Source: Lachnospiraceae bacterium A4
Lineage (GTDB): Bacteria; Bacillota; Clostridia; Lachnospirales; Lachnospiraceae
Direction of reading: 5' to 3'
DNA: 64,000 nucleotides
Assembly (NCBI GenBank): GCA_000403215.2
Contig: KE159527.1
Coordinates: forward strand, 580,141 to 644,140
This document shows, in pieces, positions 1 through 64,000 of the stretch. Under the pieces are notes generated by a model. That model saw nothing but the letters and a program-made list of their open reading frames with translations, was not told where the DNA came from and searched no databases. Position 1 is the stretch's first letter; every line of letters begins with the position of its first letter. The translations under genes were made by a program, and so were the position numbers.

Positions 1-503
1 TATGCCTGCGGGGTCTGCACGCGCATGATGTCATTTCTGTCGATTCCGATATGTCCTGCTTCGCCGTCCTCTGTGCGCATAATGGTCTCCTGACAGCGGA
101 TTGCAGAGAGTCCTGAGCCATATTGTTTTGCTTTTGCGATACAGTCCGTGATAATCTCCTGCGAAATCATGGGGCGGACTGCGTCGTGGATAATGACAAT
201 ATCCTCCTCCTTACAGGTATCTTCCAGTGTGAGCAGTGCGTTGCGCGCAGAGGCCTGTCCGTTCTCACCCCCGCCAACAATCCAGCGCAGCTTTGTGATG
301 CCTGCTGCCAAGGCATAGCCCTTGAGTACATCGTGCCAGCCGTCAATACAGGATACGATCATGTAATCCACTTGGGGATGGGACTGAAATGCTTCCAGCG
401 TATAAATAATGATTGGTTTTTCGTATATGCTGATAAACTGCTTTGGAATGGACTGCTCTGTCCGCGAGCCGCTTCCCCCTGCCAGAATCAGTGCAATGTT
501 CAT
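1..503 (-). CDS. IspD/TarI-like cytidylyltransferase (3' end outside window)
   Basis: The reverse strand encodes a protein starting MNIALILAGGSGSR, the nucleotide-binding signature of IspD/TarI-type enzymes that join CTP to a sugar- or polyol-phosphate. Further on are IIHDAVRPM and RVQTPQA, also family-typical. The ATG at 503 has a GAGGGAGG ribosome binding site just upstream. The frame runs off the left window edge at roughly residue 168 of a usual 230-240. It is the last gene seen of the long glycan operon and lies just downstream of a chimeric gene that carries the C-terminal half of a second cytidylyltransferase. In this setting a CDP-polyol or CDP-sugar product is more likely than isoprenoid synthesis, but the substrate cannot be read from sequence. 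Confidence 0.85.
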   Translation of the reverse strand, partial: MNIALILAGGSGSRTEQSIPKQFISIYEKPIIIYTLEAFQSHPQVDYMIVSCIDGWHDVLKGYALAAGITKLRWIVGGGENGQASARNALLTLEDTCKEEDIVIIHDAVRPMISQEIITDCIAKAKQYGSGLSAIRCQETIMRTEDGEAGHIGIDRNDIMRVQTPQA

Positions 504-547
504 AGCACCCTCCCTCTATAGTATCACTTTAAACTCCTGTTCTGTGT

Positions 548-1663
548 TTATATATCCCCATTTTTCATGGCATAGAGTGCCTTGAACATGGCGACGTCCT
601 CCACAGTATTGATTTTCAGGTTCTTGTCAGATCCTTTTGAAAAATAAACATTTCTTCCAAGTCTTGAAATGATATTGTTGGTGTCATTTTCATGCTCGAT
701 GCCTTTTTCCAGCGCCTCCTCATGTGCCTTTTTCAATTCTCCAAGAAAATATGTCTGCGGCGTCTGAATCCGGCGGAACGCATAGCGCGAGATGGAAATC
801 CTGCCGGTCACGCCGTCGTCAGTCATCATCACATTGTCCATGGAGGTCACTGCTGCGACGCCCATGCCCTTCTTTTTGCAGGTATGGATACTGTCCGAGA
901 TAATTGTGTCGGACACCATAGGGCGTATCGCATCATGAATGATTATGATATCTTCTGGTGAACACTCTTTCATCAGCCTGTCCACCGCAAGCCTTGAGGA
1001 ATCCTCCGGAGACATTGTCGGCCCGTACACACGTGAAAACCTTCCTATGATAAAGTCTTGTCCTTTCTGCGCTGCAAAAGCGTTACAGAGTGCCTCGCCA
1101 AGACGCTTGCTTTCACAATATCCGGCGCGGGTGGTGTTGCAATTGATATAACCTAGATATTCTTCATCGAACTTATCCACATCATTTCTGTTTTCGCCAT
1201 AGATTTCCACAGAGGAAAAAAAGAAAAAACGTTCACAATGATGAGATGCCGCATACGCTAACAAATGATAGGTGCCCTGTACATTGGCTGTAATTGTCCC
1301 GATGGGGTCGGTAGCATAAGCCCTTGGGTGGGTATTGCTGGCGGCATGAAGAATATAGTCGATATCTCCTAGCTCTGGCAGCGGGGTTGTGATATCGTGG
1401 GAACTATATGTAAAACATGTATCATTCCAGTATGCTGCAAAACGCCTTTTTGCCTTTTCTTCGTTGCGGCTTATGGCAATAATATGTATGTGCTGACTAA
1501 ACTCTTTATTACGCAACATCAGAATATCGATAATAGTTGACGATATCATACCTGTAGCACCCACTATGAGTACAGTTTTATTGTTCAAAAATTCCCATGA
1601 AATAGCGCATGACAATGCCTGCACAATATCCGACCGATAGATTTTATTTATCTGTATTTCCAT
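548..1663 (-). CDS. Chimera: N-terminal SDR epimerase/dehydratase half fused to C-terminal IspD-like half
   Basis: Residues 1 to about 215 are an extended SDR (NAD-dependent epimerase/dehydratase): VLIVGATGMI near residue 31, FFSSVEIYG near 148, catalytic-type YCESK at 182-186 and RFSRVYGPTM near 208. From about residue 220 the protein becomes the second half of an IspD-like cytidylyltransferase (IIIIHDAIRPMV at 239-250, RRIQTPQTYF near 297, INTVEDV near 351). The SDR lacks its substrate-binding C-terminal part. The cytidylyltransferase lacks the LAGGxGxR nucleotide-binding half. This is what a deletion between two adjacent genes would leave. The ORF is open, so a stable protein may be made, but neither activity is expected. 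The gene downstream is an intact cytidylyltransferase homologue. Confidence 0.75.
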   Translation of the reverse strand: MEIQINKIYRSDIVQALSCAISWEFLNNKTVLIVGATGMISSTIIDILMLRNKEFSQHIHIIAISRNEEKAKRRFAAYWNDTCFTYSSHDITTPLPELGDIDYILHAASNTHPRAYATDPIGTITANVQGTYHLLAYAASHHCERFFFFSSVEIYGENRNDVDKFDEEYLGYINCNTTRAGYCESKRLGEALCNAFAAQKGQDFIIGRFSRVYGPTMSPEDSSRLAVDRLMKECSPEDIIIIHDAIRPMVSDTIISDSIHTCKKKGMGVAAVTSMDNVMMTDDGVTGRISISRYAFRRIQTPQTYFLGELKKAHEEALEKGIEHENDTNNIISRLGRNVYFSKGSDKNLKINTVEDVAMFKALYAMKNGDI

Positions 1664-1749
1664 AAATGGTGTACCTCCTACATAACCTTCGTATTATAAT
1701 TCTACATAATACAAATTAATATAAAAATTTAATGCACCATATAACATTC

Positions 1750-2859
1750 CTAAACAATAAAGTTCTTATCTGCATAAACAATATGATAATTTATACTCTT
1801 TCTTAAAAAATACAACGTGATCAACCGTTCCGAGATAAATCCCGGATAACGATTTAAATATGTATCTTCTTTGACACCACCATGTTTTACAACTGCATCT
1901 ATAATTGGAAACATCCAACTGCACAAATCATCAAGAATTTTTCTCCGCACAATAAACATATTACAAGGGAAATATAAATTTTTAGAAAATACTTCCTCTG
2001 CTTCATTAAAATCATTTGGATAATTTTGTTCAAGATAATACATCATATATTCCCAATCAGATGGATCATGTCTTTCTTTATAATTTTCTCTGATATTAGG
2101 ATAAACAAAAGTCGGAACTGGCAATATAACATCTATATCATTTGTATACATAATATCCTGCCAGTTATCTGGAAGAATAAAATGTCTCCTGTAATGAGAC
2201 AATCCTACAACATCCTCCTTTGTATTTTTCCATATCCAATATAGTGCTGTCAGTTCACAGTACTGTCGATTTTTTGTAGAAATATTTTCTCCATCACAAT
2301 CTGTCAAAACATTCGGGGATAATCTCCGAGATGTCAACGCCGCCCCCACTTGGATTTCTTTCTCATATACTGGACAATTATATTTTGACTGCAAGGTTTT
2401 ATCATAGACTGACTTTGCTGAATATATAACAGCGTCACTTTGGTGGACGCACAAATCTGTAATCTTGATAAAATTCTCATGTTCCTGCCAATAATACTTT
2501 TTAACATACGCATTCCGAAACGCATTATCAAGCTCTACTGTTATCGGAATTATTCGTTTCATTCCTCTTTTTTTGAGTCTGTTTGTAATATCTTCATGAT
2601 AAATCCCTTTTGTGGCAATAAATATATCGCACGAACTATCAATTTTCTCTACAGAATCCAGTATACGCACTGGAACACCATCTATTGACGTTTCATTCCC
2701 CTCAATATCATCCACCAGAAAAGATAAGATTTCTATCTGTGGATATAGATATCGTAAATATCCTCTTAATGTTTTTGCTCGGGACTGAGCTCCAAATATA
2801 TATATCCGAGAAGTGAATTCATATTTCTTCTGCATATCTAGTTCTATTATTTCTTCCAT
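1750..2859 (-). CDS. DUF4422 glycosyltransferase with N-terminal Rossmann-like module
   Basis: Residues about 15-110 form a Rossmann-like module (IYIFGAQSRAKTL at the start, FLVDDIEGN, IDGVPV, IFIATKG). The rest matches DUF4422 capsular-polysaccharide glycosyltransferases: a Y.S.K type opening, VGAALTSRR, NRQYCELTALYWIWKN and the hallmark GLSHYRRHF. The ORF can open at a TTG at 2874, but the ATG at 2859 is preceded by GAGG nine bases upstream and is preferred. It is presumably a cytoplasmic sugar transferase that extends a glycan on a lipid or protein acceptor. Donor and linkage are unknown. The gene follows an FkbM methyltransferase with almost no gap. Confidence 0.8.
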   Translation of the reverse strand: MEEIIELDMQKKYEFTSRIYIFGAQSRAKTLRGYLRYLYPQIEILSFLVDDIEGNETSIDGVPVRILDSVEKIDSSCDIFIATKGIYHEDITNRLKKRGMKRIIPITVELDNAFRNAYVKKYYWQEHENFIKITDLCVHQSDAVIYSAKSVYDKTLQSKYNCPVYEKEIQVGAALTSRRLSPNVLTDCDGENISTKNRQYCELTALYWIWKNTKEDVVGLSHYRRHFILPDNWQDIMYTNDIDVILPVPTFVYPNIRENYKERHDPSDWEYMMYYLEQNYPNDFNEAEEVFSKNLYFPCNMFIVRRKILDDLCSWMFPIIDAVVKHGGVKEDTYLNRYPGFISERLITLYFLRKSINYHIVYADKNFIV

Positions 2860-2879
2860 ACTAAATTTCCTCAAAAAAA

Positions 2880-3875
2880 TTATTTAAACGCATATAAAAT
2901 ACCAAAACGATTCTTTCCAGTAACTGCATACTTAAATCCATACTGTTCTAAAACATCTGTTATTACTATTGGACTTTCATGATATTCCATAAGTATCACA
3001 TCTACTGATTCCAACAAGTTAGTTTTTGCAAGATTGTCAAAAATAATAAATTCCGCACCCTCCACATCAATCTTCATTACAATCTTTCTGCCTAAGTTTT
3101 TTTCTATAATCCCAGATACAATACTTACCGCTGGTATACATTGAATTTCCACTCTTGTCTTGTCATTATCATTACAGAATATATTTCTCCATCCTGTCTG
3201 TTCTGCACTCACTGCAACCAATTTTATTTCTTCCTTATCTGTCACTGCAATATTAAATGGATGAATCTTATTTTTTATAAAATTAGTATTTAACGCAAAA
3301 TTATCTACTGCCTGCTGATATGTATCAGGAAATGGCTCAAACCCATATACAGATACGACATTTCTCATATTGGCAAAATACAGACTTGCAGCACCAATAT
3401 TCATTCCCATATCAATAACCACTATCTCATCTGCTGGTATATGAAAATAATATGTATTCATTACAAAAATCTCTGTTACAATATCAAAATCAGTAAGAAA
3501 TCTCTCTCTAATTTTTACATTTCCAATTTTAGATATAATGCTTTTGTCATCCTGTATGTCATAATCCCAACTATCTTCTATAGCATTCATACGATTCAAA
3601 AATCTTATTTTCTTCATATCAATATCTGTATCTTTAAGTCTCATATATATTCGATTCCCATTAATGTAATCGGTGCATATAAATAGTACATCAAAATCCA
3701 CTCCTGATAATTCATCCGGTGACAATACTTTTAAATCATTAAAAACTTCTCCTGAATACAATGTTGTCTTTTTCTCACTGCTATCTGCATAAGCTATAAT
3801 CTCAATATCATCAGGCAGCTTATTTTTGTTATTTAAATAATATTCTCCGATTCCATATATAACAGCCCTTCTCAT
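2880..3875 (-). CDS. FkbM-family methyltransferase with N-terminal Rossmann-like module
   Basis: The C-terminal two thirds is an FkbM-type SAM-dependent methyltransferase: EIVVIDMGMNIGAAS is motif I, followed by VYGFEPFPDTY and KIDVEGAEF, all typical of the family that O-methylates sugars. The first 110 or so residues carry the recurrent module (RRAVIYGIGEYYL, IEIIAYADSS, FDVLFICTD). A GGGAG site precedes the ATG at 3875. The gene sits between a GT4 glycosyltransferase upstream and a DUF4422 transferase downstream in a same-strand run, so the substrate is probably a residue of the locus glycan. Which hydroxyl is methylated cannot be said. Confidence 0.8.
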   Translation of the reverse strand: MRRAVIYGIGEYYLNNKNKLPDDIEIIAYADSSEKKTTLYSGEVFNDLKVLSPDELSGVDFDVLFICTDYINGNRIYMRLKDTDIDMKKIRFLNRMNAIEDSWDYDIQDDKSIISKIGNVKIRERFLTDFDIVTEIFVMNTYYFHIPADEIVVIDMGMNIGAASLYFANMRNVVSVYGFEPFPDTYQQAVDNFALNTNFIKNKIHPFNIAVTDKEEIKLVAVSAEQTGWRNIFCNDNDKTRVEIQCIPAVSIVSGIIEKNLGRKIVMKIDVEGAEFIIFDNLAKTNLLESVDVILMEYHESPIVITDVLEQYGFKYAVTGKNRFGILYAFK

Positions 3876-3889
3876 TTTCTTCTAACTCC

Positions 3890-4993
3890 CTATCCATATA
3901 CGTTTATCAATTGCCCCACTGCACTTTTTATATCGTACCCCTGACTAGCAATCTCTTCATCCATACATTTCCTGTTGACATTTATTTCAGATTCTGATAT
4001 TTTTTTCTCCCATATATTTTCAGATAATGGAATATATTCAACTAAATCAGTAATCTTAGTCTCCTCTGACAGCGTATCTGATACATAACATGTCAAGCCT
4101 GCCGCTTGCGCCTCAATTGCACAGATTGACAACCCTTCAAAATGTGATGGAATACAGAATACATCCATGACCTGTAAATAATCCCACACATTTTCCTGCC
4201 AATTCAGACATACTGCGCTATCTTCCACTCCAAGCTCTTTTATCAGGTTTTTCAAATATCCTTCTAATTCTCCTTGCCCAATTAACATTAAAAAGAGACT
4301 GTTTCTTTTTTGCCACGCTTTTACAAACGCCCTAATCAAAAATTCTTGATTCTTCTGATATGAATATCTGCCAATATTTCCTATTACAATCCTGTCTTCT
4401 ACTCCCATCCTGTTACGCATGAGTTTTCTTATTTCAGGATTAAAATGATACTGCTCAACATCAATTGCATTGGGAAGAATCTTGATCTGATCTCTTGGTA
4501 TTTGTTTTCCAAAAAGCCACTCTCCTGCCATCTTTGAACATGCACAGACATCTGTTGCCATCCTCATATCAAACTGCCTTTTATATTCTTCATGGATTTT
4601 CAGAAGCCGCTTCCTGTCTTCCGCAGATACGAAATCAACACCTGTACTATGAGAATGCACGATCACTTGTGGAATACCTACTTCCATCGCGATCTCCTCA
4701 ATTAGAAACCCTCTCCAAATACTAGTATGGAGATGAACTGCGTCAAATCCATTATCCAAAATTCTGACAATCTCCTTCCGCAGCCCTTCTCTTCCATTTC
4801 GTTCTGTATTTGTAAAAGACCATATGGGAAAATGATATTCATGAAATTCTTTTGATTTCATTAAATCTTCTTTATTTCTGGTAAGAAACTCAAACTGATA
4901 TTCACTCTGGTTAATATACTTCATGTGATTAAACAGATACTTGTATACACCATTGTTTATTTCCGGCGGGGTCATATGTAAAATTCTCTTCAT
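3890..4993 (-). CDS. GT4-family glycosyltransferase
   Basis: This is a GT-B fold retaining glycosyltransferase. The N-terminal acceptor domain begins MKRILHMTPPEINNG. The C-terminal donor domain has IGNIGRYSYQKNQEFLI, ILPNAIDVEQY and the EX7E-type motif in FEGLSICAIEAQAAG. The frame can open at a GTG at 5014 that overlaps the preceding gene, but the ATG at 4993 has AAGGGAG nine bases upstream and gives the expected N-terminus. It is adjacent to a second GT4 gene (5011-6093), suggesting two consecutive sugar additions. The donor nucleotide sugar is not predictable. Confidence 0.82.
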   Translation of the reverse strand: MKRILHMTPPEINNGVYKYLFNHMKYINQSEYQFEFLTRNKEDLMKSKEFHEYHFPIWSFTNTERNGREGLRKEIVRILDNGFDAVHLHTSIWRGFLIEEIAMEVGIPQVIVHSHSTGVDFVSAEDRKRLLKIHEEYKRQFDMRMATDVCACSKMAGEWLFGKQIPRDQIKILPNAIDVEQYHFNPEIRKLMRNRMGVEDRIVIGNIGRYSYQKNQEFLIRAFVKAWQKRNSLFLMLIGQGELEGYLKNLIKELGVEDSAVCLNWQENVWDYLQVMDVFCIPSHFEGLSICAIEAQAAGLTCYVSDTLSEETKITDLVEYIPLSENIWEKKISESEINVNRKCMDEEIASQGYDIKSAVGQLINVYG

Positions 4994-5010
4994 TTGAATA
5001 TTCTCCCTTA

Positions 5011-6093
5011 TCACTTTTCAAATGTTTTGTATATTTCAAGCAATTTCTCTGCTGACTTTATATATGAGAACTTTTCAGCCTGTATAACTGCCTTTTTTTC
5101 CAGTTCATGCCGATATTTTTCATTATTAACCACTCGACTTATTGCATCTGACACTGACTCTACTTCATGTGGATTGCAATAAGCCACAGCATCTCCGCCA
5201 ACTTCTGGCATTGATGTTGTATTTGAACAAATTACTGCTTTGCCTACTGATAAAGCCTCTAAGACAGGAATACCAAACCCTTCATAATATGAAACATATA
5301 TAAATGCCAATGATTTTCTATATAACCATACCAATTCTTCATCACTCACAAACCCTGTAAGAATTACGTTTGAAGATACATCTGGATGTTTTTCCACTAT
5401 ATCACGAATTACCTGATATCTTCGAACAGGCCCCGTCAATACTAATTTAATATCGGAATCAGTATGTTTACTCTTATACAAAAGAAATGCTTCGACCAGT
5501 CCCACCTGATTCTTATGAGGACCGACTCCCGAAACAGACAGGATAAAATTCTCACTTTCCAATTCCTGTAATGCACTTCCTTTTACATCTTTGCTGAATA
5601 ACTTTGAAGGATAAAGACCATTATAAACAACTTTCACTTTATCTTCACCAATACCATAATGTTCTACTATATCCTTCTTGGTATATTCAGATACCGCTAC
5701 TATGATATCCGCCTCTTCTGCACTTTTCCGAATCGCAGTATCAAAATATTCATATTGACTTTTATACCATTCGGGATACAAAAGCGGTATCAGATCATGT
5801 ATTGTCAAAATCTTTCCACATGGAACATTAGGATTTAAATGAAATGGGCGATAATGTGAATGCACTATATCCAATGGATATGATGTTAGTGTATAATTCA
5901 GCAGGATCTCTTTTCCTGCATCTGGAATTATCGGAATACTTTCTATATCAAAGTCCATCCAGTCTGTTCTTCCCAAAAAGAAATATTTATTATCTCTGTC
6001 TATTTTTAATAGTTCCGTCATCAGTCCTATTGTCACACGATTAATACCTGTAATGTTAGTTTCTTTATTTTGAGATAGTATTCCAATTTTCAT
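5011..6093 (-). CDS. GT4-family glycosyltransferase
   Basis: The length of 360 residues and the motifs are those of GT4 enzymes similar to mannosyl- or rhamnosyltransferases: DIVHSHYRPFHLNPN, LTIHDLIPLLYPEW, IIVAVSEYTKKDIV, VSGVGPHKNQ and the donor-site motif YEGFGIPVLEALSVG followed by SMPEVGG. The IHDL and EGFGIPxLE elements are especially characteristic. Its start overlaps the end of the upstream gene by four bases (translational coupling), and its stop overlaps a possible GTG start of the next gene. It acts in the cytoplasm on a membrane-bound or protein-bound acceptor; specificity is unknown. Confidence 0.83.
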   Translation of the reverse strand: MKIGILSQNKETNITGINRVTIGLMTELLKIDRDNKYFFLGRTDWMDFDIESIPIIPDAGKEILLNYTLTSYPLDIVHSHYRPFHLNPNVPCGKILTIHDLIPLLYPEWYKSQYEYFDTAIRKSAEEADIIVAVSEYTKKDIVEHYGIGEDKVKVVYNGLYPSKLFSKDVKGSALQELESENFILSVSGVGPHKNQVGLVEAFLLYKSKHTDSDIKLVLTGPVRRYQVIRDIVEKHPDVSSNVILTGFVSDEELVWLYRKSLAFIYVSYYEGFGIPVLEALSVGKAVICSNTTSMPEVGGDAVAYCNPHEVESVSDAISRVVNNEKYRHELEKKAVIQAEKFSYIKSAEKLLEIYKTFEK

Positions 6094-6641
6094 ATGTCGC
6101 CACCCTGATCATCCTTATTCAAAAACAAATCTATTGTTTTATTAATATCTACAAACAGTCTCAGTGCCTGCCTGTATAAAGAAATATTCCTATATTCATA
6201 CAGATCATTCCCAATTGTTGAGCTATAAATATTAACGCTTCCTGTATTCTTTAACAATTCTGCAATCTGCATAAAATTATTATCACGCAGGTTAATTGGC
6301 AAATCCGTAAAAAACGCAAACCCATCTATTGACGCAATATCTATTTCTTCACTGAGCTTATTAATTATATCTGTTGTATATCTGCCTTTCCATCCTACTA
6401 CTCTATATCTGTCGCCATATGTATCACGAAACGCATTTTCCATGTAATCCTGTGCTATGATAGTCAAACTGATATGTGGATTACACTCGGTCAGACCTTC
6501 AATGAATTTCTGAAACCTTGTTTCTTCTATAACAGAAACTACTATCATATTTTTATTATGCTGCATCTGCTGGTATGATATCCCTTTTACACAACCATCT
6601 ATTATACTAAATAACTGGTCGTATGAATTTGTATTTTTCAT
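6090..6641 (-). CDS. Hypothetical protein of the glycan locus
   Basis: I do not recognise a family. The protein has about 183 residues, no signal peptide and no membrane segment. Its pattern of alternating hydrophobic strands (MIVVSVIEET, ISLTIIAQDY, YRVVGWKGRY, IDGFAFFTDLP) looks like an alpha/beta fold, possibly half of a GT-B-like or Rossmann-like protein. The ATG at 6641 follows AGGGAG; a TTG lies one codon upstream. Its stop overlaps the start of the downstream GT4 gene by four bases, so the two are probably co-translated and may act together. Confidence 0.6.
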   Translation of the reverse strand: MKNTNSYDQLFSIIDGCVKGISYQQMQHNKNMIVVSVIEETRFQKFIEGLTECNPHISLTIIAQDYMENAFRDTYGDRYRVVGWKGRYTTDIINKLSEEIDIASIDGFAFFTDLPINLRDNNFMQIAELLKNTGSVNIYSSTIGNDLYEYRNISLYRQALRLFVDINKTIDLFLNKDDQGGDI

Positions 6642-6698
6642 CAAATCTCCCTATATAATGTTTTTACTATATTCCATTATTTCAATTTTTTATCGCCA

Positions 6699-7844
6699 TC
6701 AGATATGTGTAATGAATTTGTTAATATTATCAATTACACTATCCCAGTTATACTCATTTTTTACAAATTCAATCCCGTTCCTGCACATCTGTTCATATAT
6801 TTCTTTGTGAGATAACATATAATCCAACACTGCCTCAAACTCCAAGTAGCTTGAATAAAATAAACCTGCATTGCTTCTCACACACTGCCCTCTTAATACA
6901 TTGCAGTCTCCATTGACAATGACAGGCGTACCTGCTGCCAGACTTTCTAACAAAACCAGTGAAAGACTTTCATATTTAGATGGAATCATAAACAGTAATG
7001 CCTGCTCTAACATTCGGTTCTTTTCATCTTCTGTTATAAATCCCAAATATTTAATATCCTCACAATATTCCTCTTTGTATCCGTTTTCTATACTTCCTGC
7101 CATATATAATTTTAAATCAGAAGGATGCATTTTTTTATACTGTCTAAAATAATGTGCAAGACGATTACAACCTTTGCCACTACATATTCTTCCTATATAC
7201 AGTAAATAATTCTCTTTTTTATGTCCTTTAAATTGAAATTCATTAATGCCAACACATGTAGTAAATGATGGGATCTTTTTTACCCTTGGAAATCTGGTCT
7301 CTATAAACTGCTTTTCATCAATAGAATTAAAAAAGATACCTCTGGGAACACTAAAAACTATATCATAAAGATGCCTATACATGTCCGGTTCATCATGTGC
7401 TGTCGGCAACAAGATTGCATTATCAAATCCGAGCAAAATGCCCGCTACTGTTGTATAGAATAAACTTGTTATAAAAATAACTACCTGATATTTTCCATGA
7501 TTATTGATTAAGTATCTTATTAAGTCAGGACAATATGGTCCCCTTTTTTTAATCAATTGAAAATCATGTTCTATATTTAATTCATCAATCCGCTTTAGCA
7601 CCTCGTCAGGCTCCTGACTGCGTAAATCGCTTACTCTAAAACGCATTACATCTACACCTGCATCATCTTCTCTTCCTGCATTAAAGTAATTATCAAAGGG
7701 TACTGCCGACTTTGAACACGTAGTCAAAACTTCTATTTTATAATTATTTTTTAAGTGTAATGCCAATTGCCTGCAATGGTATTCAGCACCACCGCTAAAA
7801 TTTGCTCCATATCTTTGAATAACAAATGCAATTTTATGTTCCAT
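6699..7844 (-). CDS. GT4-family glycosyltransferase
   Basis: The N-terminus (IAFVIQRYGANFSGGAEYHC) is the acceptor-side glycine-rich loop found in many GT4 enzymes. The C-terminal half holds LLYIGRICSGKGCNRL and the EX7E-type region IPSKYESLSLVLLESLAAG. The length of 381 residues is normal. A GGGGA site precedes the ATG at 7844. A standalone Rossmann-like module gene ends three bases upstream, so the pair may form a two-subunit equivalent of the fused enzymes elsewhere in this locus. That pairing is inference. Confidence 0.82.
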   Translation of the reverse strand: MEHKIAFVIQRYGANFSGGAEYHCRQLALHLKNNYKIEVLTTCSKSAVPFDNYFNAGREDDAGVDVMRFRVSDLRSQEPDEVLKRIDELNIEHDFQLIKKRGPYCPDLIRYLINNHGKYQVVIFITSLFYTTVAGILLGFDNAILLPTAHDEPDMYRHLYDIVFSVPRGIFFNSIDEKQFIETRFPRVKKIPSFTTCVGINEFQFKGHKKENYLLYIGRICSGKGCNRLAHYFRQYKKMHPSDLKLYMAGSIENGYKEEYCEDIKYLGFITEDEKNRMLEQALLFMIPSKYESLSLVLLESLAAGTPVIVNGDCNVLRGQCVRSNAGLFYSSYLEFEAVLDYMLSHKEIYEQMCRNGIEFVKNEYNWDSVIDNINKFITHI

Positions 7845-7846
7845 TT

Positions 7847-8269
7847 CTAGTCCCCTATCCCACTATGATGTATATCAAAAAAAGAAATATGAGTTGCTGG
7901 TACTCCCAGCAATACTAACTGATTCATCATTTCATCTGCATACAGCATAGATATTATAATAAAAACGGCATCTGGATATTTTCTCACAGCATCATTTGGA
8001 TTCATAATCTGTATGCCATCCATTATAATCCCCTGTTTTCCATCATCGTTATCACAATATGCCCGAACAAATGTAATGTTTTCTTTTTTCAGCATAAAAT
8101 ATAACTGCCTGCCTATCTCAGATGCCCCAAAAATCACAATATCATGGAATGATGCATACTTCTTTATTTGTTTTATATAATAAGAAGTTGCTAAATACTT
8201 TTGAGCAATACTGGTACTATCCATATCCTTTGTAATAGTATCCATAATGTCTTCTACTTTTATATTCAT
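7847..8269 (-). CDS. Standalone Rossmann-like module protein
   Basis: The protein is essentially one copy of the module that recurs through the locus: HDIVIFGASEIGRQLYFML (dinucleotide-binding-type loop), VRAYCDNDDGKQG, IMDGIQIMNP and VFIIISMLYADEMM. An ORF opens at a GTG at 8308, but GGAAGGAG lies about ten bases before a GTG/ATG pair near 8272-8269, so a start there is preferred, giving about 140 residues. No membrane segment is present. It resembles the N-terminal domain of PglD-type acyltransferases and the CoA/NAD-binding domains of sugar-modifying enzymes. Its ligand is unknown. Confidence 0.65.
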   Translation of the reverse strand: MNIKVEDIMDTITKDMDSTSIAQKYLATSYYIKQIKKYASFHDIVIFGASEIGRQLYFMLKKENITFVRAYCDNDDGKQGIIMDGIQIMNPNDAVRKYPDAVFIIISMLYADEMMNQLVLLGVPATHISFFDIHHSGIGD

Positions 8270-8329
8270 CACATTCTGCCGGCTCCTTCCTATTACTCTC
8301 AATAACACATCCTAATAACCGTTAATCAA

Positions 8330-8806
8330 TTATACCTCATACAAAATATCTTCCAGTGAAATAATCGGGCAGTCCATCTTCTCTGACAAATTTTCCTCTA
8401 TTTCATCGAAAAATGTAATGGCAGTCACCACTACTGCATCCACTGATTCCAGCTCATCATCCATTGACATAACATCAACGTCCGCATAAATAGAATCCGC
8501 ATTTTTGTCAATGGCATATGCAACGATTACGCCAGTATCCTTAAGCTCATCCATAAGGGTTTCACCTGCATAACTCATACCATAAATAGCAATCTTCTTG
8601 TATTCATTCTTTTCAAAATATAAGGCAAGGTTTTTCCCCTCCTGCTTTACTTTAACCCACTGATTCATCATCTGGAATAGTGCAAAATGTTTATCCGACA
8701 TACTCCTTACTTTATTTAATGACTTGCCTGTCACTTTTCCCACTATGCCAGCTCCAAGAGCTACTCCTGTTAATGCTGATAATACTGAAATCACTTTATT
8801 TTTCAT
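8330..8806 (-). CDS. Membrane-anchored(?) Rossmann-like module protein
   Basis: The N-terminus (MKNKVISVLSALTGVALGAG) is a hydrophobic, glycine- and alanine-rich helix that could act as a membrane anchor or uncleaved signal. After a helical stretch (FALFQMMNQWVKVKQEG) comes the module with IAIYGMSYAGETLMDEL, VAYAIDKNADS and VDAVVVTAITFFDEI. No catalytic residues of a known transferase are visible. It lies between a DUF5672-type transferase gene and the standalone module gene. It might tether cytoplasmic glycosylation enzymes to the membrane, which is inference from the hydrophobic helix only. Confidence 0.6.
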   Translation of the reverse strand: MKNKVISVLSALTGVALGAGIVGKVTGKSLNKVRSMSDKHFALFQMMNQWVKVKQEGKNLALYFEKNEYKKIAIYGMSYAGETLMDELKDTGVIVAYAIDKNADSIYADVDVMSMDDELESVDAVVVTAITFFDEIEENLSEKMDCPIISLEDILYEV

Positions 8807-8863
8807 TATTCCCTTCTCCTTTCAGATTTTGAACATCTTTATAATTACCAATTCAAACAATAA

Positions 8864-10036
8864 TCATATTATTTCTTTAATTACTAAGCAGCTAAAATAA
8901 TTATCTGTCATCCTCTTAAAAATATCTGTATAGAACAAATAATTCCGCCTATATCGAAAACCTTTCTGTTCCAATTGTAATGCCACTTCATCCCTGTATT
9001 GATCCAAGGCTATAATGACATATGCACTGTTTCTATTCCTTTCAAACTCCTCATTAGATACGATTTTCTGTGTGCCAATACAACACCCTGTCAGCATTTC
9101 ATTACTGTCTAAATAGCCTTCTATGTGTATATGAGACTCTCTAACTATTTTCTCAAAAAGCTGCCCACGTTTACCTGCACCCCATATATATATCTTTCCC
9201 TGAATTTCACACATTGTTTTTTCAAAAGTATCAATATTAAATATTTTTTTCCAGAAAAAGTTTTCTTCCTTTTTCTTCATGTAAGAAATTTCATGTTCAG
9301 CATCGAAATTTCCCGCAGACAGGTATTCACGCTCAATCTCATATCCAAATTTTTCAATATAGGGTTTCCAGAATTTTATGTCAAATCTTTCCCATGCATG
9401 GCATCCAAAAGGACATCTTCTTTCGTTTAATTCAAAACATTTTTTTACTTCCATTTCAAATGCAAACTCTAAAGCAACTTTTATTGGCGCAACCCTAAAA
9501 TCATCGGAATTTCCTGACGAAAAATATACATCCTCATTTATTTCGCAATTTTTTGAAACAGCCCTTTGTTTTAAGAGATTGATACATTTTGATACATTTC
9601 GCAATGAAAAACCACCGTTTCCAACATGCCACACTGTATGCTGGCTGTCTAAATATTCCTGCACACCGCTAAGCCATGGCGCACCTATGTAATCATACTG
9701 CAGATCACAGAAATACATAAGCCTATCCTCAAATACGAAAGCGTCAAGCTGGTATATTAAAATATATTGAAACTCCGTAAAGCGCTCATAAAATTTTGTT
9801 TTTAGAAGAAGGTCATTATATGCCTTAATACTAACAAAATGTTCTTTTTCAAAATATTCTTTCCTATACTTGTCCCCTTCATGAAAAGCCATCCCCTCAG
9901 GCATAACAAATATAATAGTGTATTCCTTTAAAATATGCTCTACCTGATTAAGAGAAATTCTTTCCAAGGGTTCTATATAGTCCCTGTACAAAGGTATGAC
10001 GACTGCCACATCTGCTTTTTTATACATAATGCCCAT
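8864..10036 (-). CDS. DUF5672-type glycosyltransferase with C-terminal Rossmann-like module
   Basis: Residues about 8-250 match the DUF5672 glycosyltransferase family: VAVVIPLYRDYIEPLE, IIFVMPEGM, ILIYQLDAFVF (DxD-like donor site), YIGAPWLSG, WHVGNGGFSLRN and FGCHAWERF. From about residue 280 the recurrent module follows (KIYIWGAGKRGQLFEKIV, EGYLDSNEML, YVIIALDQYRDEV). Start codons at 10036 and three codons further in (10027) are both possible; the sequence does not decide. The fusion of a GT-A-like transferase with the module mirrors the architecture of the next gene upstream. Confidence 0.78.
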   Translation of the reverse strand: MGIMYKKADVAVVIPLYRDYIEPLERISLNQVEHILKEYTIIFVMPEGMAFHEGDKYRKEYFEKEHFVSIKAYNDLLLKTKFYERFTEFQYILIYQLDAFVFEDRLMYFCDLQYDYIGAPWLSGVQEYLDSQHTVWHVGNGGFSLRNVSKCINLLKQRAVSKNCEINEDVYFSSGNSDDFRVAPIKVALEFAFEMEVKKCFELNERRCPFGCHAWERFDIKFWKPYIEKFGYEIEREYLSAGNFDAEHEISYMKKKEENFFWKKIFNIDTFEKTMCEIQGKIYIWGAGKRGQLFEKIVRESHIHIEGYLDSNEMLTGCCIGTQKIVSNEEFERNRNSAYVIIALDQYRDEVALQLEQKGFRYRRNYLFYTDIFKRMTDNYFSCLVIKEII

Positions 10037-10080
10037 CTCTCATATATATTTAAACAAGCCTCTCTTTTCGGTTTCCAATA

Positions 10081-11211
10081 TTAAATATCTTTATCCAGAC
10101 AAAATATCTGGCTCTTGTTCAAACGATTTCGGACTATTTCTAAAATCTCTAACACCGCTGTTTCATCTAACACTGCAATAATAATGCCATCTGTACCGCT
10201 TATCTCAGCTTCCTCAAATGCAGTACAGTTTTCTGACTGGTTTTCGACATTTGTTACTAAAAACGACTCAAATATCCATCCCCTATATTTAAAATATTCT
10301 GCCAGATTCTTTGCGCAAAGTCCTGCTCCATAAAAAAATATTCTTGAGTGTTCTATGTAAAATTTATCCAGTGCTGAAAAATTAATTACTTCCCTGTCTT
10401 TTGTCAATTTATTGATTCGCATTAAATGATTTATAATAAGATTAACATCATAAAAGCGCTCATTCTCTATAAACCGCAATGCATCCAAAGCGTTTTTGAA
10501 TCCTTTGTTTCCTATACTCAGACTCTTCCTTTTAAACACAGGAATCTCTGCATCACGAATCAATTCCAAAGGATATAACATATATGGGTTTTCATTTTCC
10601 ATTACAGTACATTGAAATGGACATATATCCATAAATGCAGTTCCAATAAACCCACGCCCTTCTAAATAATTATTGATTGAAAGCTCAAATGAAGCCACTG
10701 CCTGCACATACGACTTTGGGTACTCCATCTTTGTCCAGAACTGTCTGAAACCATTACTCTGCAATATTTTTTTCCTAAATGCAATAAAATAGCTTTGTAC
10801 ATGCTCACTATAAATGTCCCCATTACCAGACTTTCCTGCGGGCGACCTTGTCATTCCCCAATAATCCGTGTTCACTTTTTCCATCACATGAAACATATTT
10901 TCAAAAGGATGCAGCGGACCATAAAATGAATCATTAATCAACAGAAGTTCATCATACCTGTCTATCTCGTTCCAACCTATATAATTGCAGATCGCATCCT
11001 TATATGCTCCTGCATCAAATCCCATATTACTGCGGTAATAAATTTTATCTGCATATGGCTGGATATTCTCAATACCAGCCAATATATACTCGTAATTACA
11101 CACAACAACCAAACAGGCAACTGCCTTTCTCAACTCGTGCAGCAGGCCGCCAATGTAATTATCTGCAATATTCTCTGGATCGTATGTAACATATATACAT
11201 ATACGTTTCAT
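10081..11211 (-). CDS. RgpF-family (rhamnan synthesis F) glycosyltransferase with C-terminal Rossmann-like module
   Basis: The N-terminal 270 residues match the RgpF family: ICIYVTYDPENIADNYI, YRSNMGFDAGAYKDAI, LLLINDSFYGPLHPF and YFIAFRKKIL. RgpF proteins add sugars, often rhamnose side chains or the linking residue, in rhamnan-type cell-wall polysaccharides. The last 90 or so residues are the module (RIFFYGAGLCAKNLAEYF, ESFLVTNVENQ, GIIIAVLDETAV). The gene ends 45 bases before the DUF5672 gene and begins four bases after the methyltransferase gene upstream. Confidence 0.8.
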   Translation of the reverse strand: MKRICIYVTYDPENIADNYIGGLLHELRKAVACLVVVCNYEYILAGIENIQPYADKIYYRSNMGFDAGAYKDAICNYIGWNEIDRYDELLLINDSFYGPLHPFENMFHVMEKVNTDYWGMTRSPAGKSGNGDIYSEHVQSYFIAFRKKILQSNGFRQFWTKMEYPKSYVQAVASFELSINNYLEGRGFIGTAFMDICPFQCTVMENENPYMLYPLELIRDAEIPVFKRKSLSIGNKGFKNALDALRFIENERFYDVNLIINHLMRINKLTKDREVINFSALDKFYIEHSRIFFYGAGLCAKNLAEYFKYRGWIFESFLVTNVENQSENCTAFEEAEISGTDGIIIAVLDETAVLEILEIVRNRLNKSQIFCLDKDI

Positions 11212-11214
11212 TTT

Positions 11215-12144
11215 CTACTCTCCACTATATTTACACTTAGGATATTCCGTTCCTTTTCTGATATCCTCCAGCGAAACATGCGACCAATCAAGTTCATCTT
11301 CATTCACAACGTTTACTTTCTGGCCAAGATATTCAGAATGACAATACAGTCCGCTGACTCTTTGCCCCTGTAGATACTCTGACGCATCAATTGAGAATTT
11401 ACCCTCGATCAGGTTACTACAGCCTTTCTTTATGCACTGCATTCCAAATTTATTAGGGAAAAGCACGTCTAACGCGTTCTCACTAAATTGAAAAAAGTGC
11501 CAGGGTCTTTCATGACTTGAAAAAGAATAATGTGTTTCAATAAAAACATATCCACCCTTTTTCAGAAGCTTGATTATTTCTATTGATGCTCTCCACGGCA
11601 TTGCAAGATGTTCAAACACTGCACTAGAAAAGATTAAATCAAATTCATCATGGAAATAACTGCTTAATTTATGCGCATCACCAACCACATCCACATTTTC
11701 ACCTTTATAATAATCAAATCCTGTATAAGACGCATAATGAAATTTCTCTCTGTATAAATCACCTGTAACATTTCTTGAACCTACTTCCAGTACCCGCATT
11801 CCCGGTTTATCACAAAGTTCAACCAGATAATCAATCCAATTTCCATGAGCGATCTTTTCATCTCGTGCAACATCAGCATCTTCATATATTTCAGGAGCTA
11901 CAGAAAAATCAAAAATTCCATTCATATATAACTGCTGTGCAATTTCGTCTGTCTTACAGGCGGAAATAATAATTTTATACTGGCAATATGAATTTTTATA
12001 CTGATCTAATTCAATAACTGGTTTTCCATATATCTGTGTGCCTTGGATCTCTGGGTTATTATCGATTACTGCCATAACATCATATGTTGATTTTTCCAGT
12101 ATTCTTCTTCCAATCTCCCCAGCACCAAATAAAACTACTTTCAT
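11215..12144 (-). CDS. Class I SAM methyltransferase with N-terminal Rossmann-like module
   Basis: The first 85 residues are the recurrent module (VVLFGAGEIGRRILE, MAVIDNNPEIQGTQIYGKPV, KIIISACKTDEIAQQL). A class I methyltransferase follows: MRVLEVGSRNVTGDLY is motif I, YTGFDYYKGENVDVVGD carries the acidic SAM-binding residue, and FDLIFSSAVFEHL is motif IV. The start overlaps the stop of the upstream DUF616 gene (ATGA-type), and GAGAGG lies upstream. A sugar methyltransferase is likely from context; target unknown. Confidence 0.78.
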   Translation of the reverse strand: MKVVLFGAGEIGRRILEKSTYDVMAVIDNNPEIQGTQIYGKPVIELDQYKNSYCQYKIIISACKTDEIAQQLYMNGIFDFSVAPEIYEDADVARDEKIAHGNWIDYLVELCDKPGMRVLEVGSRNVTGDLYREKFHYASYTGFDYYKGENVDVVGDAHKLSSYFHDEFDLIFSSAVFEHLAMPWRASIEIIKLLKKGGYVFIETHYSFSSHERPWHFFQFSENALDVLFPNKFGMQCIKKGCSNLIEGKFSIDASEYLQGQRVSGLYCHSEYLGQKVNVVNEDELDWSHVSLEDIRKGTEYPKCKYSGE

Positions 12145-13190
12145 AATCTTTTCCTCTCACTTTCATGCCTTTCATTGACATTAAACCAACTATTATTACA
12201 TAAATTTATATTTGCCAGGGAAATTTCCATATCATTTTTCCATATTAAATACCCTAAACTTATTTGATCTCTTCTACTATATTGTTTGAAATGCTCCCAC
12301 CATTCATTATTGAATTCTATGATTTCTTTCTCAAAATGGCTTCGTCCTATAATCCCTCCCCAAAATAGCCCTGAATGCTCTGGACAATTGCTTTCACTAT
12401 ATTTATCTACTTGTCGCACAAGCCTGTGTAGAAACTCCTTATTCTCAAGAATACAAACAGCCATTTCCTTATAGATACAATCTCTTGCCTCATGGGGTAT
12501 AAACAGCATATCTCCCTTATCAAAATACTGGTTCATAAACTCCAGCGGTGACTTTTTAAACTGAACTGTAGCATCAATGTATAAACTGTACTTTGTGTCA
12601 ATAAAAAGATGAGGCATCATTTTATACCAACGTGATTCTATAACAGGATCCGAAAATTTCCGATCAATCTGCCGAATCTCCCACGTATCTGAATGCAGTG
12701 TCTTATCATCAGTAAAGCATATGTATCTAATATTGTTGTCAGGATAGATAATTTCTCTCAACAAATCATATTTATCAAAAATCACAGTATACACAGTTAA
12801 TTCTTTGATTTTCTCTTTTCTTCTTTTTTTAATATCATGATGCATGGCATTATATTTTTTTGTCTGATAATCAACAAAAATCATCCGCTTATAGTCAACA
12901 TAATTCATTATAAAATTATTGATATTCATCTTTTCCAGTTGCTTTCGTATATCACCTTCATATATACTGGAAATGACAATATCTGCATCAGGGTACTTTT
13001 GTATCTCATCTACTGGACTGACCACAACCCCATCTAATCTCGTGCCCCACAATAAGCTATTGTTGTCCAGACACAGAAAAAAAGTATCGCTGAATCTTCT
13101 TTCAAGTTTTTTCATATATTCTATTAGATTATGTGTTGTCGTGCCAGCACCGATTATGATTATCTTATTAATATTTTCTTTATCTTTCAT
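12141..13190 (-). CDS. DUF616 glycosyltransferase with N-terminal Rossmann-like module
   Basis: Residues about 1-100 carry the module (INKIIIIGAGTTTHNLIEYM, FLCLDNNSLLWGTRLDGVVV, ADIVISSIYEGDI). Beyond that the sequence matches DUF616 (TOD1/MUCI70-like) putative glycosyltransferases: TVYTVIFDKYD, IRYICFTDDKTL, SRWYKMMPHLF, YSLYIDATVQF and a conserved HSGLFWGGIIGR segment. The ORF can open at 13223, inside the upstream gene, but an ATG at 13190 with AAGGA ten bases upstream gives a better start. It ends in a four-base overlap with the methyltransferase gene. Confidence 0.76.
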   Translation of the reverse strand: MKDKENINKIIIIGAGTTTHNLIEYMKKLERRFSDTFFLCLDNNSLLWGTRLDGVVVSPVDEIQKYPDADIVISSIYEGDIRKQLEKMNINNFIMNYVDYKRMIFVDYQTKKYNAMHHDIKKRRKEKIKELTVYTVIFDKYDLLREIIYPDNNIRYICFTDDKTLHSDTWEIRQIDRKFSDPVIESRWYKMMPHLFIDTKYSLYIDATVQFKKSPLEFMNQYFDKGDMLFIPHEARDCIYKEMAVCILENKEFLHRLVRQVDKYSESNCPEHSGLFWGGIIGRSHFEKEIIEFNNEWWEHFKQYSRRDQISLGYLIWKNDMEISLANINLCNNSWFNVNERHESERKRL

Positions 13191-13212
13191 AATCTCAATA
13201 TCCTTATCTCCA

Positions 13213-14388
13213 TTACAAAACACTTTGCATAAGTTTCACCCATTCTTTTCTAATTTCCTTCCAAGCAAATGATTTACTAATTTTCACGCAATTTTCAGCA
13301 ATTTCAAGACGCCTTGTTTCATCTTTCAAAAGATATATAATCCCCTTTGCCAGTTCACACTCTGCTTTTGTAAGCGGATTATTTGCATCATATTTGACTC
13401 CATCTAACTTTGGTGTCAAGATGCCCCCTTTTACAATAACTGCTTTATCAATCTGATGAGTCTGCTTCATATTTTCTGTCAATATCTCCCTTATCCCACC
13501 CGGACAATCTGACGCTACTACAGGAACACCATTAGATATTGCCTCAATAACAGAGCATGGAAAAGCCTCTGACGCAGAACTAAATACGACACATTTCGCC
13601 TGTTGATATAACTTATCGATTTCATTAATAAATCCCAGAAAAACCACATTGCTATCCATCTTCATTCCAGAACACAGTCTATTAAGATATTTCATATTCT
13701 CTCCGTGTCCTGCAACAATCAGCTTCGCATCTGGCACTTCACTCACTACCATTTTAAATGCCCTTATTATATGCCATTGCTGTTTTATATCATGCATTCT
13801 TCCAACAACCAGAACTACATTCTCTTTAACCGATTGTATATATTGATTACATCTGTTTTCGACAGGATTGTATATTACATTAATCTTATCTTTATTGATT
13901 CCGTAATGGCAAATCAGATCTTTTTTACACCATTTGCTTACTGCGATCACTTTATATGCATAATTATATAACCTATATAATTTGCGCTTATAATACAATC
14001 CTTTCAAATCCTGTCTTGCAGAAAGGCAACTATGTATCGTTAATATTTTTTTATCCTTAGTGCCCGAAATTATATTGACCATATTCATTTCAGGTGCAAA
14101 ACTAATTGTAATATCTATTTTATTTTCTTTTTTCGCTGTCCTTAACTGATAAGCATTATATAATAATACTGATAACTCTTTTACCTTTGTTTGCCCGTTA
14201 TGCCAAAAAATGAATGGTAACACAATAACATTTCCTTTGTGCTTATACACTCTTCTTTTATCAAAACAACCTACAAAAAAACAAACATCATAACCACAAT
14301 CTGAAAGCATGATACTTAACTGTGCTGCAACACGCTCCATGCCACCGCCATATAAACTCCACACAATAATTGCTACTCTTTTTCTCAT
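13213..14388 (-). CDS. GT4-family glycosyltransferase
   Basis: This is a 391-residue GT-B enzyme with an acceptor-side loop VWSLYGGGMERVAAQL, then VIAVSKWCKKDL, VIYNPVENRC, VVGRMHDIKQQWHIIRAF and the donor-site SSASEAFPCSVIEAISNG followed by DCPGGIREIL. The GGGMER motif and PGGIREIL are common in capsular and lipopolysaccharide GT4 transferases. It overlaps the upstream deacetylase-like gene by four bases, so the two are coupled. Donor sugar unknown. Confidence 0.84.
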   Translation of the reverse strand: MRKRVAIIVWSLYGGGMERVAAQLSIMLSDCGYDVCFFVGCFDKRRVYKHKGNVIVLPFIFWHNGQTKVKELSVLLYNAYQLRTAKKENKIDITISFAPEMNMVNIISGTKDKKILTIHSCLSARQDLKGLYYKRKLYRLYNYAYKVIAVSKWCKKDLICHYGINKDKINVIYNPVENRCNQYIQSVKENVVLVVGRMHDIKQQWHIIRAFKMVVSEVPDAKLIVAGHGENMKYLNRLCSGMKMDSNVVFLGFINEIDKLYQQAKCVVFSSASEAFPCSVIEAISNGVPVVASDCPGGIREILTENMKQTHQIDKAVIVKGGILTPKLDGVKYDANNPLTKAECELAKGIIYLLKDETRRLEIAENCVKISKSFAWKEIRKEWVKLMQSVL

Positions 14389-15350
14389 CCTCTATACCTT
14401 TCCTTTGCGTAATCACTCAACGAAATCCCTTTATATGACTCTTCTATCCTTTCAAATATAATTTCTAAATGGTTATACAATTTCTTTATACTGCATTCGT
14501 TTCTAAATATAGGACTCCCTCCCGGCATAAGTTCTGACGAGTGTATCATAAATTCCAAGTAATCATATTTTTTTTTCTCACAGTACTTGACAAGTTTTAA
14601 CATATCCTGCAAATTCTTTCCATTTGGCCTTAACCAAATTTTCTGTGACATAATTGCTCTATAGTTTGACGGTTTCTTAAATAACTCATTGATTTTATCT
14701 ATAAATGGATAATCTATTATTGTTGGCGGCACCTCTAAAATTCCTGATGATTGCTCTTTATATAAATACTTTCCCTTCATATAATAAGATTTATGTGGAT
14801 ATTCTGTATAATCATTTCCACCACATTCATATCCTATACTTTCTTTCCAACTTACGCCGGGTGTTACACTACAGTCAACTCTATAGCCCAATTTTCGCAA
14901 CATTCGAATATACCAAGGATCAATATACCATCTTCCCCCTCTGTGACTTACAGGCTGTACTCCAAACCTCTTTTGTAATAAATCTGTTATTAATTTTAAT
15001 TTTTCCCACATAATTTCATGCGAATATTCACATGCATAAGGATTACCGCATCCTCTTTTATACTTTAACTCAAAAATCGGCGGTGTATTCCACGCATGCA
15101 TATGCATACCGATTTCACATTTGCCATCTTCTAATCGCTCCTTTGCCATCCCTGCAAAAAATTCAGCATTTGCCATTTCATAATCCACAAGATAAGTTGG
15201 AATAAAATGATATTTTTCACATAAAAATTGAAACCGTTCTATATAGTCTGCATTTTTTACAGTAATCTTTCTCATTCCATATGATTGGATAACTGGTTTC
15301 CATAAATTATCTCCCTCCGTATCAACGGTTATAATAAAATATCTATTCAT
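14385..15350 (-). CDS. NodB-like polysaccharide deacetylase family protein
   Basis: The protein starts with FIITVDTEGD, the aspartate-bearing first motif of NodB-like carbohydrate esterases, followed by MHMHAW (metal-binding histidines) and SHRGGRWYIDP (third motif). These are the elements of WalW-type deacetylases, which remove N-acetyl groups from sugars. The GTG at 15356 and the ATG two codons later at 15350 are both possible; AGGTG is best spaced for the ATG. No signal peptide is present, so it should act in the cytoplasm on a nucleotide- or lipid-linked intermediate, unlike secreted peptidoglycan deacetylases. Confidence 0.75.
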   Translation of the reverse strand: MNRYFIITVDTEGDNLWKPVIQSYGMRKITVKNADYIERFQFLCEKYHFIPTYLVDYEMANAEFFAGMAKERLEDGKCEIGMHMHAWNTPPIFELKYKRGCGNPYACEYSHEIMWEKLKLITDLLQKRFGVQPVSHRGGRWYIDPWYIRMLRKLGYRVDCSVTPGVSWKESIGYECGGNDYTEYPHKSYYMKGKYLYKEQSSGILEVPPTIIDYPFIDKINELFKKPSNYRAIMSQKIWLRPNGKNLQDMLKLVKYCEKKKYDYLEFMIHSSELMPGGSPIFRNECSIKKLYNHLEIIFERIEESYKGISLSDYAKERYRG

Positions 15351-15358
15351 ATTCACAC

Positions 15359-15961
15359 CTAATCCATTAGTTTTACCTTTTTATAATAAAGAATATGTCT
15401 CCTTGAATGCTCATTCGCAGCAAAACACCTTTTCCGAACTAACTTATATTTATTTTCTAAAATAGTATTGAAATTGTGACTATATGGATAATTATTCGTA
15501 GATGGATGCATTTCCTCTGTAACAATATATTTAATATCATTATTCTCAATCAATTTCCGGTAATCCCTCTCAACCTTTCCACAATCTAAGGAATAAAGAA
15601 AATTTACCGTAATTAAAATTGAAATTTTTTCATCCCTGATATTTGGTGCAAATTCTCCCACTATAAAACGAATACCTGGATGAACAATCCTTGCTGCTTT
15701 GATTACTTTTGTATCAATATCATATCCAAGTTTGTTCTCCTTTTTCACTTTAATAATATTCGCCAAAATGTCTCCTAATCCGCAACCGACCTCAATAACT
15801 TTACCATCTAATACATCTGTGTCCATCTCCAAAATTTTATTACATGACTTTATTATTTCCAAACAGTATGGTCTTTGTTCCATAGGTAATACATGCCATC
15901 TATGAAACCCAATTAACCTTTGTAAAATACTATATGTCAACATTCTGAATTTCCAACTCAT
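15359..15961 (-). CDS. Class I SAM-dependent methyltransferase
   Basis: Motif I is VIEVGCGLGDIL with a downstream acidic residue in LGYDIDTKVI; ISILITVNFLYSL is the motif IV position. The length of about 200 residues is that of a minimal methyltransferase without added domains. The frame is open from 15997, inside the upstream gene, but AAGGAG six bases before the ATG at 15961 marks the likely start. It lies between an FkbM methyltransferase and a NodB-like gene, suggesting it decorates the same glycan. Substrate unknown. Confidence 0.72.
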   Translation of the reverse strand: MSWKFRMLTYSILQRLIGFHRWHVLPMEQRPYCLEIIKSCNKILEMDTDVLDGKVIEVGCGLGDILANIIKVKKENKLGYDIDTKVIKAARIVHPGIRFIVGEFAPNIRDEKISILITVNFLYSLDCGKVERDYRKLIENNDIKYIVTEEMHPSTNNYPYSHNFNTILENKYKLVRKRCFAANEHSRRHILYYKKVKLMD

Positions 15962-15984
15962 GAACATCTCCTTATGTACTATTG

Positions 15985-17058
15985 CTATACATTGCAATAT
16001 AATATTGTTCCTGCATATCTAACACCAAAATGCCGAATATGAAATTTATATTCTGGAACAAGAGAATCTATATATCTTGGTATCTGCCACATATCCATTG
16101 GTTTATGATACAGACATATTGCAAGCTTGGGTCTATATTTTAAAATTGTTTCCTTTGCTCCCATTAAAGCATTAAGTTCTGCTCCTTCTATATCCATTTT
16201 AATAAAAGTTACTCTTTCCTTTATGGCTGAATCAATATCTATAGTTTGTATTTTGGAAGTTGCACCTTCTTCACCAATTTTACCTGATAATACCTTATTA
16301 CCATCACAAAAAGAAAGTTCTGTAGCAGAATCATATAACCCTTTCTCAAACAATTCTACTTTCCCATCATATCTCCAAAGTTTATTTCTTATTAATTCTG
16401 CTTTATCCTTTTGTGGCTCAAAAGAATAAATTTTTTTATATCTATTTTTGGTCCATTCTATAAATTCTTCAATAGTATCTCCATCATATCCACCACCATC
16501 CACAAATACCTCATCATTTTCCTTATTAAAGAAATCATCTATGAAATATTCACTCCCATTTTCTCGTAAATCTGTATAATCAAAAAAACCAACCTTTCTC
16601 TTGTCTACTATTCTTTTCACTAATTCTCTTGATTGATCATCTTCAACACGATTCACAAGCCACTCTATATCTTGAACATCTATGTCAGTTTGAACACAAG
16701 TAGTTCTTAATTCTTCAGGCATATCCAAATGATATACTGAATAATAATTTCTTATTCCCATCTTATACAATTGTTTCGATATTTGAGCTGTACACAAACA
16801 ACAAATCAATACCAAGACTTCATCCGAAGTATAATCATTCAATATATTTGGGGAGAAAACATTAAGCCCTTCAAATTTCTTATTCTGTTTGCTTAGATCA
16901 TTGTCTAAAAAACCTATTATATTCCACGGTGAATTGTAATCACATATATTTTTCCATACACAATGTCCTATATACCCCGCACCAAATAAAAAAACTTTTT
17001 TTCCACCAACTCTTTTTTTTACGTCTTCCCATGTATCCAACATAAAGTCTTTTTGCAT
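15985..17058 (-). CDS. FkbM-family methyltransferase with N-terminal Rossmann-like module
   Basis: Residues about 10-115 are the recurrent module (KKVFLFGAGYIGHCVWKNI, IIGFLDNDLSKQNKKFEGLNV, EVLVLICCLCTAQI). The rest is FkbM: EVFVDGGGYDGDTIEEF (motif I), KIYSFEPQKDKAELI, FIKMDIEGAELNAL and RPKLAICLYHKP. The ATG at 17058 follows GGGGGA. It is a second member, with the gene at 2880-3875, of the same two-domain design; the two are only distantly alike, so they probably methylate different positions or sugars. Confidence 0.82.
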   Translation of the reverse strand: MQKDFMLDTWEDVKKRVGGKKVFLFGAGYIGHCVWKNICDYNSPWNIIGFLDNDLSKQNKKFEGLNVFSPNILNDYTSDEVLVLICCLCTAQISKQLYKMGIRNYYSVYHLDMPEELRTTCVQTDIDVQDIEWLVNRVEDDQSRELVKRIVDKRKVGFFDYTDLRENGSEYFIDDFFNKENDEVFVDGGGYDGDTIEEFIEWTKNRYKKIYSFEPQKDKAELIRNKLWRYDGKVELFEKGLYDSATELSFCDGNKVLSGKIGEEGATSKIQTIDIDSAIKERVTFIKMDIEGAELNALMGAKETILKYRPKLAICLYHKPMDMWQIPRYIDSLVPEYKFHIRHFGVRYAGTILYCNV

Positions 17059-17076
17059 TAATTTTCCCCCATTCCT

Positions 17077-18180
17077 CTATCCAACATAGTAGCTCACCAC
17101 TGGATCCATAATCTTATCCCATGTCAGATGTTTTTCTGCATAATCCCTCATTAACTCCTTATAATTCTCCTTCAATGTTACTTTTTCATAAAAATCAATT
17201 ACACGATTCATATCAATTGATTCTGAATTATTGGAAACATTTAACATAAACTCCCAATCAGAAGGAAAACGCAAATCACGATATCCACACATAAATGGAA
17301 TGCCCCTTGCACAGTATTCAGAACCTTTTATAGGAGAACCCTCCTGAGCCTCCAGTGCCTTATAAAATCCTAATGATCCTACCGCCATATCTGATAAATT
17401 ATACTGCAAATCCAATTTCTCTTTCTCAAATACTTCAATCCTACCCAAAAACTCTACCCGCGACTGAAGATAATACTTTTCAACTAATTCCTTATAATAA
17501 TCTTCCTCTGGACCACTACCAATTAATTTAAGTTTTAAGTCATATGTACCCCCATCTTTATAATACAAATACATCCCTTTTAAAATTCGCTCATAACCAT
17601 GCCAATATTGCATAGTACTGACTGCAATGAAAACAATTTTTTTATTTTCATTCTTTTTATTACTAATCGGATGCTCTTTTATATTTATTCCATTCACTAA
17701 ATTAAAGCACGGCAATCCCCATATTTCATGGTGACTAGAATACGTCGCAATTCTATTAATGTATTTGTTTACTTCATTAATATAACTAAGGGTCTCTAAT
17801 TTAACTATCCCCTCCATTGCATCAATATCATATGGATAAGTTGTAATCTCCAAAACACTTTTTATCCCATGTTCATATTGATATTTAAGTAAATCCATAA
17901 ACCACTTATTTGTACTGGAATATCTAATATATGTTTGTGTTACCTTATATTTTTGAAACCAAGTTATTAAAACATCAATATAATCTTTTCTTGTAACAGC
18001 TGGTTCCGTTTCAATAACTTCTCCTTCCCTCATTAAAACTGCCTTTGGATAAGACCAACCTGTATAAAAAATTTTACCGAGTTCTCTCTCCATTGAACTT
18101 ACTTGACCTTGTATTTTCCTATGTACTCCTTGAGCAAAAAAAGCTTTAAATTCAATAAATGTAATATAAAATAACATCAT
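17077..18180 (-). CDS. Glycosyltransferase, GT4-like
   Basis: The C-terminal domain shows a GT-B donor half: IVFIAVSTMQYWHGYERIL, LKLIGSGPEEDYYKELV, VEFLGRIEVFEKEKLDL and a diverged donor-site region EGSPIKGSEYCARGIPFMCG. The N-terminal half is less typical (a run of hydrophobic residues at the start, then ITTYPYDID). The length of 367 residues fits. It overlaps the upstream module gene by four bases, repeating the transferase-plus-standalone-module pairing seen at 6699-8269. Confidence 0.75.
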   Translation of the reverse strand: MMLFYITFIEFKAFFAQGVHRKIQGQVSSMERELGKIFYTGWSYPKAVLMREGEVIETEPAVTRKDYIDVLITWFQKYKVTQTYIRYSSTNKWFMDLLKYQYEHGIKSVLEITTYPYDIDAMEGIVKLETLSYINEVNKYINRIATYSSHHEIWGLPCFNLVNGINIKEHPISNKKNENKKIVFIAVSTMQYWHGYERILKGMYLYYKDGGTYDLKLKLIGSGPEEDYYKELVEKYYLQSRVEFLGRIEVFEKEKLDLQYNLSDMAVGSLGFYKALEAQEGSPIKGSEYCARGIPFMCGYRDLRFPSDWEFMLNVSNNSESIDMNRVIDFYEKVTLKENYKELMRDYAEKHLTWDKIMDPVVSYYVG

Positions 18181-18587
18181 TTTCCCCCAAAATCTTCCAA
18201 AAATATGATTTTATCTTCTGCCACAAACTCTTTTAAGTCATGATAGATTTCCCTGTAAAATCTTAATGGTGTAATAACCACTGGCTGGTTTTCATAAAGA
18301 CCTCGTAAAGTACTCATATCCATAACTGGTATATCATTTATATTATTAATAAGCAATTTTCCCTTTTTATCAACTAATGACAATACATTGACAAGTGGAC
18401 TAATTACTCTGTATAATTGTATTCCTAAATATCCACCCCCGTATATATATATATCAGACCATTCCCTTCGTTTAACTTCCCTTTTTACAAAATTATTATC
18501 CAACAATCGTCCCATCATATTATAACTTTTTGTATATACTTCTGTTTGATATCCATAAACATCAATTAACTCATCTTTGCTTTCCAT
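18177..18587 (-). CDS. Standalone Rossmann-like module protein
   Basis: The protein has about 136 residues. After an N-terminal helical part it has the module: DIYIYGGGYLGIQLYRVI, VLSLVDKKGKLLINNINDIPV and QPVVITPLRFYREI. The GGG-Y-GIQL loop is the nucleotide-binding-type turn. GGAGG lies four to five bases before the ATG at 18587 and decides the start over a GTG at 18599. It overlaps the downstream glycosyltransferase start and could act as its partner subunit (inference). Confidence 0.6.
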   Translation of the reverse strand: MESKDELIDVYGYQTEVYTKSYNMMGRLLDNNFVKREVKRREWSDIYIYGGGYLGIQLYRVISPLVNVLSLVDKKGKLLINNINDIPVMDMSTLRGLYENQPVVITPLRFYREIYHDLKEFVAEDKIIFLEDFGGK

Positions 18588-18608
18588 AAATCCTCCCACT
18601 TTACATGG

Positions 18609-19739
18609 TCAATACAATATATCAGTCCTATTATTTAAATTATTATAAAAATATCCCTCTATCAAATCCACAATTTTACCTGCTGTATATCCGTCACCGT
18701 AAAATAATTTACTGTTATCTCCGCTTATCTGCAACTTTAAGCTAAATATTTCGTTAACCATATCTACATTTTCTTTGTTGTTTTGCGACATATTTTTTAT
18801 CCAGCCAATTTTTTGCAAATCTGGCCATACAATTATATCCAACATATACAAACACTTTACATTTGCAAAATAAGATTCTTTAGACAATCCTCCTGAATCC
18901 GTTATAATCATACGACTACTTGATGACAAAGCTATCATTTCCAAATACCCCACTGGCTGCACTATTATAAATCTGCTTATACCCTTTGCCCTGTTAACTA
19001 AATCATACTCTTCCAACTTTTTATATGTTCTTGGATGCATTGGACATATTATTGGTTTTTTTATACTCTCTACCAAATCAAGTATCTGGTTCATCCTACC
19101 AAAATCTGATGTATTTTCTTGTCGGTGCCATGTCATAAGAATATATTCTTTACTTTTAATTCCATATTTTTTCATAACACCTTCCATATCAACCTTATTT
19201 TTGTAATAACAAAACGCATCATACATTACATCACCAGTAAAATAACTTTTTTTCCTTAATCCTTCTTTTCTCAAGTTTTCCAATGATTCTCTATCTGGTG
19301 TACATGCCAACTCTGAAACATGATCTATCAAAATTCGATTAACCTCTTCCGGATTTTCATATATTCCTGTTCTAATTCCCGCTTCAACATGTACAATTGG
19401 AATATTCAATTTACAGACTACCAAAGCTGCTGATAATGTAGAGTTAGTATCACCATATACAAGTACAATCTGAGGATTATACTTTATCACAACAGGCTCT
19501 AATGCCAACATAATTCTAGCTGTCATTTCCGAATGACTACCACCAGATACATGAAGATTTTCGTCTGGCTTTGGAATATCCAATTCTTCAAAAAATACAT
19601 CTGACATGTTCTCATCAAAGTGTTGACCTGTATGAATGATAACTTCTTTATAACCTCTTTTTCTTATTTCCCGTGAAATTGGGGCAAGTTTTATGAATTG
19701 TGGTCTATTTCCCACAATATGCATAACTACATAATTCAT
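18609..19739 (-). CDS. Non-hydrolysing UDP-N-acetylglucosamine 2-epimerase family (WecB/WbpI-like)
   Basis: Family motifs are clear: HIVGNRPQFIKLAPI at the N-terminus, HTGQHFDENMSDVFFEEL, VLVYGDTNSTLSAAL, IPIVHVEAGIRTG, TWHRQENT and ITDSGGLSKESYF, giving the UDP-sugar 2-epimerase fold with its GDT, EAG and H residues. WecB makes UDP-ManNAc. The related WbpI epimerises UDP-2,3-diacetamido-glucuronate. Because oxidoreductase, aminotransferase and acetyltransferase genes of a WbpB/E/D type lie upstream (23.2-26 kb), the WbpI role is plausible; the sequence alone does not separate them. The ATG at 19739 with AGGAAG upstream is preferred to a TTG at 19781. Confidence 0.85.
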   Translation of the reverse strand: MNYVVMHIVGNRPQFIKLAPISREIRKRGYKEVIIHTGQHFDENMSDVFFEELDIPKPDENLHVSGGSHSEMTARIMLALEPVVIKYNPQIVLVYGDTNSTLSAALVVCKLNIPIVHVEAGIRTGIYENPEEVNRILIDHVSELACTPDRESLENLRKEGLRKKSYFTGDVMYDAFCYYKNKVDMEGVMKKYGIKSKEYILMTWHRQENTSDFGRMNQILDLVESIKKPIICPMHPRTYKKLEEYDLVNRAKGISRFIIVQPVGYLEMIALSSSSRMIITDSGGLSKESYFANVKCLYMLDIIVWPDLQKIGWIKNMSQNNKENVDMVNEIFSLKLQISGDNSKLFYGDGYTAGKIVDLIEGYFYNNLNNRTDILY

Positions 19740-19811
19740 ATTTTTCTTCCTACAAGTTAAATACTTTTTGAACCTCTCCAATAGTTTTATATTTTTGCAA
19801 TTCCTTAATTA

Positions 19812-20759
19812 TTATCCTTCTATGGTATATATATTTACATTCCTAATAGAATAGTCTGTATATATTTGCTTGGATAACTTAAATATCCCATGTGCCACCA
19901 CTTCTTTATGACAATATGGACCAGAATAAATAAATGTAATGTGTCGCTTTTTTTTCTTCCAGCTTTGCTCAATATTATCTATAACTTGCCGAAACGTCTC
20001 GCCTTGAAATGGGTTATACATAAAAAAGTAATTATAATCATCCAATTCACTCCTTATAAGTGCAGCATCCCCATTTATTATATTTTCAGCAGACAGCCCC
20101 ATCTTCCTATAATTATCAAGCAATATATCATACAATGGTTTGTCATATTCAACTCCTGCTAATTTTTGAACTCCACTTTTCTGGAAAAGAAGCAACGCTC
20201 CGCCTTTTCCGCAGCCAAAATCAAATACTGCATCTTCTGACCTAAATACAAAATTGTCCAGCACATCCATAAGCGGATATCCCATACCCGGAGAATAATT
20301 GAGCGCATCCTTTTTAGGATTCTCCATTTTATCCACAAACTTTCGTTCCACGATATCTGCATCAAACTTATTTTCCAAATATTCATAATATGAAATATTT
20401 TTCCACAGATCTTGACTGCCTATATCTATATACAGATACTTTCTCGCATATATATAATGATATCCTTCTATAAACCCACGTTCTGACAGAAATCTTTCCT
20501 TCTCAATGTCACGTTCTTCTGATAAAATTATCATATATATATCAGGAGTTATATCACTCATCTCACAAGAACGCATAATTGGAATCTTAGGATTCATTGA
20601 ATTGTCATCAACTATATACTCTATTTTTCTATTTGCCCTGGAAAACAAATGCTGAATAAAAAAACCACTCAGACCATATCCCCAAAGCACCACCTGTTTC
20701 CCATTGGTAAGATAAAACATTTTCTCAATGAATTTATCTAATTCTGTCCAAATTCCCAT
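19812..20759 (-). CDS. SAM methyltransferase-like protein with N-terminal Rossmann-like module
   Basis: The N-terminal 110 residues contain the module (KQVVLWGYGLSGFFIQHLF, IEYIVDDNSMN, DIYMIILSEERDI). A methyltransferase-like domain follows: AVFDFGCGKGGALLLFQ is a motif I equivalent, LAGVEYDKPLY carries the acidic ribose-binding residue, and DDYNYFFMYNPFQG is a motif IV equivalent. The neighbouring paralogue (20789-21739) starts at the matching MGIWTE position, so the ATG at 20759 is preferred over 20789. Target unknown. Confidence 0.72.
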   Translation of the reverse strand: MGIWTELDKFIEKMFYLTNGKQVVLWGYGLSGFFIQHLFSRANRKIEYIVDDNSMNPKIPIMRSCEMSDITPDIYMIILSEERDIEKERFLSERGFIEGYHYIYARKYLYIDIGSQDLWKNISYYEYLENKFDADIVERKFVDKMENPKKDALNYSPGMGYPLMDVLDNFVFRSEDAVFDFGCGKGGALLLFQKSGVQKLAGVEYDKPLYDILLDNYRKMGLSAENIINGDAALIRSELDDYNYFFMYNPFQGETFRQVIDNIEQSWKKKKRHITFIYSGPYCHKEVVAHGIFKLSKQIYTDYSIRNVNIYTIEG

Positions 20760-20788
20760 ATAACTACCTATTCCTCCTGTATCACTCA

Positions 20789-21739
20789 TTATCTATCCGG
20801 CAAAAAATATACATTTACATTCCTGATCCAATAATCTGTATTAATTATTTTTGACAACTTAAAATTGCTGTTTTTTTTAACATTAACATGACAAAATGTT
20901 CCTGCATAAATTAGAACAATTTCCCTTTTTTTTCTATCATGACTTTCCTGAATATTCTGAATTACTTTATCAAAAGTCTTTCCTTCAAAAGAATTTTGAA
21001 TAAAAAAATAGTTATAATCATCCAATTCCCATGTTACTAAAGACGCATCTTTTTTTATTAGTCCATTTATATCAAATCCAAACTTTTTCAAATTATTACA
21101 TGCAATCTGAAATAATTCCGGATCATATTCTACGCCTCCAAATTTGCAAATACCCCTCCCTATTCTTGTTGTGAATAAAGGGAATATATTTCCTTTTCCG
21201 CTTCCGAAGTCAAAAAATGCATCATTTGCATTAAACTCAAAATTATCCAATACATCTATAAGCGGATAATCCATACCTGCTGCATAATTTCTACTGTCAT
21301 CATTAGGTTTAATAATTTCATTACCACCTTTCGCGTTAATAATATCTACATCATATTTATACTCCAACCAATCATAGTAAGATAAGTTTCTTTTCGTATT
21401 GTCACCATAAAACAGCTTTCTTAAAAATATAAAATTCTTTCCTTCAATATAACCTAAACCTTCCAAAAAACTTTTTACCTTCTTATCTTCTTCAAAAGTC
21501 AATAAAACAGCAACTGTTTCTTTATCCATCTCTCTTAGAATAAATGATCAAGAAAGATGCAGTTTAAAACTTATAGTGCAACTATCATCTATTATGCATT
21601 CAATCTGTTTGTTATTTCTTTTAAATAGATGCTCTATAAACCAACCGCTTCTTTCATATCCCCATAGTACCACTTGCTTGCCATTTACAAATCGAAACAT
21701 TCTATCTACCGTATTTTCAAACTCCGTCCAAATCCCCAT
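20789..21739 (-). pseudogene. Paralogue of the preceding gene, interrupted by an in-frame TGA
   Basis: Two ORFs (21739-21548 and 21529-20789) match, end to end, the N- and C-terminal parts of the neighbouring methyltransferase-like protein. The first gives MGIWTEF, KQVVLWGYERSGWFIEHLF and CIIDDS, then stops at a TGA (21550-21548). The second resumes with TVAVLLTFEEDKKV and has DAFFDFGSGKGNIFPLF, FGGVEYDPEL and DDYNYFFIQNSFEG. The TGA and the downstream ATG are in the same frame, separated by six codons, so this is a nonsense change rather than a frameshift. The second part could restart at the ATG at 21529, which has a weak GAGAG upstream. Without readthrough the full-length protein is not made. 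Confidence 0.75.
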
Positions 21740-21741
21740 AT

Positions 21742-22455
21742 CTATCCCCTTTTCATAGCTTCCCAAAATATTTTTCTTGATACTTTAATCCCATTATTAA
21801 ATAACAGATCCAATGCCGACAATCCTGGTACAAATGAATGATTTCCTATTTGGGCATATACTGGATGCCGAAAATCCTGAAATTTTACATGGATACCTTC
21901 TTTTTCACATTCCTCAGTACTTAAGTACTGCATACTGGCACCTCTTCCAGCATAATAGGTATCGGCACCAACTGCTTTGCAGAGCCCTAATATGAGCTGC
22001 CCTTTTTTCAGACTGTTGTCAATTTCTATATCACTTTGCAAAATTAATGGTGTTTCTATCCCAAATAGCTCTCTTAATATGTTTAGGCTATGTACAGTAA
22101 CGTCACAAAGATATTCATGTTCCTCTCTAAAAATAGGGGCTATCGTATTCCATACCTCATCAAACCACTGACACTTTTTGTATGCACTAATAAGAATGCC
22201 TTTCTGCCTATTTGTCCATACTTCGAAGTCCTTTATTTCAATATTCCTATATTCCTGACAAAAATGATTCTTCTTTTCACAGGAAATATTCAAATATCTT
22301 ATCTCTCCATCCGGATCAATTATCCTGTTCCGAAGCATATATGATCTTTTCTCAAGTTGAACTGTATCCATCAAAATGAATTTATCCACACTCGCCATTT
22401 TTGCCAGATATCCCAGCCACGGAAAATAATGAGGCTGATGAATTGCCACCATCAT
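21742..22455 (-). CDS. WbqC-like family protein
   Basis: The start MMVAIHQPHYFPWLGYLAKM is the hallmark of the WbqC family, followed by DKFILMDTVQLEKRSYMLRN, ADTYYAGRGASMQYL and YAQIGNHSFVPGLSALDLLFN. WbqC-like proteins occur in O-antigen and capsule loci, usually near aminotransferases, and are thought to take part in amino-sugar decoration; the reaction is not established. A second WbqC gene lies at 40746-41453. It overlaps the upstream deacetylase-like gene by four bases and the broken methyltransferase downstream almost abuts it. Confidence 0.82.
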   Translation of the reverse strand: MMVAIHQPHYFPWLGYLAKMASVDKFILMDTVQLEKRSYMLRNRIIDPDGEIRYLNISCEKKNHFCQEYRNIEIKDFEVWTNRQKGILISAYKKCQWFDEVWNTIAPIFREEHEYLCDVTVHSLNILRELFGIETPLILQSDIEIDNSLKKGQLILGLCKAVGADTYYAGRGASMQYLSTEECEKEGIHVKFQDFRHPVYAQIGNHSFVPGLSALDLLFNNGIKVSRKIFWEAMKRG

Positions 22456-23183
22456 AACCTGATACCTCCTATAATCCCGTCCAGATTCGTAAGATTGTCA
22501 TCTAAGTCTTTATATCGTTCTATACACGCCGCTTTTATAAAATTTTCTATAATCTCTTTCATATCTGTCTTCCTTTCCTGATACCAAAACGGATGTGTAA
22601 GAATATGCAGACGTTGATATAACTGCCCACATATAATATCCAATACGGGTTCTCTCCAATACATTCTGGAATCTGACAAATATTTGAACTGTTTAAAGAA
22701 AATATCGCTATAGGAGTTTATTGCGCCCTGTATTCTTATATCAGCATCTAAGATTCTCCTCGTTGGCCTATGATACGAAAAGATATAAACATCCATTTGT
22801 AAAATATCTGACAGCATTTTTAATTCATTTTGAATGTGTACCGTAATCTCTTCTACCCTGCCAACATCATCAGGATATGCCATTTCATCAAAGTGCAAGC
22901 CAACCGTATGTCCCATATTCTGTATCTCTTTCATTATCGTTCGATTTCTGTTTGAATTGGGATTGTAAAAATTACTCGTTATCAACACAAAATATGTACT
23001 TTTAATATCCATTCGATACTCTAGTGTAGCTAATTCCAAAGCTTTCTGTAAATCAGTATCAACATCATGCCTTAATATGACACATTTTTCACATTGTTTC
23101 CAATTGTTATAATCGGCTATCAGATAGTCTTCTTTTCGTATGAGTTCAATTAGTTCTGTATATCCATCATAGGTAAATTTCAT
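22452..23183 (-). CDS. NodB-like polysaccharide deacetylase family protein
   Basis: CVILRHDVDTDLQKALEL is the first NodB motif (aspartate pair), TVGLHFDEMAYP supplies the next histidine-containing motif, and SYHRP the third. The arrangement is that of short cytoplasmic deacetylase-like proteins found in sugar-biosynthesis clusters. The length of 243 residues fits, and there is no signal peptide. It lies between a DegT aminotransferase and a WbqC gene with near-zero spacing. Whether it removes an acetyl group or has become a different hydrolase is unclear. Confidence 0.68.
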   Translation of the reverse strand: MKFTYDGYTELIELIRKEDYLIADYNNWKQCEKCVILRHDVDTDLQKALELATLEYRMDIKSTYFVLITSNFYNPNSNRNRTIMKEIQNMGHTVGLHFDEMAYPDDVGRVEEITVHIQNELKMLSDILQMDVYIFSYHRPTRRILDADIRIQGAINSYSDIFFKQFKYLSDSRMYWREPVLDIICGQLYQRLHILTHPFWYQERKTDMKEIIENFIKAACIERYKDLDDNLTNLDGIIGGIRL

Positions 23184-23190
23184 ATTGTTC

Positions 23191-24312
23191 TTAACATATC
23201 TTTCTAACTATATCTGTTATTTGTTTTATTTCTTCTGTTTGCAAATATGGATGCATCGGTAATGACAGGCATCTCTTACACAACTTATCGGTAATACTGT
23301 AATCTAATATTCTAACTGCATTATCCCTAAAAGCCTCTTGTTGATGCATTGGTTTTCTGTAATAGACCGCTGTTGGAATATTGCTTTCTTTCAGTAATGC
23401 CATTGCCTGTTTACGCTTTTCATCATCCTGAAAGCATATTGTATACTGTGCCCAGCTTGAATACATACTGTCTTTCACTATTGGAATCTTAACAGTATCT
23501 CTCAATAATTTTGTATATTCATCTGCTACACGATTACACTTTTCGGTCTCATCATCAAAAAACTTCAATTTTTCAAGCAAGACTGCCGCTTGTATGGTAT
23601 CTAACCGTGAGTTCATGCCAATCCGTACATTATCGTATTTATCACTGCCTTTTCCATGTACTCTATATGACCGAAGCAATTCTGCCCATTTATCATTGTC
23701 AGTAAAAACTGCTCCTCCATCCCCATAACACCCTAAAGGTTTTGCTGGAAAAAAGGACGTTATTGCTATGTCTCCAAAACTGCAAGCTTTTTTCGTACCA
23801 ATTCTACCTCCAAATCCTTGTGCTGCGTCCTCCAAAATCAGTAGATCGTATTTATCTGCTATCTGCCTTATCATCCCAAAATCAGCAGGCTGTCCAAATA
23901 AATCCACAGCTATTACTACTCTTGGTTTTAAATCAGTGTTTTGCCTCGCATACTCAATTGCTTTTTCCAGACTGTGTGGACTAATATTGTAAGTATCCTC
24001 GTCTATATCTACAAACACTGGTGTAGCTCCTACTAAAGGAACTACCTCACCGCTTGAAAAGAATGTAAAATCGGGCACAAATACAGCATCACCTTTTCCT
24101 ATATCCCAAGTCATAAGCGCAAGCTGCAAAGCATCTGTTCCATTAGCACAAGCGATACAATGCTTTACGCCTACATAAACAGCCAGTTCGTGCTCCAGCA
24201 TTTTCACCTGCTTACCATTTATAAAATCAACATTATCAATAACACTCTGTACTGCCGCATCTATTTTATTTTTATGGTATTGGTATTGCTGTTTTAAATC
24301 CCGAAATTCCAT
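23191..24312 (-). CDS. DegT/DnrJ/EryC1/StrS-family sugar aminotransferase
   Basis: This is a PLP-dependent sugar-nucleotide transaminase: HCIACANGTDALQLAL (cofactor phosphate binding), VPDFTFFSSGEVVPLVGATP, LILEDAAQGFGG (aspartate that contacts PLP) and ITSFFPAKPLGCYGDGGA with the Schiff-base lysine. AGGAG eight bases before the ATG at 24312 decides the start (the frame opens at 24342). With the acetyltransferase and oxidoreductase immediately upstream it forms a set like WbpE/WbpD/WbpB, which makes UDP-GlcNAc3NAcA-type sugars. The exact sugar is inferred from context. Confidence 0.85.
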   Translation of the reverse strand: MEFRDLKQQYQYHKNKIDAAVQSVIDNVDFINGKQVKMLEHELAVYVGVKHCIACANGTDALQLALMTWDIGKGDAVFVPDFTFFSSGEVVPLVGATPVFVDIDEDTYNISPHSLEKAIEYARQNTDLKPRVVIAVDLFGQPADFGMIRQIADKYDLLILEDAAQGFGGRIGTKKACSFGDIAITSFFPAKPLGCYGDGGAVFTDNDKWAELLRSYRVHGKGSDKYDNVRIGMNSRLDTIQAAVLLEKLKFFDDETEKCNRVADEYTKLLRDTVKIPIVKDSMYSSWAQYTICFQDDEKRKQAMALLKESNIPTAVYYRKPMHQQEAFRDNAVRILDYSITDKLCKRCLSLPMHPYLQTEEIKQITDIVRKIC

Positions 24313-24391
24313 TGCTCCAACTCCTATGTCCATCCATAACAAATCATCAAAATCACAATAGAAAACCTAATGTAGTTATGTATATATTTTT

Positions 24392-24910
24392 CTAAAATGT
24401 CATTATTTCAAATCTCTCGATTATGTTTCCTTTTTCGTCAACCCTACCGTATTTTCTGGCTGGCACTCCCACTGCTAAACAAAAATCTGGAATATCTTTT
24501 GTTACAACACTCCCTGCCGCTACCATGGCATATTTACCTATCGTAACTCCGCAAATAATTGTTGCATTCGCACCTATGCTGGCACCTTCCTTAATCAAAG
24601 TGGGACGATAATTCTGCTTTCCCTTAGGATATTCCGCCCTTGGGGTTAGATCATTTGTAAACACACAAGATGGCCCTAAAAATACCTTATTTTCTATAGT
24701 AACTCCTTCGTACACGGATACATTATTCTGAATCTTTACACCATTCCCTATCTTCACATTATTGGAAATATTTACATTCTGTCCCAAAGAACATTTTTCA
24801 CCTATTGTTGCCCCTGATTGTATGTGACAGAAATGCCATATTTTAGTACCCTCGCCAATGTGAACATCATCATCAACATAACTGCTCTCATGTATGAAAT
24901 ATGACATCAT
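24392..24910 (-). CDS. Left-handed beta-helix N-acetyltransferase (WbpD/WlbB-like)
   Basis: The protein is built of hexapeptide repeats (IGEGTKI, IGEKCSL, IGNGVKI, IENKVFL, IGANATI, IGKYAMV), with a C-terminal PDFCLAVGVPARKYGRVDE that is typical of the WbpD/WlbB/PglD-type sugar N-acetyltransferases. These transfer acetyl from acetyl-CoA to an amino group of a UDP-sugar. The start overlaps the stop of the oxidoreductase gene, and the aminotransferase that would supply its substrate follows. The length of 172 residues is slightly shorter than WbpD of Pseudomonas. Confidence 0.83.
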   Translation of the reverse strand: MMSYFIHESSYVDDDVHIGEGTKIWHFCHIQSGATIGEKCSLGQNVNISNNVKIGNGVKIQNNVSVYEGVTIENKVFLGPSCVFTNDLTPRAEYPKGKQNYRPTLIKEGASIGANATIICGVTIGKYAMVAAGSVVTKDIPDFCLAVGVPARKYGRVDEKGNIIERFEIMTF

Positions 24911-25977
24911 TGAAACCTTCCTTCAAAATCCATTGTTGCACACTCTTTCAATGGTAGCTTGACACTGCATCCCTCCGCTGCCGACTTATATATTGCCAAA
25001 ACAAGCTCCAATGCTTTTTTTCCATCCATAGCTGTTACATATGGCTGCCTGTCCTGTTGTATGGCATTAATCACATCCGCATATAATGGTGTATGTCCAT
25101 ATCCATATACATTGGGGGGATTCTCATGGAATCTTTCCTTCACTGTGTCAGGATCGTCAAGCATATCAGAAAACCTCCACTCCTCTATCACATTCACTGA
25201 CTGTCCACCTGCTTTAACAGTACCTTTCTCACCAAATATATATAAGGTTTCTTCCAGATTCTTAGGATATATATCTGTAGTACCCTCAATGATTCCATAG
25301 CTTCCATTTTTAAATTTAATAAGCGCAATTCCCATATCCTCCGCTTCTATGTAACTATGATTAAGCCTGTCCGTCATCCCCACAACTTCATCAATCTCAC
25401 TGCCCATCATCCAGCGCAAAAGATCGATATTATGGATACACTGATTCATTAGAGCACCGCCGTCCTGTGCCCATGTTCCTCTCCATGATGCTCTATCAAA
25501 ATACTCATGATCTCTACACCACCTAATATGTGCCGTACCGTAAAACAACCTACCAAACCGATTCATATCTATCGCTTCTCTTATAATTTGAACTGATTTA
25601 TTAAACCTGTTTTGATGACATGCGCATACTTTGACATGATGTTTTATTGATGCCGATATAATATCATCCGCATCAGATATAGACAACGCAATTGGCTTCT
25701 CTATGATACAGTTGCATTTGTGTTCTATACAAAATAGAGCAATTTCTGCATGCTTTCCACTTTCTGTACAGATTGACACAAGTTCTGGTTTTTCTATTTC
25801 AATCATTTCCTTATAATCTGTGTAATGTTTTGTATTTTTATCAAGTTTGAATTTAAGTATCTTATCTTCCATACTTAATAGATTAATATCACATATTGCA
25901 ACAATATCAAGACCGTTATTTTTTGCTGCCACAATGTGATTGGGAGATATCCTTCCACAACCAATCAGCGCATATCT
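24907..25977 (-). CDS. Gfo/Idh/MocA-family sugar oxidoreductase
   Basis: The N-terminal Rossmann domain begins MRYALIGCGRISPNH, with PELVSICTESGKHAEIA and the family motif CNCIIEKPIAL (the EKP lysine). The C-terminal domain has QDGGALMNQCIHNIDLLRWMMG, with the substrate-binding histidine and aspartate. The frame is open to 26043, but the ATG at 25977 with AGGAG upstream fits both homology and the truncated copy at 26343-26753. In the context of acetyltransferase and aminotransferase genes it is probably the 3-dehydrogenase of a diacetamido-hexuronate pathway (WbpB-like role); this is inference. Confidence 0.83.
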   Translation of the reverse strand, partial: RYALIGCGRISPNHIVAAKNNGLDIVAICDINLLSMEDKILKFKLDKNTKHYTDYKEMIEIEKPELVSICTESGKHAEIALFCIEHKCNCIIEKPIALSISDADDIISASIKHHVKVCACHQNRFNKSVQIIREAIDMNRFGRLFYGTAHIRWCRDHEYFDRASWRGTWAQDGGALMNQCIHNIDLLRWMMGSEIDEVVGMTDRLNHSYIEAEDMGIALIKFKNGSYGIIEGTTDIYPKNLEETLYIFGEKGTVKAGGQSVNVIEEWRFSDMLDDPDTVKERFHENPPNVYGYGHTPLYADVINAIQQDRQPYVTAMDGKKALELVLAIYKSAAEGCSVKLPLKECATMDFEGRFQ

Positions 25978-26342
25978 CATAAACTTCACAACTCCTCTAT
26001 TTACCCCACTTCTTCTATTAATTTCGCATACGGATATATTCAAATTATCATTTCTTAAATCTTTAATCCCATATTCCCCATTACTTACTTACATTTTTCA
26101 TACTTTGATTTAATACATAATTATAGAACTGTCTTTGAATCTTGCCACTTTCATAGGATGCATGTTCATTGTTATTTAATTACAATATTACATATACATT
26201 TCTTCCCCAATGTATACATCATCCCTTAGCATTTGAATAAAACTCGCTCTTGTCATATTGTTATTCAATTACTAACAGAATTCAAATACATTATCGCAAA
26301 ATTCCCACCATTTCTTATTTCAGTGAATTGCTTTGATATGCA
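25978..26342 (-). other. AT-rich spacer between intact and truncated oxidoreductase copies
   Basis: There is no convincing gene on either strand. It separates an intact oxidoreductase gene from a truncated copy of its own 5' part, so it most likely marks the scar of a duplication or recombination. No terminal inverted repeats or transposase remnant were recognised. It is one of the few long gaps in an otherwise tightly packed operon. Confidence 0.5.
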
Positions 26343-26753
26343 TTAGTACTTCTTTGACGGCAAAATATAAAAAATGATAAGTTCTCTTTGTACTCCTTCT
26401 AATAAACTGTCATTTTTTATTGATGTAGCAATAATTGCATCGGCGTCCGCTATGGACAATGCAATTGGCTTCTCTATAATGCAGTTGCATCCATGCTCTA
26501 TACAAAACAATGCGATTTCTGCATGTTTTCCGCTTTCTGTACAGATTGCAACGAGTTCTGGCGTTTCGGTTATTATCATTTCTGTATAGTCTGTATACTG
26601 CTTCACCGTGCTGCCTAATTTAAATTTCAGCATTTTATCTGCCATACAGGATACTTCGGTATCACAGATTGCTGTAAGTTCCAGCCCGTTATTCCGCGCT
26701 GCGGCAATATGGTTTGGCGAGATGCGTCCACAGCCAATAAGTGCATATTTCAT
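26343..26753 (-). pseudogene. Truncated copy of the Gfo/Idh/MocA oxidoreductase (N-terminal third)
   Basis: The first 113 or so residues are nearly identical in sequence to the start of the intact oxidoreductase at 24907-25977 (KYALIGCGRISPNH, CTESGKHAEIALFCIEHG, CIIEKPIALSIADAD). After TSIK the frame diverges into about 22 unrelated residues and stops. The catalytic C-terminal domain is absent, so enzymatic activity is not expected. A good ribosome binding site (GGAG) and ATG remain. The nucleotide sequence here is more GC-rich in synonymous positions than the intact copy, suggesting the two were acquired separately or have drifted. Confidence 0.75.
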
Positions 26754-26769
26754 GAACCTGATATCTCCT

Positions 26770-27984
26770 TTAGTCTGAAAAACAAATTGTTTTATAGATA
26801 TTATCCCCTATATTGTTTAATACTGTTTTCTTTCTCTCTGTTTCTTTTCTGTATAATATATATTTATATAAATTTTGATGAAGCTTAAAAGTTTCATCAA
26901 ACACATTTTTTTCACATATAATATTAATCACATCACTAAGACATTTCTTTCCTATTGTACAGTATATTATTTCTACACTCTTATTGAATGTATCTATCTC
27001 TACTATATAGTTATTCTTTATCGAGAATAAACCCAAATATCTATCTTCACGTATATACTCCACAATATATTTAGATGAAAGTGATTCTCTGGCTAAGAGA
27101 CTTTCTTTTGTTTCCACTTCTTCATCTATTTCAAATGGCAGAATATCTCTGCTTTCCTTATCCCAAAACAGAATTTGATTTGTCTGAAATGGGATAAACC
27201 AGAAACTATCGCCCACTATAACAGAATATAAAAAGGTTGGAATTTCATACTGCTTTGTACTGCAATCTACATTTCCGTCTGTATCTTTTGTAAAATTATA
27301 AGAACCGAAGCCTTTTGGAAAATCATCCATTATTTGTATAGTGTTTTCTATTTTATCCCATACATATAATTCTTTCTTATAACCACTTAGACAGAAGATT
27401 CTGCCATCTGTGCAAAACGTATAAAATCTTTCTTTTATATCAGGAATACTATGTATTGTTGTTGTTTTTGTCAGTAGATTAAACTCATAAATTTCATTCG
27501 ATACGCCTGATAAAATATATATAGACATTCCATTTTTAATACTTTTTGTTATGTTTCCCTCTTTACAGATATTATAATAGCTTTCAATCTGTCGTTCTTT
27601 TATATCAATCTCAATAATTTGTTTTAAACCATTTGATACAGTATATATTTTATTGTTATGTATCCAGAAATTGTACATACTTAATCGTACTTTCCCTGAA
27701 TTATTTATTGGAATCTCTGAAAAACACTCCCTGTCTAAATGATATATCCATATACTGTTTCCCAGATCCGGCATACAATAAATATCATTTCCAGCCTTTA
27801 TGCAGTTTGGCGTTAATCTAAATGTGCTTGTATTCTTCTCTGGTATACAAACTGCCGATTGACATTGATACGTGCTTAAATCCAAGCAAAATAATATATT
27901 ATACTTTCCAGAAACAAACCACGCTCTGTTTTCTTCGATACACCAGTTGTCACTCCACATAAATGCCTTGTAATCATTTTCCAT
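26770..27984 (-). CDS. Hypothetical protein, probable beta-propeller
   Basis: I do not recognise a named family. The 404 residues show repeating blades in which aromatic residues end short strands (AWFVSGKYNILFCLDLST, IYCMPDLGNSIWIYHL, IYTVSNGLKQIIEIDI, IYILSGVSNEIYEFNL, FWFIPFQTNQILFWDK), a pattern typical of Kelch-, WD- or SMP30-like beta-propellers. No signal peptide or membrane span is visible. AAGGAG precedes the ATG at 27984. Its place among sugar-modifying genes suggests a lyase, epimerase or binding role, but nothing in the sequence fixes it. Confidence 0.6.
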   Translation of the reverse strand: MENDYKAFMWSDNWCIEENRAWFVSGKYNILFCLDLSTYQCQSAVCIPEKNTSTFRLTPNCIKAGNDIYCMPDLGNSIWIYHLDRECFSEIPINNSGKVRLSMYNFWIHNNKIYTVSNGLKQIIEIDIKERQIESYYNICKEGNITKSIKNGMSIYILSGVSNEIYEFNLLTKTTTIHSIPDIKERFYTFCTDGRIFCLSGYKKELYVWDKIENTIQIMDDFPKGFGSYNFTKDTDGNVDCSTKQYEIPTFLYSVIVGDSFWFIPFQTNQILFWDKESRDILPFEIDEEVETKESLLARESLSSKYIVEYIREDRYLGLFSIKNNYIVEIDTFNKSVEIIYCTIGKKCLSDVINIICEKNVFDETFKLHQNLYKYILYRKETERKKTVLNNIGDNIYKTICFSD

Positions 27985-28010
27985 ACAGTATCTCCTTGCC
28001 GCATTACTCT

Positions 28011-29019
28011 TTAAACTTCTTTGACCCCTGTTTCTAAATGTACATTATAGGTATAGAGTGGTGCATTTTTTTGATATTTACGTTCATAAATAAGAAAATC
28101 AAATTCCTGAATTCGGTTTTTGGGAATATATATACCACAAACATTATTATTTGTTACATATACATTATCAAAATCTTTCCCTAGTGCATCATATACTGCC
28201 TTGATGACTTCTGCTCTATATTCATTTTGCCCTAGCTTAAAATCATGCCATACAACAATAGACTGTTCTTTCCGGTTTGAAAAAATATTTTTAGTATCAC
28301 TATATACTCCTTGATAACTGTGATCACCATCTATAAAATAGAGATCTACTGAATCAGCATGTTTCGAAAAATCAAACACCTTAGAGTCAGTATAATAATG
28401 TATTATCTTTTCATTATGCGAAAGTCTACCTTGGTAATCTGCATTTTTTGACTGCACAAAATAATTCTCCAAGCTCTCTTCGGGCAATGTTACACTATAA
28501 AGCTTATTACAGCAGTCAGTTAGTATATTAATACTTTCACCTATGTAAGTTCCAACTTCCATATATTCTTTGGAACCACTTATTAGAGCAATCTGTTTTA
28601 AAAACATATAATCCAATACACCAGATCCGCCTGCAATAAACGTCAACTCTTTTAAATTCAGTTTTCCCTGCTGATGCAGCCATGCCCCCAAATTAATTGT
28701 TCTTTTATCCAGCATATCCTCTATTTCACTAGGCAGTACTGTTTCTAAACCCATTTTAAAAACCACTATATCAGAATTAGTAATTCCCATATTCTTCATA
28801 TCTTCCAACATTTCCCTATACCAAATGCTGGCCACTATAATTGTAACATTTGAATATTCTGTTAATACTTGAGGTTCACAAACTTTTACCCCCCCCCCCG
28901 TACTTTTTAATTTCTGCTGCCTTCTTATCTACAAAAAACAAAATATCATATTGATTCTTAAAATGTTCATAAACAAACTTTCCAATATTTCCACAACCAT
29001 ATATAATTGCCTTTTTCAT
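28011..29019 (-). CDS. Phase-variable methyltransferase with N-terminal Rossmann-like module (out of frame here)
   Basis: A gene starts at the ATG at 29019 (GGAGG upstream) with MKKAIIYGCGNIGKFVYEHF and LFFVDKKAAEIKKYGGG, the start of the recurrent module. It then meets a run of 11 G, and the frame ends four codons later at 28876-28878. In the other frame, directly after the run, the module continues (VKVCEPQ, YSNVTIIVASIWYREMLEDM) into a class I methyltransferase (YMEVGTYIGESI motif I, VDLYFIDGDHSYQGV). One G fewer, or two more, would join both parts into about 335 residues. In this copy the full protein is therefore switched off. The downstream part could only start at a GTG at 28835 without a ribosome binding site. 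Confidence 0.85.
28889..28899 (-). repeat. Poly-G tract of 11 (coding strand), probable phase-variation switch
   Basis: Eleven consecutive C on the plus strand, G on the coding strand, lie inside the module-methyltransferase gene in an otherwise AT-rich context. Upstream the frame reads TAC then G; downstream it requires GTA AAA GTT. Full-length translation needs 3k+1 G residues (10 or 13). Eleven is one too many. Runs of this length are prone to slipped-strand mispairing. Confidence 0.85.
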
Positions 29020-29036
29020 CTTTTCCCTCCTTCAAA

Positions 29037-30083
29037 TTAGTCATTAAATATCTTATTCCATGCTTTTATTCTTGGTTCTATTCTTAATAACGCTTCTATC
29101 ATGCGCCCATTATTTTTCTTAGATATATCAGAAAAACTTATAAAGTCTTCATACTCCATCTTGGAAATCTCATTTATTGTACAAATATCACAATGTTTTT
29201 CATTTCTAAAATAATGTACTAATACCGATCTGTCTCTCAAATATATTTTTTTACCAAAATATAACAATGTTTGTATATTTCCCATTGCCTGTTGCCTGTT
29301 CATTGCAAAAATACCAATATCCATATGTTTTAAAAATTGATCATATTCGTCTTCACAAAGGTACTCAGTTAATGCAATTAACTTTTCACCAAATATCTTT
29401 TTTCCTTCCTTTATTACTCTTTGTGCATAATTCTTATTTCCATACGATAATGGTACATATACTTTTATGGACTCATCTTTAAACTTAGACAATAAATGAA
29501 AAATTTGTATATGTTTATTCGTAAATGTAGCGGAGTGTCCAACTTGTATAGCTATATAATCCTTTTCCACTTGCTTTTGTTCTTTAATACTCTTCATTAA
29601 TCCGTAATCAGCATAATATTTTGCACAAAAAAATTTGCCTTTAGGATGATAATATTTCTGCATATACCCTTTTTCTTCTGGAAGAATATTGATTATCCCG
29701 TGTGCATTTCTTATCACATATTTCTTTTTTAAATTATTCCATTTATTGTTTTGAATATAAAATTTATCTCCACCCCAAAAATATAAGTACAATCTTTTTA
29801 AAAGTTTTCTCTCTTTTGCAAAAAAGTTAATAATTTCCTGTTCAAAAACTCCGTGATAAATTATTTTATCAAAATCATATACCTTTTTTGTCCTCAATTT
29901 TTCAATTATATTCCTGACATATTTTACATTCTTGAATGAATGCAAATCTAATTTTGTTTCAGCGTTAATTCTTGAACCATATATCCAAAATTCATGATAA
30001 TTATTACTAAAATTTTCATTCATAAACTTTATGTTATCGTTTGCAAACTTTCCAAGCCGAAATAAATGCAGTATTTTGTACAT
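29037..30083 (-). CDS. WecF-like (TDP-Fuc4NAc:lipid II transferase family) glycosyltransferase
   Basis: The pattern matches the WecF/GT56 family: MYKILHLFRLGKFANDNIKF at the start, LYLYFWGGDKFY, IQVGHSATFTNKHIQ, VYVPLSYGNKNYAQRVIKEG, IFAMNRQQAMGN and LLYFGKKIYL. WecF adds N-acetylfucosamine in enterobacterial common antigen synthesis; in Gram-positives relatives belong to capsule loci with unknown donors. The frame opens at 30113, but AAGGA about eight bases before the ATG at 30083 marks the start. It follows the adenylation gene without a gap. Confidence 0.75.
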   Translation of the reverse strand: MYKILHLFRLGKFANDNIKFMNENFSNNYHEFWIYGSRINAETKLDLHSFKNVKYVRNIIEKLRTKKVYDFDKIIYHGVFEQEIINFFAKERKLLKRLYLYFWGGDKFYIQNNKWNNLKKKYVIRNAHGIINILPEEKGYMQKYYHPKGKFFCAKYYADYGLMKSIKEQKQVEKDYIAIQVGHSATFTNKHIQIFHLLSKFKDESIKVYVPLSYGNKNYAQRVIKEGKKIFGEKLIALTEYLCEDEYDQFLKHMDIGIFAMNRQQAMGNIQTLLYFGKKIYLRDRSVLVHYFRNEKHCDICTINEISKMEYEDFISFSDISKKNNGRMIEALLRIEPRIKAWNKIFND

Positions 30084-30113
30084 CCCGTTTGTCCTTCCAT
30101 TAAAATAGAGCAT

Positions 30114-31643
30114 CTAACGCATATTCTCCAGTTTCTTTCTATCTATCTTCCCGTTTGCATTTTTAGGAAGTTCACTCATATATTCCAATTTGTTAGGTAT
30201 CATATAATCAGGTAAATATTTTCTCAGTTCCTGCCTCAGTCCCAAATCTTCCATTTGCATATCCGTTGCTATAAATGCGATCAACTTGGACAGATTATTC
30301 CGGGAAACGGTATGAATCACGGCGCACTGCTTCACGCCTGGAATCTTTATTAAAGCATTTTCAATCTCTTCTAGTTCAATACGATACCCCATATGTTTAA
30401 TCTGATTATCAATTCTTCCAATAAAATATAATTTTCCATGTCTTACCTCTACCAAATCGCCTGTTTTATACATTCTGGCATTATAACTGGGAATCCCTTT
30501 ATAGCGCACAAATGATTTATTTGTACGTTCTTCATCGTTATAGTACCCGAGCGCCAACTGGTCACCCATAAGACACAGCTCTCCGCATTTACATACTTCT
30601 TCCTTCTTGTCTAAAATAACATAACTAAAATTGGGAGCTATCTGTCCTAACGGAGATAATCCATCTGCTTCTATATCTTCCCTCTGTATTCTATAGGCAG
30701 AGCAGATACAAGTTCCTTCTGTTGGTCCATATACATTATAAAAGTCTGCTGTATCTGCATAAATACGATATAATTTTCTTAGCAACTCCTTCGGATATCC
30801 CTCCCCACCAAAAGAAAAAATACGTATATGCCCAAGTATTTCTTTTGTCAACAGCTTCAAATTGCTTAAGTAAATCAACATGGAGGGAACACTAAACCAA
30901 AATGTACATCGTGTATCATGAATGATCTGCAGCATTTCTTTTGGTTTATCAACTGATTCTTTTGATAACGCAACCATTGTAATGCCATTAAACACAGAAC
31001 AATAAAAATCAAATACAGAATTGTCAAAATATATAGGATTGACATTTGTCATAATATCGTTCGGAGTCAAGTGATAGTTTTCCCTGCCCCATTGTATGAA
31101 ATTCATAAGGCTTTTTTGAGCGATCAGCACTCCCTTGGGAATCCCGGTCGATCCCGATGTGAACATGATATATGCAGGATTATTACCTGATACCGCACTC
31201 AAAAGTTGTTGGTCCAGGCTTTCCCCTTCGGAATCTAAAAAAACATGATTTGCATCAGCAGGAAAATAACGGATATTCAGCTCGTTGCACAGATTCTCAA
31301 TGGTCGCATTTCTCTCATCCGCAAAAACCAATCGCGGTGCAGCCGTATTAAATATTTTCCTGATACGTTCTACAGGATTTGTATAGTCAAAATTGGTATA
31401 TATAATACCTAATTTAAGGCAGGCAATCATCATTGCAAATCCCATGGGTGATTTTTTATTCTGGATTGCCACAACGTCCAGTTTTTTTACTCCCATAGAA
31501 ATCAAGAAATTCGCCGCTTTATTTGACAGAATATCCAATTCCTGAAAGCCGATTTGATCCCTCCCGTCAAATATAATTGCAATTTTATTACCATACTGCC
31601 TACTTACATTTTGAAAAACCTGCCCTAAATTATATGTGTACAT
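30114..31643 (-). CDS. Amino-acid/acyl adenylation enzyme (AMP-forming, NRPS A-domain-like)
   Basis: All core motifs of adenylation domains are visible: YIMFTSGSTGIPKGVLI (A3), FYNVYGPTEGT (A5), MYKTGDLV (A7), GRIDNQIKHMGYRIELEEIE (A8) and PKNANGKIDRKKL (A10 with the catalytic lysine). It activates a carboxylic acid, probably an amino acid, as the adenylate and would load it onto a carrier protein. The discrete acyl carrier protein at 39825-40055 is the obvious partner. No condensation or thioesterase domain is present. The ATG at 31643 with GAGG upstream is preferred to 31706, which lies inside the previous gene. The likely role is amino-acyl decoration of a sugar (inference). Confidence 0.82.
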   Translation of the reverse strand: MYTYNLGQVFQNVSRQYGNKIAIIFDGRDQIGFQELDILSNKAANFLISMGVKKLDVVAIQNKKSPMGFAMMIACLKLGIIYTNFDYTNPVERIRKIFNTAAPRLVFADERNATIENLCNELNIRYFPADANHVFLDSEGESLDQQLLSAVSGNNPAYIMFTSGSTGIPKGVLIAQKSLMNFIQWGRENYHLTPNDIMTNVNPIYFDNSVFDFYCSVFNGITMVALSKESVDKPKEMLQIIHDTRCTFWFSVPSMLIYLSNLKLLTKEILGHIRIFSFGGEGYPKELLRKLYRIYADTADFYNVYGPTEGTCICSAYRIQREDIEADGLSPLGQIAPNFSYVILDKKEEVCKCGELCLMGDQLALGYYNDEERTNKSFVRYKGIPSYNARMYKTGDLVEVRHGKLYFIGRIDNQIKHMGYRIELEEIENALIKIPGVKQCAVIHTVSRNNLSKLIAFIATDMQMEDLGLRQELRKYLPDYMIPNKLEYMSELPKNANGKIDRKKLENMR

Positions 31644-31686
31644 ATCCTTACCTCGTATCACTGAAAAGGTCTCAATAATTTCCTCT

Positions 31687-32664
31687 TCATCTACTATCCA
31701 AAACATCTATATTTGTTTTTGCGTCATCCCCCTCGGATAAATCCAGTTCTGCATAACCAAATCCGCTTTGACCAAAACCATTTCCATTATAAAACATAAG
31801 ATATTTATCCCTTACCTTTACCACACATGGATATGCCATCATTTTTGAATCAAACCCGTCACCATCTTTTTCTATACCGGAGTTTCCATCATCTCTATGC
31901 CAATTTTCCAAATCTTTAGACCATGCATATCCTATTGAATAGGATGACTTACCATCATGATAATCATCTGTACCCCTGTAACAAAACCACATATGATATA
32001 TATTATCTATTTTGATTACTGTAGGAACAGTATTGGCCTCGTTATCTATTCGAGTAGGCAATATTGGCACACCGCTTCTATCATACAAATGAATTAAATC
32101 ATTAGACTTTGCCGACACTATTTCGTAAGCACTATCCCATCTTTGATCACGTTTATACCATTTTGTTCCATTTGCATAAAATGCATAATAAATACCATTT
32201 TCTTTTATATACATAAGTCCTGTTCCTGACAATGTTTCATATGGTGTTCTATCCAGAATAGGACCCTGAAACATTTTTTTAAAGCTCAATCCTCCGTCCT
32301 CACTACAGGCAATTCCCGTCCAATTGCTATAGGGAATCGAATCTCTACGGCTCCACCCCACATAGGTCAAATATACTTTCCCATCTATTTCATCAACCCA
32401 GTTTGGCATCACTCCATGTTCATCAAACTGTCCTTCTTCACCATGCTCTAAAACAGGTTTTTCATATAAATGTATCATTTTTGATGGATTATTAATATCC
32501 AAATCCATCATGGCGATACAACTCTCTCCTGGTTTAGGTCTCGGTGCAAAATATATCCGCAAGCACTCTTCTTTTACTAACACTTTGGGTATTTGCGCAT
32601 GAGAATTAATCCATCCATATTCTCCGTTTGCCTTAAATATTAGTCCTTTCTTTATCCACTTCAT
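31687..32664 (-). CDS. Five-bladed beta-propeller glycosidase-like protein (copy B)
   Basis: The protein resembles the GH43/GH32/GH130-type beta-propeller fold: WIKKGLIFKANGEYGWINSH, CIAMMDLDINNPSKM, TLSGTGLMYIKENG, YHMWFCYRG, SIGYAWSKDLENWHRDD and YLMFYNGNGFGQSGFGYAEL. It is a close paralogue of the protein at 33732-34667, from which it is separated only by a methyltransferase gene. It has no signal peptide, so a secreted hydrolase is unlikely; a phosphorylase, transglycosidase or sugar-nucleotide-processing role inside the cell is possible. The start at 32664 is chosen to match the paralogue's MRWIKKG start and overlaps the stop of the methyltransferase gene. Confidence 0.7.
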   Translation of the reverse strand: MKWIKKGLIFKANGEYGWINSHAQIPKVLVKEECLRIYFAPRPKPGESCIAMMDLDINNPSKMIHLYEKPVLEHGEEGQFDEHGVMPNWVDEIDGKVYLTYVGWSRRDSIPYSNWTGIACSEDGGLSFKKMFQGPILDRTPYETLSGTGLMYIKENGIYYAFYANGTKWYKRDQRWDSAYEIVSAKSNDLIHLYDRSGVPILPTRIDNEANTVPTVIKIDNIYHMWFCYRGTDDYHDGKSSYSIGYAWSKDLENWHRDDGNSGIEKDGDGFDSKMMAYPCVVKVRDKYLMFYNGNGFGQSGFGYAELDLSEGDDAKTNIDVLDSR

Positions 32665-33731
32665 CATGCCACCCACTTTCCAATACTACGATAACCCATA
32701 TCAATACAGGCCGGGTGTGAAGAATAATTCCTATTCTTCATACCCCCCCCTAGTATATCATTGGCAGCTTTCTGTATAGACTGGTTCAGAAACTCATACA
32801 TAGAAATATCCAATTTTTCTCTAGCCTCCTGTGCAAGCCTTTTCGTTTCAGGACTTACCCCCTCCAGTTTCCCGTAATATCTAGTGCGGAGTGTACCCCC
32901 TCTTTTTCCTGGTATATCAAAATCAAAATCTGCGTCAGGTTCTCCTTCGCCTACTTCAAATTCCATGCAGTAAACCACACCATGCAGGATCCAGCTCAGA
33001 TTAACATTTCTCGCCTCAACAGGGATGTCTTCCAAGCTGAAGTTATTCATATAATGCTTATTGTAATCAATCAGAATCCTTCCAAATTCCGTATCATAAA
33101 GCCATGGGGCAAGCCCACGTCCGGCAATGACCACCCTTGCTCCCGGTTTTGTGACCCTTATGATTTCTTTCATCTGCGCTTTCACATCGGAATACAGGCT
33201 CATCCCCACCCCCCCATAGCTATATATCGCATCGAAATATTGATCCGGATAAGGAAGTGCTTCGGCATTACTTTGTGTAATGATAACCTGTCCACTTTTA
33301 AACTTGTTTTTTAATACCTTTAACATATCCAAAGAAATATCCTGAACATGAAACTCCGATCCCTCTGCAATTCTTTTCTTGATCAGCACAGAATCTCTTC
33401 CTGTCCCCGCACTCAATTCCAGTACCCGAATTCCCTTCTTTCCATCAATATGAAGCTTATCTATGATACTGTTCCGCACATCATCCTCATTGCTCTTAAA
33501 CAGTTTATATGTAAGATAGTGGTAATCATCATACTCCCCAGACTCTTTGGCAAATAAACTAATTGCATATTCATTTCTGTCTTTGTCTGTAATCTTTGTA
33601 AGATTCGGAATACCGTCATTTACATCGTATTCTTTACCTGACATATTTGTAAGAGATCCATTTTCACTCAATATGAGCTTTTCTTTTGTTTCTGGATCTC
33701 TCCAATTTTTCACCACTTCACTGTTTAACAT
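32664..33731 (-). CDS. SAM methyltransferase with two poly-G tracts
   Basis: The N-terminal 45 residues resemble a Trm112/Trm2-like segment (WRDPETKEKLILSENGSL, DVNDGIPNL). The methyltransferase core follows: RVLELSAGTGRDSVLI (motif I), FHVQDISLDMLKVL, ITQSNAEALPYPDQYFDAIY and MKEIIRVTKPGARVVIAG. A run of 7 G encodes part of SYGGVGMS in the core, and a run of 8 G encodes LGGGM about 25 codons before the stop. With 7 G at the second run the frame would end immediately (GTA TGA); with 9 it would end four codons on. Both runs are in frame here. GGAGG precedes the ATG at 33731. Confidence 0.78.
   Translation of the reverse strand: MLNSEVVKNWRDPETKEKLILSENGSLTNMSGKEYDVNDGIPNLTKITDKDRNEYAISLFAKESGEYDDYHYLTYKLFKSNEDDVRNSIIDKLHIDGKKGIRVLELSAGTGRDSVLIKKRIAEGSEFHVQDISLDMLKVLKNKFKSGQVIITQSNAEALPYPDQYFDAIYSYGGVGMSLYSDVKAQMKEIIRVTKPGARVVIAGRGLAPWLYDTEFGRILIDYNKHYMNNFSLEDIPVEARNVNLSWILHGVVYCMEFEVGEGEPDADFDFDIPGKRGGTLRTRYYGKLEGVSPETKRLAQEAREKLDISMYEFLNQSIQKAANDILGGGMKNRNYSSHPACIDMGYRSIGKWVA
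32743..32750 (-). repeat. Poly-G tract of 8 near the 3' end of the methyltransferase
   Basis: Eight C on the plus strand, in a gene end that is otherwise AT-rich. In the present length the frame continues for 25 codons and overlaps the start of the following beta-propeller gene. Any single-base change ends translation within about four codons, which would also uncouple the downstream start. Confidence 0.6.
33209..33215 (-). repeat. Poly-G tract of 7 in the methyltransferase core
   Basis: Seven C on the plus strand followed after one base by four more C. It encodes glycines directly after the acidic loop of the SAM-binding core. In frame at the present length; a slip would destroy the enzyme. 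Confidence 0.45.
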
Positions 33732-34667
33732 TTAAAAATCCTCCAATTCCGCATAGCCAAATCCACCCTGACCAAAACCGTTCCCGTTATAGAACATTAA
33801 GTATTTATTTTTAACTTTTACCACATAAGGATATGCCGTCATCTTTGAATCAAATCCATCAATTGACTTCTCTATTTTGCATTGACTGTCATCACGATAC
33901 CAGTGTTCCAAATCATCGGACCATGCATAGCCTATGGAATATGATAATTCACCATCATGATAATCCTCAACGCCTCTATAGCAGAACCACATATGAAATC
34001 GATTGCCGATTTTTACTACTGTAGGCGCCGTATTGGCTTCGTCTTTTATTTTAGTTGGAAGTAATGGCTCTCCATTTCTGTCATACCAGTGGATCAGATC
34101 TTTTGATTTCGCGGAAACAATCTCATATGCACTATCATACTGTCCTTCGTCCCGCTCATACCATTTTGTCCCATTTGCATAAAATCCGTAATATATATCA
34201 TCTTCTCTGATGCAAACCAGTCCCGTTCCTGAGAGCGTCTCATTCGGGGTTCTATCTAAAACAGGTCCTCTAAACATCTTATGAAAATGCAGACCTCCAT
34301 CTTCACTGCAGGCAATACCCACCCAGTTGCTATAGGGAATCGAATCTCTGCGGCTCCATCCGGCATATAAAAGATATACCTTATCATTCATTTCACCAAC
34401 CCATTGGGGCATAACTCCATGTTCATCAAATTCCCCTTTTTCCCCATGTTCCAATACCGGATTTTCATATATTTTTAAGATTTTTGATGGATTATCAATA
34501 TCCAGATCCATCATGGCAATGCAGCTTTTTCCCGGAACAGGGCGGGGAGAAAAATATACCCGCAAAAGATTCTCTCTTACTAAAACCTTTGGAACCTGCG
34601 CATGAGAATTAATCCATCCGTATTCTCCGCCTGCCCGAAATATCAATCCTTTTTTTATCCAACGCAT
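33732..34667 (-). CDS. Five-bladed beta-propeller glycosidase-like protein (copy A)
   Basis: This 311-residue protein is a close paralogue of the protein encoded at 31687-32664: WIKKGLIFRAGGEYGWINSH, HGVMPQWVGEM, GWSRRDSIPYSNWVGIACSE, TLSGTGLVCI and YNGNGFGQGGFGYAEL all recur. The fold is probably a five-bladed propeller of the GH43/GH130 type with acidic residues in the blades, but I cannot assign a substrate. No secretion signal. The methyltransferase gene starts at its stop codon, so these genes are tightly coupled. The A-MT-B order points to a local duplication. Confidence 0.7.
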   Translation of the reverse strand: MRWIKKGLIFRAGGEYGWINSHAQVPKVLVRENLLRVYFSPRPVPGKSCIAMMDLDIDNPSKILKIYENPVLEHGEKGEFDEHGVMPQWVGEMNDKVYLLYAGWSRRDSIPYSNWVGIACSEDGGLHFHKMFRGPVLDRTPNETLSGTGLVCIREDDIYYGFYANGTKWYERDEGQYDSAYEIVSAKSKDLIHWYDRNGEPLLPTKIKDEANTAPTVVKIGNRFHMWFCYRGVEDYHDGELSYSIGYAWSDDLEHWYRDDSQCKIEKSIDGFDSKMTAYPYVVKVKNKYLMFYNGNGFGQGGFGYAELEDF

Positions 34668-34691
34668 TACCGCTATTACTCTCTTTCCGTA

Positions 34692-35432
34692 TTATTTTCC
34701 TGGTTTTATAATATACGCATTCGGCATCCATGAATGAGGTACTGTACGAATGACTACATCTGGCAGCAATTCATGAAGTGCGGCAGTTTCACCAGGACCA
34801 AACTCTGTAGAGTATTGATCAAAAATCATAATTCCGCCAGGATTCAGCCTTTCCCAGAAAAATGGTATGGCCGCCTTCATCACATCATACATTCCTGCGT
34901 CCATCATCACCAGTTTAAAACGCAGATGATTATGCGCTTTGAAAAATTCCCCTAAATCGGTAATCAGATTCAACTTATGAATTTTTAGGATATTATCCAT
35001 TTGCTGTTTTTTGATTAGCATCATAAGTTCTTCATAATCCGCTTTATAGCTTCCCTCCGGTACTATATCAGTATCCTTTTCCGATGCTTCCCCGGTTCCC
35101 TCAAACCAGTCAAACCCATGACACAGTGTCAGGGATTCCGATTCAAAAATTTTTATCAGTTTAGCAAACAGAAGACTGCTCGCACCTCTATAAACACCTA
35201 CATCTGCTATATGTCCAGCCAGACCTAGACTCATTTTATACAACTCATATATTGTAAGTACTCTGTTCAGCGCCATATGCCCCACATATGCCGGAAAATG
35301 CTCCATAAATTCTCCTACGTCAGACCTCATACCCCCCCGTTTTAGAAATTCCATATACTCATAAAATCCTTCTCGTCTGTGATCAAATTTTCTTCCTTCC
35401 AATTCTCTTTCCTTTGCCCATTTTTCCGCCAT
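34692..35432 (-). CDS. TylF/MycF-type O-methyltransferase with N-terminal poly-G tract
   Basis: The sequence matches the macrocin O-methyltransferase (TylF) family, which methylates sugar hydroxyls and needs a divalent metal: GHIADVGVYRGASSLLFAKL (motif I), CHGFDWFEGTG, KLVMMDAGMYDVMKAAIPFF (metal-binding acidic residues) and LNPGGIMIFDQY. A run of 7 G encodes the glycines of KRGGMRSD near residue 34; it is in frame here. AGGAG lies nine bases before the ATG at 35432. A slip in the run would truncate the protein after about 40 residues. Confidence 0.82.
   Translation of the reverse strand: MAEKWAKERELEGRKFDHRREGFYEYMEFLKRGGMRSDVGEFMEHFPAYVGHMALNRVLTIYELYKMSLGLAGHIADVGVYRGASSLLFAKLIKIFESESLTLCHGFDWFEGTGEASEKDTDIVPEGSYKADYEELMMLIKKQQMDNILKIHKLNLITDLGEFFKAHNHLRFKLVMMDAGMYDVMKAAIPFFWERLNPGGIMIFDQYSTEFGPGETAALHELLPDVVIRTVPHSWMPNAYIIKPGK
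35332..35338 (-). repeat. Poly-G tract of 7 in the TylF-type gene
   Basis: Seven C on the plus strand; the coding strand reads CGG GGG GGT ATG AGG. The context GGGGGGTATGA is shared with the run at 32743-32750. In frame at this length. Confidence 0.5.
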
Positions 35433-35444
35433 CACGGTCTTCTC

Positions 35445-36212
35445 CTATATCTTTTCTATATTATAATAATCATAAATGCCTATCGTCTCCGCCCCAGTTG
35501 CTTTTGCCACCGCAATGGATGCAGCATTGTTTTCGTATATATCTTCCGAAACCAGCATATGCTGACCACCACACTTTTGTATAAATGCCTTGGTCAAAGC
35601 CTTCGCAAGTCCCTGTCCTCTGAACTGTTCCTTAACAAAGATATCTTTTTCGCAGACTCCGAATGCCTCCCCAGCAGAATAGACAATTCCCATCATTTCC
35701 CCATCGGCAGAATATGCCGCCAGGAGATTTGCCCTTTTCAGGACATCATCCGCACTATTATAATATCTGTGTGCCAGATCCAACCCAAAGGCATCTTGCT
35801 CAATCTCATCTTTTGTCATCTCCCTTATTTTATAGGCGCTGTCATTAGCCATTTCATCCGCTGCTTCTGCCGTCTCTCTATGGATCATATGAATCCGCTG
35901 GCTTTTCGCAGCAAACGGCCGGGAATCCAGATAGTTCCGCATATATTTTCCCGGATTGTACATCCGGAGCTTTATCCGACCATTACTTTCGATATATGGC
36001 TTAACCACATGCTCAAAAAAAGCTTCATCGTACTCTTCATATGCTTCCTGACAAAATCCAAATTTATTTACTATAAAAGCATGGGTTGGCTTAGTATCAT
36101 CATTCGTTAAAATATTTCCTTCCATGTTCTGCTCGATTACGCTGACAATAAGTGGAAACCACAGTTTCTCTATTGTAAACAATGCTCTCAGTTTAGTTTG
36201 TTTTACCCCCCC
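35445..36212 (-). pseudogene. GNAT-type acetyltransferase portion, cut off from its upstream half by an IS
   Basis: The C-terminal 130 or so residues are a GNAT acetyltransferase: MGIVYSAGEAF, CEKDIFVKEQFRGQGLAKAL (acetyl-CoA loop) and NNAASIAVAKATGAETIGIY. Before it lies a domain of about 100 residues of unknown type. The frame continues without a start into the poly-G run and then into IS sequence up to 36365. Removing the IS joins it to the formyltransferase gene (38299-39130) through the same poly-G run, so it was probably the second half of a formyltransferase-GNAT fusion. A start inside the IS end, or at an ATG near 36125 that lacks a ribosome binding site, might still give protein. Confidence 0.65.
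36206..36212 (-). repeat. Poly-G tract of 7 at the left flank of the IS
   Basis: Seven C on the plus strand directly outside the left IS end; four more C (38302-38305) flank the right end. On the coding strand the right side reads AAAGTACGGGG and the left side GGGGGGGTAAAA. This is the same context as the 11-G switch at 28889-28899, so the IS appears to have entered a poly-G tract. Confidence 0.65.
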
Positions 36213-36217
36213 GCAGG

Positions 36218-36231
36218 CTGTCCGAAAACCC
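36218..36231. repeat. IS1182 terminal inverted repeat (left)
   Basis: CTGTCCGAAAACCC, matched in inverted orientation at 38285-38298. Confidence 0.85.
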
Positions 36232-36351
36232 ACAATTTTTGGCCATTTTGGGCACAAAAAATGCCAGGTTTTTCGGACATTATTTGTCCGTTTATAGTTA
36301 CCTGACCTCGAAAACTGAATAAAATACGCTTTTTTGTTGTTATTTTTCCCA

Positions 36352-38088
36352 TTATGCTGCAACAAGTGCCATCAGTTCTTCAAATGAGAACATGTTACAC
36401 GCCCTGGACAGGTTATATCCCATGGCCATGAGCGCAAATTCCCCACCTACTTTCTGTTTACCCTTTAACAGAAAGCAGGCTGCTCCCATTGCTCGTTTTA
36501 TTGTTCCAAACGGATGCTCTGAAATACACATCCGCTGGTTCATTTTTTCCCTGTCCGGCCTGAGTTTAAACCTGACTACCTTTTTCTTTTCAAAATGGTA
36601 CTTTGCCTTCTTCTGGTTCTTTTTTCCTGGTTTCTCTGTTTCTTCTTCTGAGTTTTCCGCTTCTTCCGGTTTCCACCACTTTGCTTTCTTTTCCAGGCTG
36701 TCTTTGCCAAAATCCGTTTCCTTCCAGTTCGTGTTTCCCTTCCCGTTCACACACTTATCACGGTATGGGCATCCCTTGCACGCCTGCCTGTTGGCATATC
36801 TTGTCGCCCCATTTTTTTTGATGCTTTTTCTCCTGAGGATTTCCCCTCCGGGACAGTAAACCAGATCCCTTTCCGGATCCCTGACAAAATACCCTTCCCC
36901 TGCACGGTTTTTCATTTCCTCTTCTGTTCCATAGGGGCTCTCCACTTTTTGTTCCGGCCCGTCCGAAACTTTTCTCCTTACCTCTGCTACCTCCATACCT
37001 TCTATTACATCCGCATATGCTTCCGGCACCACTCCCGCATGAAGACATCTCTTCAGTTCTTCTGCATTCGTGCCTGCTGTATTTAACTCCCCTGCTTCCT
37101 CATACTCGATCTCCAGTTCATATGTGTCCTGTCCGTCTGGCAGAATGACATTAGGAATAATTCCTTTCTCAAGACATAACACCATATCTTCGGCCTGTTC
37201 GTATCCCTTATCTGCCACAGCTTCAATAATCCTGTCCCCGGCTTCCTGTTTAATGGACTCCGCTGTCGGAGCAATTAATCCATGGTCTGTTGCCTGGTTT
37301 GTCGCCAGGTAATCCATGATCAGGTGCGTCTCTGAATCCACTGCTGTCTGGACATTGTACGACACGTCCATTCCATTTTTATTTTTCATCAGCCGCGCAT
37401 CTGCATCTGTCAGTGAAATCTGCGTGTGGTTTTCTTTCTCCATCAGTTCCCTGTATGAACGGTATTTCTCCAGTCTTTCCTCTGCCTCCTTCAGTTTTGC
37501 TTCCAGTTCTTCCCTGGTCAGCGTTCCACTGGCAGCCTCCTCCTCTTTATCCGCTTCCTCTATCAGCCGCAGGTATTCCTGTGTGTGGTCTTCCAGCCAC
37601 TTTATCCTGTCATCCAGTTTCATAATGGTAAAATTGCTGTCTTTTCCATTCCAGGCTTTAAACTTACTCCCATCTATAGACACGTATCCTGTTTCCAGAT
37701 CTACGGTTACCCTTTTTAGAAATTCCTTAAATACTTCCTTTAAATTGTCTGCATTGTCTTTCCTGAAATCAGATATCGTGCGGAAGTCAGGACGGAGTCC
37801 GCCAAGCATCCACATAACTTCAATGTTTGTGACGCATGCCGCCTCAAGTTTTCTGGATGACCGGATGTTATTGCGGTATCCGTATAGATATAGTTTCAGC
37901 ATACTCTGCGGATCATAACATGGCCTTCCTTCAAAACTTGGTTCTGTTTTTTCGAATCCCATCTCTTTTAAGTCTATGTGATCCACAAAACAATCGATTA
38001 CTCTTGCAATACTATCCCATTCCACCATGGAATCAAGTGTATTTATTACCGCCTGGTTTCTATTGATAGGTTTTACTATATATGGCAT
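36352..38088 (-). CDS. IS1182-family DDE transposase
   Basis: The N-terminal region (FEGRPCYDPQSMLKLYLYGY, then GGLRPDFRTISDFRKDN) is the DUF772-type domain of IS1182 and IS5-like transposases. The catalytic part includes YNVQTAVDSETHLIMDY with a DDE aspartate, VADKGYEQAEDM with the second, and a C-terminal ERDLVYCPGG / CKGCPYRDKC cysteine cluster followed by HPFGTIKRAMGA with the final glutamate region. The frame is complete at about 578 residues, so the element may be active. A GTG at 38097 and an ATG at 38088 are possible starts; GGGGTG six bases before favours the ATG. Confidence 0.88.
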   Translation of the reverse strand: MPYIVKPINRNQAVINTLDSMVEWDSIARVIDCFVDHIDLKEMGFEKTEPSFEGRPCYDPQSMLKLYLYGYRNNIRSSRKLEAACVTNIEVMWMLGGLRPDFRTISDFRKDNADNLKEVFKEFLKRVTVDLETGYVSIDGSKFKAWNGKDSNFTIMKLDDRIKWLEDHTQEYLRLIEEADKEEEAASGTLTREELEAKLKEAEERLEKYRSYRELMEKENHTQISLTDADARLMKNKNGMDVSYNVQTAVDSETHLIMDYLATNQATDHGLIAPTAESIKQEAGDRIIEAVADKGYEQAEDMVLCLEKGIIPNVILPDGQDTYELEIEYEEAGELNTAGTNAEELKRCLHAGVVPEAYADVIEGMEVAEVRRKVSDGPEQKVESPYGTEEEMKNRAGEGYFVRDPERDLVYCPGGEILRRKSIKKNGATRYANRQACKGCPYRDKCVNGKGNTNWKETDFGKDSLEKKAKWWKPEEAENSEEETEKPGKKNQKKAKYHFEKKKVVRFKLRPDREKMNQRMCISEHPFGTIKRAMGAACFLLKGKQKVGGEFALMAMGYNLSRACNMFSFEELMALVAA

Positions 38089-38230
38089 GGAAAACACCCC
38101 GCTAAACTGGAACTTTTAAGATACTCCCATTATACCAGATATTGGTGGAAAAGTCCCACATATTTGTTTATTTAGCGTACTTTATTCAGTTTTCAAGGTG
38201 CATTTATAAAAATCGCTCTGTAAGCGTTTT

Positions 38231-39130
38231 TTAGCTCTGTTTGGGCGATAATCCTACGTTTAAAATCCTGTTATCGCCTCTCAGGGGTTTTCGGACAGTC
38301 TCCCCGTACTTTATAGTGAACTTTAACAATTCGTTATAAATATTTTTGACAACCACTCGATCTTCATACTGCAACAGAATTTTTCCCCATGGAGATTTGC
38401 CATACTGTTCCTTTATATAAGGATTCTGCAGGCATACCACATCGCTGCAAGAAAAAATCCTGTCTTCCACACAAATTCTTGCACCTTTATTTCCAGTAGA
38501 AAAAGCCTTTACCTTTGATGCAATACTCACAGCCGTATCTTCACCCAAATCAATATCCATATCCGTCGGTTGATATGAATAATAAATATCAGTATCGCGC
38601 AAAATCTGTTTCCGTACTGGCAGAAACCGCTTATCATAAGCCGCCTCAAACGCGTCCGCCTCTGCCCTGAAAGACAGCTGATACAAAAGTCCAGCATCCA
38701 GATCGTCAGAATAGGGAATCTCTACCTGTGCTATAATATCGCCGCTGTCGATCCCCTTATTCATCAGATGGCATGTGGCGCCCGAATCTCTTCTATATAA
38801 GATCGCACCCGGAACCGGATCCCTGCCTCTTAAATCAGGCAATAAAGAAGGATGAATGTTCACAAATTTTTTTCGATTACAAAAAATCTCTTCTGGAAGG
38901 ATTACCGGCAGACCATTGCTGATAAAAAAATCAAAATCTGTTGTCTTTATATCCTCCAAAAACTTTCCTCGAACCCCTATTACAGAGTATTCAAGTTCCT
39001 CTTTATCCAGATAACGTTCAAGATAGGATCCCCTGACTGCCCATATCTTCACTATATTAAGCCCTAGCTCCCGCATTCGCTGCAAAACAAACGCCCTGTT
39101 GCCAGCAAAGGCATATTTTTTATTTTCCAT
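38231..39130 (-). pseudogene. Sugar N-formyltransferase-like gene, 3' part replaced by IS sequence
   Basis: The protein carries the formyltransferase signature VNIHPSLLPDLRG, with asparagine and histidine of the catalytic triad, and CHLMNKGIDSGDIIAQ with the aspartate, as in methionyl-tRNA and sugar formyltransferases such as the Qui3N/Qui4N enzymes. The N-terminus (YAFAGNRAFVLQRMRELG) lacks the usual tRNA-enzyme start. Native sequence ends at IKYG near 38302; the last 23 codons come from the IS end. The core catalytic domain is thus intact and may still work, but the following GNAT domain is lost. It starts directly after the SDR gene. Confidence 0.75.
38285..38298. repeat. IS1182 terminal inverted repeat (right)
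   Basis: GGGTTTTCGGACAG, the exact reverse complement of 36218-36231. Confidence 0.85.
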
Positions 39131-39835
39131 TTATATTGTCAATCCTCCGTCAATATGGATGACCGCCCCGGAAAGGTAATCCGTCTCTATGATATACCTC
39201 ACAGTGGAAGCAATATCTTCCATCCGTCCAAGCGCTCTGAGAGGTGTCTGCTTCTTCCAATGATTTATCAGGCTGTCAGACAGAGCTGCCTTTGTGGAGG
39301 AGGTCTCTATAAAACCTGGTGCAATGGCGCATGCCCGTATTTTAAACATTCCAAGTTCCTTCGCCATAACCTTCGTCAATGCTTCTATGCCAGCCTTGGC
39401 TGCAGAGTAGGCAGCCTGCCCCATATTTCCCGCTGCGGAAATAGAACTGAAATTGATAATAACTCCCTTCGTTCTCATAGAAACCATTTTTTCTGCCACA
39501 CAAGTGCTCATGACAAAGCAACTGTTCAAATTACTGTTAATAACACGATCCCAGCTTTCCTTACCATGTATTTCCTTTTTTAATATATTCACCATAGGTT
39601 CGGAATAAATTTCGCCTGCACAATTTATCAACACATCAACCTTGTCAATTTCCTCTAACTTTTTTCTTACATCTTCCATATTTGTAACATCAACCATATA
39701 AGTATTATTCGTTTCACTCTCAACACAATCAAAGATAATAATGTTTGCGCCCTTTTCTTCCAGTGCCGCCACTATGCCACTACCAAGACAGCCCAACCCG
39801 CCAGTAACAATTATATTTTTGCCCTTAATTTCCAT
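39131..39835 (-). CDS. Short-chain dehydrogenase/reductase (SDR)
   Basis: This classical SDR of 234 residues has NIIVTGGLGCLGSGI (cofactor loop), VDVLINCAG, IINFSSISAAG (catalytic serine) and YSAAKAGIEALTKVM (catalytic tyrosine and lysine), then IAPGFIETS and a C-terminal GAVIHIDGGLTI. It is like FabG-type reductases. It overlaps the acyl carrier protein gene and precedes the formyltransferase. It may reduce a carrier-bound acyl group or a keto-sugar; the position next to the carrier protein favours the former, but this is inference. Confidence 0.83.
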   Translation of the reverse strand: MEIKGKNIIVTGGLGCLGSGIVAALEEKGANIIIFDCVESETNNTYMVDVTNMEDVRKKLEEIDKVDVLINCAGEIYSEPMVNILKKEIHGKESWDRVINSNLNSCFVMSTCVAEKMVSMRTKGVIINFSSISAAGNMGQAAYSAAKAGIEALTKVMAKELGMFKIRACAIAPGFIETSSTKAALSDSLINHWKKQTPLRALGRMEDIASTVRYIIETDYLSGAVIHIDGGLTI

Positions 39836-40055
39836 TTACTTTTTCCCCGACAACTTTTTCTATTTTTTCTACATCCGTCATTGCCATGATTTCATCAGCT
39901 GTAAATTCAATACTAAATTCATCTTCCAAACTTACTATTAACTCCATATGTGTGAGACTATCCCATGAATCAATGTCTTGCATATTTGTCTGTGATGTTA
40001 TAGAGCTTTCCTTTATTTGAAAAGTTTCTGATATAATTTTCTTAATCTTTTCCAT
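39825..40055 (-). CDS. Acyl carrier protein
   Basis: The protein has 76 residues and the carrier-protein signature DSWDSLTHMEL, with Ser33 as the expected phosphopantetheine attachment site. The helical pattern and acidic composition (LEDEFSIEFTADEIMAM) fit. It is a locus-specific carrier rather than the fatty-acid one, because it is embedded between a PglD-like acyltransferase and an SDR. The adenylation enzyme at 30114-31643 is the probable loader. It would present an activated acyl or amino-acyl group for transfer onto an amino sugar. Confidence 0.88.
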   Translation of the reverse strand: MEKIKKIISETFQIKESSITSQTNMQDIDSWDSLTHMELIVSLEDEFSIEFTADEIMAMTDVEKIEKVVGEKVNGN

Positions 40056-40066
40056 TTCTCAATCCT

Positions 40067-40753
40067 CTAATCAAATTGAAACATTCTCATAAACTGTTCT
40101 GTCGTCAATCGGTATTTGGGTGTGTCTGGTACAATATATACGGAATCTTTATCCGTATTTTTTGTTATAACTGTGTTTGCCCCGATAAAATTGTTTGATC
40201 CAATGCATATGTTATGTGCAATCGTACTATTAATACCAAGAAAACAGTTACTACCTACACTTGAATTGCCTCCAATTACAGTCCCCGATGTTATCCATAT
40301 GTTATCCTCTACCGTAACATGATGCGATATTGTTGCTCCGTTATATATGAAAGCATTGTTCCCTATTTTAGAAAATGGACCAATGCTGACATTATTTAAA
40401 ACAACTGTATTTTTTCCAATCTCAACATTACTGGATATATCAGCACCTGAATGAACAAAGCTTACTAATTGATATCCTTTCTTTTCCGCCTCTGCACACT
40501 TCTGTTCACGTATTCTATTCATTTTATGATAACCTATTGCTACAATCATTTTATATTTTTCCGTATCATATTCTTTTTCTATATTCTCAAAATCCACAAC
40601 GGGCAAACCAAATTTTTCACTCTCAGTTCTATAATTATTGTCCACTGTAAATACCACAGGATCCCATCTGCTGTTTGTGTCATCCAATATACATCTGTAT
40701 ATAATTTCAGCTACCTTGCTTGTTCCAAAAATAATAATCTTTTCTTTATTCAT
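40067..40753 (-). CDS. PglD-like sugar O/N-acyltransferase (Rossmann N-domain plus beta-helix)
   Basis: The N-terminal 85 residues are a PglD_N-type Rossmann domain (EKIIIFGTSKVAEIIYRCI, VVFTVDNNYRT, FGLPVVDFENI, MIVAIGYHKMN). They are followed by a left-handed beta-helix of hexapeptide repeats (IGKNTVV, IGPFSKI, IGNNAFI, VGSNCFL, IGSNNFI). PglD acetylates a UDP-4-amino sugar. Here the neighbouring carrier protein suggests that a longer acyl group may be used. This is the clearest known relative of the Rossmann module found throughout the locus. Its start overlaps the end of the WbqC gene. Confidence 0.83.
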   Translation of the reverse strand: MNKEKIIIFGTSKVAEIIYRCILDDTNSRWDPVVFTVDNNYRTESEKFGLPVVDFENIEKEYDTEKYKMIVAIGYHKMNRIREQKCAEAEKKGYQLVSFVHSGADISSNVEIGKNTVVLNNVSIGPFSKIGNNAFIYNGATISHHVTVEDNIWITSGTVIGGNSSVGSNCFLGINSTIAHNICIGSNNFIGANTVITKNTDKDSVYIVPDTPKYRLTTEQFMRMFQFD

Positions 40754-41453
40754 TTAATTCATACCTCTTTAACAATTCCTGCATTATATCTACTTCATTA
40801 AACATCAAAATATCAATAATCGATAAATTATCAATAAATTCGTTCCTTTTTTGATCATAAATTATGTCTTCTTTTCGTGTATCTAGAAAATACAGTTTGA
40901 TATTTTTACTCATAAACACATTCTGATGATATAATTTTCTTCCTCCACAAGGATTAATATAAACATCTGCGCCGAGTCTTTTACATATCTCCACAATTCT
41001 TTCCTCACCTTTTAATTCCTGGTTCTTGGGAATTTGAGACGAAACCAATATCTCTGTATTGATACCTAGATAGGACATCACTTTTTGAATACTATATTTT
41101 ATATATTCTGTTATATCATCATCAGAATTGTTAATAATATCTTCGATTATAGGAGCAACTTTTCTATAACAGGGTGCTTTTCCATAAGCATTGCTTATAG
41201 TCTTAAAAAAATCCTGTTTTTTTTCCTGCGCAAATCTTAATTTTGTATCCATGATTAATTTATTTTGTGAAGCATTTTCTACTGGGAGCGTAAATCTGTA
41301 AGGCTTTCCATTTAACAAAATGCTATTTCTATTTATATATCCGCGCATAATATAATTCACATCATCGAGTAAAACAAATTTATCCACAACATTAATCAAT
41401 TGCCAGTACCCTATATAAGGCATAAAATACGGCTGCATTATACCTACTTTCAT
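40746..41453 (-). CDS. WbqC-like family protein
   Basis: The protein begins MKVGIMQPYFMPYIGYWQL, the WbqC signature, followed by DKFVLLDDVNYIMRGYINRN, GADVYINPCGGRKLYHQ and a C-terminal LSIIDILMFNEVD. It is related to, but clearly diverged from, the WbqC protein at 21742-22455. Both lie close to DegT aminotransferase genes, so a role in modifying the newly introduced amino group is plausible (inference). The ATG at 41453 is preferred over 41462 because it gives the conserved N-terminus. Confidence 0.8.
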   Translation of the reverse strand: MKVGIMQPYFMPYIGYWQLINVVDKFVLLDDVNYIMRGYINRNSILLNGKPYRFTLPVENASQNKLIMDTKLRFAQEKKQDFFKTISNAYGKAPCYRKVAPIIEDIINNSDDDITEYIKYSIQKVMSYLGINTEILVSSQIPKNQELKGEERIVEICKRLGADVYINPCGGRKLYHQNVFMSKNIKLYFLDTRKEDIIYDQKRNEFIDNLSIIDILMFNEVDIMQELLKRYELNE

Positions 41454-41474
41454 TTCCAACATCCAACCTTGAAT

Positions 41475-42605
41475 TTAAATTCTTTCTACATCCAGTTTTC
41501 TTTTTTCCATAAAATAGTCCAATATTTTTTTAATGTTCTTACTTTCAATACCTTCATACAATGGAACAACCAATACTTGCTTAGACAATTTCCGCGCTTT
41601 TTCAATGTCCTCATTGCGATACTTATTCCGAAAACACGCCTGATCTGCGGTCAGAGGGTAAAAATATTTTCTGGCATATATATCATTTTGTTTTAATATC
41701 TCATATAGTTCATCTCTACTCTTTCCATAATTCTCTTCTATCAAAATTGGAAAATATGCATAATTCTTTGTCGCATTTACATTTTCATCAAACAAACGAA
41801 TTCCATTTATGTTCAAAAATCCTTGTCTGTAATATTCATAACTTTCTTTTCTATTCTCTAGTGCTTCTTCCATATGCTTGAGATTACATAACCCCATAAT
41901 AGCGCAAAATTCATTCATTTTGGCGTTTGCGCCAACATCTGTGACAAGTTCTTCGCCACGTATACCAAAGTTTTTCAGATTATAAAGTTTTTCATAATAT
42001 CTATGCTCTTTAAAAGTTACTGCTCCGCCTTCTATTGTATTAAACACCTTCGTCGCATGAAAACTAAAAACAGACGCATCTCCATAACTGCCAATTCCTC
42101 TTCCCTTATATTTCACTCCAAATGCATGTGCTGCGTCATATATAACTTTCAGATCATACTTGTCTGCAATTTTCTGTATTTCTTCAACATTACATAAATT
42201 TCCATATACATGAACTGGTACAATTGCAACAGTATGTTCCGTTATTAAATTCTCAATTTTTGTTTCATCAATGGTACCATCGCTTAACTTTATATCACAA
42301 AACACAGGTTTTAAACGATTTCTGACAATCGCATGTGTCGTAGAAATAAATGTAAATGGTGTTGTAATAACCTCTGCTCCTTCTGGAAATCCCATCATCT
42401 GAATTGCCAGTTCTAGTGCCATATGACCATTCACCATAAGAGACAGATCTGGCACGTCTAAATATGCTTTCAATTCCTTCTCCAGTTGCTGATGATATAC
42501 TCCCATATTTGTGAGCCAGTGCGTATCCCATAGTATTTTAATAGCCTCTATGTATTCCTCATATGGTGGCATGGAGGATTGTGTAACCAGTATTTTTTCA
42601 CTCAT
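41475..42605 (-). CDS. DegT/DnrJ/EryC1/StrS-family sugar aminotransferase
   Basis: This PLP enzyme of the sugar-aminotransferase family has LMVNGHMALELAIQMM, VITTPFTFISTTHAIV, KVIYDAAHAFGVKYKG (PLP-contacting aspartate) and VFSFHATKVFNTIEGGA with the Schiff-base lysine. The N-terminal SSMPPYEEYIEAIKILW resembles WecE/VioA-like enzymes that aminate the C3 or C4 keto group of dTDP-4-keto-6-deoxyhexoses. AAGGGG before the ATG at 42605 sets the start. Together with the acyltransferase, carrier protein and formyltransferase downstream it forms an amino-sugar plus acylation set. Confidence 0.85.
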   Translation of the reverse strand: MSEKILVTQSSMPPYEEYIEAIKILWDTHWLTNMGVYHQQLEKELKAYLDVPDLSLMVNGHMALELAIQMMGFPEGAEVITTPFTFISTTHAIVRNRLKPVFCDIKLSDGTIDETKIENLITEHTVAIVPVHVYGNLCNVEEIQKIADKYDLKVIYDAAHAFGVKYKGRGIGSYGDASVFSFHATKVFNTIEGGAVTFKEHRYYEKLYNLKNFGIRGEELVTDVGANAKMNEFCAIMGLCNLKHMEEALENRKESYEYYRQGFLNINGIRLFDENVNATKNYAYFPILIEENYGKSRDELYEILKQNDIYARKYFYPLTADQACFRNKYRNEDIEKARKLSKQVLVVPLYEGIESKNIKKILDYFMEKRKLDVERI

Positions 42606-42618
42606 TTTCCGTTTCCCC

Positions 42619-43974
42619 TTATTCCACCATCTCCACATTCTGCATCATCACCGGCTTCCCCGTCTGCTGATACAACTGTACCACACTGCTGCTATCTCCA
42701 TAATATGCATCACTAATCTCGATCGCCCTGTCCAAATCCGCTGAGTCATCATAAATTCCCCAGCCTTCTTCTTGATATTTTCTGACAATCCTGTCATACT
42801 CAATCCACAGCTGCGGACGCATACTCTCCACTGTCGCTTTTACTAATGGGTGTGGTCGCCACAAAAGCGCTACCTCGTCTTGATTTTCTTTAAATATGCG
42901 GAAAACGTACTCCATCTTTTCGAGCATCTTTTCATTATGTGCCAGCAGCCCGGCAACGCTTGTGTTGTAGAAGATAATCTTCTTCCACGTGCCATCAGGC
43001 TTCTCGATAATTCTTAGCCATTCTTCCGGTACTTTGATGTCCTCTCTCCTCGTATTTGCCACCTTATCAAACTTGGGCGAGCCGAGTCCAAGGATTTTAT
43101 TTTCGAGAAAGGTTCTGGCTTTTTCGCTGTGGTCATTGGCTGCATCCATCAGCACTTTGATATATACTTGACGCATATCTTCCGACTGCACAATCACTTT
43201 GTCCGCATTGTACACACCCGGTACGGTGCAGAAGTGTTTCATGCCCTCTATTTTCTCATCTTCATCAGGTTTAATCTCACCCAAAACAAAATACGGGATA
43301 TAGATGAGCTTGTCTGTAAACTTTTTTAAGTTGTCTGAATAAAAAAATGGATGTACGCTTGTGACGAGATTCCATTTATCATAAGGATTGTGTATATAAA
43401 TCATATCCGGCCGATGCTTCTCAAAATCAAACTCGTCATATCGTGTGATTGGAACATAGGAGGGATACTGGTCTGCTTCATAGTGCATCTCTCGAAAGCT
43501 TCCATCTGGATTTTTATCATAATATGGTATCGGAATAACGTAAGCGTCACAATTTTCATCTTCATCCGCAGCTTTCCATACGCTCTCTAAACTATCCCAC
43601 ATACTTGCCTTGTATGGCAGAAATACTGCTTCTTTTCTGACCACGATATCATTCTTGACGCTGTTCTCAATTTTGATGAGCTGCTTTTTTAGAACTTTGC
43701 TGATTTTGTTTTCGTTGAAATGATTGCTTGTCAGTTCCTCATAAATGTGAAAAAGAGTTTCACAATACTCTTCCACATAAGAAACTGTAATGTGCTCCTG
43801 TTTTTCTAATCTTTCAATATTTTCACCGAGGGAAACTGCAAACTCCTGGCACTCTGCTATCATATTTTGTGCCACTGCTATTCTTTTCTGAAGCAATGCT
43901 TCTTTGATTTCTTCATGAGCTTGGTGCAGACTTTCTATCAGCCCTAATACTTCCTGTTTCTGTGCACTTCTCAC
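42619..43974 (-). CDS. Coiled-coil plus GT-B-like protein (CDP-glycerol glycerophosphotransferase-like), first gene of the locus
   Basis: The first 110 or so residues are helical with heptad-like spacing (EVLGLIESLHQAHEEIKEAL, ENIERLEKQEHITV). The remainder is an alpha/beta domain with DAYVIPIPYYDKNPDGSF, PDMIYIHNPYDKWN, DKVIVQSEDMRQVYI, IIFYNTSVAGLLAH and VALLWRPHPLV, then AYYGDSSSVVQLY. The last two elements recall TagF/CDP-glycerol glycerophosphotransferases. Start is GTG at 43974 with GGAGG nine bases upstream. As first gene it may act early in assembly; a transferase is likely, but substrate and even reaction are uncertain. Confidence 0.65.
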   Translation of the reverse strand: MRSAQKQEVLGLIESLHQAHEEIKEALLQKRIAVAQNMIAECQEFAVSLGENIERLEKQEHITVSYVEEYCETLFHIYEELTSNHFNENKISKVLKKQLIKIENSVKNDIVVRKEAVFLPYKASMWDSLESVWKAADEDENCDAYVIPIPYYDKNPDGSFREMHYEADQYPSYVPITRYDEFDFEKHRPDMIYIHNPYDKWNLVTSVHPFFYSDNLKKFTDKLIYIPYFVLGEIKPDEDEKIEGMKHFCTVPGVYNADKVIVQSEDMRQVYIKVLMDAANDHSEKARTFLENKILGLGSPKFDKVANTRREDIKVPEEWLRIIEKPDGTWKKIIFYNTSVAGLLAHNEKMLEKMEYVFRIFKENQDEVALLWRPHPLVKATVESMRPQLWIEYDRIVRKYQEEGWGIYDDSADLDRAIEISDAYYGDSSSVVQLYQQTGKPVMMQNVEMVE

Positions 43975-44209
43975 CTCAGATTCCCTCCAGTCTACAAATT
44001 ATCATAAGGATTATCGGAACGTTTCCGTCTGCAAATTTTATATGCCTGCATATAAAATTCTGCTTCGCTCCGCGCTAGCCGCGGTCCTGGCATACCCGAT
44101 AGCAGAATGTCGAAAATCGAATGCTCTGCTTAGCTAATGCCGACTTTTTACTTATATGTCAGTGTACTTCCCTGCAATCCGCTTCGCGGTAAAATCATCT
44201 CTCGATCAT
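43975..44209 (-). ncRNA. Structured non-coding stretch downstream of the TnpB-like gene, candidate guide RNA
   Basis: No protein is encoded. On the minus strand several hairpins follow one another: CCGC-GAA-GCGG near 44180, GCAGA...TCTGC around 44106-44135, CCGCG-GCTAG-CGCGG around 44070-44085, and a perfect 12-base stem AATTTTATATGC with a 2-base loop (44034-44059). In TnpB systems the omega-RNA is encoded at the 3' end of the gene and just beyond, in the same direction, which is exactly this position. The stretch is also the leader of the glycan operon that begins at 43974. The RNA assignment and its ends are inference. Confidence 0.4.
44034..44059. repeat. Perfect 12-bp inverted repeat with 2-base loop
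   Basis: AATTTTATATGC, CT, GCATATAAAATT. It lies 60 bases before the first gene of the glycan locus. No T run follows on the minus strand, so it is not a classical terminator. It could be an RNA stem, a transposon-end hairpin, or a protein-binding site. Confidence 0.7.
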
Positions 44210-45577
44210 TCATTCCCAGTTTTGTACATATGAACCTTTAGACTTTTCTATATATTTTTGTTGTATATTCTTTGCGCTATTTAACGCAATTGTAGTTTTT
44301 AATCCACAATTTTCGCAGATAAACTCTTTTCCCTGCCGTTTTCCCTCTGCCTTGCAAGAAGAACAGATTTTTCCTGTTCCTTTGGAATTGATCTCCACTA
44401 ATTCAATTGCATTGATCTGACACTTGTATGCTAATCGTTCCCTAATGTATCCACGAAAGTTTCGTGTCAGCTTGCGATTGTTTGATTTGGAATATAATTT
44501 AGTCTTATTTTTTGTGACCGGTTTGGTTATCACAATACAGGCAGGTTTTTCTATTCGAAACATTCGATTGATTTCCGCGTTGATATAATTCGTTGTCCTG
44601 CGCTTTTCTTTTTCCTTTTGACTGTCATACTTTCGTCTGCCAAGATTATTTGCCTCTATATTTTCAATCTTTTGTCGATTGCCGCTCTCAGCATTTTGTC
44701 TATATGACGTATAGATTCGGCGTCGTTCTTGATTTTTCTTTGCAAGCCGCTCTGTCTCTGGACTAGTCAATTCCGCAAGTGATACACCATATATATGCTC
44801 ATTGGATAACGTAAACATATCTTGATTTCCCATATGAATATACACGGTATTGGTATAATCTTGATGTTTCTTAATCTTTGCCTCAATCGGCACTGCAAGC
44901 GCAATGAAATCATCTTTAATATGAACCTGTATCTGCCTGTCAAAAGTACGAGTATCTTTTAATGGTATAGATATCCGTTTTCGCGGTATCCTGCACACGA
45001 TTCGCATCGCACCATCTTTGTAAGAATACCCATTTGGAGATATTCGAAATACATCGGCAGCATCCGTCTTGGGCTGTGTTAAATATCTTCGGGTCAGCCT
45101 GCACAGAAGATTGTTCAGCCGCTTCACATCAATATCAAGTTCAACTGCGTTTCTTGGCATCTCGTATTGCTGGCGATTTAAAACTGCTGCATAGACACTT
45201 CCCATTTTGAGCACTGTCCTAAGGTAGATTTTATCATCATCACTTAGGTTCTCGTTGGCTGTGATTTTTTCGCCAACTTTATTTTTGACAATGCTCCAAC
45301 TGCATTTGATATTTGTAACCGCATCGGCAATCGCAAGTTCGTAATAAACTGCTGGAAGATTGAGCTGTTCCCTCAGTCCACAGTAACGCATTTCGTTTAA
45401 GACTGTATAAACAGGTGTCAAGCTATTTATTTTTTTGACCCCTGAGTATCGCTCATACACGAAATTTTTAACTTTGCAACAATCTGCTGCGATTCCTCTT
45501 AGAAAGGTCATTGTCTCTTCCGGCAATGTTTCACTATACTGCCATACAATCTTTGTCATGGTACTGTTTGAAGGCAT
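44210..45577 (-). CDS. TnpB-family (IS200/IS605 OrfB) homologue lacking RuvC catalytic residues
   Basis: The 455 residues have the TnpB layout: N-terminal helical domain, a RuvC-like domain, and a zinc ribbon with Cys405, Cys408, Cys421 and Cys424. The three RuvC acidic residues are missing. At motif I the usual GIDLG is YIHMG (His248), followed by the normal MFTLSNE. At motif II the usual IEDL is ITKP (Thr351). At motif III the usual DxNAA is AxNSA (Ala431). The frame is complete with a proper AAAGGGTG site and ATG at 45577, which argues against random decay. There is no TnpA gene beside it. It fits a nuclease-dead, RNA-guided DNA-binding protein (TldR-like), function unproven. Confidence 0.8.
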   Translation of the reverse strand: MPSNSTMTKIVWQYSETLPEETMTFLRGIAADCCKVKNFVYERYSGVKKINSLTPVYTVLNEMRYCGLREQLNLPAVYYELAIADAVTNIKCSWSIVKNKVGEKITANENLSDDDKIYLRTVLKMGSVYAAVLNRQQYEMPRNAVELDIDVKRLNNLLCRLTRRYLTQPKTDAADVFRISPNGYSYKDGAMRIVCRIPRKRISIPLKDTRTFDRQIQVHIKDDFIALAVPIEAKIKKHQDYTNTVYIHMGNQDMFTLSNEHIYGVSLAELTSPETERLAKKNQERRRIYTSYRQNAESGNRQKIENIEANNLGRRKYDSQKEKEKRRTTNYINAEINRMFRIEKPACIVITKPVTKNKTKLYSKSNNRKLTRNFRGYIRERLAYKCQINAIELVEINSKGTGKICSSCKAEGKRQGKEFICENCGLKTTIALNSAKNIQQKYIEKSKGSYVQNWE

Positions 45578-45659
45578 TTTTCACACCCTTTTTGTTTTTT
45601 AACAGGTCTTACAATAGAACTTTTATGTTATATAGCCATGATTACTTTGGATTTTCTTA

Positions 45660-45677
45660 GATTTTCTTAATCTAAGA
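45660..45677. repeat. 18-bp inverted repeat, left copy
   Basis: GATTTTCTTAATCTAAGA; its exact reverse complement is at 46017-46034. A direct partial copy (GATTTTCTTA) lies immediately before it at 45650, and TTCTTAGATT/AATCTAAGAA forms a local 10-bp hairpin at 45654-45678. Confidence 0.8.
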
Positions 45678-45718
45678 AATATTACTTGAAATGAGGTATT
45701 TTAAAGAATTTATAATTG

Positions 45719-45820
45719 ATTTGACCCAGAATTTGACCCAGAATAGATCATTAGAATGTAGTATATACATTGTATTAGTGCCTTTTTTCTTTTTGGGAAT
45801 TTGACCCAGAATTTGACCCC
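45719..45820. repeat. Two pairs of 12-bp direct repeats (ATTTGACCCAGA)
   Basis: ATTTGACCCAGA occurs at 45719-45730 and 45731-45742, then at 45799-45810 followed by the partial ATTTGACCCC at 45811-45820. Spacing between pairs is 56 bases. They lie between the 18-bp inverted repeats. Spacers are absent within pairs, so this is not a CRISPR array; iterons or recombinase-binding sites are possible. Confidence 0.75.
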
Positions 45821-46016
45821 AAATTGATTGTATACACTAATTGATCCATAAAATAACCCAATTTCTTCCTTTTTATGATGTAATTCTGTATTAATTTTAT
45901 ATTTGTTTCTAAAAACATTTGCTATTTGGGTTAATTTGTGATAGACTAATGTCGATATAAAGTTATGTAAAGATAAAAAATACAAATTTTATACACAATA
46001 GTTCTTATGAATAGTA

Positions 46017-46034
46017 TCTTAGATTAAGAAAATC
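46017..46034. repeat. 18-bp inverted repeat, right copy
   Basis: TCTTAGATTAAGAAAATC, exact reverse complement of 45660-45677. Confidence 0.8.
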
Positions 46035-46250
46035 TACGATAAAAATATAGTATGTTCAATGTTGTAATATCTCTATTTATTCTTTCACCAACAACTGATA
46101 TAAAGTATAATATATTCATATTTTACACCACTTTTTTCAATAATTTACTCAATTCATTATATTTTCAATCTTTTTTCATACCAAAAGAATAAATTCCTGA
46201 ATGTAATTGTAGCTAATCCTGAATTAAGTTATCCCTAAATACAAATTAAA

Positions 46251-46333
46251 ACTGTCGAAAAATGAAATCTACTTCCAATATCTTGTTGTACGCTCAAACA
46301 ACATATTAGAAAATTAATTCACTTTCCGACAGT
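46251..46333 (-). repeat. Imperfect 83-base hairpin downstream of purL
   Basis: The arms ACTGTCGAAAAATGAA and TTCACTTTCCGACAGT pair at 14 of 16 positions. An inner stem (AATATCTTGTTG with AACAACATATT) strengthens the fold. On the minus strand it lies about 30 bases after the purL stop and is followed by TTTTAATTT, so it may act as a terminator or be a small repeat element. Confidence 0.5.
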
Positions 46334-46360
46334 CTTGTAATTTTTTCAAAAAATTAAATT

Positions 46361-49300
46361 TTATTTAAAATACAGAACCCCAGCTTCAAAAATCTTCAAA
46401 TCCTGTTCCCCATAGATATTCATGGCTACGCCATCTCCGCGGCGCTCCACGTGTGCCATCTTGCCAAGGCATCTTCCGTCAGGGGAGGTGATTCCTTCGA
46501 TTGCGGCGTAGGAGCCGTTCACGTTCCACTCCTCGTCCATGGAGATATTGCCGTTAAAATCAGCATACTGTGTCGCAACCTGTCCGTTTGCAAGAAGCTT
46601 GTCAATCCACTCCTGCGGCGCCACAAATCTTCCCTCACCGTGGGAAGCTGGTGTCACATAGGTCTTGCCAAGCTCAGCGAGCTGCAGCCATGGCGACTTG
46701 TTTGTGACAACTTTTGTGTAGACCATCTTGGAAATATGACGGTTGATGGTGTTGTAGGTAAGCGTAGGGGAATCTTCCTTCTGCCCGACTACCTCACCAT
46801 AAGGCACCAGCCCCAGCTTGATCATCGCCTGAAAGCCGTTACAGATACCGAGTGCAAGACCGTCCCTTTCATTCAACAGCTTGTTGACTGCCTCCTTCAT
46901 CTTTGCATTCTGAAATGCTGTCGCAAAGAACTTCGCGCTTCCGTCCGGCTCATCGCCTGCTGAGAAACCGCCCGGGAACATGATAATCTGTGCCTGTGCG
47001 ATTGCTTTCGTAAACGCGTCAACAGAATCCCTGATATCCTCCGCCGACAGATTGCGGAATACTTTTGTCACGACATTGGCACCCGCGCGCTCAAATGCGA
47101 TGGTAGAATCATACTCGCAGTTTGTACCGGGGAATACCGGTATGAATACCGTCGGTTTTGCCACTTTGTTTTTGCATACATAAATGTCTTTGGTGTCGTA
47201 GAGTTTTGTCTCGATTGCATCTGTGCCTTTTACCGCCTTCGTCGGGAATACTTTTTCAAGCTTTGATGTCCATGCCTTCAATGCCTCTTCCATCGACACG
47301 GTTGTATCTTTGTACACAAAGCCCTCGTTCTCTGCGCGCACTGCAGCCACCGTTCTGTACGCCGAGCCGCCTGCCTCAAGCGCCGAAAGCCTGCTTGACG
47401 GCACTTCGGCGATGATGCTTCCTGTCTCATTCGCAAACAATGCTTTTGCGTCAAGTGCGCTGTCAAATTCCACGCCCATTTTGTTGCCAAATGCCATTTT
47501 CGCCGCAGCTGCCACAATACCCTTGGAGTCAAGTGCATAAGCCGCGACAATCACCCTGTCGGCGATCAGCTTCGCAACGCTGCTGTACAGTTTCATAACG
47601 TTCTCATAATCAGGGAGGTCATACGCATTTTTCGGCAGATCAAACACAACGAGTTTGTCCCCTGCATTTTTTAACTCTGGCGTAATGATATCCTGCTGCT
47701 TCGCAACATCAACGGCAAAGGAAACGAGTGTGGGCGGCACGTCAATCTTATTGAATGTGCCTGACATGGAATCCTTACCGCCAATCGAGGGCAGTCCGTA
47801 GCCAATCTGTGCGTCATATGCGCCGAGCAGCGCCGCAAACGGCTGGCTCCAGCGAGCATCTTCCTCTGTCATGCGCCTGAAATATTCCTGAAAGGTAAAA
47901 CGAATCTTAGTGAAGTCTCCGCCTGCTGCCACAATCTTTGCCATGGATTCCGTCACGGCATACACAGCACCGTGATATGGGCTCCAGCTCGACAGATATG
48001 GGTCGAAACCGTGCGCCATCATTGTCACGGTATCCGTCTTTCCCTTTAAAACAGGGAGCTTTGCCACCATCGCCTGTGTCTCTGTGAGCTGGTACTTTCC
48101 ACCGTAAGGCATGAACACACTGCCTGCCCCGATGGACGCGTCAAACATTTCCACCAGACCTTTCTGTGAGCAGACATTGAGGTCATTTAATGTGGCAAGA
48201 ACTGCTTCCTTGACGTCATTCTTTTCGAGCGCCTCCGCAACCTTTTTGACTGCTGTCTTATGAAAATAGTTGTCCTCTTTTACAGGCGTTTCCACGAATA
48301 CACCCGTCTCCTGATGCGCGCCGTTTGTGTCGAGAAAGGCTCTCGCGATATCCACAACCTTGCTGCCGCGCCACTTTAATACCAGTCTTGGCTCCTCGGT
48401 GACAACCGCAACCTTCACGGCCTCCAGATTCTCCTCGGCAGCATACGCAAGGAACTGGTCAGCATCTTTCGGGTCCACAACGACTGCCATTCTCTCCTGC
48501 GACTCGGAGATGGCAAGCTCTGTCCCATCAAGACCAGCATATTTTTTCGGCACTTTGTCCATGTCCACGACAAGACCGTCCGCAAGTTCTCCGATTGCAA
48601 CAGACACGCCGCCTGCGCCAAAGTCGTTGCACTTCTTGATGATTTTGCTGACCTCGGGTCTGCGGAACAGACGCTGTAATTTGCGCTCTGTCGGCGCATT
48701 TCCCTTCTGAACCTCTGCGCCGCAGGTCGTGAGGGACGCCGTTGTGTGCACCTTGGAGGAACCCGTCGCACCGCCGCAGCCGTCGCGCCCTGTCCGTCCG
48801 CCGAGCAGGATAATGATATCGCCGGGGTCTGAATTTTCACGGATAACGCCTGCACGCGGCGCTGCTGCCATCACCGCACCGATTTCCATTCGCTTTGCCA
48901 CATAGTTTGGATGGTAGACTTCCTTGACAAATCCCGTTGCAAGCCCAATCTGGTTGCCGTAGGACGAATAGCCGCTCGCCGCGCCGCGCACCAGCTTTTT
49001 CTGGGAAAGCTTGCCCCGCATAGTGTTCTCAACGGGCACTGTCGGGTCTGCCGCGCCTGTGACACGCATCGCCTGATAGACATAAGTACGGCCGGAAAGA
49101 GGGTCACGGATGGCTCCGCCAAGGCAGGTTGCCGCGCCGCCGAACGGCTCGATTTCCGTCGGGTGGTTATGTGTCTCGTTCTTGAAGTTTACAAGCCATT
49201 CCTCTGTGATGACGCCCTTTCCGTCCTCCTTGTCAATCTCCACCGGCACGACAATCGAGCAGGCGTTTATCTCGTCCGACTTTTCCATGTCCTCGAGCTT

Positions 49301-50170
49301 GCCGTCCTTTTTAAGCTTGCGCATCGCCATGAGCGCTAAATCCATCAGACAGACATATTTGTCCTTTCTGCCTGCGAAAATTTCCTCGCGGACAGCAAGA
49401 TAATTTTCATAGGTTGTCCTGATTGGCGCTGTATAATAACCGTCCTCAAACGACACCTCCTTCAACTCCGTAGAAAACGTCGTATGGCGGCAATGGTCGG
49501 ACCAATAGGTGTCAAGCACTCTGACTTCCGTGACCGTCGGGTCTCTGTGCTCCTCATTCTTAAAATAATTCTGAATGTGCTGGAAATCCTTGAAGGTCAT
49601 GGCAAGTCCAAGCGAGCCGTAAAGCTCACTAAGCGCATCCTCGTCCATATCCGCAAATCCATCAAAACTTCCTACATCGGCAGGTTCCTCAAAAGACTGC
49701 ACCAGCGTCTCCGGCTTCTCAAGCCCTGTTTCCCGGGAATCTACAGGATTGATGCAGTAACTTTTGATCTTGTCAAACTCACTGTCCGAAATGGTTCCAA
49801 TCAGCAGATAGGTGACGGCTGTCTTGATGATCGGCTGCTCGTCCTCCTTTAAAAACTGCACGCACTGCACTGCGGAATCCGCCCTCTGGTCGAACTGCCC
49901 CGGCAGAAACTCCACTGAAAAACAACGGGCGTTTTCCGGCATTTCAATGCGTTCCATATATAAGTCATCAACAGGCGGCTCTGAAAATACACTGCTGCAA
50001 GCCTTCTCAAATATGGCATCTGATATGTTCTCCACATCATAACGGATGAAAATTCTAACTTTTTTCAGCCCGGCAATGCCCAGATAGCCCTTCAGTTCCT
50101 CCTCAAGTTCCCTCGCCTTCACGGCAAAGGATTCCTTTTTTTCCACGTAAATACGTTTCACTTTTCCCAT
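46361..50170 (-). CDS. purL: Phosphoribosylformylglycinamidine synthase, single-chain
   Basis: This enzyme makes FGAM from FGAR, glutamine and ATP in purine synthesis. The large one-chain form is shown by VLDTYWSDHCRHTTF, VNFKNETHNHPTEIEPFGGA (ATP/metal site), ATCLGGAIRDPLSGR, and a C-terminal glutamine amidotransferase with PGTNCEYDS, MFPGGFSAGDEPDGSA, LALGICNGFQAMIKLGL (nucleophilic cysteine) and SHGEGRF. The length, about 1270 residues, is normal. The start at 50170 has GGAGG nine bases upstream (the frame opens at 50215). A promoter lies at 50221-50248. It is monocistronic here, bounded by a repeat-rich region downstream. Confidence 0.96.
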   Translation of the reverse strand: MGKVKRIYVEKKESFAVKARELEEELKGYLGIAGLKKVRIFIRYDVENISDAIFEKACSSVFSEPPVDDLYMERIEMPENARCFSVEFLPGQFDQRADSAVQCVQFLKEDEQPIIKTAVTYLLIGTISDSEFDKIKSYCINPVDSRETGLEKPETLVQSFEEPADVGSFDGFADMDEDALSELYGSLGLAMTFKDFQHIQNYFKNEEHRDPTVTEVRVLDTYWSDHCRHTTFSTELKEVSFEDGYYTAPIRTTYENYLAVREEIFAGRKDKYVCLMDLALMAMRKLKKDGKLEDMEKSDEINACSIVVPVEIDKEDGKGVITEEWLVNFKNETHNHPTEIEPFGGAATCLGGAIRDPLSGRTYVYQAMRVTGAADPTVPVENTMRGKLSQKKLVRGAASGYSSYGNQIGLATGFVKEVYHPNYVAKRMEIGAVMAAAPRAGVIRENSDPGDIIILLGGRTGRDGCGGATGSSKVHTTASLTTCGAEVQKGNAPTERKLQRLFRRPEVSKIIKKCNDFGAGGVSVAIGELADGLVVDMDKVPKKYAGLDGTELAISESQERMAVVVDPKDADQFLAYAAEENLEAVKVAVVTEEPRLVLKWRGSKVVDIARAFLDTNGAHQETGVFVETPVKEDNYFHKTAVKKVAEALEKNDVKEAVLATLNDLNVCSQKGLVEMFDASIGAGSVFMPYGGKYQLTETQAMVAKLPVLKGKTDTVTMMAHGFDPYLSSWSPYHGAVYAVTESMAKIVAAGGDFTKIRFTFQEYFRRMTEEDARWSQPFAALLGAYDAQIGYGLPSIGGKDSMSGTFNKIDVPPTLVSFAVDVAKQQDIITPELKNAGDKLVVFDLPKNAYDLPDYENVMKLYSSVAKLIADRVIVAAYALDSKGIVAAAAKMAFGNKMGVEFDSALDAKALFANETGSIIAEVPSSRLSALEAGGSAYRTVAAVRAENEGFVYKDTTVSMEEALKAWTSKLEKVFPTKAVKGTDAIETKLYDTKDIYVCKNKVAKPTVFIPVFPGTNCEYDSTIAFERAGANVVTKVFRNLSAEDIRDSVDAFTKAIAQAQIIMFPGGFSAGDEPDGSAKFFATAFQNAKMKEAVNKLLNERDGLALGICNGFQAMIKLGLVPYGEVVGQKEDSPTLTYNTINRHISKMVYTKVVTNKSPWLQLAELGKTYVTPASHGEGRFVAPQEWIDKLLANGQVATQYADFNGNISMDEEWNVNGSYAAIEGITSPDGRCLGKMAHVERRGDGVAMNIYGEQDLKIFEAGVLYFK

Positions 50171-50220
50171 TTTCTGAGTCCTCCGTAAATTTTTAATATG
50201 TAGTAATGATTTCACTTTTC

Positions 50221-50248
50221 ATTATAACGGATTCGTCATATTTTTCAA
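50221..50248 (-). promoter_or_regulatory. Promoter of purL
   Basis: On the minus strand TTGAAA (50248-50243) is followed after 16 bases by TATAAT (50226-50221). Transcription would begin near 50213, some 40 bases before the ATG at 50170. Confidence 0.65.
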
Positions 50249-50356
50249 CATATAATCCGCAGAATTTCAACTCCTTTTCCGCAACAGATAAAAATCCTGA
50301 ACGGTCCATAGCATGAACTTTCATACTGCTATCATAATTTTGATTAGCAAGCATCC

Positions 50357-50385
50357 TTGACAATTTTAATACTATATAGTATTAT
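50357..50385 (+). promoter_or_regulatory. Promoter of the MarR-flavin reductase operon
   Basis: TTGACA (50357-50362), 17-base spacer, TATTAT (50380-50385). This is close to the sigma-A consensus. It is followed by AGGAGG at 50393-50398, so the leader is very short. Confidence 0.8.
50368..50383. promoter_or_regulatory. Perfect 16-bp palindrome, probable MarR operator
   Basis: AATACTATATAGTATT is its own reverse complement and overlaps the spacer and -10 of the promoter that drives the MarR gene. MarR proteins bind such palindromes as dimers and typically repress their own operon. Confidence 0.75.
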
Positions 50386-50407
50386 CTTATATAGGAGGTG
50401 ATGTAAA

Positions 50408-50839
50408 ATAGAAACTCAGGCAGGTTTTTTGATTACTCAGATCAAACAAATCGGAGGGAGAGTATTTGACAAAATACTACAGAAGGAAAACATAAAGGAA
50501 TTTAACGGTGCGCAGGGTAAAATCCTATACGTTTTGTGGCAGCATGACCACATCTCCATCATAGAACTGTCAAGACTTACGGGGCTTGCAAATACCACGC
50601 TTACAAGCATGCTTGACAGAATGGAGGAATCAGGGCTTTTACGCCGTCTGCCTGACCCTCAGGACAGGCGCAAAAACCTTATTGCGCTGACCCAAAAGGC
50701 ACAACAGCTCAAGGAAAGTTACGACAAGGTTTCCTTGGAGATGCACGAAATATACTTCAAAAATTTCAGCCCGGAGGAGATTGTGGCATTTGAAACCTAT
50801 CTGCGCAGGGTGCTGGAAAATGTTAAGGAGGAATTATAA
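50408..50839 (+). CDS. MarR-family transcriptional regulator with probable ATA start codon
   Basis: The winged-helix motifs are clear: NGAQGKILYVLWQHDHISI, ELSRLTGLANTTLTSMLDRM (recognition helix) and GLLRRLPDPQDRRKNLIALT (wing). The only in-frame standard start is a TTG at 50429 without a ribosome binding site. AGGAGG sits exactly nine bases before an ATA at 50408, and translation from there gives ETQAGFLITQIKQI, the expected MarR N-terminus. So either ATA is used inefficiently or an ATG was lost. The gene overlaps the flavin reductase gene and presumably represses both through the palindrome in its promoter. Confidence 0.85.
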   Translation: METQAGFLITQIKQIGGRVFDKILQKENIKEFNGAQGKILYVLWQHDHISIIELSRLTGLANTTLTSMLDRMEESGLLRRLPDPQDRRKNLIALTQKAQQLKESYDKVSLEMHEIYFKNFSPEEIVAFETYLRRVLENVKEEL

Positions 50840-51417
50840 TGACTAAGAAATCAAGACAAGCAACAAACGATTTTTGCCCGCAAACGCTGTTTTTATATGG
50901 TACATACAAGGAGAACAAGACGCCCGACTTCGGGCTGTTCTGCTGGTTCAGCTATTGCTGGGATAACGAACTTTGTGTAATGATGTGTATCGACGGAGAA
51001 AAACTGACCAAGGACAGGATCAAGGCAGGCAATGTCTTTTCAGCAAATCTTGTCACTGAAAAGCTGCTTCCCATGGCAGACTACCTTGGAAACAAATCAG
51101 GATATGATGCGGATAAAATGAATTTTCATGCCGACATTGGCAAAGGCGAAATTTTGGACGTTCCTATCCTAATGGAAAGTCCCGTTAATTATGAATTGGA
51201 AGTCACACAGCGTATTCCCTTCGGCGAAGGAGAGGTCTTTTTGTGCCGAATACGAAACGTACTTTACAGCGAAGAACTTACAGACCAACAAATATCTGTC
51301 GGCGAACGTTTGAAAAACATCGCCCCCATCTCAACTACGTGCAATACATACTTTTCTTATACCGGAGAAGTTCTTGGCAGTTGGGGTGAACCCGGAAAGA
51401 CTTTTTTAAAGCATTAG
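50839..51417 (+). CDS. Flavin reductase-like domain protein
   Basis: The 192-residue protein resembles the flavin reductase-like (FMN-binding split-barrel) family: NELCVMMCIDGEKL, RIKAGNVFSANLVTEKLLPMADYLG and a later ESPVNYELEVTQRIPFGEGEVFLCRI, where family members bind FMN and form the dimer. Such proteins reduce flavin with NAD(P)H or act as flavoproteins in detoxification. AAGGAGG precedes the ATG, which overlaps the MarR stop. The MarR pairing suggests induction by a small aromatic or oxidising compound (inference). Confidence 0.78.
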   Translation: MTKKSRQATNDFCPQTLFLYGTYKENKTPDFGLFCWFSYCWDNELCVMMCIDGEKLTKDRIKAGNVFSANLVTEKLLPMADYLGNKSGYDADKMNFHADIGKGEILDVPILMESPVNYELEVTQRIPFGEGEVFLCRIRNVLYSEELTDQQISVGERLKNIAPISTTCNTYFSYTGEVLGSWGEPGKTFLKH

Positions 51418-51446
51418 AGGGACGAACTTTGCGCCCCTCTCTTTTC
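51416..51446 (+). terminator. Terminator after the MarR-flavin reductase operon
   Basis: AGAGGG and CCCTCT pair around a 13-base loop and are followed by CTTTTC. The stem begins at the stop codon of the flavin reductase gene. Short T run, so moderate strength. Confidence 0.5.
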
Positions 51447-51543
51447 TGCGAGCGGAAACAGCCACGGGTTGTTAGAAGTACTTCTCACACTACCCCTGTT
51501 GCGGCAAGCACTCTGATCAAGATGTTGAACACTCTGAATTTCA

Positions 51544-52933
51544 CTATACCACCGCCTCTACAATGGTCTTTGTTCCAAGGACAATTTCCCTCACGCCAGT
51601 CTCTTTCTTTTTGTTGAAATTAAAACTCAGCAGATACCCTTTGTCTTTATGGTAATAGTCCAAATATTCCGCAAGCTGTCTCTCGCCCCTCTCGTTGTAC
51701 TCATTTCCGTGCCAGATTTTGAGTTCGATAATAAACTGCTCGCCAAGGTAATCCACGATGATGTCAGTGCGCCGCTCGTCCCGCGTCTGTGCCTCAATGT
51801 AATAGTTCCCTGTTCCGTTGATAATCGGTCTTAAATACAGCAGGAAGATTTTGCGTCCAAACTTCTCTATGAAGTTCATGTTCTCATTTCCATAGATTTC
51901 ATAAAAATGTTCCACAAATTTCTTCATCACCTCGTCCATATCAAGCATTCCGTCATGGATAAAATAGCACTTATCCCGCTTTGCCTTGTTTCCAATTGCG
52001 CTTGACAGTTCTTCCTCAGACAAAAAGTAATTGTACAGGCACATTTCAAAAATGCGGTTTACAATCTGAACTTTGCCGTCTCTGTCCACAGCATAACCAA
52101 ACATGCATGCAAGATTCATTTCTTTTGTATACGGAAATATATTTGCAGATTGATGAGACAAGCACAGGATAGCCAGATGTGTACTGGTATATCTTTTCTG
52201 CCATTTTGTGAATGTCCATTCCTGTGTGATAGTCCGCTTCATACTCTGCCAGCATAGCAGCAATCTGGTTTGTGGAAAAGCTCATATCAATCTTGAACTT
52301 TGCCGCAATATTCCACGGGCTGCTGTACTGGTGTTCTGATTCGGGGCGCAATTTTAGTTTCAGATTTTTGATATCGTAAACGCCTGCAAGAATTACGGAA
52401 TGGAAGATTGGCGTATCATCACGGTTTAAGTAATATTTTCTAAGAAGTGCCAGAAACTCAACAAACACCTGATTATTGCTGGCGCTGTCAACTTCATCTA
52501 TCATTAAAACAATGGGACGCGGGCTGCTTGCGCACAGGCTGCTAAGACGGTCAAATAAATCATTTAAGCTGCTGTCTCTTTTTTCGATCAACTCAGTCAG
52601 TGGTTTTCGTAATTCTTCTATATCATTTAACCCACTGGTTTTGGACGACCTTATAAACACTTTTGCAAACTCACGCGTAAAAATATAGGTATCTGCAAAT
52701 TCCTCTGTTCCAAGTTCTTGAAAATCCATCGACACCACAATGTACTCTTCCGACAGATATTTTTTAAGGCTTCTCAATGTTGTTGTCTTTCCATATTGGC
52801 GTCCCCTGTTGATGACAAAATAGCTGCCGTAATCTATATAGTCTTCCTTTATCTTTTTTAACCTGTCATCCAGCCGAACCATATAATGTCTCTCCGGGCT
52901 GCATAAACCTGTTATGTTAAATCTGCGTCTCAT
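51544..52933 (-). pseudogene. AAA-ATPase-like / PD-(D/E)XK nuclease-domain protein, frameshifted with internal loss
   Basis: The upstream frame (52933-52046) gives an AAA-ATPase_like protein: YFVINRGRQYGKTTTL (Walker A), PIVLMIDEVDS (Walker B), SVILAGVYDIKNLKLKL, YQYTSGYPVLVSSIC. The second frame (to 51544) gives the C-terminal nuclease-like domain: FGYAVDRDGKVQIVNRIFEM and RRTDIIVDYLGEQFIIELKI. The frames change near 52100-52150, and the roughly 60-residue linker that normally separates these parts is missing, so both a deletion and a frameshift occurred. These proteins are common in multi-copy in gut Clostridia and Bacteroidetes, with unknown role. Confidence 0.75.
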
Positions 52934-53060
52934 TCTCTTGAACCTCCTGCAAACCAGCGCCTCCCTGCAACAATTTACTGCCTTTATAATCTATATTGGT
53001 ATTGATAGCCTAACCATATCAGATAAGTTACTTTTAACACACGCGCCTAAGTAGTGAAAA

Positions 53061-53852
53061 TCATGCGCCAAATTTCACGTCGGTCCAGACAGCATTCTGT
53101 GCTGCATAGCGCCTTGCGTCCGCCATATTCATTGAATGATATTTCTTAAAATCATGGCATAAATGCGACTGGTCGGAATACCCATACCGATAAGCAGCTT
53201 CCACCATATTAAAATTCTTTTCCCGCAAATGTAGCTGCCTGCTCCCAACAAAAATATCCTGTTCCAGTGCCGCCACTGAAATATTTCCTTTCTTTTCCAG
53301 CATTCTTGCCACCGTATGAATGACTGTTTGGTTCTGACGCCATTCATTTAGACGGCTTTGCAGTATTTTTTCCACGACAGGAATAAACTTGCAAATTTCA
53401 GTGACATCAAACAGGTATTGTTCTATCGCCTTTCTGAGCGCCGGGAAATGACTGTCTGCATCAAAAAAAGCATTTTTTGTATCCCGCAGGGACTCCTCTG
53501 AAAACAGGGCTGCGCCCCACGGAAAAAAACGAATTGCAAACACCAAAAATGTTTTCTTCTCTTTGCTGTCATTTCGTATGACGAATGTCCTGTCATCTAT
53601 CCCGCAGAAGCTGCTGAATATTTTATTGTTTGTAAAATCCACAGTAAAAATAATGTCCATACAAGTATCGGGTATCACAATTCCCATTTTTCCGACACTG
53701 TTTTTCTCCTGCGCGACTGCCTTCTTCGATCCCCAGAAACAGCGAATATATGGTTTCAGGGCATCACAAGGAACAAACTCCATGTACTCCTCGGTACATT
53801 GAAAGGGTGTCGCCGTGATCGGATTGTAGCTTTTGTATAATTTATGAATCAT
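53061..53852 (-). CDS. AraC-family regulator with shortened HTH domain
   Basis: The N-terminal 170 residues match the ligand-binding part of AraC-type regulators of the DUF6597 kind (FVPCDALKPYIRCFWGS, GIVIPDTCMDIIFTVDF, FAIRFFPWGAALF). The C-terminal HTH region begins normally (ISVAALEQDIFVGSRQLHL) but then jumps to REKNFNMVEAAYRYGYSDQSHLCHDFKKYHSM. About 25 residues that usually form the linker helix between the two HTH motifs are absent. The frame is preserved. DNA binding is probably impaired. The gene stands alone between the ATPase remnant and an Rpn nuclease. Confidence 0.75.
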   Translation of the reverse strand: MIHKLYKSYNPITATPFQCTEEYMEFVPCDALKPYIRCFWGSKKAVAQEKNSVGKMGIVIPDTCMDIIFTVDFTNNKIFSSFCGIDDRTFVIRNDSKEKKTFLVFAIRFFPWGAALFSEESLRDTKNAFFDADSHFPALRKAIEQYLFDVTEICKFIPVVEKILQSRLNEWRQNQTVIHTVARMLEKKGNISVAALEQDIFVGSRQLHLREKNFNMVEAAYRYGYSDQSHLCHDFKKYHSMNMADARRYAAQNAVWTDVKFGA

Positions 53853-54051
53853 TTGATTTCCTCAACTCCTACATAGCTGCCAAATCAGTATATCCCTGCA
53901 ATAACTCTTGTCATACATGATTTTACCATAAAATCGGTAGAAATGATACCAAATAATGCGCCGATTCAATGTATCGTGCTTAAAAAGTTCCGCATTTCCA
54001 TTGCCTGTTGCTGCTTGGAATGTTGTCGTTCATGTTCCTCCTTTTGGGCGC

Positions 54052-54095
54052 AAAAAAAGGCGCATGGTTTACAATTTACTGTTCCATGCGCCTTT
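54052..54095 (-). terminator. Strong intrinsic terminator of the Rpn gene
   Basis: AAAGGCGCATGG and CCATGCGCCTTT form a perfect 12-bp stem with a 16-base loop; on the minus strand a run of seven T follows. It lies 35 bases beyond the Rpn-type gene. Confidence 0.85.
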
Positions 54096-54129
54096 ACGCT
54101 GTTTTACTGATATTAAATTGATTCTCCAA

Positions 54130-54969
54130 TTATGCTAACTGCATTGATTGGCTTTCTAACTCTTTAACTATATCAAGGGATAATTCCGTAGCTTCTGCTA
54201 TTTCCTCTAAAGTCATTTTACCTAACTTTATTAAATGAACCGCCGTTCTTTTTGCTTTATTTTGTTCCGCCTTTTGTGCCGCTTCCCTTGCCGCCTCATT
54301 CCTCATATCTTCCATAATTTTGCACATAGCCGCAACTCCTTTCTCGTCTTGCTTAAAATATCGTGCTTTTTTAGCAAGCGTTTCATAATTCATATCATCG
54401 GGATTAGTGCATGAAAAATCGTGCATCAGCTTTCCAATCTCATCGTTGCCCCTATATTTCCCATTAACATATATGATATGCGAACCATCGTCAAACAATA
54501 CCTTGTTTTCCCCGATAGTGACATATCTTTCTACCGGATATATCGGCTGTTTTCCTTTCATTACATCATTTTCTGTTATGAAAATAACATAGCTGTCCGG
54601 AATATCCTCCGTATCATCACCAGCCTTTAATATGTGCGCATCCAGCAAGCTGCTGTTATGCCTTGCCCTCTTTGCGCCTGCTCCTGCGTCTTTCCTCTGA
54701 ATCTCAACATCAAATTCCTTATCGGCGTCGTCAACCGCATGAACATCTAAAACAGCCGAACGTCCCTGCAAATTCTTCAATGGTTCTTGTGTCCTGACCG
54801 ATTTAACTTTTATATCCTCCCGCCCTAAAACAATCCGAAGTATTAGTTCCACACCCTCAAAATTATCTGCAAGACAAACGGACATAAAATCATCGTCCAT
54901 ATATCGGAGTGATTTCAGACGTTCTAAATCCTGTTGATGTGTCTGCTCTGGTGTATTCAAAAATATCAC
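54130..54969 (-). CDS. Rpn-family recombination-promoting nuclease (PD-(D/E)XK transposase-like)
   Basis: The protein shows the family's arrangement: LKSLRYMDDDFMSVCLAD, LQGRSAVLDVHAVDDADKEFDVEIQRKD (the D and ExQ residues of the PD-(D/E)XK site), KRARHNSSLLDAHIL, DSYVIFITENDV and a C-terminal helical part with a small HTH-like end (GKMTLEEIAEATELSLDIVKE). Such proteins are numerous in gut Firmicutes; E. coli Rpn proteins cut DNA and promote RecA-independent recombination. The GTG at 54969 and a TTG three codons on are both possible starts. It has its own terminator. Confidence 0.82.
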   Translation of the reverse strand: MIFLNTPEQTHQQDLERLKSLRYMDDDFMSVCLADNFEGVELILRIVLGREDIKVKSVRTQEPLKNLQGRSAVLDVHAVDDADKEFDVEIQRKDAGAGAKRARHNSSLLDAHILKAGDDTEDIPDSYVIFITENDVMKGKQPIYPVERYVTIGENKVLFDDGSHIIYVNGKYRGNDEIGKLMHDFSCTNPDDMNYETLAKKARYFKQDEKGVAAMCKIMEDMRNEAAREAAQKAEQNKAKRTAVHLIKLGKMTLEEIAEATELSLDIVKELESQSMQLA

Positions 54970-55140
54970 CTTCTTCCACTGCTTTTATTATACATCAGAC
55001 AATGCCTTTTGAAAACTGAATTTTCCGTAAAATTTTCTCGGTTTTCTATACGCTCTGCCGCTGTATTACTTATTCAGTTGTGATTGTAGCAAGGTAAGAT
55101 AAAAACTGATTGAAATTAAAAATATATGTTTTCTCAACTT

Positions 55141-55631
55141 CTAAAGTGAATTATCAAACGTAAATCCTGTCTCATTTGCCTCCGTTGCGGTAAACATATC
55201 ATATTTCCCGTTTGTATACTCTGCAATAACCTTACCCCAAAAGTTTTGGGCAGGTAAGTTGTTAATCCATTGGGATATTTCCCACCCACCATGAAACATA
55301 TCAAAAATCTTCATAGCGGCTACCCTGCCAACTCCTTTTCGTCTGTATTTCTTCATTACAAAAAATTCGGCTATGTTATGAGGGTTTGGCAGATTATTAT
55401 GTTCACAACAGGAACGTACTAAAACAGTCCTGCAAGTTTTCCATTTACCTTGATAAAAAAAGGGTGCCTGCCTTCTTCATTCCAATAATCATCAATATGC
55501 TCATATCCAAAATATCCATATTCGTTTATGTCATCATTGGAAAACTCTGAAAAATCATAATTATACAATTCCAACATCTGAATAAAAACAGATTTCTGCT
55601 CGTATAATATAGGCTCTACACGAATGTCCAT
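55141..55631 (-). pseudogene. GNAT acetyltransferase with a one-base frameshift
   Basis: The first frame (55631-55419) gives MDIRVEPILYEQKSVFIQML and HPFFIKVNGKLAG, then stops at TAG after CTG TTT. The other frame continues from VLVRSCCEHNNL through FFVMKKYRRKGVGRVAAMKIF, the acetyl-CoA-binding loop, to the end at 55141. Inserting one base near 55430, next to a TTTT run, restores LAGLVLVRS. A sequencing or recent slippage event is therefore the simplest explanation. Confidence 0.8.
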
Positions 55632-55768
55632 ACATATTCTCCATAAAATTTTATTATACTGTCAATGATTTGTACCTCTAACAGAATATCACAATCACAC
55701 GCACATTTCTATTAGATTTCCATTAAATTTCTTCCTCCCTTTCTGTGCTGTGTTGATAGTTTCTGAAA

Positions 55769-55810
55769 TAAAAAAGGTAGCTGATTTTCTGTTAAGATAA
55801 ATCGCTACCT
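55769..55810 (-). terminator. Intrinsic terminator of the downstream GNAT gene
   Basis: AGGTAGC(T)GATTT pairs with AAATC-GCTACCT; on the minus strand six or more T follow. It is positioned about 120 bases beyond the GNAT gene at 55928-56431. Confidence 0.75.
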
Positions 55811-55927
55811 AAAGGTAAACAATATTCAGTTTTTACATCCTTTTTCTGTTCTGATTTTCCCCGACAAATGGGAATCTGTCAGTTTTTTTGCATAGATAAA
55901 ATAACAATTTAATTAATAGAATTTCTA

Positions 55928-56431
55928 TTAATTAGTGTCTATCCAGAAATATACTCTTTCATCTGCCGTTTCTGTTAATACCCCGCCATTTGAGTATGCA
56001 ACTGCTTGCGAAGCAATATTATCTTTACGGATTGTTAGCAAGGCTCTTTCTATTCCAGCCTCTTTTGCCTTCGTAAGTAATAATTTCAGCAACTCTTTTC
56101 CATAGCCCTTTCCACGAAAAGGAGAAGCTATCCCATATCCTATATTTCCGCCTACTTTCTTTAAGGCTTCAGTCAAATAAGTCCTTACATTTCCAAAACC
56201 GACTGGTACACCGTCAACATATAACCAATAGGTGGTAGAGGGCACTTTCCAACCGTCTACAATACCTTCTTGTTCGGACTCCACTTGTTTCCCTATAAGC
56301 CATTGTTTATATTCTTCATATGTCATCCCGTTTACTTTGTTCTGTAGACCGTTTTCCTCCCTTGGAATACTTTGCAGCAAATCATAAATTTCAATACCGT
56401 CACTGGGCGATAGTCTTTTTAACTCAATCAC
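55928..56431 (-). CDS. GNAT-family N-acetyltransferase
   Basis: This intact 167-residue GNAT protein has the conserved VPVGFGNVRTYL strand, GGNIGYGIASPFRGKGYGKELLKLLL (acetyl-CoA pyrophosphate loop RGKGYG) and NIASQAVAYSNGGVL near the end. Start is GTG at 56431 with GGAGG nine bases upstream. A perfect inverted repeat just upstream (56463-56498) probably serves its control. Substrate not predictable; the YWLYVDGVPVGF pattern is shared by many antibiotic- or amine-acetylating relatives. Confidence 0.85.
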   Translation of the reverse strand: MIELKRLSPSDGIEIYDLLQSIPREENGLQNKVNGMTYEEYKQWLIGKQVESEQEGIVDGWKVPSTTYWLYVDGVPVGFGNVRTYLTEALKKVGGNIGYGIASPFRGKGYGKELLKLLLTKAKEAGIERALLTIRKDNIASQAVAYSNGGVLTETADERVYFWIDTN

Positions 56432-56462
56432 GATACCATCCCTCCTTTAGAGTAAAAATCGG

Positions 56463-56498
56463 AATTTACCAAATCGATAAAATCCGATTTGGTAAATT
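56463..56498. promoter_or_regulatory. Perfect 14-bp inverted repeat upstream of the GNAT gene, probable operator
   Basis: AATTTACCAAATCG and CGATTTGGTAAATT flank an 8-base loop, 32 bases before the GTG start. It is too AT-rich and lacks a T run for a good terminator, so a repressor-binding site is more likely. The cognate regulator is not visible next to it. Confidence 0.6.
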
Positions 56499-56928
56499 GT
56501 TCAATGTCATTATCTTACCACAAACGCCTACACAATTCCATTAAATTTTGCTTAATCTCCTTTTGCCTTATTCTTTGCAATCATCATTTGCCGAAGCGAT
56601 GGAACATCGCTTTGCCTGTATCCCTCAGCTCGGTGCTGACCGCCCTCGGCTTTCGGTAGCTGACGTATGACTTCGGAAAGGAATAGGTCTTAGATATTTT
56701 GTCCTGCCCTTCCTGTTAAATATCTGCTTGATATGACTGTTTTTTGTTGATTAAAGATTTTTCGCCCGTCAATTATCGGGTATTTAGATTGTATGGTGCT
56801 ATATGTGGGTGTTTTTCCACTTCGGGAAATATGCTTTCACTTCCTACGGTAATATACCGCAGATTTTGTTCCAACATCGAAAAAAGCCATAACATCACTG
56901 TCATAGCCTTTTCCTGCAAAACCTATTT
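56499..56928. other. Spacer at the end of a mobile-element remnant
   Basis: No gene could be supported on either strand. It contains GC-richer patches with a small hairpin (GCGATGGAACATCGC near 56597) and lies just beyond the C-terminal end of a serine-recombinase fragment, so it is probably the leftover end of an integrated transposon. No terminal repeat was found. Confidence 0.4.
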
Positions 56929-57516
56929 TTACATTACAGCCTGTTTGCAATTCAGCAAAGCTGAATTTGCCCTCGGTATGTTCGGCACTCCTGCATGGAA
57001 GTATACGCCTTTCTCCCTGTCCTCGGCTCTTATCTGTTCCTTTTGGCTGTCAATCTGCGCCTTTTTCTTCGCCTTGGTGCGTTCCTCATATTCTTTTTGT
57101 TTCCCGCTGGCTTTCCGTTTCAGATAATTCTGGTGCAGTCTGTCCTTTCTCGCTTCTTTCTTCCGTATTTCCTCCAGTTCTTCGGCTGTCGGCTCTTTCT
57201 CTGCCATAGTCGGCGGTATGTATTCCCCGATAAAGTTAAAATAAACCTCTATCTTCTGTGCGGTGTCTGCGCTCCCTTTGCGGTCACGCTCATGCACGAC
57301 TATTTTCTCCACAAACTCATTCAGCATGAGCGTTGTCATTTCCTCTGCGCTGCTGTACCTCTCAACCAATTTGAGGAAACGTGCGGCGGATTTGCGGTCA
57401 TTTTCATACTGTGCCTGTTCTGTTTTATAACCGTCTAACTCATTCTGTAACTGTTCCTGCTCGCCCTCATACTGCTTATAGAGCATGGTATAACGCTTGT
57501 CCGATAACTTCCCCAA
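56929..57516 (-). pseudogene. C-terminal fragment of a large serine recombinase (TndX/TnpX-type)
   Basis: The 195 residues match the C-terminal part of large serine recombinases of clostridial transposons: GKLSDKRYTMLYKQYEGEQ, coiled-coil EQEQLQNELDGYKTEQ, LMLNEFVEKIVVHERDRKGS, QKIEVYFNFIGEYIPP and a lysine/glutamate-rich tail. The resolvase catalytic domain with its serine, and the zinc-binding recombinase domain, are missing. The frame opens at a TTG directly after a TGA, at the junction with PaaK sequence. It cannot recombine DNA by itself. Confidence 0.8.
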
Positions 57517-57517
57517 T

Positions 57518-58105
57518 CAACAAGCGCGGCTTAAAAAACCAGATTCATCTGAAAAAAGGCGTGATTGGTTCTGAGCGGTGGAGCGAAAAGATGCGAAAAT
57601 ACATTCGTGAAGAACTCGGCATCGAGCTTTATGATATCTATGGATTAACAGAAATCTATGGGCCGGGAATCGGCATCAATTCAAGGAGGGAGCGCCGCTC
57701 ATCCGCTTCCGCACACATGATATTTCCAGAATTATCCCCGAAAAGTGTTCGTGCGGCAGCAGTTATCCACGGATTGACATGATCCGGGGCAGAAGTGACG
57801 ACATGTTCAAAGTGCGCGGTGTCAACATGTTCCCTAGCCAAATCGAAGATTTGTTGCAGAATGTTGACGGTGTGGCAAGCGAGTACACTATCACGCTGGC
57901 ACACGATGACGAAAAGAACCGCGATATCATGATTCTAACTGTCGAGGCGGAGGGACGCGTCAGCTTTGAAACCACCGCACTCAAAATAAAGGAACTGTTC
58001 AAGTCCCGCATCGGCGTCACCCCGAAAGTGACTGTCGTGCCAATCAAGACCCTGCCGCGAAGCGAAAAAAAGACAAAGCGCGTGACAGACTATCGTGAAA
58101 CCTAA
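57518..58105 (+). pseudogene. Phenylacetate-CoA ligase (PaaK-like) C-terminal remnant with internal deletion
   Basis: The sequence starts inside the gene (GVIGSERWSEKMRKYI, ELYDIYGLTEIYGPGIGIN), the adenylate-forming core of PaaK. It then shifts frame near 57680 into KEGAPLIRFRTHDISRIIPEKCSCGS and PRIDMIRGRSDDMFKVRGVNMFPSQIE, the C-terminal domain, which runs to a normal end. About 50 residues between these parts are missing, and the N-terminal half is lost at the junction with the recombinase fragment. The enzyme would have activated phenylacetate-like acids with CoA; it is not functional here. Confidence 0.8.
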
Positions 58106-58134
58106 AACCCAGCCGCTTTGGCGGCTGGGTTTTT
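58105..58134 (+). terminator. Strong intrinsic terminator after the PaaK remnant
   Basis: AAACCCAGCCGC, loop TTTG, GCGGCTGGGTTT, followed by TTC. A perfect 12-bp stem overlapping the stop codon. With the A run on the left it may also work for the convergent lipoprotein gene. Confidence 0.9.
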
Positions 58135-58150
58135 CTACGTGATTCCTGTA

Positions 58151-59128
58151 TTATTTCCCATACTGCGATACATTGCTGCTGTCCACGCGCTCAAAGTCTA
58201 CCCAGACATACTTTCCGTCCGCTGAGCTTCCTTCAAGCTCTTTCACATCTCCATTTCCGGCAAGCTGTACTGCGGCATCTACGGCAGTATGCCCCTGACC
58301 GCTGCCCGACTGGTACACGGTAAATGCCATATCTCCATTGCGGATTGCCTCGCAGCCGTCCGCTGTGGCGTCCACGCCGAGTATTGGTATTGAGATACCG
58401 TTCTTTTTGCAAGCCTCCACCACGCCAAGCGCCATGGCGTCGTTGTTGCAGACAACACAATCCACAGCACTGCCTGTCCGCAAAAACAGCTCAAACAGCT
58501 TTTGTGCCTGCGCCGTATCCCAGTTCGCCGTATCCTCGAATACATAGTGAATCTGTTTCCCACTCTGCTCCAGCGCTCTCTTCACACCATTTGTCCTGCC
58601 CTTGGTGGCGGAGTGATTGGAAGGGCCTTTGAGCAGCGCCACATTGATCTCCTGACTGCCCGCAAGCTTTCCAAGTACATATTCCGCCTGAAATTCTCCG
58701 GCAACCTGCTCACTGGATCCGACAAACACATACTTTCCAGATTGCAGATACTTTTCATCAGGACAGCTATTGACAAACACAATCGGAATATCCTCCGCAC
58801 ACATCTTTAACTGAACAACCGTGTCCACAGATACCACGCTGCAAATGATCACATCATATTTTTCTGCGGCTGCTCTTTTAATCTGCTCGACCTGCTTCTC
58901 AATTGAGCCTTCCGCATCCTCCATCACGAACTGCGCCCCAACCTGTGCTGCCCTTTCCGCCGCAGCGTCCACAAGCGTCCCGCGAAACGTGTCCATCTTA
59001 TTCAGGGAAAAGAAAATACGTATATTGCCGTTTCCGCCGCCTGTGCGCTGTGCGCAGCCTGATACCGCAGCGATCAGCATGACAACGATAACGCACAGAA
59101 AAACATATCTTTTCATACTTTTCATCAT
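58151..59128 (-). CDS. Sugar-binding lipoprotein (periplasmic-binding protein, RbsB-like)
   Basis: A lipoprotein signal (KRYVFLCVIVVMLIAAVSGC) anchors the protein outside the membrane. The mature part is a type I periplasmic-binding protein of the ribose/galactose group: FFSLNKMDTFRGTLVDAAAE, YDVIICSVVSVDTV, IPIVFVNSCPD, CVVCNNDAMALGVVEACKK and ISIPILGVDATADGCEAI. No ABC ATPase or permease is next to it; instead it overlaps the chemoreceptor gene by a few bases, so it probably presents a sugar or related ligand to that receptor. GGAGG favours the ATG at 59128 over 59134. Confidence 0.82.
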   Translation of the reverse strand: MMKSMKRYVFLCVIVVMLIAAVSGCAQRTGGGNGNIRIFFSLNKMDTFRGTLVDAAAERAAQVGAQFVMEDAEGSIEKQVEQIKRAAAEKYDVIICSVVSVDTVVQLKMCAEDIPIVFVNSCPDEKYLQSGKYVFVGSSEQVAGEFQAEYVLGKLAGSQEINVALLKGPSNHSATKGRTNGVKRALEQSGKQIHYVFEDTANWDTAQAQKLFELFLRTGSAVDCVVCNNDAMALGVVEACKKNGISIPILGVDATADGCEAIRNGDMAFTVYQSGSGQGHTAVDAAVQLAGNGDVKELEGSSADGKYVWVDFERVDSSNVSQYGK

Positions 59129-59130
59129 TG

Positions 59131-61131
59131 TCATACCTCCTCTTTGATCTTAAATCTGGCAACCTGTTCATACAGTTCCTCTGCTGATGATGTCAGCTCA
59201 TTTGCACTTGTGGAGACACTTTTACTATTGCCAGTGATATTGTCCACCTGACGCACCATCGACTCGGAAGTCGCAAGAATTTCCTCTGAGCTGGCAGCCT
59301 GTTCCTCTGAAATTGCTGCGACATTCGTCGCAACCTCATCGACTTTCTCCACTTTCTGAATCATCTCGCGCACCAGCATACTCACTTGGTCAATATTATT
59401 AAAGATCGCATCGAACGTCCTTAGCGTATCCTCCACCAGATTGCTGCTGTGGTCAATATTTTTCACACTTTCATCGGTCTGCTTCACAGTGTCTCCCACC
59501 AGATTGTTGATCTGGCTGATAAGCCCCTCAATATTATGTACCGCCTCGGCGCTGGTATTGGCAAGCTGTCCGATTTCTGTCGCCACAACGGCAAAGCCTC
59601 GTCCTGCATCGCCTGCGCGCGCCGCCTCAATCGAGGCATTCAGGGATAGCAGCGAGGTCTGATCTGCTATATTCCCAATGATTTCTGTAATGTTGGTAAT
59701 CTCCACAGACGCCTTCCCCACTTCGTCAATCGACTGCTGGAGTTTCTGCATGGAGACATGGATCGTCTCCATCGCGCTGCTGACGCGCTGCAAATCGTCT
59801 TTTCCCTGACGGGAAACCGTGACAGTCTCCTGCATCTTGCCGCCGACCTGATCCCCGTCGTCCTTTGTGTCAGACACTACCATGGCAAGCGTCGTCGCGT
59901 GTTCTGCAATCTCGCCAACTGAGAGTGATAACTGCTCTACGGTCGTATTGAGCTCTCTCATAGACTGCCCCTGATGCTTGGTCGCGTCATACATTTCTCT
60001 GGATATGGTATCGCTGTTTGCCGCCTGCGTACTCAGCTTGTCCGACACGCCGTGAATCGACGCGATCATCTGCCGCATGGTCTGTATAAACTGCTCTACA
60101 AAGCCGCCCATCACGCCAATCTCATCATTGCTGCCCGTTTTGACCTGCACCGTAAAATCGCCGTTGGTCATTGCTGTGATAATCTTGATGAGCTCTTTCA
60201 CCGGACGAATTACCATGTGTACCACACGCTCTACCAGCACAGTCAGCAACAGAATGGACAGCAGACCGATCACCAGCATCATATTGCGGACACTGTCAAT
60301 ATCTGAATAGATAATCTTTGTGGGGATGTAGGATACCAGCACCCAGTCTGTCCCATTGATCTGCGAAAATGCAGTCATATTGTCGTCGATCTCTGCCATG
60401 TCAAAGTCCCACTGCTCAACCTTCTGCCAGATATCCCGCATAAAAGCATCCTTTGAGCTGCCAAGGTTCGTTGAGATCAGCGCATTGTCCTGATGCGCAA
60501 GGATTGTCCCGTCGGTGCTGCTCACCAAAAATGCCTGTGCCTGCTCCATCTCAATATAGCTGTTCACAATGATGCTGATGCGTTCAAGCGTAAGATCGGC
60601 AGAAATTACCTTAATTGTGCCAGACTGATCATCTAAAATTCCAGATGCGCTGATCACCTTGTTGCCCGCGGCGTTGGTATATGCATTGGTCAGTCCCATA
60701 TTCCACCGGGTAAGTCCTTCCTTGTACCACACCGACTGCGTGGGGTCTGTTTCCTGTTTCTCCGATGCAGATGCCGCCATCAGCTTTCCATTGGCATCGG
60801 CAATATAGAGTCCCTCTGGATAATTATCATGAAATCCATAGTAACTGTCCAAGATCGCCTGTAGCTGCTGCTCACTGGGTTTCGTCTGTTCGATTGCCTG
60901 TTTGACAGCGCCAAAAGCAGACAAATTCTCATTCAGCCAAGCCTCAATCTGGTTTGTCTGGTTGTCAATCGAAGAGGTGAGCAGATTTTCCGAATACTCT
61001 TTGATAATATCCTTTGAAATAAAATATAAAATACCTGCCAGCAGTATCATAATGGCAATTACTACGGGCAGTATGATTCCAAGCAGCTTTACTTTAATTG
61101 AAACAATTTTCTTTTTTCTTTCTTCTCTCAT
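59131..61131 (-). CDS. Methyl-accepting chemotaxis protein
   Basis: The topology is standard: first membrane helix ([20 protein letters not shown], about 17-36), an extracellular Cache-type sensor (about 40-280) with [12 protein letters not shown] and [14 protein letters not shown], second helix ([17 protein letters not shown], about 285-305), HAMP region ([19 protein letters not shown]) and a long signalling coiled coil with the hairpin [20 protein letters not shown] followed by [15 protein letters not shown]. It would control CheA and flagellar rotation. The adjoining binding lipoprotein suggests indirect sensing of a bound ligand. The presence of a chemoreceptor implies a motile or formerly motile organism. 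Confidence 0.93.
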
Positions 61132-61190
61132 CTTCCGCCGCCTTTCCTATGAGGAATGAAACCTCATTTGAGGCATAAAGCCCCTTTGCT

Positions 61191-62597
61191 TTACTCTTTG
61201 CCATCCCAGCAATACGTACAAAGTTTACTGTGGTCGAGCCCTGTCGCATCCAGCATATCATCCAACCGGTTGAAACGAAGAGATGTAAAATTTAGCTCTT
61301 TCCGAATCTCCTCGACCATCCGGTCGTATTTCTCAGACTCTGGGTCTGCATACTCCTCCAAAACCTCCTTGGTCACATTCCCATTTTCCAGGCGCTCAAT
61401 CACCCGTCTGGTAATCAGGTCCATCTCTGATGAGGAACGCGAGAAATTGAGATATTTACAGCCATATAACAGCGGAGGGCAGGCAGGTCTGATGTGTACC
61501 TCCTTGGCACCGCTCTGGTACAAAAATTCTGTTGTTTCCCGCATCTGTGTACCTCTGACGATAGAGTCGTCGATCAACAGCAGTTTCTTGTCCTTGATCA
61601 GATCATCGACTGCCAGCAGCTTCATCTTGGCAATGAGATTGCGCTTGCTCTGTATTGTCGGCATAAAAGAGCGCGGCCACGTCGGCGTATACTTAATAAA
61701 GGGTCTTGAAAACGGAATCCCGGACTCATTGGCATAACCCACGGCATGTGCAATCCCCGAGTCTGGCACGCCTGCCACGATATCTGGCGTCACATTGTCG
61801 CGCCTTGCCATCCTCTCCCCGCAGCGGTACCGCATCTGCTCGACATTGACACCCTCATAAGAGCTTGCGGGATACCCATAATACACCCACAAAAATGTAC
61901 AAATTTTCATATCTTTTTGCGGATTTGCCAGCGTGACACAATTTTTCTCCGTCATCACGACAACCTCTGCGGGGCCAAGCTCTTTATAATCTGTATACCC
62001 CAGATTCTTGAACGCAAAATTTTCAAAAGACGCGCAGAAGCCGTCCTCCTTCCTGCCGATGACAATCGGCGTCCTCCCATACTTATCTCTCGCCGCATAA
62101 ATCCCCGCCTTATTCATCAGCAGAATTGACAGCGAACCATCAATGGCGTCCAGCGCATAGTTCATTCCTTCTATTAAATTTTCCCTGCGGTTAATGAGCG
62201 CCGCGACAAGCTCTGTGGCGTTGACTTCTCCTCCGCTCATCTCCTGAAAGTGGGCATGTCCCACGTCAAACAGACGCTGTATCAGCTCGTCGGTATTGTT
62301 AATTTTTCCAACGGTGGTCAGTGCGTACGTGCCGTGATGCGAGCGGATAATCAGCGGCTGCGGCTCATAGTCCGAGATACAGCCAATGCCGTAATTTCCG
62401 TGCATCTCACTCACGTCCTTGTCAAACTTCGTTCGAAACGGCGCATTCTCGATATTATGAATCGCCCTGTTAAACCCTTCCTTTCCATAAACTGCCATGC
62501 CACCGCGCCTCGTTCCCAGATGCGAGTGATAATCAATCCCAAAAAACAGATCAAATACACAATCCTGTTGTGATGTTACTCCAAAAAAACCACCCAT
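61191..62597 (-). CDS. PurF-like amidophosphoribosyltransferase paralogue lacking the glutaminase cysteine
   Basis: The layout is that of PurF: N-terminal Ntn-hydrolase domain (FGVTSQQDCVFDLFFGIDYH, LGTRRGGMAVYG, GNYGIGCISDYEPQPL), then a phosphoribosyltransferase domain with the PRPP loop KKLLLIDDSIVRGTQM and VPDSGIAHAVGYANESG, and C-terminal cysteines (RPACPPLLYGC, LCTYCW) like those binding the Fe-S cluster in Bacillus-type PurF. In true PurF the processed N-terminus is Cys followed by GxFG. Here the start is MGGFFG, so the catalytic cysteine is glycine. Glutamine use is therefore not expected. Role unknown: ammonia-dependent, regulatory, or other. Confidence 0.82.
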   Translation of the reverse strand: MGGFFGVTSQQDCVFDLFFGIDYHSHLGTRRGGMAVYGKEGFNRAIHNIENAPFRTKFDKDVSEMHGNYGIGCISDYEPQPLIIRSHHGTYALTTVGKINNTDELIQRLFDVGHAHFQEMSGGEVNATELVAALINRRENLIEGMNYALDAIDGSLSILLMNKAGIYAARDKYGRTPIVIGRKEDGFCASFENFAFKNLGYTDYKELGPAEVVVMTEKNCVTLANPQKDMKICTFLWVYYGYPASSYEGVNVEQMRYRCGERMARRDNVTPDIVAGVPDSGIAHAVGYANESGIPFSRPFIKYTPTWPRSFMPTIQSKRNLIAKMKLLAVDDLIKDKKLLLIDDSIVRGTQMRETTEFLYQSGAKEVHIRPACPPLLYGCKYLNFSRSSSEMDLITRRVIERLENGNVTKEVLEEYADPESEKYDRMVEEIRKELNFTSLRFNRLDDMLDATGLDHSKLCTYCWDGKE

Positions 62598-62692
62598 TTC
62601 AGTTTCCTTTCTTCATTATACATTCTATATTTTATGATCCCTATGTATCTATTAAGCCAAAATCCACGACCAATGTCAACAGGAACTTTCAT

Positions 62693-62721
62693 AAAAAGAG
62701 ACACCTTTTTTGTGTGTCTCT
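62693..62721 (-). terminator. Intrinsic terminator after the SUKH-like gene
   Basis: On the minus strand AGAGACAC pairs with GTGTCTCT around a 9-base loop and is followed by a run of T. It lies a few bases beyond the stop at 62726. Confidence 0.75.
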
Positions 62722-62725
62722 CTTC

Positions 62726-63409
62726 CTATCTTCTCTGTATATAATAGCTGTAATCCGGCAGTTCCTCGCCGTATGCTCTCAACTGCTGCTCATATGCCTT
62801 ATCATATTTTCCATAAAAATAAATCTCTAACAAGGTCTTGAAATCAGGAAACCGCTTCTCGCCTGTCACCACGCCGCTGCGGTCTATGTATCCGGCTCCT
62901 TTCCAGTCAAACACTGTCTCGTCAAAGCGGCAGATCTGCCATGTCCCGCGCTGGTCTGCCTGTACATTTTCCTGTGTCAAATCCAGACACAATGGACCAT
63001 CACACTCCCCGATTGGCACAAAATTCTGAACACTGTTAAGCCGCATGTTCACCAGTTCCCTGTCTGTGCTGATGCGGCGGAAGCTCTCCATCAGTGCGTA
63101 CAGATTCTTGAGCGGCTCCTCCACGGGCAGCGAAACAAGCTCTATCCAGCACAATCCCTTCTCGCTCGCTGGCTCGTCATGCGCCAGATCGTCTAACGGC
63201 ATCGGCGCACAGATGACGGAAAAATCATAACAGTATGCCCGTAAATAAGTCCGAAACAACTGCGGCAGCCTGACCCCAAACTGTCTCTCAAACGCGTTGA
63301 TATCCCTGTCAGTCACCGTGCTTGGCAGCAGCATAGACGGACGCGCAACCCCTCTTTTAATCAATGCCTCAAATGCCTTCTCTATAAAATTTTCTTCTGA
63401 CTGTATCAT
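62726..63409 (-). CDS. SMI1/KNR4 (SUKH)-like protein
   Basis: The pattern ITAFE-type start (DRDINAFERQFGVRLPQLFRTYL), then FVPIGECDGPLCLDLTQ, WQICRFDETVFDW and a C-terminal FPDFKTLLEIYFYGKYD fits the SUKH superfamily, whose members often act as immunity proteins against polymorphic toxins but also occur alone. No toxin gene is visible nearby. The frame is open to 63529, but the ATG at 63409, with a GAGGTAGGG sequence upstream, is the likely start, giving about 227 residues. Confidence 0.65.
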   Translation of the reverse strand: MIQSEENFIEKAFEALIKRGVARPSMLLPSTVTDRDINAFERQFGVRLPQLFRTYLRAYCYDFSVICAPMPLDDLAHDEPASEKGLCWIELVSLPVEEPLKNLYALMESFRRISTDRELVNMRLNSVQNFVPIGECDGPLCLDLTQENVQADQRGTWQICRFDETVFDWKGAGYIDRSGVVTGEKRFPDFKTLLEIYFYGKYDKAYEQQLRAYGEELPDYSYYIQRR

Positions 63410-63552
63410 AACCCTACCTCTTAGTACTCTTCTGCCAGTGCACCGCTCAAAAACGCACGGACAGTTATCATTATACAGGTAAAATATATCATACCCCAGA
63501 CCACTTTTGTATAAAACGGCGAAATCCATCTATAAATTGGCGAAATCCGTGT

Positions 63553-64000
63553 TCAAAACTCAGTTTCCATCGGCACATACATCAGGATTCGGACATCAAA
63601 GAGCTGTCCCTCATCGCGCACTTCAATGCTTCCATTATATTTCTGCACGATTCTTTTCACATTTTTCATGCCCAGACCATGCACCTGCTGCCCCTCTGCG
63701 CAATTCTCCTTCGTGGACAGGTACTGCTCTCCGGCGCGGATTAAAGTGCCGCAATAACTGTTTTTCATCTGAATCAAAAGCATTCCCCGCTGATAGTTAA
63801 TCTGGATATCCAGCAGCTTCTTCTCGGATTGTGCCGCCGCGCATATGGCATTGTCCATCAGATTTCCAAGAATGATATTCCAGTCAAACGCCTGTATTTG
63901 GAGCTCATGCGGCACACTGATTTTGCACCGTACCTGCGCAAGCGCTTCTTTTGCCTGCTCGAGCTTTAGATTCATCAGGCTGTCAACAGCCGCATTGCCG
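63553..64000 (-). CDS. GHKL-type (AgrC/LytS-like) sensor histidine kinase, C-terminal part
   Basis: The frame continues past the right window edge. The visible part starts with GNAAVDSLMNLKLEQAKE, the helix after the phospho-accepting histidine in AgrC-like kinases. It continues with the ATP-binding domain: IILGNLMDNAICAAAQSE (N box), GMLLIQMKNSYCG and VHGLGMKNVKRIVQKYNGSIEV (G box). The N-terminal sensor region lies outside. Such kinases usually pair with a LytTR response regulator and often sense peptides. The likely partner gene is not in the window. Confidence 0.82.
   Translation of the reverse strand, partial: GNAAVDSLMNLKLEQAKEALAQVRCKISVPHELQIQAFDWNIILGNLMDNAICAAAQSEKKLLDIQINYQRGMLLIQMKNSYCGTLIRAGEQYLSTKENCAEGQQVHGLGMKNVKRIVQKYNGSIEVRDEGQLFDVRILMYVPMETEF

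Follow-up and report, generated by a model that had tools for sequence, protein, structure and literature searches.

A probable poly-G phase-variation switch in a predicted glycan methyltransferase gene of Lachnospiraceae bacterium A4, one of a set of G tracts

Why should a gene with a well-formed start lose its reading frame at a run of eleven G, with the rest of the enzyme encoded in another frame directly behind the run? This is the question raised by one locus in a 64,000-nucleotide stretch of DNA (the window) from Lachnospiraceae bacterium A4 (contig KE159527.1, positions 580,141 to 644,140), a member of a large family of gut commensals. From comparison of sequences we consider it highly likely that the run is a slipped-strand poly-G phase-variation switch in a gene for glycan methylation, and one of a set of such switches. 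Phase variation had already been suggested in a first-pass annotation of the DNA, and it gains support from three sides: related genomes differ in tract length (11 versus 10 G), the part of the gene that is out of frame is conserved, and there is a genome-wide set of comparable tracts.

The layout of the gene (Table 1) is the one that the annotation had described. Behind a GGAGG ribosome-binding site, the frame opened by ATG 29019 enters the tract after 40 codons and, with 11 G, is closed by a TGA after 47 codons, while the frame 3' of the tract is open for 291 codons and encodes a methyltransferase that matches Pfam PF13578 (Methyltransf_24) with 39.3 bits against a cut-off of 26.3. When tract lengths from 8 to 14 were translated in silico, read-through was obtained only at 10 (335 aa) and 13 (336 aa), in agreement with the single protein of about 335 residues expected for these two lengths, and a tract change of one unit puts the gene in or out of frame. 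Under the proposed mechanism, a G would be gained or lost at replication, by slippage, and the reading frame would move with it: 11 G would be the OFF state, which leaves a stub of 47 aa, 10 or 13 G would be the ON states, and switching would be reversible. The ON forms with three or four glycines should both work, because the tract encodes glycines in a loop that is variable among relatives.

Table 1. Coordinates of the features discussed, in positions of the window
Feature	Position	Strand	Remarks
G7, right remnant of second tract split by the IS	36206..36212	(-)	
IS1182-family element, 2087 bp	36215..38301	(-)	NF033551, 275.9 bits against cut-off 270
GGGG, left remnant of split tract, end of formyltransferase frame	38302..38305	(-)	
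G8 near 3' end of another methyltransferase gene	32743..32750	(-)	candidate second switch, weak
Upstream glycosyltransferase (Glyco_transf_56 / Fuc4NAc-transferase-like)	29037..30113	(-)	PF07429, 59 bits against 25
Ribosome-binding site GGAGG	29026..29030	(-)	from sequence
ATG start of methyltransferase gene	29017-29019	(-)	from sequence
5' part of gene, residues 1-40, start of N-terminal Rossmann module	28900..29019	(-)	
G11 tract (putative switch)	28889..28899	(-)	11 G breaks the frame; 10 or 13 G keeps it open
TGA closing the out-of-frame product	28876..28878	(-)	47 codons after ATG
3' part of gene, other frame: rest of module and class I SAM methyltransferase (Methyltransf_24)	28011..28888	(-)	
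Downstream gene, 404 aa	26770..27984	(-)	no Pfam match

An important aspect of this reading is what the intact enzyme would do. It would have two domains, a class I O-methyltransferase preceded by a Rossmann module of a type that occurs in sugar-nucleotide enzymes, perhaps that of PglD and NeuD. The short 5' piece (residues 1-40) has by itself no match in Pfam. In the intact orthologue described below, the N-terminal module comes close to PglD_N (20.2 bits, below the cut-off of 23.4, E 9e-4), and a sequence search of the PDB ties it weakly to 3nkl (E 0.001). A first structure model, built from 5 sequences, was poor (pLDDT 62.6); in this low-confidence model the module resembled VioB (7txp) by Foldseek (E 0.06, probability 1.00, 79 columns, rmsd 2.1), and its methyltransferase matches were replaced by those of a second model. 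The latter, made for the intact orthologue from 9 sequences (mean pLDDT 83), has a small Rossmann-like module at about residues 1-86 followed by a methyltransferase domain. The matches listed for it concern the methyltransferase domain, among them TrmR (5zw3_B; Z 15.3, 172 residues aligned, rmsd 3.9, VIA-align 2), SafC (Z 15.1) and the sugar enzymes SpnH and MycF (both Z 13.8). The modelled fold is thus of the O-methyltransferase type, and its structural relatives and the neighbouring genes point to methylation of a sugar of a surface glycan as the most likely activity.

The gene directly upstream is a glycosyltransferase, which NCBIfam models of the WecF type match below cut-off, and it is likely to be co-transcribed with the methyltransferase gene; it may add a sugar to the same surface glycan on which the switchable enzyme would methylate a sugar. 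A glycosyltransferase adjoins the methyltransferase also in the relatives L074 and, at 26% identity, L203; it was not found in the flanks examined of L075, L076, L077, L078, L079 and L083/L172. The downstream gene has relatives that adjoin the methyltransferase gene in L074 and L077 and, in part, in L075. A further methyltransferase gene of the window has a run of 8 G close to its 3' end (32743-32750); the related genome G029 has 7 G there, a difference that changes the C-terminus. Elsewhere in the window, a paralogue with the same combination of module and methyltransferase (20789-21766) contains a single in-frame TGA, which is not at a homopolymer, and the stretch 26343-26753 appears by eye to repeat, in truncated form, the gene at 24907-26043, which is oxidoreductase-like.

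The evidence that bears most directly on the tract comes from its orthologue. Relatives of the methyltransferase were collected in one scan of species genomes, of a kind that detects close relatives only; there were seven. The nearest (L074, on CAMWXE010000001.1) is 90% identical and belongs to G029, an uncultured Lachnospiraceae MAG that represents a sister species in the genus of the window genome; its protein also exceeds the Methyltransf_24 cut-off of 26.3 (36.0 bits). Start, ribosome-binding site and tract position are as in the window, and its tract has 10 G in a single open frame of 336 codons. The comparison of tract lengths that the first-pass annotation had proposed therefore yields 11 G out of frame against 10 G in frame, in one relative, and its concern that the tract might be fixed at 11 in all strains is not borne out by this one orthologue. 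A tract at the same site is known from this relative only, which is both another species-level genome and a MAG. Around the locus, the two genomes form a mosaic of DNA that is 75-98% identical.

In the 235 codons that directly follow the tract, the window and the orthologue differ with dS 0.14 and dN 0.02, giving a dN/dS of 0.14, from which we infer that the out-of-frame part has been maintained as a protein during most of the divergence of the two. The ratio is 0.24 over all 292 codons behind the tract, where the end is perhaps misaligned, and 0.29 before the tract, a value from 5 changes. In more distant relatives that lack the tract, a single frame encodes both domains (L075, L076, L079, L083, L203). 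L077, from E. plexicaudatum ASF492, has no tract, and its frame is broken in mid-gene at a place without a G run of at least 7; L078, from a Selenomonadaceae genome, has a G13 tract at another place in the same gene, where it is out of frame. The gene is rare in Lachnospiraceae: at E 1e-20 it was found in 2 of the 397 genomes of the family sample, including the window's own. Within the genus, the protein was matched in 17 of 38 genomes at E 0.001, and the matches beyond the window genome, G029 and G002 cover the module only.

Is the run longer than chance would allow? In dinucleotide shuffles of the window, matches to eight G averaged 1.03 (sd 1.41, largest 8), and the 5 overlapping matches observed were reached in 3 of 100 shuffles; by this test the G11 run alone is only mildly improbable. 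In 120 kb from 20 fixed points of the genome, G/C runs of 5, 6, 7 and at least 8 numbered 66, 8, 1 and 0, and in the whole genome of 6.96 Mb there are 43 runs of at least 7, namely 36 of 7-8 and 7 of at least 9, with 4 of 10 or 11. A null based on the decay of run counts with length predicts 0.9 (ratio 0.12) to 1.8 (ratio 0.15) runs of at least 9, against 7 observed, and 0.1-0.3 of at least 10, against 4 observed (P 5e-6 to 2e-4). If the ratio is set generously at 0.20, the expectations rise to 4.6 (P 0.19) and 0.9 (P 0.015), and with a null drawn from the 36 runs of 7-8 they are 1.5-2.4 (P 9e-4 to 0.012) and 0.3-0.6 (P 3e-4 to 3e-3), respectively. Runs of at least 10 are therefore in excess under every ratio tried, and runs of at least 9 under the stricter ratios only. 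This null is stronger than the shuffle test but depends on the ratio, and a single run by itself is modest evidence.

Runs of at least 9 number 7 in the window genome (G9 to G11) and 12 in G029, and both frame states occur in each. In the window genome, they lie in the present gene (G11, OFF), an MBOAT acyltransferase gene (G9, OFF), a methyltransferase gene with the module behind (G10, ON), a gene for the module and a hexapeptide acetyltransferase (G9, ON), a Big_2/GH16 surface protein gene (G10, OFF), a GT2 glycosyltransferase gene (G11, C on the coding strand, ON) and an HsdS gene (Pfam Methylase_S; G9, next to an IS). The twelve tracts of G029 are in frame in 7 cases and out of frame in 5 by a mechanical rule, and the genes concerned encode methyltransferases (including the present one and one of TylF type), a formyltransferase/GNAT pair, a pyruvyl transferase, a sugar transferase, a PMT-like protein, a GDSL protein and one protein without Pfam match. 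One G029 tract, a G10 at L143 2615-2624, stands just before a small gene that by eye looks helix-turn-helix-like and another that looks integrase-like; it lies outside glycan genes and might switch a mobile element. Being 'ON' by the mechanical rule, it is kept among the 69 coding and 38 in-frame tracts counted below.

By our own assignment, 16 of the 19 tracts of the two genomes fall in glycan or surface genes, 13 of the 19 with a Pfam match above cut-off; the matches below cut-off among the 16 are the hexapeptide protein, PMT_2 and one methyltransferase. Among 20 control genes at fixed points, 2 or 3 could be counted as glycan or surface genes (GDSL, GH53, Big_4), the control table giving families rather than proteins, and none matched a glycosyltransferase or a methyltransferase. 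Fisher's test gives P 3e-6 for 16 of 19 against 2 of 20, 2e-5 against 3 of 20, and 1e-3 when only the 13 are counted. The E threshold was 0.001 for the controls and 0.01 for the tract genes, the weakest match counted having E 6e-4. With a set of such switches in one genome, the cells of a population would differ in their combination of glycan decorations, with many combinations present, and a benefit may be found, for example, in the evasion of phage or immunity. The MBOAT tract recurs at the same site in another species, G023, where the DNA is 88% identical; this recurrence counts in favour of a set of switches. It is again G9 and out of frame there, and the same length and state in both species is by itself no sign of switching. 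The MBOAT relatives L236 and L237 (60% identical) have no G run of at least 8 in the stretch examined, and for the tract-bearing methyltransferase L159 one relative besides itself was found, 47% identical and likewise free of such a run.

Tracts of this kind extend well beyond the two genomes. Runs of at least 9, not all of them in genes, occur in 32 of 38 genomes of the genus and in 253 of 397 of the family, the remaining 144 having none, and the counts per genome vary widely, many genomes having 0 and some 20-40. Extreme cases are G187, with 126 such runs in 1.6 Mb, and G041, a Selenomonadaceae MAG, with 88 in 2.4 Mb. We looked closer at 83 tracts from 10 genomes, which are all tracts of some genomes and part of those of others: the mechanical rule classes 69 as coding, of which 38 are in frame and 31 out of frame. 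Lengths of 9, 10, 11, 12 and 13 were found 33, 23, 7, 4 and 2 times in the ten genomes. Of the 16 tracts of E. plexicaudatum (G040), 7 were judged coding, and for the other 9 a place inside a gene is not evident.

The runs also share a flank signature. Within the genus, TA stands directly behind 36 of 48 coding tracts; in wider regions it follows 69% of 62 runs of at least 9 and 86% of 7 runs of 7-8. For shorter runs the share is 7% at length 4 (1007 runs), 7% at length 5 (209 runs) and 10% at length 6 (29 runs). A C precedes 56% of the runs of at least 9, against 27, 29 and 14% for runs of 4, 5 and 6. For a Fisher test of the TA, the background counts were reconstructed from rounded fractions. 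Codon preference was discarded as the source of the TA, whose frequency is similar whichever codon phase it takes in the frame downstream (13/15, 11/16 and 10/14). Selection for a stop codon was also discarded, as TAT (31) outnumbers TAA (13) among 74 coding tracts; TAG is absent from the twelve commonest triplets listed for these tracts. In nine other sets of Lachnospiraceae the TA is weaker and uneven, from 4/16 to 6/9, with 2/2 in the smallest. G041 has different flanks: C precedes the run in 78%, C (80%) and then A (74%) follow it, TA follows 1 of 46 tracts, and 40 of the 46 are 11-13 long. The signature is thus C-Gn-TA in the window's own genus and C-Gn-CA in G041, at the level of DNA and independent of the reading frame. 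That slippage itself depends on the flanks, and so leaves the signature, is a plain guess.

Three other explanations of the out-of-frame gene have to be weighed against switching. Homopolymers are error-prone in assemblies, and the true tract might have 10 G, as in the relative G029, with the gene intact. We hold such a sequencing or assembly error to be improbable: a one-base error explains neither the tract nor the other G9 to G11 tracts in glycan genes with their common flank signature, and an intact G10 gene would still likely be a switch, caught ON. Even less probable is that the gene is a decaying pseudogene, a lost gene with a frameshift. It is indeed out of frame, the nearby paralogue has an in-frame stop at 21548-21550, and the homologue L077, whose frame breaks without any tract, indicates that broken copies arise without a switch. 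On the other hand, no stop has appeared in the 291 codons behind the tract, the same tract is in frame in G029, and the dN/dS of 0.14 over 235 codons led us to reject the pseudogene reading.

The last explanation places the slippage in expression rather than in the DNA, with a ribosome or RNA polymerase slipping on the run; some fused protein would then be produced at all times, and the length of the tract would be of little consequence. Slippage is a known property of long homopolymers, and transcriptional slippage on poly-A tracts is described for Buchnera (PMC2831843). Against it, relatives that are in frame exist both with and without the tract, and the 38 tracts in frame and 31 out of frame, among the 69 coding ones, fit a mixture of DNA states, with which slippage in expression is still compatible; we give this explanation as slight a chance as decay. 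Phase variation by change of tract length accordingly remains our preferred reading of the locus.

How does such a switch compare with known systems? In Campylobacter jejuni, capsule and LOS methyltransferases are phase-variable by poly-G, and several poly-G loci are found per genome. An example from this species is cgtB, in which a poly-G tract of 8 or 9 G switches the gene by one-base changes (PMC6437147). The present locus is similar in having a G tract in the coding frame of a glycan-modifying gene; it differs in belonging to another phylum, in the fusion of a Rossmann module with a methyltransferase, and in being a putative switch, recognised from sequence. The presence of G/C tracts in several genes is also reminiscent of the contingency loci of Helicobacter pylori, which is named in a survey of 99 genomes as the sole species with all four homopolymers over-represented, poly-G being reported there as generally under-represented (PMC2831843). 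In gut bacteria such as Bacteroides and Clostridioides difficile, random on/off expression is described for invertible promoters (PMC11868660); unlike the tracts considered here, these use DNA inversion by a recombinase and not tract length.

Among the matches listed from the open-licence literature we recognised no paper describing phase variation by repeat tracts in Lachnospiraceae or gut Firmicutes, in line with the first-pass annotation's impression that the mechanism had not been described in Lachnospiraceae glycan loci. A survey of long repeats in 378 genomes by Mrazek, named in PMC11868660, could include relatives. The mechanism is known in kind; the taxon, the enzyme and the scale appear to be new. 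If switching were confirmed, work on phage resistance, immune recognition and strain typing of these bacteria would have to allow for a surface sugar coat that changes fast and at random; metagenome reads that already exist would permit a direct test.

The G runs of this genome are also where a mobile element is found. The insertion sequence in the window sits between GGGG on one side and GC followed by G7 on the other (Table 1); at the same site, G029 has an unbroken G11 between the formyltransferase and GNAT frames, which are out of frame with each other. The element belongs to the IS1182 family, its transposase passing the family model NF033551, and has terminal inverted repeats with the ends AGRCTGTCCGAAAACC, found as 12 paired copies in the window genome. 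All 12 lie within G-rich runs, with at least 4 G on the left in 11, and one of the genome's seven runs of at least 9 adjoins an IS. Exact ends were found in 1 of the 38 genus genomes, the window's own. A transposase search at E 1e-120 found at least 7 copies in 4 other genera, with transposases 57-68% identical; as no more than 3 candidates were scored in any genome, further copies may exist. All 7 of these copies, as examined, are in G-rich runs too, and it is in this location, seen for 19 of 19 IS1182-family copies, that the element differs. No paper describing an IS with a G-run target was recognised among the matches listed from the open-licence literature. The bases behind the G runs at the IS sites are mixed, which gives no support to a derivation of the flank signature from the IS target.

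In a more far-reaching view, the tracts with their lineage-specific signature would be more than runs that grew by chance: some specialised activity that recognises a site of its own, for example a polymerase, a nuclease, a methylase or a mobile element, would make, resize or protect them, and a subfamily of IS1182 would have specialised in landing in G runs, laying a slow silencing over a fast switch; we regard this combination as unlikely, albeit less so than the alternatives to switching discussed above. Finally, the HsdS gene of the window genome (L162 3014-4099, G000 contig C8) contains, beside the junction of its G9 with the IS, two ACAG arrays of about 24 copies with a stretch of N between them, so that this genome probably has repeat switches of a second kind.
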